Positions 1-34,463 of a stretch of DNA of 34,463 bases are shown here, in pieces. Every line of letters starts with the position of its first letter. Within the stretch, counting starts at the first letter, position 1. Position numbers and translations under genes: made by a program. The stretch comes from a virus. The stretch spans positions 1-34,463 of the IMG/VR virus record IMGVR_UViG_3300005260_000005; one strand, 5' to 3'. The notes beneath the pieces were generated by a model. It did not search any database and was not told the origin of the DNA. It saw only the letters and a list, made by a program, of their open reading frames with translations.

Positions 1-467
1 GCGTCTTAGCTACCCATTCAACCTATGCTTGGTTATTCACTTCAGCGTTAGGTCTAGTCATAGTAGTCTGTTGCTGCTGATTTGCCGTCAGGTCAAATCA
101 AGCTGTGAGCGCGGTTACTTTGTCTCTACCCTACACACCCGGTGTAAAGCGACGGTGTCCGCCTTTCTCATCCTGACTTCAGGATTAGTTCCCTGGCTTC
201 TGGATAGACAATCCATGCCACACATTCCTCGGTCTTCCGACTTGTTGTGCATCACGCTCATAGGCACGGAGGTTATCTGTATCCGCTGCACGGTACTGGA
301 ATGCTACGTCTACGCTACCTGATCCACAGGGCCATCTGGGATAGCTTCAGAGGCTATCTTGCTTGAACAGTGGAAGCAGTTGGGTCAGTGAGGTTGAGAA
401 GTATCACCTACCATTGAAGCTATCGGGTCTCGCTTTTATCACCATCCTACTTCATTACAAATGCTGG

Positions 468-484
468 GTTGGATTTGAACCAAC
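468..484 (-). tRNA. tRNA T-arm-like hairpin A
   Basis: On the minus strand this is GTTGG-TTCAAAT-CCAAC, a perfect five-pair stem with a seven-base loop matching the tRNA T-loop consensus TTCRANN. An acceptor-like segment would follow at 461-467, but I find no matching 5' acceptor strand. Upstream (485-500) the sequence forms a near-palindromic hairpin around GTGAAAC rather than a normal anticodon arm. It is either part of a degenerate tRNA or a T-loop module in a larger RNA. Confidence 0.35.
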
Positions 485-584
485 ATCTATCCGTTTCACG
501 GGATTATTGAAGCCTTACCTGTTGTCATCGTAACTACTACATGGAGGCGCATACCTGGGTCAACTGCTCAGAAGCCCATGCTAC

Positions 585-601
585 GTAGGACTCGAACCTA
601 C
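585..601 (-). tRNA. tRNA T-arm-like hairpin B
   Basis: On the minus strand this is GTAGG-TTCGAGT-CCTAC, a perfect five-pair stem with a canonical T-loop. It starts only 63 nt from hairpin C, which leaves too little room for a normal 72-76 nt tRNA. No complementary 5' acceptor strand for GTAGCAT (578-584 on the opposite strand) is present nearby. Confidence 0.35.
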
Positions 602-646
602 ACCATACTCCACGCCTAGCCGCCAGTCTCCGCCTATTGCTCGGAG

Positions 647-665
647 GATTGGAATCGAACCAATC
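647..665 (-). tRNA. tRNA T-arm-like hairpin C
   Basis: On the minus strand this is a six-pair stem (GATTGG/CCAATC) closing the loop TTCGATT, a canonical T-loop. Upstream on the same strand are further local hairpins (for example AAGG-ACTTG-CCTT near 721-735 and TGAAG/CTTCA near 668-690). They resemble pieces of D, anticodon or variable arms, but their spacing does not give a cloverleaf. Confidence 0.35.
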
Positions 666-1158
666 GGTGAAGGAGACACTCTCTTCAGCCACCAGTATTG
701 CTTCAGATGGTTAGCCATTTAAGGCAAGTCCTTTACCCTCATACGTGCCCTCTACAGAGGTTATGTGAACTATGCACCACAGCTCACAGCATACGCGACA
801 GTCTGTTTGATCTACTGCCATTGTGCTAATGAGACACATGTACAGGTGCACTCGCTACCTTCGCTCACTACCTTGCTCACCGTGAATTCCTAATATAAGT
901 CAGACCTATTTCACCACCGTAGTAGCGTCTGAACCGGTATTGCAGCCGGTGTCACGGACTATTGCTGACGAAGTTTAGGGGCGTCACCCAGATAGTTACA
1001 TTCCCAGTAGGGTTAGTGCTTGGTTCTATAGCCAGGTACCTGAGTCCTGCGGGAGGTTGGGGTATCCCGAAGCGTAGAGGCTTCATGCTATGAATTTCTG
1101 CCTGTCGCGGAGGCGAATCCCACAGGCCCTCTTGCGAGCTGGATCAACGTCGCAGTTA

Positions 1159-1650
1159 TTAAAACAACTGTTCAGGCTGATCCTTTAGACCACGAGCTGC
1201 ATCTTTCGTTTCCTCGGATGCATCACGGTCCATTTCATAAGGAACTAAGTTATCAACTCTAGATGAAACCCATCTAACTCCAATACCTTTGTTACCTTTA
1301 AAGTCATAGGGATATACTTCAATCTTAGTTGTAATGTCTGAACCATTACCAACTAGACCATCGAATGGAACACCATCCTTATCGAATACCTCCGGTGGTT
1401 CGAAGCCAATCTTCTTACCTGATGCTGTCTCTTTGACTACAGGTCTACCGAAGTTAATATACCAACCATCATCATCCTTCTTGATTACATTCTTCATTCC
1501 TTCTGCCTGAAGTTCACGGAGTATCTCCATGCCCTTCTGATCAGGATAAAGTTGATGTGAGTATTTATCCCATTGGTTAACGGTCTTATTTCTGAACCAT
1601 TTACACTTACCTTGAATGAAATAAATACGTGTCTTCTTAAACTGCGGCAT
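1159..1650 (-). CDS. Single-stranded DNA-binding protein, T7 gp2.5-like
   Basis: The 163-residue product is likely the phage ssDNA-binding protein that coats the lagging-strand template at the replication fork. The block around residues 100-137, with GNGSDITTKIEVYPYD and then GIGVRWVSSRVDNLVPY, resembles the OB-fold core of phage SSBs of the gp2.5/DUF2815 kind. The C-terminus (about residues 140-163) is rich in D and E and ends in Phe, like the T7 gp2.5 tail that docks on polymerase and primase-helicase. Its ATG overlaps the stop of the preceding 45-codon gene (TAATG), and it is the last protein gene of the leftward arm, two genes after DNA polymerase. No domain search was possible, so the family call rests on motif recognition. 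Confidence 0.75.
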   Translation of the reverse strand: MPQFKKTRIYFIQGKCKWFRNKTVNQWDKYSHQLYPDQKGMEILRELQAEGMKNVIKKDDDGWYINFGRPVVKETASGKKIGFEPPEVFDKDGVPFDGLVGNGSDITTKIEVYPYDFKGNKGIGVRWVSSRVDNLVPYEMDRDASEETKDAARGLKDQPEQLF

Positions 1651-1787
1651 TAATAATCTTCTCTATCTTCATATGCGTCTATAATCTCCAGTATTAGATC
1701 AACCTGATCTGGTTCCAACAATACCTTGCTGTCTCTGTTAGCTTCCAGGTATGCCGTCAACATATTAATTTCATTAATGTCGATCAT
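1650..1787 (-). CDS. Small acidic hypothetical protein
   Basis: A 45-codon gene starts at an ATG that overlaps the polymerase stop (TGATG) and ends in a TAA that overlaps the SSB ATG (TAATG), so it fits exactly between two replication genes. The product begins MIDINEINMLTAYLEAN and is acidic and probably helical, ending DAYEDREDY. The two perfect start/stop junctions argue that it is translated by coupling with its neighbours. A role as a replisome accessory peptide is possible from position alone. I do not recognise a family. Confidence 0.7.
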   Translation of the reverse strand: MIDINEINMLTAYLEANRDSKVLLEPDQVDLILEIIDAYEDREDY

Positions 1788-3739
1788 CAGTGCGTCTTAC
1801 TCCAATTGGTAGCAATGGTATAGTCCTTGTCGTCATCGTTCCAATACGATCCCGCCAAAGGACAGTGAAGTTTTAGATCTTCGCCTACTTCACGTAGACT
1901 GTCTGCTTGCATCTTAGCTATTCGTATTGCAACCTCCATATTGTTTGGACATTCAGTCTGCCATTCATCATGAACGAAGTTCACTAGCATGGCATCCATG
2001 TCCTTGAGTTTATGCTCCCACTTAAGGGTAGCCATCTTCATCACCACTGCTTCCCCATTCTGCAGGTATCCAGACATACATAGATGTCCTCGTTGTCCAA
2101 CCGTGTCTCCAGGTATTCTAACTGGGCGTCCGTCGAGCCCAGTGAACCAACCTCTCTTAGCGTCCTTAGGAATAACCGTGGTCTTAAGGAACTCGAAACC
2201 AGTATACCTTTGTAGTAATCTGTCAAGTGCTCTCCGGGTTTCTTCATCTTCACAACCCAGTATCTCAGTAAGCTTTCCGGTACCAGCGCCCAGTAACAGG
2301 GCATATATAAACCTCTTTGCTGCCGCTCTGCTTTTACAGACAGGACCGAGAATTCTTTGGTTGAGAGAATGCGGATCACTTTTATCCTCCTTCTTCCCAT
2401 TGACCAAAGCTTCAGTGAACTCTGGATCATTGATGTAATGAGCAAAGATACGAAGCTGAATACCTTCAGCGTCAACACCAACTAACAGTCTATTTTTGGG
2501 AGCCTGCCATAGAGAACGTAGCTCTTTCCCATACAGCTTCTTCTTGCCGGCTGTATCAAACTCATTGGGAATGTTGGCAGTGTTTGGCTGCTGATGAGCC
2601 ATGCGATGAGTCCAAGCGCCGATGCCGTAAAACCGGCCGTGAATACGCTCGTCTGAGGTGACGAGATCTAACCACTCGGTGAGAGTCCGACGCCTGGACT
2701 CAAGCATGATCCGCTTCGCGAGGAAGCGTGCTGGTGCAGGGGCAGTTTGTGGTAAGGTATCCAGATTAGTTTCGTTTACCTTCCATCCTGCCTTCTTCAT
2801 TATTGTAAGTTTATCATACAGCTCCTGAAGCCTTGTGTCAACCTCAGTAGTTCTATGTTTAGTATGTTTTAATCTATTATACTCTCTCTCTGCCTCTATG
2901 TGTGTAGAGGTCTTATCTACAGGTCTCCAACCAGCTTCATTTAAGACATCTACAATCTGTTTATGACTAGAAGGATTAAATTCAACCCATGAACAGAAAC
3001 TAAATGGAGCATCTATAGTAAGACAAGTAAGATCATCTCTAAGTACCTTAGGTATAGAACTAAGACTAATAGTACCATACTTAGTACTCTTAGGGGTTAC
3101 TACTCTGATTAACTTTAACTTAGGAGGAAAGGTATCTAAGATATCTCTATCTAAGATACTTAGTTCTTCTTCTACCTTACTAAGTAACTTAGTAGCTTTA
3201 TCTACATTAAAGCTAAATCCATTAGAACTAAGATTATTAACTATATTCTGAAATCTATGTTCTAAAGATATGCATAAACTATGTTCTTCCTTATTAATAT
3301 ACTTTATATACTTAAGGTATATTAGTTCACAGATATCTACGTCCCTTAGACAGTAGTCCTCCATGGCCTGTGAATACTTAGACCAATCGGAGTAATGACC
3401 CTTTTCCAATCCAAATTCAATTCCGTAGTTCTCAATAGAATGGCCTTGCCTTGGGTAATCAGCCATCTTTGAGATGATGAGAGTGTCAATAACTCTTTCC
3501 GTATCGATCTCAATTCCCAGTAGATTTCTGATAACTGGTAAGTCATAACCGAGAATGTTATGACCGATCCAAAGATTAATATTACTAGCCCAAGCCCTAA
3601 ATCGTTCGTACTCAATGGGGTCATTCGTTAAATTCCTGAAAATGTGATAGGTTTTGGTCTCAATATCCTTGCACACAATCACCCATATCTGTGTGGGATT
3701 GTGTAACCCATTCGCTTCTATGTCTATTACAACCTTCAT
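1787..3739 (-). CDS. DNA polymerase, family A (T7 gp5-like) with 3'-5' exonuclease
   Basis: This 650-residue replicative polymerase is slightly shorter than T7 gp5. The N-terminal proofreading exonuclease shows DIEANGL (D6, E8), a GHNILGYD block (D66) and YCLRDVD (D133). The polymerase domain shows the template-binding segment near 369-391, motif A VDAEGIQLR (D423), motif B from R471 through K475 to Y479, and motif C FVHDEW (H590, D591, E592). All catalytic acids are present, so it should be active. It belongs with the primase-helicase and SSB in a T7-type replisome. The segment 2815-3340, roughly residues 133-308 between exonuclease and palm, is much more AT-rich than the flanks and is dense in CTTAG/CTAAG pentamers, suggesting mosaic origin or an embedded DNA-level signal. 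The stop overlaps the next start. Confidence 0.95.
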   Translation of the reverse strand: MKVVIDIEANGLHNPTQIWVIVCKDIETKTYHIFRNLTNDPIEYERFRAWASNINLWIGHNILGYDLPVIRNLLGIEIDTERVIDTLIISKMADYPRQGHSIENYGIEFGLEKGHYSDWSKYSQAMEDYCLRDVDICELIYLKYIKYINKEEHSLCISLEHRFQNIVNNLSSNGFSFNVDKATKLLSKVEEELSILDRDILDTFPPKLKLIRVVTPKSTKYGTISLSSIPKVLRDDLTCLTIDAPFSFCSWVEFNPSSHKQIVDVLNEAGWRPVDKTSTHIEAEREYNRLKHTKHRTTEVDTRLQELYDKLTIMKKAGWKVNETNLDTLPQTAPAPARFLAKRIMLESRRRTLTEWLDLVTSDERIHGRFYGIGAWTHRMAHQQPNTANIPNEFDTAGKKKLYGKELRSLWQAPKNRLLVGVDAEGIQLRIFAHYINDPEFTEALVNGKKEDKSDPHSLNQRILGPVCKSRAAAKRFIYALLLGAGTGKLTEILGCEDEETRRALDRLLQRYTGFEFLKTTVIPKDAKRGWFTGLDGRPVRIPGDTVGQRGHLCMSGYLQNGEAVVMKMATLKWEHKLKDMDAMLVNFVHDEWQTECPNNMEVAIRIAKMQADSLREVGEDLKLHCPLAGSYWNDDDKDYTIATNWSKTH

Positions 3740-3951
3740 CTTCCGATTAGTATAGCTTCACAGTCAGATTTCTCAAGTCCAACTTGCTCGTGTGCGCCTT
3801 CATAATCTTCAACATTAGCATTGAGCTTAATAAATATCCGTTCAATGTTATCAGAGAAGATGTCGTCTACTCCTCCTTCATATCCATCTACAACTACTCT
3901 TAGATGTGGAGGGAAGTTCTGTAGTTCTTTAACTAATTCTTCTACATTCAT
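3736..3951 (-). CDS. Hypothetical protein, 71 aa
   Basis: The frame is open further upstream to 4095, but I place the start at the ATG at 3951. It follows an AGGA Shine-Dalgarno, and the upstream extension would run through a stable hairpin (3971-4005) and into another gene. The product begins MNVEELVKELQNFPPHLRVV and contains an acidic middle, resembling small phage proteins with a beta-alpha-beta core (VVVDGYEGGVDDI). It overlaps the polymerase start by four bases (ATGA), implying coupled translation. No function is assigned. Confidence 0.75.
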   Translation of the reverse strand: MNVEELVKELQNFPPHLRVVVDGYEGGVDDIFSDNIERIFIKLNANVEDYEGAHEQVGLEKSDCEAILIGR

Positions 3952-3970
3952 AAAATATATCCTAAGAGTA

Positions 3971-4005
3971 ACCGGCCAGAGGGAGAGAGATAACCTCTGA
4001 CCGGT
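3971..4005 (-). other. Intergenic RNA hairpin
   Basis: A 12-pair stem (3971-3982 with 3994-4005) closes an 11-nt loop. In the minus-strand RNA all pairs form (one G-U), whereas the plus-strand RNA would carry a C-A mismatch, so it is built for the leftward transcript. No U-tract follows, so it is more likely an RNA-processing or stability element than a terminator. Confidence 0.5.
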
Positions 4006-4016
4006 GTTGGTATTGG

Positions 4017-4154
4017 TTAGTGAACCGTCATTGCACAGGTCTTGCCGAAGAACCAGTCCACACAGTGGACGTGCTCTGCTGCATAGATGGCACACGCTAC
4101 GATGATCGCAATCGCTGCCACGATGATTAGTGCACTCGAAAAAGATTCCTTCAT
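4017..4154 (-). CDS. Small single-pass membrane protein, 45 aa
   Basis: The ATG at 4154 sits eight bases after AAGGAG. The product begins MKESFSSALIIVAAIAIIVA, giving one hydrophobic segment at about residues 8-25, followed by a short tail with three cysteines overall (CAIYA, HCVDW, KTCAM). This predicts a small inner-membrane peptide with a cysteine-containing outer or periplasmic tail. Such peptides in early phage operons often act on host functions, but no family is recognised here. It is followed by the 3971-4005 hairpin. Confidence 0.7.
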   Translation of the reverse strand: MKESFSSALIIVAAIAIIVACAIYAAEHVHCVDWFFGKTCAMTVH

Positions 4155-4165
4155 TCCCTTGCTCC

Positions 4166-4345
4166 TTATGCTGCTGATCTTTCTAATGCGTTGTCGAAGA
4201 AAGACCTAAGTAATGCTTCTTCCTTGAATATAGCTTCGTCATATTTACCTTCAAGGTTCTTCGCTTTCATATGCTTCAGACTTCTCTTCAACATATTGGC
4301 CAGCCAGAAACTTGCCTGGTCTGGTATATTAATTACGTTAGTCAT
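4166..4345 (-). CDS. Small hypothetical protein, 59 aa
   Basis: The ATG at 4345 follows GAGGAG and overlaps the end of the upstream gene by eight bases. The product begins MTNVINIPDQASFWLANML and is largely helical and basic (KRSLKHMKAKNLEGKYDEA). It ends 11 nt before the start of the next membrane peptide. No family is recognised; the Shine-Dalgarno and the overlap support real translation. Confidence 0.7.
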   Translation of the reverse strand: MTNVINIPDQASFWLANMLKRSLKHMKAKNLEGKYDEAIFKEEALLRSFFDNALERSAA

Positions 4346-4637
4346 CGGGCTCCTCTAATATTGCACGTAGTTCAAATGCATTACAGAACAATGTGGGGTC
4401 AACCCACATCCATGTCCTGGGATCATTGAGTGTCACCGTAGGACACAGTAACACACAACCTTCCTTAAGTCCACCGTGTGTGAACTCACTCAACATCCAT
4501 GTGGACTGAAGTTTATGTTTAACCAAGAACTCAGTACCACACTTCATCTTGGACAGATAGTCTCCACTCCTAGGTCCTTTACCTGCTGTCTGAAGTAACG
4601 GTTCTTCATCTTGATTATTAACAACTAGCTTCAGCAT
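4338..4637 (-). CDS. Hypothetical protein, 99 aa
   Basis: The ORF begins MLKLVVNNQDEEPLLQTAG and has mixed beta character with several aromatic residues (TWMWVDPTLF) and three cysteines. It starts three bases after the stop of the upstream gene and overlaps the following start by eight bases. I do not recognise a family. Its location in the cluster of small genes upstream of polymerase suggests an accessory early or middle function. Confidence 0.7.
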   Translation of the reverse strand: MLKLVVNNQDEEPLLQTAGKGPRSGDYLSKMKCGTEFLVKHKLQSTWMLSEFTHGGLKEGCVLLCPTVTLNDPRTWMWVDPTLFCNAFELRAILEEPDD

Positions 4638-4640
4638 GGA

Positions 4641-4850
4641 TCAACCTCTATCGAATTCTTTCAACTGTACTCTGAGCAACTCACGGAGATAGAACCTACG
4701 TCTGCCAGAGAAGTGAGATACCAATTCTCGGTGATAGTAATAAGCCTTCATGTTGCCATAATTGAGACAACTCTCAGCCCATCTCCAATTATTATTGATA
4801 TATTCTTCAGATTTCTTCAATTCCACTCTGATATGCTGTGCTAGGTTCAT
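4641..4850 (-). CDS. Hypothetical protein, 69 aa
   Basis: The product starts MNLAQHIRVELKKSEEYIN and is a basic, aromatic, helical protein (NNWRWAESCL, YYYHRELVSHF, RRRFYLRELL). A four-base ATGA overlap with the upstream frame (stop at 4847-4849) supports coupled translation. There is no recognised domain. The high Arg/Lys and aromatic content would suit nucleic-acid or protein binding, but that is only a guess. Confidence 0.7.
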   Translation of the reverse strand: MNLAQHIRVELKKSEEYINNNWRWAESCLNYGNMKAYYYHRELVSHFSGRRRFYLRELLRVQLKEFDRG

Positions 4851-4963
4851 TTTAGAATGCCTCTGTACGGCCCTAGGAAGCCCCGTGGTGCGTTATTTTC
4901 TCCGGCAGGTGGTAGGGCACCACCCAGAGGTTTCAAACGTTTGTAGAAGCTGAATTTCCCTAT
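4847..4963 (-). CDS. Small ORF, 38 aa, with no standard start codon
   Basis: Between 4850 and 4963 a frame reads GKFSFYKRLKPLGGALPPAG and continues to a TGA that overlaps the next ATG (ATGA), the usual junction in this genome. The only upstream codon before an in-frame TGA is ATA (4963-4961). It lies nine bases after a strong GGAGGG. The same ribosome site also serves an ATG at 4967 in another frame, which gives only 24 codons (ending 4893). Either an ATA start is used, or a one-base frameshift within the AGGGAAA run joins the two frames, or the sequence carries an error. The Gly/Pro-rich product matches no family I know. Confidence 0.45.
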   Translation of the reverse strand: MGKFSFYKRLKPLGGALPPAGENNAPRGFLGPYRGILK

Positions 4964-5005
4964 TCATGAGGCCCTCCAAAATTTACCGGACAATTTTTAT
5001 ACGTA

Positions 5006-5182
5006 TCAATCCTCGTCCTTGGACTTGATCAATTCCTTGTAGGCCAGATCAATCCAGACACAAGCCCAACGTAGTTCTTCCTTGCCAGCCATGTCGTGTT
5101 TCATCAGATGCTCCATGGTTTCATGTAGCTCATGATGAATACGAGCGATGCGGTTAGCTTGGTTATAGGGATTCCGGCCCAT
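5006..5182 (-). CDS. Small helical hypothetical protein, 58 aa
   Basis: The frame is open to 5209, but the ATG at 5182 (MGRNPYNQANRIARIHHELH) follows GGAG with seven-base spacing and is the better start. The product is His/Glu-rich and probably a two-helix bundle ending in a charged KSKDED tail. It overlaps the end of the 5163-5351 gene by 20 nt. No function is assigned. Confidence 0.65.
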   Translation of the reverse strand: MGRNPYNQANRIARIHHELHETMEHLMKHDMAGKEELRWACVWIDLAYKELIKSKDED

Positions 5183-5351
5183 TGATGATCTCCAGATGTG
5201 ATGGATCACTCATGAACTTGTAGTTCTCCGGGGTGGTGCACTCCACCAACGTTCTTCCCGTCAGTCCACGATAGACGTCGGTTACTATTCCAAACCACAC
5301 CTGATCGTCGTGGAACTTTCTGATCACTCTCGTCTCGTTGATCTTGAACAT
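5163..5351 (-). CDS. Small beta-rich hypothetical protein, 62 aa
   Basis: The product begins MFKINETRVIRKFHDDQVW and has alternating hydrophobic strands (VWFGIVTDVYRGL, RTLVECTTPENYKFM) that would suit a small SH3-like or OB-like barrel. Its ATG lies immediately after a TAG in the same frame (TAGATG) and right where the conserved UDG domain ends. The 62 codons are overlapped for 146 nt by the C-terminal extension of the UDG frame. By composition this looks like the genuine protein and the UDG tail like the overprint. Confidence 0.6.
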   Translation of the reverse strand: MFKINETRVIRKFHDDQVWFGIVTDVYRGLTGRTLVECTTPENYKFMSDPSHLEIINGPESL

Positions 5352-6012
5352 CTAGTCTCCAATCTATTGCCTTGAGACCCTGGTTCAGTAGTTTATCGTT
5401 GATTGTGGTGAACAATCTGCTGCCCTCGAATGGGGTCTTGGATGCTCTGCTTCCTCTCGGACTAGGATGACTAGTCAGGATCACCTCGTTATTTGTGAGG
5501 TCTACGTATTCGAGGTATCGTCGAGCGACTCCTCCAAGGAACGCAAATACAATTCCCTTATGTGAAAGTTTAGTAATGATCTCGCGGGTGAGCCACGACC
5601 ACTCTTCCCAGTCATGAGATAGAGAAACACCTGATCTGCAACTTGGGATCGCGTTCCATAGAAGTACTCCTTGGTCACTCCATCTGCCAAGATCACCGTG
5701 ATCGGGGATGGGGTATCCCAAGTCGGAATGGTATTCGGAGAAAATGGTTCTAAGCGTGGGCGGGAAGTCTCTTGGTTCAACGCTTCTCGGTATGCTAAAA
5801 GCGTATCCTGTTGCGAATCCTCCTTGGGGATAAGGGTCCTGACCAATGATGGCACAAACCACATCATCAAGACTAGTGCGAGACAAGGCAGCAAAAAGAT
5901 TAGTGCGTCGCGGGTTGTATCCGACATTGGCTCTCTCCATGTCTTTCAAACGTTCATTGACGACTTGCCATTCACCAGATTTCCAGTAGTCCAGGTTCCA
6001 TGGATATCTCAT
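5206..6012 (-). CDS. Uracil-DNA glycosylase (family 1-like)
   Basis: The 268-residue product carries the hallmarks of uracil-DNA N-glycosylase, which removes uracil from DNA. It has IIGQDPYP (57-62) with catalytic Asp59, LLWNA (Asn120, the uracil-binding Asn), FLGGVARRY, and SHPSP (181-185). A terminal IDWRL (216-220) is where this family normally ends. The usual GQDPYH is GQDPYP here. Beyond residue 220 the frame continues for 48 more residues of unlike composition, overprinting the 5163-5351 gene. A two-base loss just before TAGATG would explain this. The start ATG at 6012 has GAGGA six bases upstream. A phage-borne UDG may prevent uracil in its own genome, or help degrade host DNA or repair deamination. 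No dUTPase or thymidylate synthase is seen in the window. Confidence 0.85.
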   Translation of the reverse strand: MRYPWNLDYWKSGEWQVVNERLKDMERANVGYNPRRTNLFAALSRTSLDDVVCAIIGQDPYPQGGFATGYAFSIPRSVEPRDFPPTLRTIFSEYHSDLGYPIPDHGDLGRWSDQGVLLWNAIPSCRSGVSLSHDWEEWSWLTREIITKLSHKGIVFAFLGGVARRYLEYVDLTNNEVILTSHPSPRGSRASKTPFEGSRLFTTINDKLLNQGLKAIDWRLDVQDQRDESDQKVPRRSGVVWNSNRRLSWTDGKNVGGVHHPGELQVHE

Positions 6013-6248
6013 GAAACTTCCTCGGACTTCTCTAGCTTCCAGGTTTCACCGGAATCTCTTCGTGCCAGATAATAATTGGCACCTTCCATCAATTCTACAC
6101 TCAACAAGATTATATTATCTCCATCAAAATATGCTTCTTCCTGATCATCATAGGCTGCCCCTTCAATGGCCCACTTCTTGACACCTTTACATTCACGAGG
6201 TGCAACTCTACGCCACGACCGAATCTCTCCACGGATAGCTTTGGGCAT
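6009..6248 (-). CDS. Hypothetical protein, 79 aa
   Basis: It starts at an ATG with AAGGGG seven bases upstream, inside the last 41 nt of the primase-helicase gene, so the overlap appears genuine. The product begins MPKAIRGEIRSWRRVAP with a basic N-terminus, then an acidic beta-rich middle (DDQEEAYFDGDNIILLSVEL) and ends KSEEVS. It overlaps the UDG start by four bases (ATGA). No family is recognised; location suggests a replication/repair accessory role. Confidence 0.7.
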   Translation of the reverse strand: MPKAIRGEIRSWRRVAPRECKGVKKWAIEGAAYDDQEEAYFDGDNIILLSVELMEGANYYLARRDSGETWKLEKSEEVS

Positions 6249-7806
6249 CGTAATCCCCTTTCACATTGCTAGGTGGTGGTTCAACAAACTCACTTAAGGT
6301 ATACGCAGCTGGATCAAACAACAGTTCCCCTGCTGGTCCAGTGCGACCGCAGAACCTGTTCTTCGAGACCACCAGTCTGGTAGTACGGCGAACAACAGGG
6401 TCTGCCGATGTTACATCTCTATATAGATCAACACGGATATCTGCGATCTTGGAGATGTTACGACTGCCACGAGTTAGACCATCATCATTGACATGGCTGA
6501 CAACAATCAATGCGAAGTCCAACTCCTTGACCATCATTTCGAGACGAGTCGAGAGATAGTCGAGGCTAGTCCTTTCGTCTTTTCCTCCAAGACCACTAAC
6601 AACCATAGTAATGTGGTCGAGAAGAATATACCGGCAACCACGTGCGGATACCAGAAATCTAATGGTATCGAGGATAACCTCAGGATCATCTGATCCAAAG
6701 TGAGAATAGATGTGCAAACGCTCGTCCACCCTAACCACGTCTTGTACGGCGCGAAAAGTTTCTGCATCTGATACACCACTGTCAGGCAGGTGAGCAGGGC
6801 ACTGCAGGTGAATTCCTGCAATGGCTTGTAGATGACGCTTCTTCGGTTCCTCCAGGAATATCGCCCCAATTGGCTCGTCCGTCTCAAGAAGTAGCTGGTG
6901 CTCGATTGCATGCATCACCTCTGTTTTACCCACACCTTCCTGAGCCGTGATCAACACTGACTCTCCGGTGCGGATGCCATAAGTCATGTAGTTCAAGGTT
7001 GGAAATGGATATGGCACACCGAGCTTAGGCTTCTCATTGATGATCTTCTCGAACTCATGCCACGAGGAGACGATCGTTTCAGGGAGAAACTTCTTGGCTC
7101 CGTGCCATAAGGTTAGAAGCTCGTCCCTTTCTCCGGCCCGTAGATAATCGTTGGCGTCTTTGCGGGTGCCGCCGGGATATCGCACCACGAAAACCTTGTT
7201 GTAATCAAACAGCTTTGCAACTTTAGCAGCTGCTTCACGTCCTGCTTCATCTCCGTCAAACGCCAGTACAATCTTGTCGAATGAGTTAACCCAGGATCGA
7301 TCCACGCTACAGTCAGCAAAAGCACTAGAAGCGCTGTGAACGCTGACGACAGGACTGCGTAGAACTTGCCAAAGCGATAAAGCATCTAACTCTCCCTCAG
7401 TTATGGTAACTGTCTTGTTACCGGCCGCCATAAACCTATCACGACCAAATAAACCAGCTTTGCTTATATCGCCTTGCGAGTAAAATGATTTCTTATCTAG
7501 AAGGCGAACTTTGTAACTAGAATTAGGATAAGGATAACCAATAGAAATCGGTCTGCCATCTCCATCGATTTTAGTTCTCGCTCTATAGAACTCAAACGTT
7601 TCTCTACTGACGTTTCTCCATGGCAGGTACTCATAGGTATAGGTTTCTTCATTATCATTCTCTGATTTGGTATATGTTAAACAACTGAAGCAGTAACTGT
7701 GGCCATCTGCGTACTTGCACAGAGCATCAGATGAGCCACAGTCGGGGCAAGGAACATGCTGTTCCGTTACGGTCGATTTAGGTAACTGTAAAACTTGATC
7801 AGCCAA
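6208..7806 (-). CDS. Primase-helicase, T7 gp4-like
   Basis: This 532-residue fusion primes lagging-strand synthesis and unwinds DNA as a ring hexamer. The N-terminal zinc-binding domain has CPDC (C20, C23) and CFSC (C39, C42). The TOPRIM primase domain shows TITEGELDAL (E137) and LAFDGDEAGR (D184, D186). The RecA-like helicase has Walker A EGVGKTE (291-295), Walker B YILLDH (D397), a SHVNDDG segment near 437-443, and SKNRFCGRTGPAG with candidate arginine-finger residues R484 and R488. An in-frame TAG directly precedes TTG at 7806, and no other start precedes the zinc finger, so a TTG start is required. It overlaps the upstream gene by 40 nt, consistent with coupling. The length is close to T7 gp4 (566). 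Confidence 0.93.
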   Translation of the reverse strand: MADQVLQLPKSTVTEQHVPCPDCGSSDALCKYADGHSYCFSCLTYTKSENDNEETYTYEYLPWRNVSRETFEFYRARTKIDGDGRPISIGYPYPNSSYKVRLLDKKSFYSQGDISKAGLFGRDRFMAAGNKTVTITEGELDALSLWQVLRSPVVSVHSASSAFADCSVDRSWVNSFDKIVLAFDGDEAGREAAAKVAKLFDYNKVFVVRYPGGTRKDANDYLRAGERDELLTLWHGAKKFLPETIVSSWHEFEKIINEKPKLGVPYPFPTLNYMTYGIRTGESVLITAQEGVGKTEVMHAIEHQLLLETDEPIGAIFLEEPKKRHLQAIAGIHLQCPAHLPDSGVSDAETFRAVQDVVRVDERLHIYSHFGSDDPEVILDTIRFLVSARGCRYILLDHITMVVSGLGGKDERTSLDYLSTRLEMMVKELDFALIVVSHVNDDGLTRGSRNISKIADIRVDLYRDVTSADPVVRRTTRLVVSKNRFCGRTGPAGELLFDPAAYTLSEFVEPPPSNVKGDYDAQSYPWRDSVVA

Positions 7807-8432
7807 CTACGATCTTCTTTCGGTTCTAAAATACGTACAGGTTCAAATAGAAATCCCCCATCCAGAAGATCATTCCAGTAGCTACGGAGACCGAAGTACA
7901 TCCAAGCTTCTATGGGTTCAACTCGTTCGGGAAGGAGGAAGTGTTTGTTGCCCTGCAGGGTGTAAGGCAATGGCTTGCCATCTGTGGTCTTGTTGACCAC
8001 CTGCCCATGCTGGCGGAAGGGATAGAGAATATGAACTCTATGCCTTTTGTATTGTACTCCGTTCTGGTAATGATTGTCAAGCTTAACCATACCATCCACG
8101 GACTCAACACAATGGATTTCACCCTTGATCTTCAGGGCTGAGAAATCATATCGGTCTTTATAGACCTTATTCGGACGCATCACAACACCAGCTCCATCAA
8201 CCCTACGGCGATAGAACTGATATGGTCTCTGAGTGAAACCTCGGCAGACATAAGCAGAATTCTCTCGGATAATCTGATATCTCTGGCCTGCCTTCATCAG
8301 ATCATCACACACGAACACCAGTTGGAACTGGCTCTGCTCAAGCAATGTGATGTCTGGAGTGAATTTACTACGGATCAAGGCTTCTTGAACGATTGCCTTG
8401 GCATTGACCTTGGGAAATAGCATGTCAAACAT
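7767..8432 (-). CDS. Gamma-glutamylcyclotransferase/AIG2-like fold protein
   Basis: The frame opens at 8444, but GGAGG sits five bases before the ATG at 8432 (MFDMLFPKV), so I use that start; the product is 221 aa. Residues 37-49 (QLVFVCDDLMKAG) resemble the GGCT/AIG2 signature xFVYGTLxxG, and residues 102-133 (IKGEIHCV, then LDNHYQNGVQYKRHRV) resemble the conserved GEVYxV...LDxxEG...YxRxxV block. By eye, the catalytic Glu of LDxxEG falls on Tyr122 here, so activity is doubtful. Phage GGCT-like proteins are known beside GATase-II and amidoligase genes, and a GATase-II-like gene is the next one upstream. The assignment is by motif only. Confidence 0.5.
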   Translation of the reverse strand: MFDMLFPKVNAKAIVQEALIRSKFTPDITLLEQSQFQLVFVCDDLMKAGQRYQIIRENSAYVCRGFTQRPYQFYRRRVDGAGVVMRPNKVYKDRYDFSALKIKGEIHCVESVDGMVKLDNHYQNGVQYKRHRVHILYPFRQHGQVVNKTTDGKPLPYTLQGNKHFLLPERVEPIEAWMYFGLRSYWNDLLDGGFLFEPVRILEPKEDRSWLIKFYSYLNRP

Positions 8433-8573
8433 TGATTCCTCCATTCAGAAGCTTGAATTCACCTTGCGGGAATTCAGCAGCGAATGGGTGCCGGCTTCCG
8501 AATGCCTAGTCCGTCTACCGACACCCACCGATCAACCGACTATCCCTGACAAAGTAGCCGGTCAATTGCTGTG

Positions 8574-10085
8574 TTAGGCAGCGGACTTCTTGCCCCAGAT
8601 CAGGGCACGCTTCTCACCCGCAGTCTTGGACTGCTGCGGAGGAATCTCCTTCACGATGGTCGTGTTGCCGACTTGTTTGACTTCCTTGGCCGTACCGACC
8701 AGATCTTCCAGCTTGATCTGGCTGTTCTTCAGGGAGCTATACTTGAACTCCAGAAGTGCCAGGATCAGAGCCTTCTTGTCGAACTGGTTCCAATCATGGA
8801 CGGTCAGACGATACATGTCCGTGAATGGAATGCCGAACTTGTTGGAGAATGTTGGCCACGGAGCTTCCATCTTCTGAATATCCAGAGGACTGGGAGCCTT
8901 CTCACGATCCAGGAAGTTGGCCAAGACCTGAGTAGCCTCGGACATCTCCTTGTCATCCAGAGTTGGCAGGAAATCAGCTGGACTGGACTTCTTATCTTCG
9001 ACCTTAACAGGCTCAGCCGTCTTCATATCCTTCGGCTGTTCCTTCTTGGCTCCAGTGCGAATCTCTTCTTCCAGCATGTCGATGTCAGCACTGGTCTTGA
9101 CATCTCGCTTGGTGAACTCGACACGACCAGGATCGACCCAAATCTTCAGATCCTGCATGACGTGGTTCTCGGGCAGCTTGCCATTGTTGAACAACCTGAT
9201 CCAACGATTGCGAGCCTTGCCTTCGAGCTTCTTGGGCACCTGAACCTGGACCTTACCTGCGTTGATGGCAGTATCGGTCTTGGGTGGCTCAGTGACCTTC
9301 GGAGGCACGGCATGCACGCCATCAGGCAGCTTGGGACCAGTCGGTTCGCCACCAACAGGAGGCTTCTTGCCGAAAAGAACCTTCTTGACGCCATCGGAAA
9401 CAGCTGCCGCAGCGTTCGTGATAGGTTTTTTCTCTTCTTTCTTCGCATCCCAGTTGTGATGCTGAGATGTGGTACCCCAATCATAGCCACGACCGAGGTC
9501 CTCGTTGTTGCCGAACTTGACTGCATCACCTTCGATGGGCAGGAACACCAACGCACATCGATGACCCGCCTGTGCCTTCACATCCTTCTCGAACGAAGGC
9601 TTGTGCAGACGTGCCACGAATGCAGCAATGTCCTGCTTGCAGTCCTCGAAGATCTCACCCAGCTTGGGCATGAGATATTCTTCATAGAAGTTGTACTCGT
9701 CCGTGTGACCGGAATCAGGTTTGGAGTATGTCGGGAAGTCGCCTTCCACGAATACGGAAAGAATGTCAGTACCGGCGGTATCATTCTCGTCGGCAAAGAT
9801 GGTCACGGTGAACGGCTGTATATCATCTGCGGTATGCTCGCCGGGCATGTTGGCCATGTACAGAACCAACTCCGAATCCTTCGTAGCTGTGTTTAGCTTC
9901 TCCAGATCGGAAACCTGAATGGACTTATCGGTCTTTTCAACCGATAGTACATTAGCATCGCCTTCTTTGTCACGGACAGCAAAGCCCGAGACTGTGGGAC
10001 ACACCTTGGATGCTGTCTCCAGCAGAGCCGAAGGGATCAAGTGTCCGGGTAGCTTGTGAATGATTGATTGAGGTTGATTGATCAT
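8574..10085 (-). CDS. GATase-II-like N-terminal domain protein, probably catalytically degenerate
   Basis: The product is 503 aa. The first 30 residues (SIIHKLPGHLIPSALLETAS) resemble phage class-II glutamine amidotransferase-like proteins that begin MCxIIHKPAG, and MPGEHTADDIQPF (about 81-93) resembles the substrate-binding region before the HPF motif. The nucleophilic Cys2 is missing (the protein starts MINQPQ), so amidotransfer by the usual mechanism is unlikely. Residues ~235-300 are a Lys/Pro/Gly-rich linker. The C-terminal half (about 300-503) is unrecognised and helical, and ends KRALIWGKKSAA. GC content is higher than in late genes. It may act as a structural or modification protein paired with the GGCT-like gene downstream. 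GAGAGAG precedes the ATG. Confidence 0.4.
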   Translation of the reverse strand: MINQPQSIIHKLPGHLIPSALLETASKVCPTVSGFAVRDKEGDANVLSVEKTDKSIQVSDLEKLNTATKDSELVLYMANMPGEHTADDIQPFTVTIFADENDTAGTDILSVFVEGDFPTYSKPDSGHTDEYNFYEEYLMPKLGEIFEDCKQDIAAFVARLHKPSFEKDVKAQAGHRCALVFLPIEGDAVKFGNNEDLGRGYDWGTTSQHHNWDAKKEEKKPITNAAAAVSDGVKKVLFGKKPPVGGEPTGPKLPDGVHAVPPKVTEPPKTDTAINAGKVQVQVPKKLEGKARNRWIRLFNNGKLPENHVMQDLKIWVDPGRVEFTKRDVKTSADIDMLEEEIRTGAKKEQPKDMKTAEPVKVEDKKSSPADFLPTLDDKEMSEATQVLANFLDREKAPSPLDIQKMEAPWPTFSNKFGIPFTDMYRLTVHDWNQFDKKALILALLEFKYSSLKNSQIKLEDLVGTAKEVKQVGNTTIVKEIPPQQSKTAGEKRALIWGKKSAA

Positions 10086-10094
10086 GATCTCTCT

Positions 10095-10262
10095 CTATGC
10101 TTGTAGCTGAATGATCTTCTTCTCAGGCCGGGCTGGTCTGTGAAGCCTCAGGTGTATGGTCTTCTGCTTACGCGACAGGAATGACGTGTTGCAGATTGAA
10201 CACGTCCTCTGATCCAGCTTAACACGCTGGATGATCTTCTTTGCTTTGGAGATTGGGTTCAT
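10095..10262 (-). CDS. C2H2 zinc-finger peptide, 55 aa
   Basis: The small gene begins MNPISKAKKIIQRVKLDQ and contains CSICNTSFLSRKQKTIHLRL followed by His. This gives Cys-X2-Cys-X12-His-X3-His, the exact spacing of a classical C2H2 zinc finger. The flanks are strongly basic, as expected for a DNA- or RNA-binding peptide. Its ATG overlaps the end of the upstream gene by four bases (ATGA). Classical C2H2 fingers are uncommon in phages. A regulatory or host-takeover role is inferred, not shown. Confidence 0.75.
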   Translation of the reverse strand: MNPISKAKKIIQRVKLDQRTCSICNTSFLSRKQKTIHLRLHRPARPEKKIIQLQA

Positions 10263-10771
10263 GCTGACTTCTTTCTGGAGAGATACTTACTCCCCAAGCC
10301 TTCACGAATTGGGATTACGTTCTCGCCCGGCTTAGGCCCAGGAATGGGATTCTTCGGACCGATCTCGTATTCCTTGTTCTTCTCCAACCTACGCGCAATA
10401 GCGCGGCGGTCCTTGTTGCCAGGCAACAGATCTTTCCACTCCTTGCCCAAGAGCTTCGCAACCTGCGTGGCTTCATGCTTGGTGATCTTACCATCGTGCC
10501 AATCTTGGAAGATGTGACCGTACAATAGATCAGCAACGTATCCTTTACGCCACTTGGCCATTGCATTCCCCTTACGTCGAGTCCTCGCACGACGCACAGG
10601 ATGAACCAGATACTTATTCAGTGGATTACGTATCCACCTATAGTAAGCACCCAGTGCATTGTACTTGTAACGTCGGTAGAGGTACCGTAGTCCCAGTGCT
10701 ACACCGAGTAGCAATAGGATTTCTCCAACCAGTGGTATTACCCACGGGTATTGCCATTCTACGTCATCCAC
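10259..10771 (-). CDS. Membrane-anchored basic protein, 170 aa, with possible internal start
   Basis: The start is GTG at 10771 with AAAGGAG six bases upstream. Residues 10-30 (WVIPLVGEILLLLGVALGL) form one transmembrane helix, followed by a basic stretch (RRARTRRKG) and a helical cytoplasmic domain. An ATG at 10561 (MAKWRKGYVADLLYGHIF) has AAGGGG six bases upstream, so a 100-aa soluble form may also be made from the same frame. The C-terminus is Pro/Gly-rich (PKNPIPGPKPGENVIPI). No family is recognised. It is the first gene after the 10812-10859 terminator, so it needs either read-through or a promoter I could not identify. Confidence 0.7.
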   Translation of the reverse strand: MDDVEWQYPWVIPLVGEILLLLGVALGLRYLYRRYKYNALGAYYRWIRNPLNKYLVHPVRRARTRRKGNAMAKWRKGYVADLLYGHIFQDWHDGKITKHEATQVAKLLGKEWKDLLPGNKDRRAIARRLEKNKEYEIGPKNPIPGPKPGENVIPIREGLGSKYLSRKKSA

Positions 10772-10811
10772 AACCTTCTCCTTTCTGAGTAGTTAATGGA
10801 CTAATGTATGA

Positions 10812-10859
10812 ATAAATAAAAACCCCACCGTGTGCTGAGGGGAGCAACACACGATGGGG
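10812..10859 (-). terminator. Rho-independent terminator, leftward
   Basis: In the minus-strand RNA a 12-pair GC-rich stem (10848-10859 with 10823-10834, one G-U) closes a 13-nt loop and is followed directly by TTTTTATTTATT. It lies just downstream of the 10885-11364 gene and should end the transcript from the 11391-11419 promoter, at least in part. Confidence 0.85.
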
Positions 10860-10884
10860 CCGCAACTCAGGTACAAGGGGCAAA

Positions 10885-11364
10885 CTACCCTGAGTTACTT
10901 GGAGCGGTGGTTTCCTTGAGTACCCACACAACTTTGTCTCGATGATATGCAGACATTGCATCTGCTTTGGAGGGATATTCCATCGAGCGTTTGAACATGT
11001 GCCTGCGTTTGTCTGTATGGGTTAGGACATAGCAGGTCTGAGTTGGATTGAACCAGCACAGGGCGCGCTGGTAACAGTTATCGATTAGTTGAAAGAATTG
11101 TAGACTGGGAACATGAAGCTTCATCTGTTCCAATAGCTGAACAACTTCAGCTCTGGCAGACGGAGTATTCTTGAATGGATCACGACCATATAGATCACGG
11201 ATCATCTGATCCACTTCATAGTCCGGTACAGCCAACCCCTTAGCTGCATTCTTGTATTGCTGTAATATGCCACGATTGGGCACAATCATACTTGGACGTG
11301 AGAATGGTTTTGCCCAGGCTCTGCGCATCTTCATCTCTTTCTGTTGCATAGTTCTGTTTGCCAT
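10885..11364 (-). CDS. Hypothetical protein, 159 aa
   Basis: The gene is a single-gene transcription unit: promoter 11391-11419 lies just upstream and an intrinsic terminator follows 26 nt downstream of the stop. The start ATG at 11364 follows GGGGA. The basic N-terminus (MANRTMQQKEMKMRRAWAK) is followed by helical segments with DPFKNTPSARAEVVQLLEQ and an aromatic C-terminal part (WFNPTQTCYVLTHTDKRR). No family is recognised. Having its own promoter and terminator suggests regulated or high-level early expression. Confidence 0.75.
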   Translation of the reverse strand: MANRTMQQKEMKMRRAWAKPFSRPSMIVPNRGILQQYKNAAKGLAVPDYEVDQMIRDLYGRDPFKNTPSARAEVVQLLEQMKLHVPSLQFFQLIDNCYQRALCWFNPTQTCYVLTHTDKRRHMFKRSMEYPSKADAMSAYHRDKVVWVLKETTAPSNSG

Positions 11365-11390
11365 TGATATTCCCCATTTCTAGTATGTCT

Positions 11391-11419
11391 ATTATCTCAA
11401 GATGGTGGGCTTACGTCAA
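11391..11419 (-). promoter_or_regulatory. Sigma70-type promoter, leftward (P-left 3)
   Basis: TTGACG (minus strand, 11419-11414), 17-nt spacer, then GATAAT (11396-11391). The block ACGGTTGACGTAAG is shared with the 13214-13242 promoter (17 of 18 bases over the extended block), as is ACATACT-GAA downstream of the -10. Confidence 0.8.
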
Positions 11420-11422
11420 CCG

Positions 11423-11806
11423 TCACTTTTTGCTGAACATCAACCACAAGCCTACGATGATGCCGAATCCAGCCAGAGCCATCAAATGTCTGACAAATGC
11501 AGTGAATTTGGGATCTTTGGGCTTGTCTTCACGAGGTTCCAGACTAGCCTTGATCTCATGCTTTAAATTGTATTGAGGATCAGTCGTCAACGACCAATCC
11601 AGTCCCTGATACGGTATTGGCTTCGCCTGCGGCGGCTTCTGCAACGTTCCATCACCAACAACGTTGCGATTACACTCATAAATACAACGAATATGGCTGC
11701 TATTAACGTGTTTAGGCACAGTACCAACGTCATGTTTGACGCTCCAATCGGCCGTTGATGATAGGTTTAATCCAGCAACCAGCAGTCCAATCATGACGTT
11801 ACGCAT
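11423..11806 (-). CDS. Exported or membrane protein with N- and C-terminal hydrophobic segments, 127 aa
   Basis: I choose the ATG at 11806 (MRNVMIGLLVAGLNLSSTAD), six bases after GGGGAG, rather than the ATG two codons upstream that abuts the ribosome site. Residues 1-19 look like a signal peptide or signal anchor. The middle has two cysteines (RCIYEC) and is Pro-rich. Residues 107-124 (HLMALAGFGIIVGLWLMF) form a C-terminal transmembrane helix before KK. The middle is therefore probably periplasmic. No family is recognised; superinfection exclusion or envelope modification is possible but unproven. Confidence 0.7.
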   Translation of the reverse strand: MRNVMIGLLVAGLNLSSTADWSVKHDVGTVPKHVNSSHIRCIYECNRNVVGDGTLQKPPQAKPIPYQGLDWSLTTDPQYNLKHEIKASLEPREDKPKDPKFTAFVRHLMALAGFGIIVGLWLMFSKK

Positions 11807-11972
11807 TGTCATCTCCCCTTGTAATCACAATTGCAAGTTCGACGTATTCAGGATACAGCACCATGACTGCCTGATACATCTCGTCCGGAGTTGCATCAGC
11901 CATGCACTCATGCTGGACACACAGATCATGGCCCACATGCTCGGGCAGAGTCACTTCAACAATCTTCTTCAT
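11799..11972 (-). CDS. Small acidic hypothetical protein, 57 aa
   Basis: The product begins MKKIVEVTLPEHVGHDLCVQ and is acidic with a beta-strand-rich C-terminal part (YVELAIVITRGDDNA). Its ATG overlaps the upstream NYN gene stop (ATGA), and its stop lies inside the next gene's start region. Three His and two Cys in the first 23 residues could bind metal, but spacing matches no motif I know. Confidence 0.7.
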   Translation of the reverse strand: MKKIVEVTLPEHVGHDLCVQHECMADATPDEMYQAVMVLYPEYVELAIVITRGDDNA

Positions 11973-12523
11973 GGTGTATTCCTTTTACCAAATATGATTG
12001 AACGTTTGAGTGTGACTTCAACACCATGGTTGAAGATACCTTTCAAATCAGACAAGTCCACAAACTCATTGGCCTGTCTACGCAGAGTATCTGCGACTAA
12101 CGAGCGAGCCGAAACAACAGTGCAGCGAACACCATGTCTGCGCTGAACTGACTCCAGGAGGATTCGGAAGTCACCATCGCCAGAGTATAGAAACAAGTCA
12201 GTAATACTAGCAGCAACCTCTTCCACGTAAACAGCGATTTCCACATCCATATTCCCCTTGATCTTTGTCTTGCCATCGGGATCAATGTATTCCTTGGTTT
12301 CCTTCTGGATCACATTGAATCCATTGTAGTCCACGTAGTCCACCATCTTTCTCAATGGTGATTCCACGTGTTTAGGTGGCAGAGCTGTGAAGTACAGTGC
12401 ATGGGCAACATCGCCCATGGCCTTATAATGGTTTAACATCTTGGTGAAATCAACTCTGAATCCCAGAGCCTTGGCAGATGCATAGAGATTGCTGCCATCA
12501 ATGAAGATACCAATGCGTTTCAT
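11969..12523 (-). CDS. NYN-domain (LabA/DUF88-like) PIN-fold nuclease
   Basis: The 184-residue product has the NYN-domain layout. It has GIFIDGSNLY near the N-terminus (first catalytic Asp, D9), KGNMDVEIAVYVEEV (about 89-103), then LFLYSGDGDFRILLESV (SGDGD acidic motif), and a C-terminal SARSLVADTLRRQANEF helix. NYN proteins are Mg-dependent, PIN-like RNases with a cluster of conserved aspartates, all of which appear to be present. In a leftward early operon it could degrade host or early phage mRNA, or cut tRNA; the target is unknown. It overlaps both neighbours by four bases, implying coupled translation. Confidence 0.8.
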   Translation of the reverse strand: MKRIGIFIDGSNLYASAKALGFRVDFTKMLNHYKAMGDVAHALYFTALPPKHVESPLRKMVDYVDYNGFNVIQKETKEYIDPDGKTKIKGNMDVEIAVYVEEVAASITDLFLYSGDGDFRILLESVQRRHGVRCTVVSARSLVADTLRRQANEFVDLSDLKGIFNHGVEVTLKRSIIFGKRNTP

Positions 12524-12708
12524 CTAATTCCCCGTTTCCACCAAGTAATCCTGTGTATGGTCTTGGTTGTACCTGAATGTGGAATGTTTTCTTCTACTTC
12601 ATATTCATAACGAGTACGATGCCAACGATCATTCAAGATCATTAGCACTAGGCGATAGCTTTGAAGTCCAGTTTCATTTGTACAGAATTCCATTATATGA
12701 ATCTTCAT
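12520..12708 (-). CDS. Hypothetical protein, 62 aa
   Basis: The product starts MKIHIMEFCTNETGLQSYRL and reads as a compact beta-strand protein with many aromatic and charged residues (RWHRTRYEYEVEE), ending WWKRGIR. The stop overlaps the NYN nuclease start (ATGA), and the start lies just after the stop of the 12710-12868 gene. No family is recognised. Confidence 0.65.
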   Translation of the reverse strand: MKIHIMEFCTNETGLQSYRLVLMILNDRWHRTRYEYEVEENIPHSGTTKTIHRITWWKRGIR

Positions 12709-12709
12709 T

Positions 12710-12868
12710 TCACACCGCCAAATCTGTGCTCAGCCTAGCCCAATTAGGCTTACGGTTAGACAGGAACAACCAGAACTTCTCCAGGAAATCAGACATTTCC
12801 AGTGCTTGACCTTCCCATGTGAAGATTTGTTCACCTTCACTGTTGTATGCTCTAAAGATGAAGTTCAT
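12710..12868 (-). CDS. Small hypothetical protein, 52 aa
   Basis: The ATG at 12868 follows GGGG. The product begins MNFIFRAYNSEGEQIFTWEG and continues with a helix (LEMSDFLEKFWLFLSNRK). It ends two bases before the next gene, in keeping with an operon. No family is recognised. The 111 nt upstream (12869-12979) contain no gene that I can support. Confidence 0.65.
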   Translation of the reverse strand: MNFIFRAYNSEGEQIFTWEGQALEMSDFLEKFWLFLSNRKPNWARLSTDLAV

Positions 12869-12979
12869 TGTCTTTACCCCTGTTTAAGACATAAATGTAG
12901 GGCAGTTTCTACGCACATACCCAGGTGCCTTCTCTGTTTACGCCAGAGCAGCGTATTAACCTTACAATGCTAGCGCTAA

Positions 12980-13168
12980 CTAGCTAATGTATGGCGAAAG
13001 CTTGGTCTTAGGCGCAGGATTCTTGATTGTGACATAGCCATTGTCATCAACCACGAATATGTCATGCGCTTGCTGGATGTCAGGAACATCGCCGAACTTG
13101 CGCGTTAGCGAATACGGCAACGTGGATACGTCCAGCGGATTGTTGAATATGTTTCGGTATTTGCTCAT
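12980..13168 (-). CDS. Small hypothetical protein, 62 aa
   Basis: The frame is open to 13291, but that would run through promoter 13214-13242, so I place the start at the ATG at 13168 (MSKYRNIFNNPLDVSTLPYS), with AAGGG upstream. It is the first gene of the second leftward transcription unit. The product ends in a Pro/Lys-rich tail (NPAPKTKLSPYIS). No domain is recognised. Confidence 0.7.
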   Translation of the reverse strand: MSKYRNIFNNPLDVSTLPYSLTRKFGDVPDIQQAHDIFVVDDNGYVTIKNPAPKTKLSPYIS

Positions 13169-13213
13169 CTGGGTTTGCCCTTGTTTGTGTGAATCTTTTC
13201 TTCCAGTATGTAC

Positions 13214-13242
13214 ATCATCGCATAACGCTGGCCTTACGTCAA
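13214..13242 (-). promoter_or_regulatory. Sigma70-type promoter, leftward (P-left 2)
   Basis: TTGACG (minus strand, 13242-13237), 17-nt spacer, GATGAT (13219-13214). The upstream block and the downstream ACATACT-GAA are nearly identical to the 11391-11419 promoter. It restarts transcription after the 13392-13423 terminator. Confidence 0.7.
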
Positions 13243-13391
13243 CCGTGTCTATTTGCTGTTGGCTGGATTGCGTGGGCACACATGCGCGCACGTGACAAAC
13301 CTATCATCATTTTCAATGAATTATTCTAATCATTTAATATACAATGAACAATTAAAACACATGCACATACGCACACAACGCCGACCTATCA

Positions 13392-13423
13392 TAAAAATAC
13401 CCTGTGACATTTCTGCCACAGGG
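13392..13423 (-). terminator. Rho-independent terminator, leftward
   Basis: The minus-strand RNA forms CCCTGTG/CACAGGG (13417-13423 with 13400-13406, seven pairs, ten-base loop), followed by TATTTTTAT. It ends the first leftward unit, 21 nt after the stop of the 13445-13741 gene. Confidence 0.8.
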
Positions 13424-13444
13424 TTGCAGTTATATCACACACTG

Positions 13445-13741
13445 TTACTCGGCTGCCTTCGCGTAGTGTTCCGGCTTGGTATATTCATCCGCGATCTGTT
13501 CAAGGCAGATGGTATCCAGATAGACACGACCCTTGCCCGTCCATACTGACGCGACTACTTCAAACGTATGGTCGAACACATTGCCAAAGCGGCGGACTGA
13601 TCCTTGGTTCAGTGCGTCAACCATGCACTCCGCGTGCTTGCGGTCGATAGCCGGTAGGTAATGGCATTGTAGACTGACATGCTGCTTGCCATTGTCTCTG
13701 CCATAGGAACGGCGAATAGTCATGCGAACGTGATAATCCAT
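13445..13741 (-). CDS. Hypothetical early protein, 98 aa
   Basis: The ATG at 13741 follows AGGAGAGAG. The product begins MDYHVRMTIRRSYGRDNG, with a predicted beta-alpha-beta pattern and a C-terminal helix ending HYAKAAE. It is the last gene of the first leftward unit, directly before a terminator. Early gene position suggests a host-takeover or regulatory role. No family is recognised. Confidence 0.75.
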   Translation of the reverse strand: MDYHVRMTIRRSYGRDNGKQHVSLQCHYLPAIDRKHAECMVDALNQGSVRRFGNVFDHTFEVVASVWTGKGRVYLDTICLEQIADEYTKPEHYAKAAE

Positions 13742-13814
13742 TGTCTCTCTCCTAGTCGTGCGGTATGCACGCTACTGCCCACCGTCTTAGATGGGCAGCA
13801 ACTTGCATGTCGGA

Positions 13815-14843
13815 CTAGGCCGCCTTCTTCAGGTCCGCCTCATTCAAAGCTTCAGCTCTGGCCCGTATGTCATCATGCCGGTAAATATCTCCGAGCATAT
13901 TGTATACCTGATACATGGACAAAGCGAACAAGTCGGAACCTGCACCGCCTCTCGGCCCTAAGACCTTGAGTAAGTCAGTGTACTTAGCCTTGTCCTTGGC
14001 AGTCCATGCCTCATCCATGAAGGCATGCACATCGTTGATAACCTTGCGGTATGTATCAACGGTCTTGATGTTGACCGTTGTTCCAGTACCGCCACCTTCC
14101 GGTTCCTGCTCTCGCTTGGCAGTCTCTTTAAGCGCGGCCAACGTGCCGCCCTTCTCTGCTGCCTTATCCGCATCAAGCCGAATGAAAGCAGACAATGAAT
14201 AGTGTTCAAAGTCCATAGTCTCACGACCCGGAACCGTTGAACGAACGAGAACAACGTTCTCGAACTCGCCTTCCTTCACTCCAGGAATTGGCACGGCTTC
14301 GACATACTGCAAAGCATTGATGGCTTCGAATTGATAGTGAAGCTTGATCGCTGCTTTGTAGCTGGAACGAATGGTGTTCCGTCTGCCTTCCAACCGAGCT
14401 CGCTCAACTTCACGTTGGTGTGGGTTCAGTTTCTTAATGTCCGCCGGGATATCATCCTGCTTTGCCTTGTCATTAGCTGCACGAGACAGCCAGTCCAAAG
14501 CTTGAACAGTATTCTTTCCCGATGGTGTGTTGTCGGCGAATTCTACGTAGAAAGACACAAGCTTTTCAGTCCGTTTGCCATCCTTCCCGAATGACGGCAC
14601 CTTGTAGTAGTCAGGATTATTGCCTTGATAATCCTTTTCCTTTCCGCTTCCCACCTTCGGGAATTGGGCCATTTGCTCATCCGAGTAGGCCATCTTCATG
14701 GCGACCAGAACCTTGAGCGGACCGCCTTGATAGTCCGACTTGGCTTGCGCCACGAATGACACAGCGTTATCAACGCTTTCATCAATGGCGTTGGACAATT
14801 CAATGGCAAGCTTGTGCTGTGCTTCGTTGATATTGGTATTCAT
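13815..14843 (-). CDS. Large early hypothetical protein, 342 aa
   Basis: The second gene of the first leftward unit begins MNTNINEAQHKLAIELSNAI after a GAGAGAGA ribosome site. Residues 1-60 are helical. A central domain contains SFYVEFADNTPSGKNTVQAL and a highly charged NPHQREVERARLEGRRNT stretch, and about 205-225 is beta-rich (ENVVLVRSTVPGRETMDFEH). A Gly-rich linker (PEGGGTGTTV) separates a helical C-terminal domain ending in DLKKAA. No catalytic motif is visible. Its size and promoter-proximal position make it a candidate host-takeover or DNA/RNA-binding protein, but the function is unknown. Confidence 0.8.
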   Translation of the reverse strand: MNTNINEAQHKLAIELSNAIDESVDNAVSFVAQAKSDYQGGPLKVLVAMKMAYSDEQMAQFPKVGSGKEKDYQGNNPDYYKVPSFGKDGKRTEKLVSFYVEFADNTPSGKNTVQALDWLSRAANDKAKQDDIPADIKKLNPHQREVERARLEGRRNTIRSSYKAAIKLHYQFEAINALQYVEAVPIPGVKEGEFENVVLVRSTVPGRETMDFEHYSLSAFIRLDADKAAEKGGTLAALKETAKREQEPEGGGTGTTVNIKTVDTYRKVINDVHAFMDEAWTAKDKAKYTDLLKVLGPRGGAGSDLFALSMYQVYNMLGDIYRHDDIRARAEALNEADLKKAA

Positions 14844-14922
14844 AGCTTTTCTCTCTCTCTAGGTTGTGACCAATGGCATTGCTCGCAGCTAACCCGCGTG
14901 ATGATGGCAAAACGTGATAGGT

Positions 14923-15261
14923 TCAGGAAAATTCACCATCATAATTGTTGGTAAATCTAACTGAACGGCCAAACCAAGATTGCCAAGCGTTCCCTATTCT
15001 AGAACGTTGGCCCCTCTTGTAAATCCTTAACGCTAACTGGTCGTTTGCATTAGACGTTGTGTGTCGCGGAAACTTGCTACCGCTATCGCGCCACTCGAAT
15101 TTAACTTTAAGCGGGATAGCTGGCAGCGGATAGTTAGCAGGATAGCGACCGCAAGCATACTCGCTATCAACGTGCGAGAGCTTGCGGCGATAGTCAACGC
15201 GGTCGGCATAAGCCCTTGCATAAGGCTTATCTAGACCACGATCAACGTGGACAACGATCAT
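14923..15261 (-). CDS. Basic early protein, 112 aa
   Basis: A TTG start is possible at 15279, but the ATG at 15261 (MIVVHVDRGLDKPYARAYAD) is preceded by AAAGGGAAAA and is preferred. The product is very Arg/Lys-rich with an aromatic C-terminal half (WQSWFGRSVRFTNNYDG) and likely binds nucleic acid. It is the first gene behind the 15397-15425 promoter. The leader between them (15262-15390) can form a six-pair hairpin (CTCTGC/GCAGAG). No family is recognised. Confidence 0.7.
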   Translation of the reverse strand: MIVVHVDRGLDKPYARAYADRVDYRRKLSHVDSEYACGRYPANYPLPAIPLKVKFEWRDSGSKFPRHTTSNANDQLALRIYKRGQRSRIGNAWQSWFGRSVRFTNNYDGEFS

Positions 15262-15396
15262 TGCTTTTCCCTTTCCCAATGCGGGCTAGGTGTGAGCAAT
15301 GCTCAATGGTCGATTAACGATGACAAACAGCCCGATGGCTAATCTCGGTCTCTGCAAACCCGTAGGGCAGAGGTAAGCAAACCAACCATCATGACC

Positions 15397-15425
15397 AATC
15401 TAGTCCCCCGCCATCGCTACGTCAA
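15397..15425 (-). promoter_or_regulatory. Sigma70-type promoter, leftward (P-left 1)
   Basis: TTGACG (minus strand, 15425-15420), 17-nt spacer, TAGATT (15402-15397). The -35 with GGTTGACGTA matches the other two leftward promoters; the -10 is weaker. It faces the first leftward gene. Confidence 0.65.
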
Positions 15426-16086
15426 CCATGGCTAACACACTTTAGAGCTATTCTAGAGTTAATGTAGATGAATGAGACATCTTGTTCATCTTCATTACAT
15501 CATAGATATATACAATGATACCAGCGAATTCACCATCAATAATGGAATACCTTCATGGTCAATAAACGCTAGAGTACATTGAGTACATTGATAATGAGAA
15601 TGAGTTGCAAGTAAAGAGTTTTATCGATTCCGTGGCATCTGGCATGCCAAATAACTCAATGTGGGGGTGCCGGGGGTCCAAAGTCCGCAATGAATTACAC
15701 CTAAAATTTATCTCGCCAAAATTTATAAATCATAATATTTATCCCAATCGAACCAGATATCGAAGATTTCCTCAAACCATTGATATTCTGCCATAATTAG
15801 GTTATATGTCTTTAAATCCATTTACAGCCTCACTGGTGAGTTTTATATGCATTAAGCTAGGGTGGTAGCGGACACACCGTTTAAACGCACCAGTGGCCTT
15901 CTAATGGCATTTAAACGGTATTTTAAATCAAATGGTTGGGTCATTTAGCCAGGAAGGTTAACTTTACGGTCATGAAGACGTCCAAATAGACCAATAACAC
16001 GTTTGTGAGGATAACTCCCTTTAAGATCTTACCCTGTAGTTCATTGGTAAAACTATGTAACTCTTTCATCTCTACTCCTATAAAGG
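15426..16086. other. Gene-free divergent control region
   Basis: This stretch separates the leftward and rightward arms and has no gene I can support. Seen in it: a dyad AGATGAA/TTCATCT (15466-15472, 15485-15491), a doubled GAGTACATT near 15570-15590, an AT-rich patch with AAAATTTAT repeated at 15703-15711 and 15718-15726, a short CTCAC/GTGAG stem followed by TTTTATAT near 15826-15846, and the inverted repeat 15877-15918. A replication origin or regulator-binding sites would fit here, but nothing proves it. A 23-codon acidic frame (15723-15794, minus) lacks a ribosome site. Confidence 0.55.
15877..15918. repeat. Inverted repeat around TTTAAAC
   Basis: CCGTTTAAACGC (15877-15888) and GCATTTAAACGG (15907-15918) are inverted copies with 11 of 12 positions complementary, separated by 18 nt. 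It could be a pair of operator half-sites or a stem-loop. Confidence 0.55.
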
Positions 16087-16116
16087 TTGACATAGTACGT
16101 AGTTATATGTTATTAT
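16087..16116 (+). promoter_or_regulatory. Strong sigma70-type promoter, rightward
   Basis: Consensus TTGACA (16087-16092), 18-nt spacer, and extended -10 TGT-TATTAT (16108-16116). The predicted start point, about seven bases after the -10, falls on or within two bases of the ATG at 16124. Confidence 0.75.
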
Positions 16117-16123
16117 TACGTCC

Positions 16124-16306
16124 ATGTCAATGATTGTACCAAAAGAAAGTACTTTAGAGGGATTAATTGAAGACTTAGACCAAAGAGGCATCTTAGTTCT
16201 TCAAGTTCTATTAGGTCAACAATCAATGAAACTGTTAACAGAACAAAAGACTAAGGAAGTTATTGCTAAATCTAAGGTCTTAAAACCCAACAGATTACAA
16301 GAGTAA
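16124..16306 (+). CDS. First rightward gene, 60-aa hypothetical protein
   Basis: The product begins MSMIVPKESTLEGLIEDLDQ and is helical with a basic C-terminus (IAKSKVLKPNRLQE). The predicted transcription start coincides with its ATG and no Shine-Dalgarno lies upstream, so its mRNA may be leaderless. A second ATG at 16130 is a possible start, with an even shorter leader. No family is recognised. It opens the rightward operon. Confidence 0.65.
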   Translation: MSMIVPKESTLEGLIEDLDQRGILVLQVLLGQQSMKLLTEQKTKEVIAKSKVLKPNRLQE

Positions 16307-16309
16307 TCA

Positions 16310-16435
16310 ATGCCATTTAAGAAACAAAGTAACGGAACTTATAAATCACCGTCAGGTAGGACCTTCACCAAGAAACAGGTGGTAGCTTACTATGCTACAG
16401 ATGGCTTTAAACGTAAACCCAAGAGGAAGAAATAA
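16310..16435 (+). CDS. Small basic protein, 41 aa
   Basis: The gene begins MPFKKQSNGTYKSPSGRTFT and ends in a run of Lys/Arg (KRKPKRKK). The pattern of a short aromatic/Gly N-terminus, FTKKQVVAYYATDGF and a basic tail recalls small conserved proteins of other podovirus-like phages, whose function is unknown. It lies three bases after the preceding stop and five before the next start, which supports co-translation. Confidence 0.7.
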   Translation: MPFKKQSNGTYKSPSGRTFTKKQVVAYYATDGFKRKPKRKK

Positions 16436-16440
16436 TCTAT

Positions 16441-16914
16441 ATGGCAATTTATAAGAACCGGGAGGTATCAATCGTTGGCCCCAACTCAATGGCCAATACC
16501 CCCGAAACAATCAATATCCAATACAAAGATGGTACCCATGAGAACGTCAAACTTTCAGATGTCAAGTTCACGGAAGACGAGAAGAAGTCCCTCCAGAAAC
16601 GACACCCCTCACAATACGACAGCGTGGACACAGTTTCAGACGATGATGTCAAAGCTGTTCGGGTCGGAATCGCACCACCCAGCGACCCAACCGTCAAAGA
16701 ACAAGCCCGTGCAAAGGCGCTCCACGAAAAGCAAGTTGAGCTTGCAAACAAGCAGCGAGACGAAGTTGCCAAGCGGCAGCAAGCTGAACTCGACAAAGAA
16801 ATCAACCGTCCGACAAGTCAACCCGTCGGTGGTGATACCGTGAAGACCAACAACGATAATCGTGATACCAATGATCATCGTAACTTCTCAATTCCCAACC
16901 AAGGAAATAAATAA
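16441..16914 (+). CDS. Coiled-coil hypothetical protein, 157 aa
   Basis: The product begins MAIYKNREVSIVGPNSMANT with a beta-rich N-terminal third (ETINIQYKDGTHENVKL). A charged helix at about 85-122 (KEQARAKALHEKQVELANK and on) is likely a coiled coil, and the tail is Asn/Asp-rich and disordered. The stop overlaps the next ATG (TAATG). Possibly a virion or assembly protein from its position before the fibre block; no family is assigned. Confidence 0.7.
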   Translation: MAIYKNREVSIVGPNSMANTPETINIQYKDGTHENVKLSDVKFTEDEKKSLQKRHPSQYDSVDTVSDDDVKAVRVGIAPPSDPTVKEQARAKALHEKQVELANKQRDEVAKRQQAELDKEINRPTSQPVGGDTVKTNNDNRDTNDHRNFSIPNQGNK

Positions 16915-17054
16915 TGGGAACAGTCTTCCATTTCGTTAAACTAGCCGTAGCCGTCATTGCTGGCGTAGCTGCTGCTGTATGTCTATTTGTTAATCCCGCT
17001 CTGGTTGTCCCCCTGGGTGTGGTTAGCATAGCATTCTCCGTAATGCCCGAATAA
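16914..17054 (+). CDS. Small hydrophobic membrane protein, 46 aa
   Basis: It begins MGTVFHFVKLAVAVIAGVAA and is hydrophobic nearly throughout, with one or two predicted membrane segments (VAVIAGVAAAVCLFV, VVPLGVVSIAFSV). Both ends overlap neighbours by one base (TAATG), so it is certainly placed as part of the operon. Its function is unknown. Confidence 0.7.
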   Translation: MGTVFHFVKLAVAVIAGVAAAVCLFVNPALVVPLGVVSIAFSVMPE

Positions 17055-17362
17055 TGTTCTCCCACAGAGAACAACTCAATCGCATCGAGTGGAAACTCGA
17101 TTTCATAATCAAACAAGGAAAATTTTTAATGGCTACAATTCAAGACGTCACCAATGCAGTTGCCCAGGAGTCCTCGGTCGATGATTCCATCATCACCCTT
17201 CTGAACCAGATCGTTCAGCAGCTCAAGGATGCCCAGGCTTCTGGTGATCCCGCTCAGCTGGACCAGGTCGTTGCCGGTATCCAGGCCAACACCAAGAAGA
17301 TCCAGGACGCGGTCACTGCCAATACCCCTGTGACCCCTCAGCAGGCGCAAGCCAGCTCGTAA
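17054..17362 (+). CDS. Helical/coiled-coil phage protein, 102 aa (77-aa form likely)
   Basis: The frame opens at an ATG overlapping the previous stop (17054), but a second ATG at 17129 (MATIQDVTNAVAQESSVDD) has AAGGA eight bases upstream. The composition changes there, becoming more GC-rich, so the main product is probably 77 aa. Residues from there form amphipathic helices (ITLLNQIVQQLKDAQ) with a Pro/Gln/Ala tail. The pattern recalls small helical proteins common upstream of phage tail-fibre genes. Function unknown. Confidence 0.7.
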   Translation: MFSHREQLNRIEWKLDFIIKQGKFLMATIQDVTNAVAQESSVDDSIITLLNQIVQQLKDAQASGDPAQLDQVVAGIQANTKKIQDAVTANTPVTPQQAQASS

Positions 17363-17363
17363 A

Positions 17364-17392
17364 CCCCACGTGTAGACCAAGGTCTACCGGGG
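17364..17392 (+). other. Intergenic stem-loop
   Basis: GTAGACC/GGTCTAC (17372-17378, 17381-17387) is extended by CCCC/GGGG (17364-17367, 17389-17392) across an internal loop. No U-tract follows. It lies between two late genes and may be a processing or mRNA-stability element. Confidence 0.45.
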
Positions 17393-17398
17393 AATTAT

Positions 17399-17674
17399 AT
17401 GATCTTGGAATACACGATCACAATTGGAAGCATACTGCAGACCGTCGTCTATACGGCGGCTGCGGTTGCTTTTTTCTACGCAATGCGCACCGATATCAAC
17501 ATCCTAAAACATGATATGCGGAGCCTTCAGGAAAACCAACGTTCCATGACTGAAGTCGTTGCACAACTAGGCAAGGTATTAACTCAAGTGGCTGTTCAAG
17601 ATAGCCGTCTAGTTATGTTGGAGCGCCACATCGACGAACTTCGTCATGGACAGGGACTAGTAGTTCAAGGATGA
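17399..17674 (+). CDS. Membrane-anchored coiled-coil protein, 91 aa
   Basis: Residues 9-28 (GSILQTVVYTAAAVAFFYAM) form an N-terminal transmembrane helix, followed by a long charged helix (TDINILKHDMRSLQENQRS through LERHIDELRHG) with heptad character. This N-in anchor plus periplasmic coiled coil is reminiscent of inner-membrane spanin or holin-associated proteins, but the gene is far from the lysozyme cassette, so the role is open. The end overlaps the next gene by four bases (ATGA). Confidence 0.7.
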   Translation: MILEYTITIGSILQTVVYTAAAVAFFYAMRTDINILKHDMRSLQENQRSMTEVVAQLGKVLTQVAVQDSRLVMLERHIDELRHGQGLVVQG

Positions 17675-17775
17675 TCTATTTGACTAGTCTAATTTATAGT
17701 ATTCTATTTTATCATTGGGCTAACCACCATCACTGCTTAGCTGCTGGATGGCATTTTGGAACTATGTGTGTCTAA
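17671..17775 (+). CDS. Tiny hydrophobic protein, 34 aa
   Basis: ATG overlaps the preceding stop (ATGA) and the stop directly abuts the next ATG (TAAATG). The product begins MIYLTSLIYSILFYHWANHH and is hydrophobic with four histidines. The perfect junctions are the main support. Function unknown. Confidence 0.55.
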   Translation: MIYLTSLIYSILFYHWANHHHCLAAGWHFGTMCV

Positions 17776-18138
17776 ATGGCTTATGTAGGTAGATACGCTG
17801 CCAATGGCAGTATGAACGTAACCGTCGTAGACGGTTCCACGTACACCGGACTCAACGCTGCCGATGGCAGTTTAAATGTTGTTGTCTCTCCTGGAACTGG
17901 CTATGTGGGAGCTTACCATCCATGTGGAGCATGGTACGTAACGGTATCCCCAGGTAATGTAATTAACTCCAGAGCCCCAGATGGCTCCCTGTACGTCTCA
18001 ACTACAGGTTCAAATAATTCAGGTCTATATGTTACGGCTGTCTCTGGGTCTCTGACCCCAACCACAGATTGGACGGCAGATAGTACCTTAATCACAGCTG
18101 ATACAACTCACCGCACCGCAGATGGCGGTTCTGTCTAA
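17776..18138 (+). CDS. Repeat-containing fibre-associated protein, 120 aa
   Basis: Four imperfect repeats of about 23 residues carry A-(P/A/N)-D/N-G-S-(L/M)-(N/Y)-V followed by V-x-G or S-P-G and Y-x-G. These would build a beta-prism or short beta-solenoid typical of phage fibres. The C-terminal part has a second repeat, TADSTLITADTTHRTADGG. The same TAD motif recurs in the 20164-20391 protein, and both sit directly before a gene whose product has GTAPxxGTGD, so this is one half of a duplicated cassette. Probable virion adhesin or fibre component. Confidence 0.65.
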   Translation: MAYVGRYAANGSMNVTVVDGSTYTGLNAADGSLNVVVSPGTGYVGAYHPCGAWYVTVSPGNVINSRAPDGSLYVSTTGSNNSGLYVTAVSGSLTPTTDWTADSTLITADTTHRTADGGSV

Positions 18139-18146
18139 GGATTTCA

Positions 18147-18842
18147 ATGGCTCAACAAACAATTAACATAGGCACAGCTCCAGACAACGGTACCGGAGAT
18201 CCGGGTAGAACTGCCTTCACTAAAACTAATTCTAACTTCACTGAACTATATACTTCAGCTAAGGGAATCATCACTCCAATCTACGTAGCTGGTAACTGGT
18301 ACACTGGCTTAATGCCCTCTGAGTCCAGTATCGCAGTTGGTGCTGTCCCCGGAGCTAATTCAATTAGACTCCATCCATTCTTCGTTACAAATACAATAAC
18401 CATAAATGCTCTGGGTGTACGTTTAACCACTCTAGCAGCTGGTGGTAATATTCAGTGTGCCATATATGCAAATAACGCTGCTACAGGTCGTCCCACGGGA
18501 ACTGCTCTAGCTTCCACAGCCAGCATAACCACAGCAGCCACTGGTAACGTAAACGCAGCTGTAAATGTTCAATTAACTCCCGGTATGTACTGGCAAGCCA
18601 CTAACATGGATAATGGCACAGCCACTGCAGTTGCCTTCAGCGGTACTTCACTAGCAGGAGCTTCCATAATTGGTAGTGCAACACAGGCTAATAGCATTGC
18701 TGCAGGTCCAGGCACATTCGTCGGTCTAGGTGTCTCCCAAACATTTGGAACTTGGCCTGACTTAACTGCAGCTAGTTTCACAGAACAAGTATCTGTGACC
18801 ACAATCCCCGTAGTTCAGTTTAAAGTTGCAAGTATTCCATAA
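18147..18842 (+). CDS. Tail-fibre protein, 231 aa
   Basis: The N-terminal NIGTAPDNGTGDPGRTAFTK followed by TNSNFTELY is a common attachment or shaft motif in phage tail fibres. The rest is Ala/Thr/Gly/Asn-rich beta structure with few charges, suited to a trimeric receptor-binding head. The stop overlaps the next gene's ATG (TAATG). Likely late, assembled into the tail tip. The N-terminal motif is shared with the 20388-21569 product. Confidence 0.75.
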   Translation: MAQQTINIGTAPDNGTGDPGRTAFTKTNSNFTELYTSAKGIITPIYVAGNWYTGLMPSESSIAVGAVPGANSIRLHPFFVTNTITINALGVRLTTLAAGGNIQCAIYANNAATGRPTGTALASTASITTAATGNVNAAVNVQLTPGMYWQATNMDNGTATAVAFSGTSLAGASIIGSATQANSIAAGPGTFVGLGVSQTFGTWPDLTAASFTEQVSVTTIPVVQFKVASIP

Positions 18843-20164
18843 TGACTTCTTCACGACAAATAGCCGTAACTGATATTGAACCTCTATTAACAGATAGGGT
18901 AAATGTTAAGAGTTATGGAGCTAAGGGGGATGGAGTCACTGATGATTCTCTGGCTATTAACGCAGCCATAGACGCTGCCATAGCCAAGTTCACTGCCGGT
19001 GTTCCAAACGTAGTGTACTTCCCAGCGGGAATGTATAAATACGTAACTAATCACGCTACCCTACGCTATCCAATTAGCTTAATCGGAGATGGTCATCTCA
19101 AAAGCATCATAGCAGTTGATAAAGGATTAAGTGGAGATGTCTTCTCTTGGTCTGACTGTTGGATGGGCACCGCCCAAGGTGTCAATACCTTTGATTATAC
19201 CGTCAACAGAGCCGGTGTAATCGTTAAAGGCCTGACCATTAACGGAGACCGTACAACTACTAATACTCAGAATGGTCTAGTCTTCTATGATCGTAATGAT
19301 CTGGTCTACATGGACGATGTTCAGATCGCTTATATGAAAGGCAGAGGTATTTACTGGGGTTCAGTCAAGAATGCTCCCAATGCCTACATGGGTGAGAGCT
19401 ATTTTGGCCATGTACGTGTAAACCGTTGTGGAGACACAGGCATAGCCTCTTGGGAGATAACCTCTTCAGGTACTGATGTCAGCACCAATCAGATTGGCTT
19501 CGGAAATATCAACATATTCGGTTCTTATGGACCTGGAATGGTCATCAGAAATGGAAATACCGTTTCTGCCATGGGTCAATTGAAGTTTCAGATTCTAAGA
19601 GTTGAAGGTTTTGCTAATTCTAATCCACAAATCAATAGTGATCTCCTAACCATCGGAGATAGCACTATGACCGGCAATATCAACGCCGTTCAATTCGATA
19701 TGTTGGAACTAACTGCACCTCCAGCTGGTCAATATGCATTTACCATCAAAGCTCCCAATTCTACCGCAGGATTAAATCTCTTCAATATAACGGTTACCAG
19801 TGGAAACATATCTGTTGGCACTGGAGGTGGAATAAACATTCAAGCTGGTAGAAGTCTTCGATTTAACATGGTTAACAATGCCGTAACCGGCACTAATCTA
19901 AACGTTGGTCCAGCTAGTCAAGGTATAGGTGCCATATCTATAAGTGGTTATGGTCAAGAATATACATGGACTAAGGTTGTGGACTCAACCACGGTGGGCA
20001 AGATCGTATACTCTCCGGAAATACTCATTGGAGCTGGAGCTCCCGCAGGTATTTGGTCAGCCAATATTGGAACCATCTACCAGCGTACAGATGGTAGCAC
20101 AGGGACGTCTATTTATGTCAAGGAAAGCGGTAACGGTACAACTACAGGCTGGGTAGCCAAATAA
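18842..20164 (+). CDS. Pectate-lyase-like beta-helix tailspike, 440 aa
   Basis: VNVKSYGAKGDGVTDDSLAI (residues 21-40) is the signature of the pectate-lyase-3/right-handed beta-helix superfamily found in phage tailspikes that bind or cut surface polysaccharide. Regular Asn/Gly/Val/Ile coils follow to about residue 360. The end (IYQRTDGSTGTSIYVKESG) resembles the C-terminal caps of other phage fibres. Which glycan it recognises, and whether it cleaves, cannot be read from sequence. It sits between the two copies of the duplicated fibre cassette. Confidence 0.85.
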   Translation: MTSSRQIAVTDIEPLLTDRVNVKSYGAKGDGVTDDSLAINAAIDAAIAKFTAGVPNVVYFPAGMYKYVTNHATLRYPISLIGDGHLKSIIAVDKGLSGDVFSWSDCWMGTAQGVNTFDYTVNRAGVIVKGLTINGDRTTTNTQNGLVFYDRNDLVYMDDVQIAYMKGRGIYWGSVKNAPNAYMGESYFGHVRVNRCGDTGIASWEITSSGTDVSTNQIGFGNINIFGSYGPGMVIRNGNTVSAMGQLKFQILRVEGFANSNPQINSDLLTIGDSTMTGNINAVQFDMLELTAPPAGQYAFTIKAPNSTAGLNLFNITVTSGNISVGTGGGINIQAGRSLRFNMVNNAVTGTNLNVGPASQGIGAISISGYGQEYTWTKVVDSTTVGKIVYSPEILIGAGAPAGIWSANIGTIYQRTDGSTGTSIYVKESGNGTTTGWVAK

Positions 20165-20391
20165 TGGTTGTCTCTCGTAAGACATCCAGGCATCCAGTTA
20201 CCCCTGGAATCATAACTCCCTACGTTCCAGTCCCACCACCTCCTAATCCAGATATTGGTGTCTTTCTCACAGGTGCAGATGGTGTCGGTCTCTATGGAGC
20301 AGATGGCTTCCTATTAATGGGAGACTATCGTTCAGATACAACATATAAAACAGCAGATTCAACTATTATGACAGCGGACTACTCTAGGTGA
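20164..20391 (+). CDS. Small fibre-associated protein, 75 aa
   Basis: A basic N-terminus and a Pro-rich segment (YVPVPPPPNPD) lead into GVFLTGADGVGLYGADGFLL, a Gly/Asp repeat, and then TTYKTADSTIMTADYSR, which repeats the TAD motif of the 17776-18138 protein. It overlaps the following GTG start by four bases (GTGA). It appears to be a shortened relative of the first cassette's small gene and is probably a fibre component or chaperone. Confidence 0.6.
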   Translation: MVVSRKTSRHPVTPGIITPYVPVPPPPNPDIGVFLTGADGVGLYGADGFLLMGDYRSDTTYKTADSTIMTADYSR

Positions 20392-21569
20392 CACAACAGG
20401 TTATAGGTTTAGGCACAGCGCCTAATGATGGTACTGGAGATCAGGACCGCATAGCATTTGGTAAATGTAATTCTAATTTTACGGAACTCTATGGAAAATC
20501 GATAGTTACTGGTACCAATACTGCCATCGTAGCTGTAGGTCCAAGTAACAATGTAATTGATGGAACTACATTAAGTTCAGTTCTGTATTCAGGTATTAAT
20601 AGTACCAAGGTAATTGCCTATGGAACAGGCTCAACTTCTTCTGCTACTACAGGGCAAATCTGGAATAAATACACTGTAACCGGTACATCCACGGATACTG
20701 GTACATTTGCCATCTATAATCTCTATCAATGTAATGGAGATAATCTAGATGGAAGTGGTGCCACCAATGGTGTCATCCATCACTATTGGAATGCCGTAGG
20801 CGGTGGAGCTAATTTCAAGAAAGGCCGTATTCTAGGTCAGTTTGAATTAAACATCAACGCTGCCCCTGCAGATGTTGGTAATGACTATACTCCAGTCGTA
20901 ATCTATGGTCACACTAATCAAAGCTTCGGCGGAACGGCGGGTGTAGCCGGTGCCAGAGGAAATCTCTATGGTCTAAACGTTAAAGCATCTACATTTGGTG
21001 CTGCCACTAATATTTCAGGCATTCGAGGAATCGAAGTAGGTGTTTCCAGAGAAGGTACTTCATCTTCCAATACCATGAGAGCTCTATCGCTGATCATGAA
21101 TGGAAGCAGCACTATAGCTCCCCAAGTAGTCGATACAGCAATAGAAATTGTCGCTGGATCAGCTAGTGGTGCTACTGGTTGGAATTACCTGATGACCGAT
21201 GGAGGCTACGATAGCTTCCCATCTCTGAAACTTTCCACAGGTTGGTGGTTTGGTTGCTGGGGCCACGGTAGTGCTGTTCCCAGTGCCCCCGGTGCTGGTG
21301 GTACAATTGCTGGCTTTGCCGATCTATCTAATTACACAGCAATATCCGACTCAATCATCAAGGGACCAGCAGGGACTTATAAGATTGATGGTTCTTTCAA
21401 CGTCATAGCTAATACTCTCAGCGCAGCTGCTGGAACCACAGCTCGTGCTCCTCTTAAACTAGCACCCGGCGTTGCTCCCACTTCTCCCGCAGATGGAGAC
21501 ATCTGGTATGATGGAACCAACATTAAAATGCGCATCGGTGCAACCACAAAGACATTTACGCTAACATGA
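20388..21569 (+). CDS. Tail-fibre protein, 393 aa
   Basis: The GTG start at 20388 overlaps the previous stop. Residues 6-34 (GLGTAPNDGTGDQDRIAFGK and CNSNFTELYG) match the N-terminal motif of the 18147-18842 fibre. A long Gly/Thr/Asn-rich beta region follows. The C-terminus (PTSPADGDIWYDGTNIKMRI) is a motif frequently seen at the ends of phage fibre proteins. It overlaps the next ATG by four bases. Probable receptor-binding or accessory fibre. Confidence 0.75.
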   Translation: MTQQVIGLGTAPNDGTGDQDRIAFGKCNSNFTELYGKSIVTGTNTAIVAVGPSNNVIDGTTLSSVLYSGINSTKVIAYGTGSTSSATTGQIWNKYTVTGTSTDTGTFAIYNLYQCNGDNLDGSGATNGVIHHYWNAVGGGANFKKGRILGQFELNINAAPADVGNDYTPVVIYGHTNQSFGGTAGVAGARGNLYGLNVKASTFGAATNISGIRGIEVGVSREGTSSSNTMRALSLIMNGSSTIAPQVVDTAIEIVAGSASGATGWNYLMTDGGYDSFPSLKLSTGWWFGCWGHGSAVPSAPGAGGTIAGFADLSNYTAISDSIIKGPAGTYKIDGSFNVIANTLSAAAGTTARAPLKLAPGVAPTSPADGDIWYDGTNIKMRIGATTKTFTLT

Positions 21570-21715
21570 CCGAACATACTCTCACTTTTAATGATACTGA
21601 CATCCAGGTAATTGGCAGAGCTCTAGGTGAGATGCCATTCAGAGATGTATATCAAGTTATTGCAAAACTAAACGAACAGTTGACAAAGAAATCAGAACCC
21701 GAAGGAAATAAATGA
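21566..21715 (+). CDS. Small phage protein, 49 aa
   Basis: ATGA overlaps join it to both neighbours. The product begins MTEHTLTFNDTDIQVIGRAL and continues GEMPFRDVYQVIAKLNEQL. This resembles short phage proteins with the pattern of an N-terminal strand plus GEhPhxxhxxhhxxLxxQ, often next to structural or lysis genes; their function is unknown. Confidence 0.65.
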   Translation: MTEHTLTFNDTDIQVIGRALGEMPFRDVYQVIAKLNEQLTKKSEPEGNK

Positions 21716-23505
21716 ATTTGTATCAGTTAGAACAGTATTTTGAACAACTATTACAGGCTCTGAGGAATAGAAGGAACCCTACGCCACCCCCTTCGACTAC
21801 GCCTCCTCCTACGACAACTCCGCCTCCAACTACTACGCCTCCTCCGACCACTACACCGCCTCCCACAACTCCTCCTCCTGTAACTTCGGGTACTGAGGTT
21901 CCTGGTCCGAGTTTAGACCTATTCAATGCGCCTTATTACAAGGCAACCAAGAATTGGTATGTGTCTCCCACCGGTAATGACTCTACGGGGGACGGAAGTC
22001 AGACTAAACCTTGGAAGACGCTGTCCAAAGCCAATTCCATGGCTCCTACAGCGGGAACCGTAATCAATGTCATGCCAGGTACTTATGCTGATGGTGTGAA
22101 CATCACTCATGGTGGTAATTCAGCTTCTGCAAGTGGTTACGTTGTCTATCGTTCAACTGAACTAGGTAAGGCCATCATAACCAACACCGGTTATCCCGGT
22201 AATAGAGGTGCTATCCAGGTTTCTGCTAATTACGTGATGCTGGATGGATTTACCTTCAAGGCTTCTCCTGCTCAGGGTCTCTGGAGTGTTGCTGTTAATA
22301 TCTTTAACGGAGATAACTCCTATACATTCACAGCCCATCATGTTTGGGTAATGAACTGTGATGTTTCTGGCTATGGACAGGCTGGTATTGCCTTCAGTGA
22401 AGGTGAGTTCTTCTATGCCATCCACAATAGAGTACATAACAACTGTCAGGCACCTGATGTAGATAGCGGAGCACAAGGCTCAGGAATCGGCATCAATACT
22501 CCGATTGCTGTGTCTAACTATACTCTAACTGCAGACGATCAAAACAATCCCATCACTGGCAATACTCAAGGCATGTTCCATAACTACATCATGTGGAACG
22601 AAGTCTACAACAACCACATGGTTGGAAGCGGAGCTACCGATGGTAATGGTATTATTTTAGATACCTTTAACTGGGATGGTACTTCAGGAGCTAAACCTTA
22701 TCTCCAGGGCACTCTAATCGCCTTCAATAATGTCTATAACAACGGTGGTGGTGGTATTCACATCTTCAGATCTGAATATGCTACCGTAGCCAACAACAGT
22801 CTCTACAATAACTACATGGATACCAATTATACCGGTACCATGAGAGCTAATATTGATACTGTACTAAGCTTCGGTAATACCATTGTCAATAACGTCTCTT
22901 ATGCAGTTGGTGGCTCAGGTATTCTGTCCAATGCTTCTGCTATGAGTCCATTCGGATATAACACAGCATTCTCGTCAACTCTGAGTAGTAATATCACTTC
23001 TACAGCTACTTCCATCGGAATTGCCTCTGCGGCTAACTTCCCCGGTGGTTCAGCAGGTATTCCTCTATCTCCATCCAAGTATTCTCTACCCGGTGGTAAT
23101 ATGATCTCCGTTGGTTCAGAGCTAATGCTGGTGACCGGTGGTTGGGGAACTACAACCTTGACTGTCCAGCGTGGTTATCTGGGAACTGTGGCTACAACCC
23201 ACAATGCAGGTACTCAAGTTACTTGGACTCAAGATTGCTGGTTTAATAACATCACCAAGGCAGTTAACGGTGGCAAGGATATTGATGGTCCATACAATGG
23301 CCAAGTCTATCCATCCACAGCTAACAAGATGAATACTGATCCAATGTGGACTAACGTTGGTAAGACGTCTTCAGGCACCATGGATACTAAGCCCAATGGC
23401 AGTGACTTTACCCTGTCTTCTGGAAGCCCTGCAATCGGTTATGGTAAAACCTTTAGCTGGCTCAATCCCAAATCAAAGGATGCTGGTGCTTTCTACCACG
23501 GTTAA
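21712..23505 (+). CDS. Beta-helix tailspike with Pro/Thr stalk, 597 aa
   Basis: Residues 1-22 form an amphipathic helix (MNLYQLEQYFEQLLQALRNR), a probable virion anchor. Residues 23-56 are PPPTTT repeats, a stiff stalk. From about residue 81 the sequence NWYVSPTGNDSTGDGSQTKP and TLSKANS...NVMPGTYADG is typical of DUF1565/right-handed parallel beta-helix enzymes. N-rich rungs (NNVYNNGGGGIHIF, ANNSLYNN) continue to about 400. A separate beta domain (about 420-510) follows before a final cap. This is a likely polysaccharide-binding or depolymerising spike; catalytic residues cannot be assigned. It overlaps the terminase start by one base. Confidence 0.8.
   Translation: MNLYQLEQYFEQLLQALRNRRNPTPPPSTTPPPTTTPPPTTTPPPTTTPPPTTPPPVTSGTEVPGPSLDLFNAPYYKATKNWYVSPTGNDSTGDGSQTKPWKTLSKANSMAPTAGTVINVMPGTYADGVNITHGGNSASASGYVVYRSTELGKAIITNTGYPGNRGAIQVSANYVMLDGFTFKASPAQGLWSVAVNIFNGDNSYTFTAHHVWVMNCDVSGYGQAGIAFSEGEFFYAIHNRVHNNCQAPDVDSGAQGSGIGINTPIAVSNYTLTADDQNNPITGNTQGMFHNYIMWNEVYNNHMVGSGATDGNGIILDTFNWDGTSGAKPYLQGTLIAFNNVYNNGGGGIHIFRSEYATVANNSLYNNYMDTNYTGTMRANIDTVLSFGNTIVNNVSYAVGGSGILSNASAMSPFGYNTAFSSTLSSNITSTATSIGIASAANFPGGSAGIPLSPSKYSLPGGNMISVGSELMLVTGGWGTTTLTVQRGYLGTVATTHNAGTQVTWTQDCWFNNITKAVNGGKDIDGPYNGQVYPSTANKMNTDPMWTNVGKTSSGTMDTKPNGSDFTLSSGSPAIGYGKTFSWLNPKSKDAGAFYHG
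21778..21879 (+). repeat. Pro/Thr-encoding tandem repeat
   Basis: An about 18-nt unit encoding PPPTTT is repeated some five times with synonymous changes. It encodes the stalk of the tailspike and is prone to length change by slippage or recombination. Confidence 0.8.
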
Positions 23506-25070
23506 TGGCTAAGAAAAAATCTGACCTACAGATTGCAAGAGACGAACGGCGTAAGTTAGCTGAACAAAGTTTAGAATCTTTCATAAACCTAGTTCATCCT
23601 AAACGACTCTTAGGCAATATCCACCGAGAAGTCATATCTTGGTGGACCTCAAAGGAGGCGAAGTCTCATCAACTTCTGCTATTGCCTAGAGATCACATGA
23701 AGTCAGCTTTGATTGCGTACCGTGTAGCCTGGGAGTTGACGAAAGATCCTACTCTCCGAGTATTGTATATTTCGTCTACTTCCAATCTTGCTACTAAGCA
23801 GTTGAAGTTTATTAAAGATATATTTACCGATGACTCATATAGGCTCTATTGGCCAGATATGGTTCTACAAGAAGAAGCTAAGAGAGAAAAGTGGACTGAG
23901 AGAGAAATCTCATTAGACCATCCTCGACGCAGAGAGGAGTCCATCCGTGATCCGTCCATCTTTACTGCGGGACTTACTAGTAACATTGTTGGTATGCATT
24001 GCGATATTGCCGTCCTTGATGACGTGGTGGTTCAAAGCAATGCTTACCTCGAAGAAGGAAGATCGAAAGTAATTGATCAATATTCTCTACTGTCTTCCAT
24101 TGAAACCGTTAATGCAAGGGAATGGGTGGTAGGAACTAGATACCATCCTAAAGATCTGTACTCTAATCTGCTTGAAATGGAAGTGGATGAATATGATGAC
24201 TTGGGGAACGTGGTTAAAGCAACACCTCTCTTCGACAGCAAAGAATACCCCGTCGAGACAGCCGGAGATGGAACTGGACAATATCTTTGGCCTAAACAAC
24301 AGCGATCAGATGGAAAATGGTTCGGATTTGACTCTGACATTCTCGCGAAGAAGAGAGCGCAATATCTTAACAAGGTACATTTTCGGGCCCAATATTATAA
24401 CGATCCACACGATGTGGATTCATCCCCGATACAACGAGACCTCTTCCAGTACTACGACCAGAACTACTTATTTAGGAAAGACTATCAGTGGTTTTTCAAG
24501 AGAGAGCGACTCAATGTGGTTGCCTCTGTCGACTTTGCCTACTCAACTGGAAAAGCCTCTGACTACACGAGTATTGTGGTGCTTGGTGTTGACGGGCGCA
24601 GTAATTACTATGTTCTAGAGATAGATCGTTTCAGAACAACTAAGATCTCCGAATACTTCTCTCATATCTTAAAGCTATATGAGAAATGGGGATTCAGAAA
24701 GATCAGAGCCGAGGTCAGCGTAGCTCAACAGGTCATAGTCAACGATCTAAAAGAAAACTATATCCGCCCCAATGGCTTGTCTCTCTCAGTAGACGAATAT
24801 AGACCATCTAGGTGGCTAGGCTCCAAGGAAGAAAGAATCTTCGCCATTCTGGAACCTAAATACGCTAATAAGCAGATATGGCACTATCAGTCTGGTAATT
24901 GTCAAGTTCTAGAAGAAGAATTGATTTATTCCAACCCCGCTCACGATGACGTAAAGGATGCTCTTGCATCTGCAATAGATTTCGCAGTTGCACCATTAGA
25001 TTTATTTAGAATGAGAAAAGATATACAACCTTCATATAATTACCATTCGAAATTCGGTGGTGTAGCGTGA
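23505..25070 (+). CDS. Terminase large subunit
   Basis: The 521-residue packaging motor combines ATPase and nuclease domains. The ATPase has a divergent P-loop LLLLPRDHMKSALIAY (57-72, Lys66 and Ser67), where Met replaces the usual Gly before KS. Walker B with the catalytic acidic pair is DIAVLDDVV (167-175). The motif III region is around VVGTRYHP (208-215). The RNase H-like nuclease has VASVDFAYS (Asp343), a central RAEVSVAQQ (Glu403) and the C-terminal NPAHDDVKDALASA (D481, D482, D485). All key acids are present. It follows the tailspike and is separated from the portal by a 34-codon membrane peptide, joined by GTGA and TAATG overlaps. No small terminase is recognised in the window. Confidence 0.92.
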   Translation: MAKKKSDLQIARDERRKLAEQSLESFINLVHPKRLLGNIHREVISWWTSKEAKSHQLLLLPRDHMKSALIAYRVAWELTKDPTLRVLYISSTSNLATKQLKFIKDIFTDDSYRLYWPDMVLQEEAKREKWTEREISLDHPRRREESIRDPSIFTAGLTSNIVGMHCDIAVLDDVVVQSNAYLEEGRSKVIDQYSLLSSIETVNAREWVVGTRYHPKDLYSNLLEMEVDEYDDLGNVVKATPLFDSKEYPVETAGDGTGQYLWPKQQRSDGKWFGFDSDILAKKRAQYLNKVHFRAQYYNDPHDVDSSPIQRDLFQYYDQNYLFRKDYQWFFKRERLNVVASVDFAYSTGKASDYTSIVVLGVDGRSNYYVLEIDRFRTTKISEYFSHILKLYEKWGFRKIRAEVSVAQQVIVNDLKENYIRPNGLSLSVDEYRPSRWLGSKEERIFAILEPKYANKQIWHYQSGNCQVLEEELIYSNPAHDDVKDALASAIDFAVAPLDLFRMRKDIQPSYNYHSKFGGVA

Positions 25071-25171
25071 AAGATGCATTCAAAGCAATAGGCAGTCTTT
25101 TAGCAATAGCAGCAGTTGCCTTCTTAGTATGGCATCTTCGTGATGTTTTATTTGGAATTGGTTACCATTAA
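25067..25171 (+). CDS. Small membrane peptide, 34 aa
   Basis: The GTG start overlaps the terminase stop (GTGA), and the TAA overlaps the portal ATG (TAATG). The product has one membrane span (IGSLLAIAAVAFLVWHL) with a short polar end. Small hydrophobic peptides recur between late genes of this phage (for example 16914, 17671, 27158). Function unknown. Confidence 0.6.
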   Translation: MKDAFKAIGSLLAIAAVAFLVWHLRDVLFGIGYH

Positions 25172-27048
25172 TGACTGGTAAAGTAATTCCTCTTGAGAGT
25201 GTAATCTCTCCTGATCAACTAGCAACTAGATTAACTGAGAAATACATACAGTGGGATACTCTCCGTCAGGTTAAGAAGACTGAATGGGAAGAAGTCCGTA
25301 GATACGTCTATGCCACTGATACCACCAGTACAACCAACGCTCAGTTACCATGGAAGAATAAGACTACCATTCCAAAGCTCTGTCAGATCAGAGATAATCT
25401 ATTCGCCAATTACATTGCAACTCTATTCCCCAAACGTAAGTGGCTGGTATGGGAAGCTAATGACCAGGACTCTGCAGATGTGGCCAAGCGAGATGCTATC
25501 GTCAACTATATGTCCTGGGCAATTGAACAACCTAACTTCAAGTCCGAGATTGAGAAGATCATCCAGGACTACATTGACTTTGGCAATTGCTTCGCCACAG
25601 TCGAATGGGTTGATCAGAGAGTTGAACAGAAAGATAAAACACAGGCAGGTTATGTAGGACCGTCTGTCAGACGTATATCTCCTCTGGATATCGTCTTCAA
25701 TCCTACAGCAGACAACTTCATGTCTTCCCCCAAGATCATTCGATCTATTATCTCAATGGGAGAATTAAAGGAACTTCTGGAGCGTATGTCCAATGATGAG
25801 AATCAAAAGGAATACGAAGAACTCTATAAGTACCTGAAAGAGATTAGATTTCACGCAGCTCAGTTTCAAGGTGACTGGCTACAGAAAGATCGCCTCTATG
25901 CAATGGATGGCTTCACTTCATTCCGTGCATATCTACAATCAGATACAGTCGAGATACTAACTTTCTACGGTGACTGGTATGATCCGTACAACGATAACTT
26001 CGAAAAGAATCGTGTAATTACGGTTGTAGATCGTCATAAATTGATCAATAACAAACCGAATCCTTCTTTCTTCGGTTATCCTCCGATCGTCCATTCTCCG
26101 TGGAGACGTAAACAAGATAACCTCTGGGGCATGGGTCCTCTGGACAATCTAGTCGGTATGCAATACCGCATGGATCACGTAGAGAACATGAAAGCTGACA
26201 TCTGGGACTTGGTTACATATCCAGTCCAGAAGGTCAAAGGCTTCGTAGAAGACTATGTCTGGCAGCCAGGAGAAAAGATATTCGTCTCTGAAGAAGGAGA
26301 CGTAGAGCTTGTACAACCTGAAGTACAGATTATGCAATCCAACATGGAGATTGGTAATCTAGCCACTCAAATGGAAGAGATGGCGGGAGCTCCAAAAGAG
26401 GCCATGGGTATACGAAGTCCCGGTGAAAAGACGAAGTATGAAGTCCAGAGATTAGAGAACGCTTCGTCTAGGCTATTCCAGAATAAGATTAATCAGTTCT
26501 CCGAGCAGGTCTTGGAGATGATTTTGAACTACATGCTTGAACTAGCACGTAGAAACCTCTCTGGCGCAACTACAATAAAGGTGTTTGATAATGACCTCAA
26601 TATCACAACGTTCCAAACCCTTACAGTCGATGACATCACAGGAGTTGGCAGAATTAAGCCAATCGGAGCACGACACTTTGCTGAGCAAGCTGAGCTCGTG
26701 CAGAATCTTACCGCACTCACAGGTTCGAATCTCTGGGCTACTGTCAATCCTCACTTCTCCGGAATTGTCTTGGCTAAGATACTCGAAAACGTCTTCGACC
26801 TCAAAGACTACGGAGCAGTCACTCCCTACATCCAATTGGCTGAACAAGCTGATGGACAACGATATGTTCAGGCTATGCAGGAACAACTCCATCAAGAGAT
26901 GGGAACAGCTACAGGAATGGGCAACGACTATGACGTCGACCATCAAGGAAACTTCGCCCCACCTCCAGCACAGGCTAAACCCGGTCTGGGACTTCAACGC
27001 AACCCTCCCGCGAATGCTACGCCTACGGGAACATTAGGAACACAATAA
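25171..27048 (+). CDS. Portal protein (head-tail connector)
   Basis: At 625 residues and immediately after terminase and before scaffold and capsid, this is the portal by gene order. Supporting features are the N-terminal helical region (LTEKYIQWDTLRQVKKTEWE), a mixed wing region (RRISPLDIVFNPTADN), PLDNLVGMQYRMDHVENM preceding the stem, and ENASSRLFQNKINQFSEQVL with EMILNYMLELARRNL in the crown/stem helices. The C-terminus is Pro/Gln/Gly-rich. Portals form dodecameric rings at one capsid vertex and guide DNA packaging. No close family name can be assigned by eye. Confidence 0.85.
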   Translation: MTGKVIPLESVISPDQLATRLTEKYIQWDTLRQVKKTEWEEVRRYVYATDTTSTTNAQLPWKNKTTIPKLCQIRDNLFANYIATLFPKRKWLVWEANDQDSADVAKRDAIVNYMSWAIEQPNFKSEIEKIIQDYIDFGNCFATVEWVDQRVEQKDKTQAGYVGPSVRRISPLDIVFNPTADNFMSSPKIIRSIISMGELKELLERMSNDENQKEYEELYKYLKEIRFHAAQFQGDWLQKDRLYAMDGFTSFRAYLQSDTVEILTFYGDWYDPYNDNFEKNRVITVVDRHKLINNKPNPSFFGYPPIVHSPWRRKQDNLWGMGPLDNLVGMQYRMDHVENMKADIWDLVTYPVQKVKGFVEDYVWQPGEKIFVSEEGDVELVQPEVQIMQSNMEIGNLATQMEEMAGAPKEAMGIRSPGEKTKYEVQRLENASSRLFQNKINQFSEQVLEMILNYMLELARRNLSGATTIKVFDNDLNITTFQTLTVDDITGVGRIKPIGARHFAEQAELVQNLTALTGSNLWATVNPHFSGIVLAKILENVFDLKDYGAVTPYIQLAEQADGQRYVQAMQEQLHQEMGTATGMGNDYDVDHQGNFAPPPAQAKPGLGLQRNPPANATPTGTLGTQ

Positions 27049-27158
27049 TGGCAATGTCTATAGCTAAGAAGGTCGATATGGCCCGAGATAAGAAACTTGG
27101 AATTAAAGAAGGCTCCAAGAAAGACAAGAAAAGAGATAAGAAGGTCAAAGGATATTAA
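27048..27158 (+). CDS. Lys-rich small protein, 36 aa
   Basis: It begins MAMSIAKKVDMARDKKLGIK and consists largely of Lys and Asp. It overlaps the portal stop (TAATG) and the next ATG (TAATG). Such a basic peptide could neutralise DNA or bind the acidic scaffold; this is a guess. Confidence 0.6.
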   Translation: MAMSIAKKVDMARDKKLGIKEGSKKDKKRDKKVKGY

Positions 27159-27256
27159 TGACCAATCAAAGTGACCAACTAGCTTTGCTAACTACCGGAT
27201 TAACAGTTCTAGGTATAGTTATAGGTGCGATCTATTTAATCAGTGTGTATGGATGA
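27158..27256 (+). CDS. Small membrane peptide, 32 aa
   Basis: It begins MTNQSDQLALLTTGLTVLGI and has a single predicted membrane span through IVIGAIYLISVY. Start and stop overlap neighbours (TAATG and ATGA). No function is known. Confidence 0.55.
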   Translation: MTNQSDQLALLTTGLTVLGIVIGAIYLISVYG

Positions 27257-27522
27257 TCACTGCTTGGACCAAGCATCTCAAGACTGAAGAAGAAAAGAAG
27301 AAATTTGAACAATCTCTGCAGCGAGCTAAGTGGGTCTTTGATCACTTACTGCAAATGATCAGAGATTCTAAAGCCTCCGTAGAGGCACAAGAAATTAGTC
27401 CCAAGGCATATGACTCGCCTAACTGGGCCTATAAGCAGGCACACGCTAACGGATATAAGCAATGCCTAGCTGATTTTACAAAACTAATCACTTTAGACCC
27501 AAAGGACAAAACTAATGGCTGA
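27253..27522 (+). CDS. Hypothetical structural-region protein, 89 aa
   Basis: It begins MITAWTKHLKTEEEKKKFEQ. A charged helix is followed by WVFDHLLQMIRDSKAS and a Tyr/Trp-containing NWAYKQAHANGYKQCLADF segment. It lies between portal and scaffold, with an eight-base overlap into the scaffold gene. Small proteins at this position are common in podovirus-like phages; the role is unknown. Confidence 0.65.
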   Translation: MITAWTKHLKTEEEKKKFEQSLQRAKWVFDHLLQMIRDSKASVEAQEISPKAYDSPNWAYKQAHANGYKQCLADFTKLITLDPKDKTNG

Positions 27523-28261
27523 CAGCCTAATAGACGACAACAACACTAATACAGTTGACCTAGCTGCAGAACGTGAAGCTCTGAGAAACAAATGGAAAGC
27601 TAAAACTCCAGAAGAGATTCTCGAAGCTAAAGTCGAATCTGATCTCTACATCAAGACACAGAATGCTAGAATGGATGAGATTCGCAATGACTACCTACGC
27701 CTCCGCGAGGAAGCGCAAGCGAAGGCCTCGTTACAGGACTTGATTGACCGTCATGAAAAGTCTCTCGTTAACCCGGATACTACCCCGCCTAACCAAGGGG
27801 AACAGAACCAGCCCTCCTTAAAGTTTGAAGAGATTGAACATCTTCTGGAACAAAAGATCTCCCAAAGAGAACTGCAGAATAAGCAGGCCCAGAACTTCAG
27901 TCTCGTTAAAACTAAACTTAAAGAACAGTTCGGTGACAACGCCACAGCTGCTCTTAAACAACGAATGGATACTCTAGGTCTCGACCAACAGTTCACAGAC
28001 GATCTAGCTAAGAATCATCCTCATGTCTTCTTTAAGACATTTGGATTGGACGAAGCACCTCGTCAAGAAGGTTATAATCCACCTCCCCGCTCTCAGCAGC
28101 GACCAGATCGGTTTGCACCACAAGCTCCGAAGAGAGATTGGAATTATTACCAGGAGTTGAACAAAAGAGATCCCAGAGCTTATCTGGACCCTAAAATCGC
28201 TATCCAAATGCATAACGATGCCATTGCCCTTGGCAAGGACTTCGGTCTGCCTGAGGATTAA
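27515..28261 (+). CDS. Scaffolding protein (putative)
   Basis: The 248-residue product is acidic and helical, with coiled-coil stretches (EEILEAKVESDLYIKTQNAR, EEIEHLLEQKISQRELQNKQ) and a Pro/Gln/Arg-rich linker (NPPPRSQQRPDRFAPQAPK) before a short C-terminal helix. This composition and its position directly before the capsid gene are typical of phage internal scaffolds that shape the procapsid and then leave. Residues near the C-terminus normally contact the coat protein. Assigned by context and composition. Confidence 0.75.
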   Translation: MADSLIDDNNTNTVDLAAEREALRNKWKAKTPEEILEAKVESDLYIKTQNARMDEIRNDYLRLREEAQAKASLQDLIDRHEKSLVNPDTTPPNQGEQNQPSLKFEEIEHLLEQKISQRELQNKQAQNFSLVKTKLKEQFGDNATAALKQRMDTLGLDQQFTDDLAKNHPHVFFKTFGLDEAPRQEGYNPPPRSQQRPDRFAPQAPKRDWNYYQELNKRDPRAYLDPKIAIQMHNDAIALGKDFGLPED

Positions 28262-28286
28262 TATTAATTAAAGGAGATAACTTCAC

Positions 28287-29246
28287 ATGGCTGGTTTTAC
28301 AGACATGAACAATCAGTATCTCGTCAGGACGCAACTTTGGTCTCGCCAGATCAAGGAACTCCTGCTCGACGATCTGAATGCGATGAAGTTTGTCAGAATC
28401 CTTCAGGACTTCCCTGATGGCTATACTCTGAATATTCCTTCGATTGGTGAAGCTGAAACTGCTGACTTCAATGAGAATCAGGCAGTCAAGTACAATCAGT
28501 TCGACACTGGTAACTTCCAGTTCTCGTTCGACCAGTACAAGTATTCGGCTAACGCAATCTCGGAAAAGTTCAAGAGAGATAGCTTTTACAGTGCGGATGT
28601 GATCGCGGCCTTCGTGCCTCGGCAGCATCGTGCTCTGATGGAAGCTGTTGAAACTCGCATCTTTGCCGTTGCGAATTCTGGACAAACTGCATCAAGCCCC
28701 AACATCATCAACACAGCAGATCACCGTTGGGTGGGCTCTGGCACTGGCCAGTCCATCACCATCGCTGACTTCGCTCGGGCACAGTACGCTCTGACTAAGG
28801 CTAACGTGCCTTTGACGAACCTCTGTGCGGTTGTTGACCCTTCAGTGGCCTATACTTTGGCTACACAGGCTAACATGGTTAACCTACTCTCACCACAGCA
28901 AATGTGGGCGGACGTGGCCCGTGATGGCATTGTGACTGGCTTCAAGTTCCGTTTCAACGTCTTCGGATTTGATATCTATGTTTCCAACTACCTTCCCGGT
29001 GGTATCTCGGAAACCATCAATACCGTGGCCGTGACGAGCGGTGTGGCTAACTACTTCTTCTCCGCTACCCCCGGTGACACCTGTCCCTGGATCGGTGGCT
29101 TCCGTCAGAATCCCACTGTCTACTCGGAGTTCAATAAAGACCTCCAGCAGGAAGAGTATCTGACGATTGCTGAATATGGCTTCAAGCTATATCGGCCAGA
29201 GAACATGGTCACCATCCTCACCAGCACCTCTGTTGTGCCTAGCTAA
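28287..29246 (+). CDS. Major capsid protein
   Basis: The 319-residue product is preceded by AAAGGAG eight bases from the ATG, the strongest ribosome site of the late arm, and its codons are more GC-rich and biased than those of neighbours, as for a highly expressed gene. The N-terminus (QLWSRQIKELLLDDLNAMKF) and a following beta-rich region resemble HK97-fold coat proteins of the T7/P22-like type. The segment FKFRFNVFGFDIYVSNYLPG is a probable part of the P or A domain. Position after scaffold and before a terminator agrees. Confidence 0.88.
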   Translation: MAGFTDMNNQYLVRTQLWSRQIKELLLDDLNAMKFVRILQDFPDGYTLNIPSIGEAETADFNENQAVKYNQFDTGNFQFSFDQYKYSANAISEKFKRDSFYSADVIAAFVPRQHRALMEAVETRIFAVANSGQTASSPNIINTADHRWVGSGTGQSITIADFARAQYALTKANVPLTNLCAVVDPSVAYTLATQANMVNLLSPQQMWADVARDGIVTGFKFRFNVFGFDIYVSNYLPGGISETINTVAVTSGVANYFFSATPGDTCPWIGGFRQNPTVYSEFNKDLQQEEYLTIAEYGFKLYRPENMVTILTSTSVVPS

Positions 29247-29261
29247 TAGAAAGGAAACAAC

Positions 29262-29783
29262 ATGGTTGGTGGTTCTTGGCTAAACTCTGACGGTCTCTAC
29301 GTGCAGTATGGCACGCAGAAGGCTGTCCCCGAAGTCGCTGGTGATTACTTAGTCTACGGAGATACCCGTGAGATTGAGATGACCATCGATTTAACTACTC
29401 TAACTACTTCCCCCGTCGTTCAGTCGAATACGACTTTCTTTCCCTCGAACTGCTTCATTGAATCGGTTCAAGTGGATACCGAAGTCGGTGCGACTGGCGG
29501 TACCTCGTTCAGCGTAGGTACTATGGGCATGGATCGTTCTACGGTCTCTGGCACTTACTCTAACACGACATTCCTATCGGCTGCTCCCATCGCGGACCAT
29601 ACTACTGCTGGTCAGCGTAAGGATTACCTCGTAGGTGTGACCGGCGTTGGTGGTGGCGTGGGAACTTCGATTGCCTTTACTCAAGGTGGTGCGTATCTGA
29701 CAGCTCTGGCTGCGGGTACCTACACTGCTGGTAGAGTGAAGGTTCGTATTCGCTATCGCGGCTACGGCACGATCACTCAGTAA
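29262..29783 (+). CDS. Capsid decoration or head protein (putative), 173 aa
   Basis: It follows the capsid gene by 15 nt with GAAAGGA upstream of the ATG. The protein is almost all beta (TREIEMTIDLTTLTTSPVVQ, SFSVGTMGMDRSTVSG, AGRVKVRIRYRGYG), has little charge and lacks obvious helices. GC-biased codons match those of the capsid gene, suggesting high abundance. A decoration or head-stabilising protein is the likely role; a minor head fibre is possible. Confidence 0.6.
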   Translation: MVGGSWLNSDGLYVQYGTQKAVPEVAGDYLVYGDTREIEMTIDLTTLTTSPVVQSNTTFFPSNCFIESVQVDTEVGATGGTSFSVGTMGMDRSTVSGTYSNTTFLSAAPIADHTTAGQRKDYLVGVTGVGGGVGTSIAFTQGGAYLTALAAGTYTAGRVKVRIRYRGYGTITQ

Positions 29784-29788
29784 GGACT

Positions 29789-29817
29789 TAGGGGAGAACC
29801 TAGGCTCCCCTATTTCT
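29789..29817 (+). terminator. Rho-independent terminator after capsid genes
   Basis: TAGGGGAG/CTCCCCTA (29789-29796, 29805-29812) is an eight-pair stem with an eight-base loop, followed by TTTCT. It separates capsid genes from the second fibre block and may lower downstream expression, as the terminator after gene 10 does in T7. Confidence 0.7.
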
Positions 29818-29831
29818 CTAGAAAGGATAAC

Positions 29832-30092
29832 ATGTCTCTTCCTACTCTTTTGATGGATACGACTGGAAATACTGAGGTTCAGGACGCTATGCGTCTGTCG
29901 TTCGATAGTATGACCAACGTAGCTATTCCTGCTGCCACACAGCCTTATATCTGTGCTGGTACAGGAGCTCCAACATTTACTGCTCCCAAAGGCTCTGTCT
30001 ATATCAACCTAACTGGAAGCAGCACTTCTACACGTCTCTATGTTAATAGCACTGGTTCTACCACGTGGGTTAACGTAACTACTTCAGGTTAA
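29832..30092 (+). CDS. Small tail-fibre-related protein, 86 aa
   Basis: AAAGGA precedes the ATG. The product begins MSLPTLLMDTTGNTEVQDAM and ends with a beta section (GAPTFTAPKGSVYINLTGSS through TTWVNVTTSG) that resembles the short glycine/threonine knob found at fibre ends. It opens the second fibre block, directly after the capsid terminator. Function is likely virion attachment or fibre assembly; this is inferred. Confidence 0.6.
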   Translation: MSLPTLLMDTTGNTEVQDAMRLSFDSMTNVAIPAATQPYICAGTGAPTFTAPKGSVYINLTGSSTSTRLYVNSTGSTTWVNVTTSG

Positions 30093-30094
30093 CA

Positions 30095-30373
30095 ATGGCT
30101 GACAAAGTAACACTGGCTAACGTCCAAAATCTAATAGATGCTACGACAGCAGCTGCTACTATTAATGGTAACAATGCAGCCATTGTTGCGGCCGTGAATA
30201 ACACATTATCTAGGGATGGCACTTCTCCTAATACGATGGGTGCCAACCTAGATATGAATGGATTTCAAATCCTAAATCTATCTAACTTACTATTAACAAA
30301 TGTTCCCACATCCAATGCCGGTCTACCAGCTGGTACTGTCTGGAATAACAATGGCGTTCTGAGCATAGTATGA
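30095..30373 (+). CDS. Short fibre-like protein, 92 aa
   Basis: The product contains NNTLSRDGTSPNTMGANLDM and NGFQILNL, the N-terminal attachment motif of many phage fibres. It matches closely the first 65 residues of the next gene's product, so it appears to be a truncated paralogue made by tandem duplication. It ends with PTSNAGLPAGTVWNNNGVLS, a common fibre terminus. It overlaps the next gene by four bases. Confidence 0.65.
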   Translation: MADKVTLANVQNLIDATTAAATINGNNAAIVAAVNNTLSRDGTSPNTMGANLDMNGFQILNLSNLLLTNVPTSNAGLPAGTVWNNNGVLSIV

Positions 30374-31659
30374 CAACCCCTAAACTTATATTAGATGATC
30401 TGACTAATCTTCAGAACGAGACGACTGCCGTTAAAATCATTAACGATAATAGTCAAGCTATTGTAACTGCCATGGATAATACGTTGTCCCTAGATGGTAG
30501 TGCTCCCAATAGTATGGAAGCTAATCTGGATATGAATAGTTTCCAGATACTCAATCTACCTAATCCCAGTGGTCCTTATTCTCCTCTGAGACTAGTTGAC
30601 CTAGCTCAGTTCATTGGTTCAGGAACAATCGAAACTCTACCGCAAGGTGGTACAACTGGACAGGTCCTGGCTAAGCGTAGCAACGCTGATTACGATGCTA
30701 ATTGGACTAACTCAATTACTTCTGTTGGTCTGACTGCGCCCACTGATGACTTCACTGTAACTAATTCTCCAGTCACTACAATTGGTAATCTAGGTCTAAC
30801 CTGGGCTGCTGGTACTCCCACGGGTACAGGCACAATGGTTAGGTCTGTGTCTCCCACATTGACTGGATCTCCACATACTACAACTGCGACTGTAGATACT
30901 AATACAGATCAGATAGCCAGTACATCTTTCGTACTCAACCAAGGTAGCAATAGCTCTCCACTAGTTAGTGGCACAGCTGCTCCCGGAGTTAGTACTAGAT
31001 TCTCTCGCTCAGATCACGTACATCCCACAGATACTTCTAGAGCCCCTCTAGCTTCCCCTGCCTTTACTGGTGTACCCACTGCTCCAACAGCTACTGCTGG
31101 AGACAATAGTACTCAGTTAGCTACTACTGCTTTTGTGCAGGCTAACGTTGTCACTGCTGGTGTTGCTAGCATTGACGGTACCTCTGGTGCCATTACAACC
31201 GGTAATGGTGTAACTAGTTCCGCTGGTGTAATCAAACTAGCCAATAGCGGAGCTACTGTACAATCTAATTTAACTAGTCCCCCTGCTACGTCCAATACTA
31301 CAGGATTGATGGCAGGCTTTGGTTCCGTTGCTACCATCATGCCTGTCTATAGTAGTAGAGTATTCGTGACCTTCATCGGTTCAGGTTCCAATAACACAGC
31401 TGGACAAAGCTTTAAGGTAGCTCTTAGATGGGGCACTGGAGCGGCTCCAGGCTCTGCGTCTGCTTTGACTGGAACTCTGATGACTCAGAATCTAGTGGGA
31501 AATGGATTGGGAATCACAGGAAACTGGCCCTTTAGTTTGTCTGCTATTATTACTGGACTAACTCCAGGAGTTCCAATCTGGATGGACGTAGCTTATGGCG
31601 CTGGCAGCGGTGGCGTAGCGTCAATTGTAAATTGCTCTGTATCCGCATATGAATTTTAA
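30370..31659 (+). CDS. Tail-fibre protein, 429 aa
   Basis: The N-terminal motif DGSAPNSMEANLDMNSFQIL (about 42-61) is followed by QGGTTGQVLAKRSNADYDAN and phage fibre shaft repeats (RAPLASPAFTGVPTAPTATA, STQLATTAFVQANV). The C-terminal domain (from about 320) is beta-rich with Gly/Thr and a GLTPGVPIWMDVAYGAG segment, probably the receptor-binding head. The repeats are widespread in phage fibres and evolve by exchange of the C-terminal domain. Assigned with good confidence as a fibre; the receptor is unknown. Confidence 0.85.
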   Translation: MTTPKLILDDLTNLQNETTAVKIINDNSQAIVTAMDNTLSLDGSAPNSMEANLDMNSFQILNLPNPSGPYSPLRLVDLAQFIGSGTIETLPQGGTTGQVLAKRSNADYDANWTNSITSVGLTAPTDDFTVTNSPVTTIGNLGLTWAAGTPTGTGTMVRSVSPTLTGSPHTTTATVDTNTDQIASTSFVLNQGSNSSPLVSGTAAPGVSTRFSRSDHVHPTDTSRAPLASPAFTGVPTAPTATAGDNSTQLATTAFVQANVVTAGVASIDGTSGAITTGNGVTSSAGVIKLANSGATVQSNLTSPPATSNTTGLMAGFGSVATIMPVYSSRVFVTFIGSGSNNTAGQSFKVALRWGTGAAPGSASALTGTLMTQNLVGNGLGITGNWPFSLSAIITGLTPGVPIWMDVAYGAGSGGVASIVNCSVSAYEF

Positions 31660-31661
31660 CA

Positions 31662-32333
31662 ATGGAAAGTAAAATGAAAACATCTCCTAATGGACGACGA
31701 CTAATTGAACAGTTTGAAGGTTGTATCCTTCAAGCCTATGACGATGCTAATGACCATGTAGTTCCCGTAGGCGGTAAGCCAGTAGGAACTCTTACCATTG
31801 GTTACGGGCACACCAATGGTGCTGGAGCCCCTCAAGTTACTCCCGGCATGGTAATCACTAAGACTCAGGCTGACAGCATTCTGTCAACTGATCTAAAGAA
31901 ATATGAAGATGAAGTTAATAAACTAGTCAAGGTTCCTCTGTCTCAGAACCAGTTCGATGCCTTGGTTAGCTTCCAGATGAATACTGGATCTCTGGCTAAG
32001 TCTTCCGTACTGACTTCTCTGAATAAGAAGGACTACGATGACGCAGCCAATAGACTGATGTTGTACACCAATGTCCGTCACGAAGGACAGCTAGTTCCTT
32101 CTGCTGGTTTGATTAAACGCAGAAGCTTGGAGAAGAAGTTGTTCTTGAAGCCTGATACCTCCGCTGCTGGTCCGGTTGCTGGTCTGGCTGCTGCAGGTGG
32201 TGCTGCTGTTATCGCCAGCCCACATCACTGGTGGCCTTGGATCATTGCTGGTACTCTGGCAGCTATAATCGTAACCTTCATTGGTTATACCGTCTATGAA
32301 TACAATCAGTCACTTAAGGTTCACACTGCATGA
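31662..32333 (+). CDS. GH24 lysozyme (endolysin) with C-terminal membrane segment
   Basis: The product is 223 aa. LIEQFEG (Glu19), AYDD (Asp27/28) and LTIGYGHT (Thr45) form the E-D-T catalytic pattern of T4-type muramidases, which cut peptidoglycan between MurNAc and GlcNAc. The domain ends near residue 165 (IKRRSLEKKLFL). Unusually, a Gly/Ala linker leads to WIIAGTLAAIIVTFIGY (about 192-208), a C-terminal transmembrane helix, so the enzyme may be membrane-tethered. ATGs at 31662 and 31674 are both possible; GGA lies seven bases before the second. The end overlaps the next gene by four bases. Confidence 0.88.
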   Translation: MESKMKTSPNGRRLIEQFEGCILQAYDDANDHVVPVGGKPVGTLTIGYGHTNGAGAPQVTPGMVITKTQADSILSTDLKKYEDEVNKLVKVPLSQNQFDALVSFQMNTGSLAKSSVLTSLNKKDYDDAANRLMLYTNVRHEGQLVPSAGLIKRRSLEKKLFLKPDTSAAGPVAGLAAAGGAAVIASPHHWWPWIIAGTLAAIIVTFIGYTVYEYNQSLKVHTA

Positions 32334-32611
32334 TTGAATATTCAACCTGCTTCTGGTTAGTTGTTGGTTTCTCATTCTTCTCTGGTCTAATGGGGTACTA
32401 CGTTGGTGAACGTGGTTGGGCTGGTGTAGAACATGATATCAGCAACATTAAATTAGATATAAATCACATTCGAGGAAAAATTGATGGAAGTGGAACTTCC
32501 GATGGAGATACCCCAGCAGCCGGAACAGCTGGTGTTAGAACCATCACGAGACCAACAATTGTTAGTGGTCCCGTTACCGCCCCCACCGACAACATTTTTT
32601 CAGCACGTTAA
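32330..32611 (+). CDS. Membrane-anchored lysis-cassette protein (spanin- or holin-like), 93 aa
   Basis: An N-terminal membrane segment at about 8-25 (FWLVVGFSFFSGLMGYYV) is followed by a helix (EHDISNIKLDINHIRGKI) and a low-complexity Thr/Pro/Gly tail. Position just after the lysozyme suggests a spanin inner subunit or accessory lysis protein. The last 128 nt are read in another frame by the next gene, so the simple tail composition may be a consequence of overprinting. Confidence 0.6.
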   Translation: MIEYSTCFWLVVGFSFFSGLMGYYVGERGWAGVEHDISNIKLDINHIRGKIDGSGTSDGDTPAAGTAGVRTITRPTIVSGPVTAPTDNIFSAR

Positions 32612-32837
32612 AGCTTGGTTTAAGTACTCAGAGACTATCTTCTTAGCCAGAGCTACAATGCTCTCTGGCTTCGTCATAGCCGCTGCAGGTGCAATGGACT
32701 GGTCCCCTCTATTCTCCTTGAATGTGGATACTGGTTTCTCTCGTCACCAAGTAATATGGTTAGGGGCAACTACCTTCGGTAAAGGTTGTATAGACGAACT
32801 GGCTAGACGGCGTAACAGTCCAGTGATTAACGGATAA
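32484..32837 (+). CDS. Putative holin or lysis-associated membrane protein, 117 aa
   Basis: I place the start at the ATG at 32484 because GAGGA lies seven bases upstream; it is embedded in the preceding gene in a different frame. Residues 1-40 are Pro/Gln-rich, then FQHVKAWFKYSETIFLARAT leads into a hydrophobic segment (MLSGFVIAAAGAMDW) and VIWLGATTFGKGCIDELARR. The aromatic-plus-Ala helix followed by a charged tail resembles small phage holin-like proteins. Its stop overlaps the next ATG. Confidence 0.6.
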   Translation: MEVELPMEIPQQPEQLVLEPSRDQQLLVVPLPPPPTTFFQHVKAWFKYSETIFLARATMLSGFVIAAAGAMDWSPLFSLNVDTGFSRHQVIWLGATTFGKGCIDELARRRNSPVING

Positions 32838-33208
32838 TGTTAGCTTTTCTACCCATCATCGGACCTATAATCCAGGGTATAGTTTCTATCTTCACTAAGT
32901 TTCAAGATACCAAGTTAGGTACCTTGACAGTAGAGCGGAACACAGAGGTTGAAGAAGCCAAAGTATCTGCTCAGATTATACAGACTACTCAAGACGACAT
33001 AGCTCTACGTCTAATGAGAGATCTATATTGTTTCCCAGCCGTAGCTCAAGTAGCTCTAACTGGCTGGGACACAATGATTGCCGAGAATTCTTGGCAACCG
33101 TATATGTGGCACGTAGCCTCATTCCCTCCTAGCCTAGAATGGTATCCTTACACTGTTGCTGTGTTTCTCTTGGGCAATATTGGACTAAATATGTGGAATC
33201 GTAAATAA
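32837..33208 (+). CDS. Holin-like membrane protein (3TM-holin family pattern), 123 aa
   Basis: It begins MLAFLPIIGPIIQGIVSIFT, a membrane-inserting helix, then a charged helix (VERNTEVEEAKVSAQIIQTT) and a C-terminal hydrophobic region (YPYTVAVFLLGNIGLNMW). This order, with W-x-P-x-x-W (WQPYMW) near the middle, recalls the GTA/phage 3TM holin group. It would permeabilise the inner membrane to release or activate the lysozyme. Overlaps of one base on both sides keep it in the lysis cassette. Confidence 0.6.
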   Translation: MLAFLPIIGPIIQGIVSIFTKFQDTKLGTLTVERNTEVEEAKVSAQIIQTTQDDIALRLMRDLYCFPAVAQVALTGWDTMIAENSWQPYMWHVASFPPSLEWYPYTVAVFLLGNIGLNMWNRK

Positions 33209-34113
33209 TGCAAATGACTCTCTTAGATATCACTCAAGATATTTTGAGTTCACTATCCTCAGACGAGGTTAATAGTATCTCAGATACTGCTGAGTCTATG
33301 CAGGTTGCTAATATCGTCCGACAGAAATATCGGGATATTGTCAACAGAGTTAATCTACCTGAACATGATCAACTGATACAACTGGATCCATCCTTGGACT
33401 CAGATGTACCTGTAATGATGTATGTCCCAGATGGTGTAGCCGAAATCAAATGGCTGAAGTACTTCAATACCAATATCATTAACGAAGCTGTTACGGGTAC
33501 TCATGACATCAACGTAGATATCGTATCTACTCCTGGAGATGTACAACCTCCCGTACCAGGTTATGAATATGTTACTATTCTACCCATTAGACAGTTCATT
33601 GATATGACCAATAGCTTCAACCCAGAGAACAATGATGTTGAAAGCTTCATCTTTACCAATGATATAAACGGTTTCCCAGGTACTTATACTTTCTATTATA
33701 AGAACGATAAGCAACCTCAGTATTGTACTATCCTGAGCAACTACAACGTCATCTTCGATGGCTACGATAGTACTCAGGAGAATACTCTACAGGCCAGTAA
33801 GACCATGGCTTGGGGTAGAGTTATTCCCATCTTCTTGATGGAAGATAACTTCATTCCCAATCTAGATGATGATCAGTTCACTCTATTGCTGAATGAAGCT
33901 AAAGCTCTAGCTTACTTTGAGCTGAAGCAATCAGTCCATCCCAAAGCTGAACAAGAGATTAAGCGTGGATGGAGTGCAATACAAAAGAATAAAGCTACCG
34001 TTAATAGACCTTCATATTTTAACCAACTACCTAACTTCGGAAGACGACCTGGATTCCCGACTAGTCAGGTAAGTTACTTCAAGACCAGAGGATGGGATTC
34101 TCCAAGTGGATAG
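33208..34113 (+). CDS. Head-tail adaptor or tail tubular protein (putative), 301 aa
   Basis: The product begins MQMTLLDITQDILSSLSSDE with DTAESMQVANIVRQKYRDIV, which resembles the N-terminal helical part of connector/tubular proteins of short-tailed phages (T7 gp11-like). A beta-rich centre (VMMYVPDGVAEIKWLKYF) and a long C-terminal helix (LLNEAKALAYFELKQSVHPK) follow. Its position before another tail gene with the ENNFTKGLITE motif fits a tail-assembly role. I rate the family assignment as moderate. Confidence 0.6.
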   Translation: MQMTLLDITQDILSSLSSDEVNSISDTAESMQVANIVRQKYRDIVNRVNLPEHDQLIQLDPSLDSDVPVMMYVPDGVAEIKWLKYFNTNIINEAVTGTHDINVDIVSTPGDVQPPVPGYEYVTILPIRQFIDMTNSFNPENNDVESFIFTNDINGFPGTYTFYYKNDKQPQYCTILSNYNVIFDGYDSTQENTLQASKTMAWGRVIPIFLMEDNFIPNLDDDQFTLLLNEAKALAYFELKQSVHPKAEQEIKRGWSAIQKNKATVNRPSYFNQLPNFGRRPGFPTSQVSYFKTRGWDSPSG

Positions 34114-34399
34114 TTTGGAATCAAAGATGCGTAGCCCAGATAGGGTTCTAGTGTTAGAACCTATTGAGGGGATGTCTCCTAAGAAGAATACTGGACTAGT
34201 TGATACTAGTCTATTTACAGGTAGCAATCAGTTACACGCTGTAATGGATACCTCAACAACTCTATGGCGCTTTCAATATGAGAAGGGTGTTCTACCAGAA
34301 CAACTGAAACATAAGTTCACTTCATTTAAGACCTTGATGAAGCATGCAGATGAATACTTCAAGAAGCGTAATATACAGATTAAAGAAGTGAAAGACTAA
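34106..34399 (+). CDS. Hypothetical tail-region protein, 97 aa
   Basis: A GTG at 34106 overlaps the previous stop by eight bases; an ATG at 34127 (MRSPDRVLVLEPIEGMSPKK) is preceded by GGA at seven bases and may be the true start. The C-terminal half (WRFQYEKGVLPEQLKHKFTS) is helical and basic. It lies between two tail-assembly genes. No family is recognised. Confidence 0.65.
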   Translation: MDSLESKMRSPDRVLVLEPIEGMSPKKNTGLVDTSLFTGSNQLHAVMDTSTTLWRFQYEKGVLPEQLKHKFTSFKTLMKHADEYFKKRNIQIKEVKD

Positions 34400-34401
34400 T
34401 A

Positions 34402-34463
34402 GTGCCCCAGCAGGTTACAACCTCTGTAGAGAACAACTTCACTAAGGGGTTGATCACAGAGGC
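34402..34463 (+). CDS. Tail protein, 5' fragment (cut by window edge)
   Basis: A GTG start three bases after the previous stop begins a frame reading MPQQVTTSVENNFTKGLITE. The ENNFTKGLITE segment is a recognised opening of a large tail protein in many short-tailed phages, often annotated as tail tubular protein B or a stabilisation protein. Only 20 codons are inside the window. Confidence 0.65.
   Translation, partial: MPQQVTTSVENNFTKGLITE

Follow-up and report, generated by a model that had tools for sequence, protein, structure and literature searches.

A large structured RNA, apparently of a new class, at a conserved site in the replication arm of uncultured phages

A conserved structured RNA at the end of a phage contig

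The gene-free left end of the phage contig analyzed here almost certainly belongs to a conserved class of structured RNA. The sequence under study, hereafter the window, is a linear IMG/VR virus record of 34,463 bases, and the RNA occupies positions 1..1100 on its minus strand, with the 5' end near 1100 and the 3' part cut by the contig end at position 1. This assignment is based on homology to eight loci from related phages (L004, L005, L007-L010, L077 and L094) and on covariation among them. Sequence comparison reveals a conserved, folded, multi-domain RNA at one fixed site in these relatives, and searches of Rfam 15 and of open-access papers returned no description of it. We consider it to represent a hitherto undescribed class of large structured RNAs in phages. 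Large structured RNAs of bacteria and phages, such as OLE, GOLLD and ROOL, are few and their role is an open question; the putative class is larger than all three and occupies a single conserved site across numerous diverged phages.

The left end of the window is non-coding

Relatives were gathered through the family A DNA polymerase gene of the window (1787..3739, minus strand; PHROG 17, E 1e-101), which yielded 79 loci. The related genomes measure about 50-51 kb compared to 34,463 bases for the window, which thus probably lacks about 16 kb and has a contig end as its left end. Towards position 1, the leftward arm encodes a primase/helicase, the DNA polymerase, a 45-codon ORF and a gp2.5-like single-strand DNA-binding protein (SSB; 1159..1650, minus strand; PHROG 112, E 5e-7), which lies immediately upstream of the RNA and is followed by gene-free sequence down to position 1. 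Among the other genes of this replication arm, we noted a uracil-DNA glycosylase superfamily protein (5206-6012, minus strand; PF03167, E 2e-9) and, beside the primase/helicase, two minus-strand ORFs without PHROG or Pfam match (8574-10085, 503 aa; 7767-8444, 225 aa). The polymerase genes of L078, L079 and L080 carry an insertion of about 300-400 bp near query residues 330-364 (about locus positions 7030-7460), for which no Rfam intron match was found.

The original prediction had described positions 1-1158 as lacking any plausible gene, and this was borne out. The longest stop-free run on the transcribed (minus) strand is 63 codons under translation table 11, or 95 if TGA is read, and no ORF in the region keeps its position across the window and its homologues. 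The majority of the indels that separate the relatives here are not multiples of 3. One 106-codon plus-strand frame (2-322), antisense to the RNA and running off the contig, was considered as a gene and rejected: substitutions are spread evenly over its three codon positions, and stops interrupt it in six of seven relatives. A coding role for either strand, including one that depends on a reassigned stop codon, was likewise discarded given the lack of positional conservation and of codon-position bias. Judged from these sequence properties, the minus strand of 1-1158 is non-coding.

The region had also been placed at the end of the leftward arm. Its gene-free nature stands, but it is the contig and not the RNA that ends at position 1, and the relatives continue beyond this point. 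At the other border, conservation does not extend into the first ~60 nt past the SSB stop codon (about 1099-1158). This stretch between the SSB stop and the conserved RNA includes a variable, G+C-rich 5' hairpin (1100..1127, minus strand) that is near-identical in L009 and absent from the other close relatives (alignment A4); within the otherwise unconserved spacer, it has perhaps been exchanged or is mobile.

Homologues and sequence conservation

Seven relatives share the region with the window (L004, L005, L007, L008, L009, L010 and L077). Identity to the window in the longer blocks is mostly 64-76% at the nucleotide level, with indels between the blocks. An eighth homologue, L094, was identified in a motif scan, and L091 scores identically to it. 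The whole element is present in eight relatives, where it spans 1.15-1.40 kb. Since the first seven relatives have 1153-1401 nt between the SSB stop and the small ORF that comes next, the window contains most of the RNA. Among the conserved blocks are ACCCCAMCCUC, AUGAGGRUAAAGGNCUUG, GACUGGCGRC and a bipartite motif discussed below. Additional candidate carriers were judged to be chance matches, namely L084 and L088 from a scan with a 19-base motif and two bacterial contigs that hold the second motif, the sole core-motif occurrences in GTDB genomes. A blastn search of cultured phages with the region as query gave no match.

Structure is evident from comparison with relatives

The original prediction had called the region hairpin-rich from the single sequence. 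This description did not hold, as 200-nt windows of the minus strand have a mean z of 0.0 relative to dinucleotide shuffles and folding of the region by itself is no better than that of coding controls. Hairpin-richness seen by eye is therefore no evidence, because the fold of the sequence alone is no stabler than that of shuffles; the structure is demonstrated solely through comparison with relatives, all alignments being sequence-based.

In a 13-sequence alignment of the module formed by a hexaloop hairpin and a T-arm-like hairpin, 10 of 12 pairs showed compensatory changes. Over the whole region, alifold z-scores reach down to about -7, with the two strands not strongly separated. Helices with at least two, three or four compensated pairs number 46, 24 and 7, respectively, compared to about 20, 5 and 1 in column-shuffled alignments. 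The consensus structure comprises 244 pairs in 45 helices. It accommodates 91.6% of the cells as paired, versus 80.3% after shuffling and 36-40% when the partners are slid. Changes on both sides affect 115 pairs (240 cells), compared to 55 and 77 in shuffled alignments; none of 500 shuffles equalled any of these measures.

Because the consensus was predicted from the same alignment on which it was counted, we repeated the analysis leaving out each of the nine sequences in turn, which reduces but does not remove the circularity. The structure derived from the other eight sequences pairs at 81-94% of the held-out positions and is supported in nine of nine cases. Where the 5' base departs from the majority, pairing is still 1.6-2.0 times that expected by chance; for the window sequence, 41 of 62 such positions are paired versus 23 expected. 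Together with the lack of any coding signal, the region thus displays a conserved secondary structure with compensatory changes, as is characteristic of a large structured non-coding RNA. Of the readings offered beforehand, that of a new ornate RNA is the one supported by covariation, leave-one-out pairing, conserved sequence blocks and synteny. Ordinary tRNAs, absence of covariation and protein genes in homologues had been named as findings that would count against it, and none of them was observed.

Domain architecture of the RNA

All parts of the predicted fold are given here on the minus strand. The 5' domain (735..1082; helices 1-14) is closed by the helix 1082-1077/740-735 and contains several covarying hairpins as well as long-range helices at 1016-993/870-851. 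The central domain follows (425..731), bounded by a long-range closing helix (731-705/447-425; helices 15-18). The outer part of this closing helix (helix 15) is invariant and is a purely predicted pairing, whereas the inner part covaries. Its 3' strand falls in the most conserved block of the RNA, UAAUGNAGUAGG-N5-GAUAAAAGCGAGA (425..461; alignments A2 and A4).

Within the central domain, T-arm-like hairpin 1, GGTTCGATTCC (647..665; helix 21), has compensatory changes in five of six pairs and is followed by another covarying hairpin (646-628; helix 22). T-arm-like hairpin 2, GGTTCGAGTCC (585..601), was assigned from the motif and the helix list (columns 857-860/868-871); it is weaker, the alignment is poor at this point, and some relatives lack the hairpin. 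Further on, the hexaloop hairpin (487..506; helix 26) combines a conserved KUGMAA loop with a freely covarying 7-bp stem, in which six of seven pairs are compensated. T-arm-like hairpin 3, GGTTCAAATCC (468..484), comes immediately after it, and covariance model R1 matches at 422-520. The 3' domain is incomplete in the window (1..413; helices 28-41), reaching from about 413 past position 1, and includes hairpins such as 413-404/391-382, 304-300/226-222, 215-209/207-201 and 54-44/29-20. With its sequence diversity and compensatory changes, the RNA is a good target for structure determination.

T-arm-like hairpins do not derive from tRNA genes

The three T-arm-like sequences noted earlier on the transcribed strand were recovered. 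The motif GGTTCRANTCC occurs at 471-481, 588-598 and 651-661, always on the minus strand and nowhere else in the window, where 0.15 occurrences are expected; none of 100 shuffles reached three. This enrichment extends to the relatives. In the spaces between the SSB gene and the gene of a downstream exonuclease, the count of T-arm-like hairpins is 113 on the transcribed strand versus 6 on the opposite one, compared to 21 versus 21 outside these spaces in four times the amount of DNA.

Neighbouring tRNA genes are common for GOLLD, and the original prediction had pointed to this setting for GOLLD and ROOL. It was not found here, as ARAGORN detected no tRNA in the window and a single one in each of 4 of the 49 relatives scanned. 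The three T-arm-like sequences on the transcribed strand would also suit a decayed tRNA array, which had been put forward as the simpler alternative. We regard such an array as extremely unlikely. Neither ARAGORN nor Rfam, the latter even at E<=10 in positions 1-1300, found a tRNA, and the T-arms all lie on a single strand with no cloverleaf around them. Decay is rejected because the T-arm stems are maintained by compensatory changes across phages; moreover, the conserved blocks are mostly not tRNA-like, and we found no intact tRNA genes at these positions in close relatives. A short reading frame on the same transcript as a T-arm-like hairpin is also reminiscent of tmRNA. Unlike tmRNA, the phage RNA has no acceptor stem or tRNA-like end, carries several T-arms and is accompanied by an ORF with its own ribosome-binding site; ARAGORN tmRNA and Rfam searches were negative.

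The element is widespread at one genomic site

Gene order in the relatives is gp2.5-like SSB, RNA, a mini-ORF ending in Pro-Pro-stop, a small lysine-rich protein and a Cas4-like exonuclease (PHROG 1990). The space from SSB to exonuclease is about 1.5-3.8 kb in about 60 loci of uncultured phages, and most of these spaces contain more than 1 kb without forward ORFs of 80 codons. With a covariance model built for the module of hexaloop hairpin and T-arm, we matched 21 sequences at E<0.06, eight of which were beyond the 13 used in building it. Of the 36 matches with E<=1 outside the window, 35 share the strand of the polymerase, as do both matches in the window. About 54 nt separate the corresponding two genes in the cultured Roseobacter phage CRP-13, which has neither the space nor the mini-ORF, and the outgroup loci L069, L072 and L073 are without space, T-arms and mini-ORF.

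Most subclades are too diverged from one another at the DNA level for a single alignment, and the others could not be aligned over their full length with the clade of the window. Several of them have strongly negative alifold z-scores of their own. Position and motifs, rather than full alignment, suggest that these regions are elements of the same kind.

A Pro-Pro-stop mini-ORF and a small protein follow the RNA

The window is cut before the mini-ORF and the small-protein gene, and both are presumed for this phage from its relatives. There, the mini-ORF begins right after the RNA, has 8-28 codons and a Shine-Dalgarno sequence, and mostly ends in -(R/Q)PP after a variable N-terminal part (for example L005:9831-9872, L007:6880-6921 and L010:10206-10247, with equivalents in about 58 loci). 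A Pro-Pro-stop ending is seen in 58 of the 71 regions, UAA being the stop codon in 57 of these, compared to 4 of 787 comparable ORFs ending in PP elsewhere in the same loci. Of the 13 regions without a scored mini-ORF, eight are on truncated contigs, including the window, and three have a PP-UAA outside our ORF criteria; just L051 and L079 lack it.

In E. coli, a Pro-Pro at the C terminus disturbs termination (PMC3834316). The mini-ORF combines a conserved short frame, a ribosome-binding site and a stall-prone C terminus, and in sequence it looks like a conserved ribosome-arrest leader peptide. In the clade of the window, it is followed by a G+C-rich covarying hairpin, and its CUCCU might pair with the AGGAG of the gene that follows. 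Leader peptides that arrest at the stop codon, TnaC for example, are encoded by a short ORF upstream of a gene and have a proline ahead of the stop codon. The mini-ORF of the relatives resembles them in these respects and differs in having two prolines and a variable N-terminal part and in following a kilobase RNA; its stalling is a prediction.

The gene after the mini-ORF encodes a lysine-rich protein with a median of about 100 residues (for example L008:8389-8682 and L005:9942-10235, and equivalents). A strongly hydrophobic 19-residue stretch is present in 53 of 56 of these proteins, near the C terminus in those inspected. We found no convincing family match in Pfam or PHROG and recognised no RNA-binding motif. 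In many subclades, the N terminus of the protein is rich in Trp, Tyr and Pro-Pro. A scan of L010 for sigma-70 promoters and terminators gave nothing above shuffles.

Proposed role of the RNA and competing explanations

While the structure is read directly from the comparison, the function of the RNA is what we infer. We favour, as the somewhat better bet, a new class of ornate phage RNA that acts as an RNA or RNA-protein particle, probably together with the adjacent membrane protein; the mini-ORF would control the expression of that protein. The RNA would be transcribed leftward together with the replication genes and would itself be the product, although it may turn out to be a mere segment of a longer mRNA. 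Its T-loops could serve as tertiary docking modules that hold the large particle together, and the particle and the small membrane protein might cooperate in phage replication, broadly as OLE RNA does with OapA. The C-terminal Pro-Pro of the mini-ORF would slow termination and thereby set membrane-protein expression via the following hairpin and ribosome-binding site. This specific mechanism, with its particle, membrane protein and mini-ORF control, we put forward only tentatively.

The main rival, owing to the invariant position and the leader-type ORF that follows, is a giant 5' leader that would regulate the mini-ORF and the genes for the membrane protein and the exonuclease in cis, at the level of transcription or translation. 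The Pro-Pro-stop ORF would then be the leader peptide, and the RNA would have no function of its own. Such a leader would explain why the element has the same position in about 60 phages and never occurs elsewhere, and why it is directly followed by an ORF of leader type, a hairpin with covariation and a potential CUCCU/AGGAG pairing at the next ribosome-binding site. However, at least 1.1 kb and three domains far exceed known leaders, the mini-ORF and hairpin alone would be enough for attenuation, and a fixed neighbour is also kept by several ornate RNAs, as in the case of ole and oapA. We regard the leader as a possible explanation, yet not a probable one.

T-loops are general tertiary motifs, and the phage RNA lacks an acceptor stem, a D-arm and an anticodon-like 7-nt loop. 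Both points weigh against an RNA that engages ribosomes, with T-arm modules mimicking tRNA surfaces and the mini-ORF parking a ribosome at its Pro-Pro-stop, such that ribosomes would be captured or controlled during infection. What speaks for it is the enrichment of T-arms on one strand, the near-universal Pro-Pro-stop ORF, and the precedents that GOLLD pulls down ribosomes (PMC12286853) and that OLE binds the ribosomal protein bS21, which links OLE to translation (PMC12054373). Overall, we find it quite improbable. An extension of the favoured particle, which we consider doubtful, would unite a T-arm-studded kilobase RNA, a ribosome-parking mini-ORF on its 3' side and the membrane protein into a membrane-tethered particle that captures or controls ribosomes in phage replication; if true, this three-part module would be unlike any described. 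The two constant neighbours of the RNA, Pro-Pro-stop mini-ORF and small membrane protein, provide direct handles on its function.

Comparison with GOLLD, ROOL and OLE

At gathering score, Rfam searches of the window and about two dozen relatives returned nothing in the region, GOLLD, ROOL, OLE and tRNA included. The sole matches in 1-1300 at E<=10, EFASI (E 2.2) and P10 (E 9.9), are at chance level. By this search, the RNA appears to be a member of none of the three large RNA classes. GOLLD and ROOL are large structured RNAs of phages and prophages whose function is unknown (PMC12286853), and as giant phage RNAs they are the closest genomic kind. The original prediction had named both as candidates; no match to either covariance model was obtained, be it in the relatives or, at a permissive E<=10, in the window. 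A divergent GOLLD or ROOL RNA would agree with a large phage RNA that has a variable 5' end and no known function, but we deem it very unlikely: GOLLD and ROOL measure about 0.6-0.8 kb versus 1.15-1.40 kb for the phage RNA, which does not lie beside tRNA genes and has different neighbours.

For function, the closest model is OLE with OapA of Bacillota. OLE and oapA colocalise, and the two form a membrane RNP (PMC12265935). Like OLE, the phage RNA is large and ornate, with many conserved nucleotides, and it lies beside the gene of a membrane protein with a charged face. The likeness is one of analogy only, as oapA was not found beside the phage RNA and the neighbour in the relatives is an unrelated-looking protein of about 100 aa. 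OLE is bacterial and about 600 nt long, and the phage RNA gave no Rfam match to it; OapA has 21 kDa and four predicted membrane helices, compared to the single hydrophobic segment of the phage protein.
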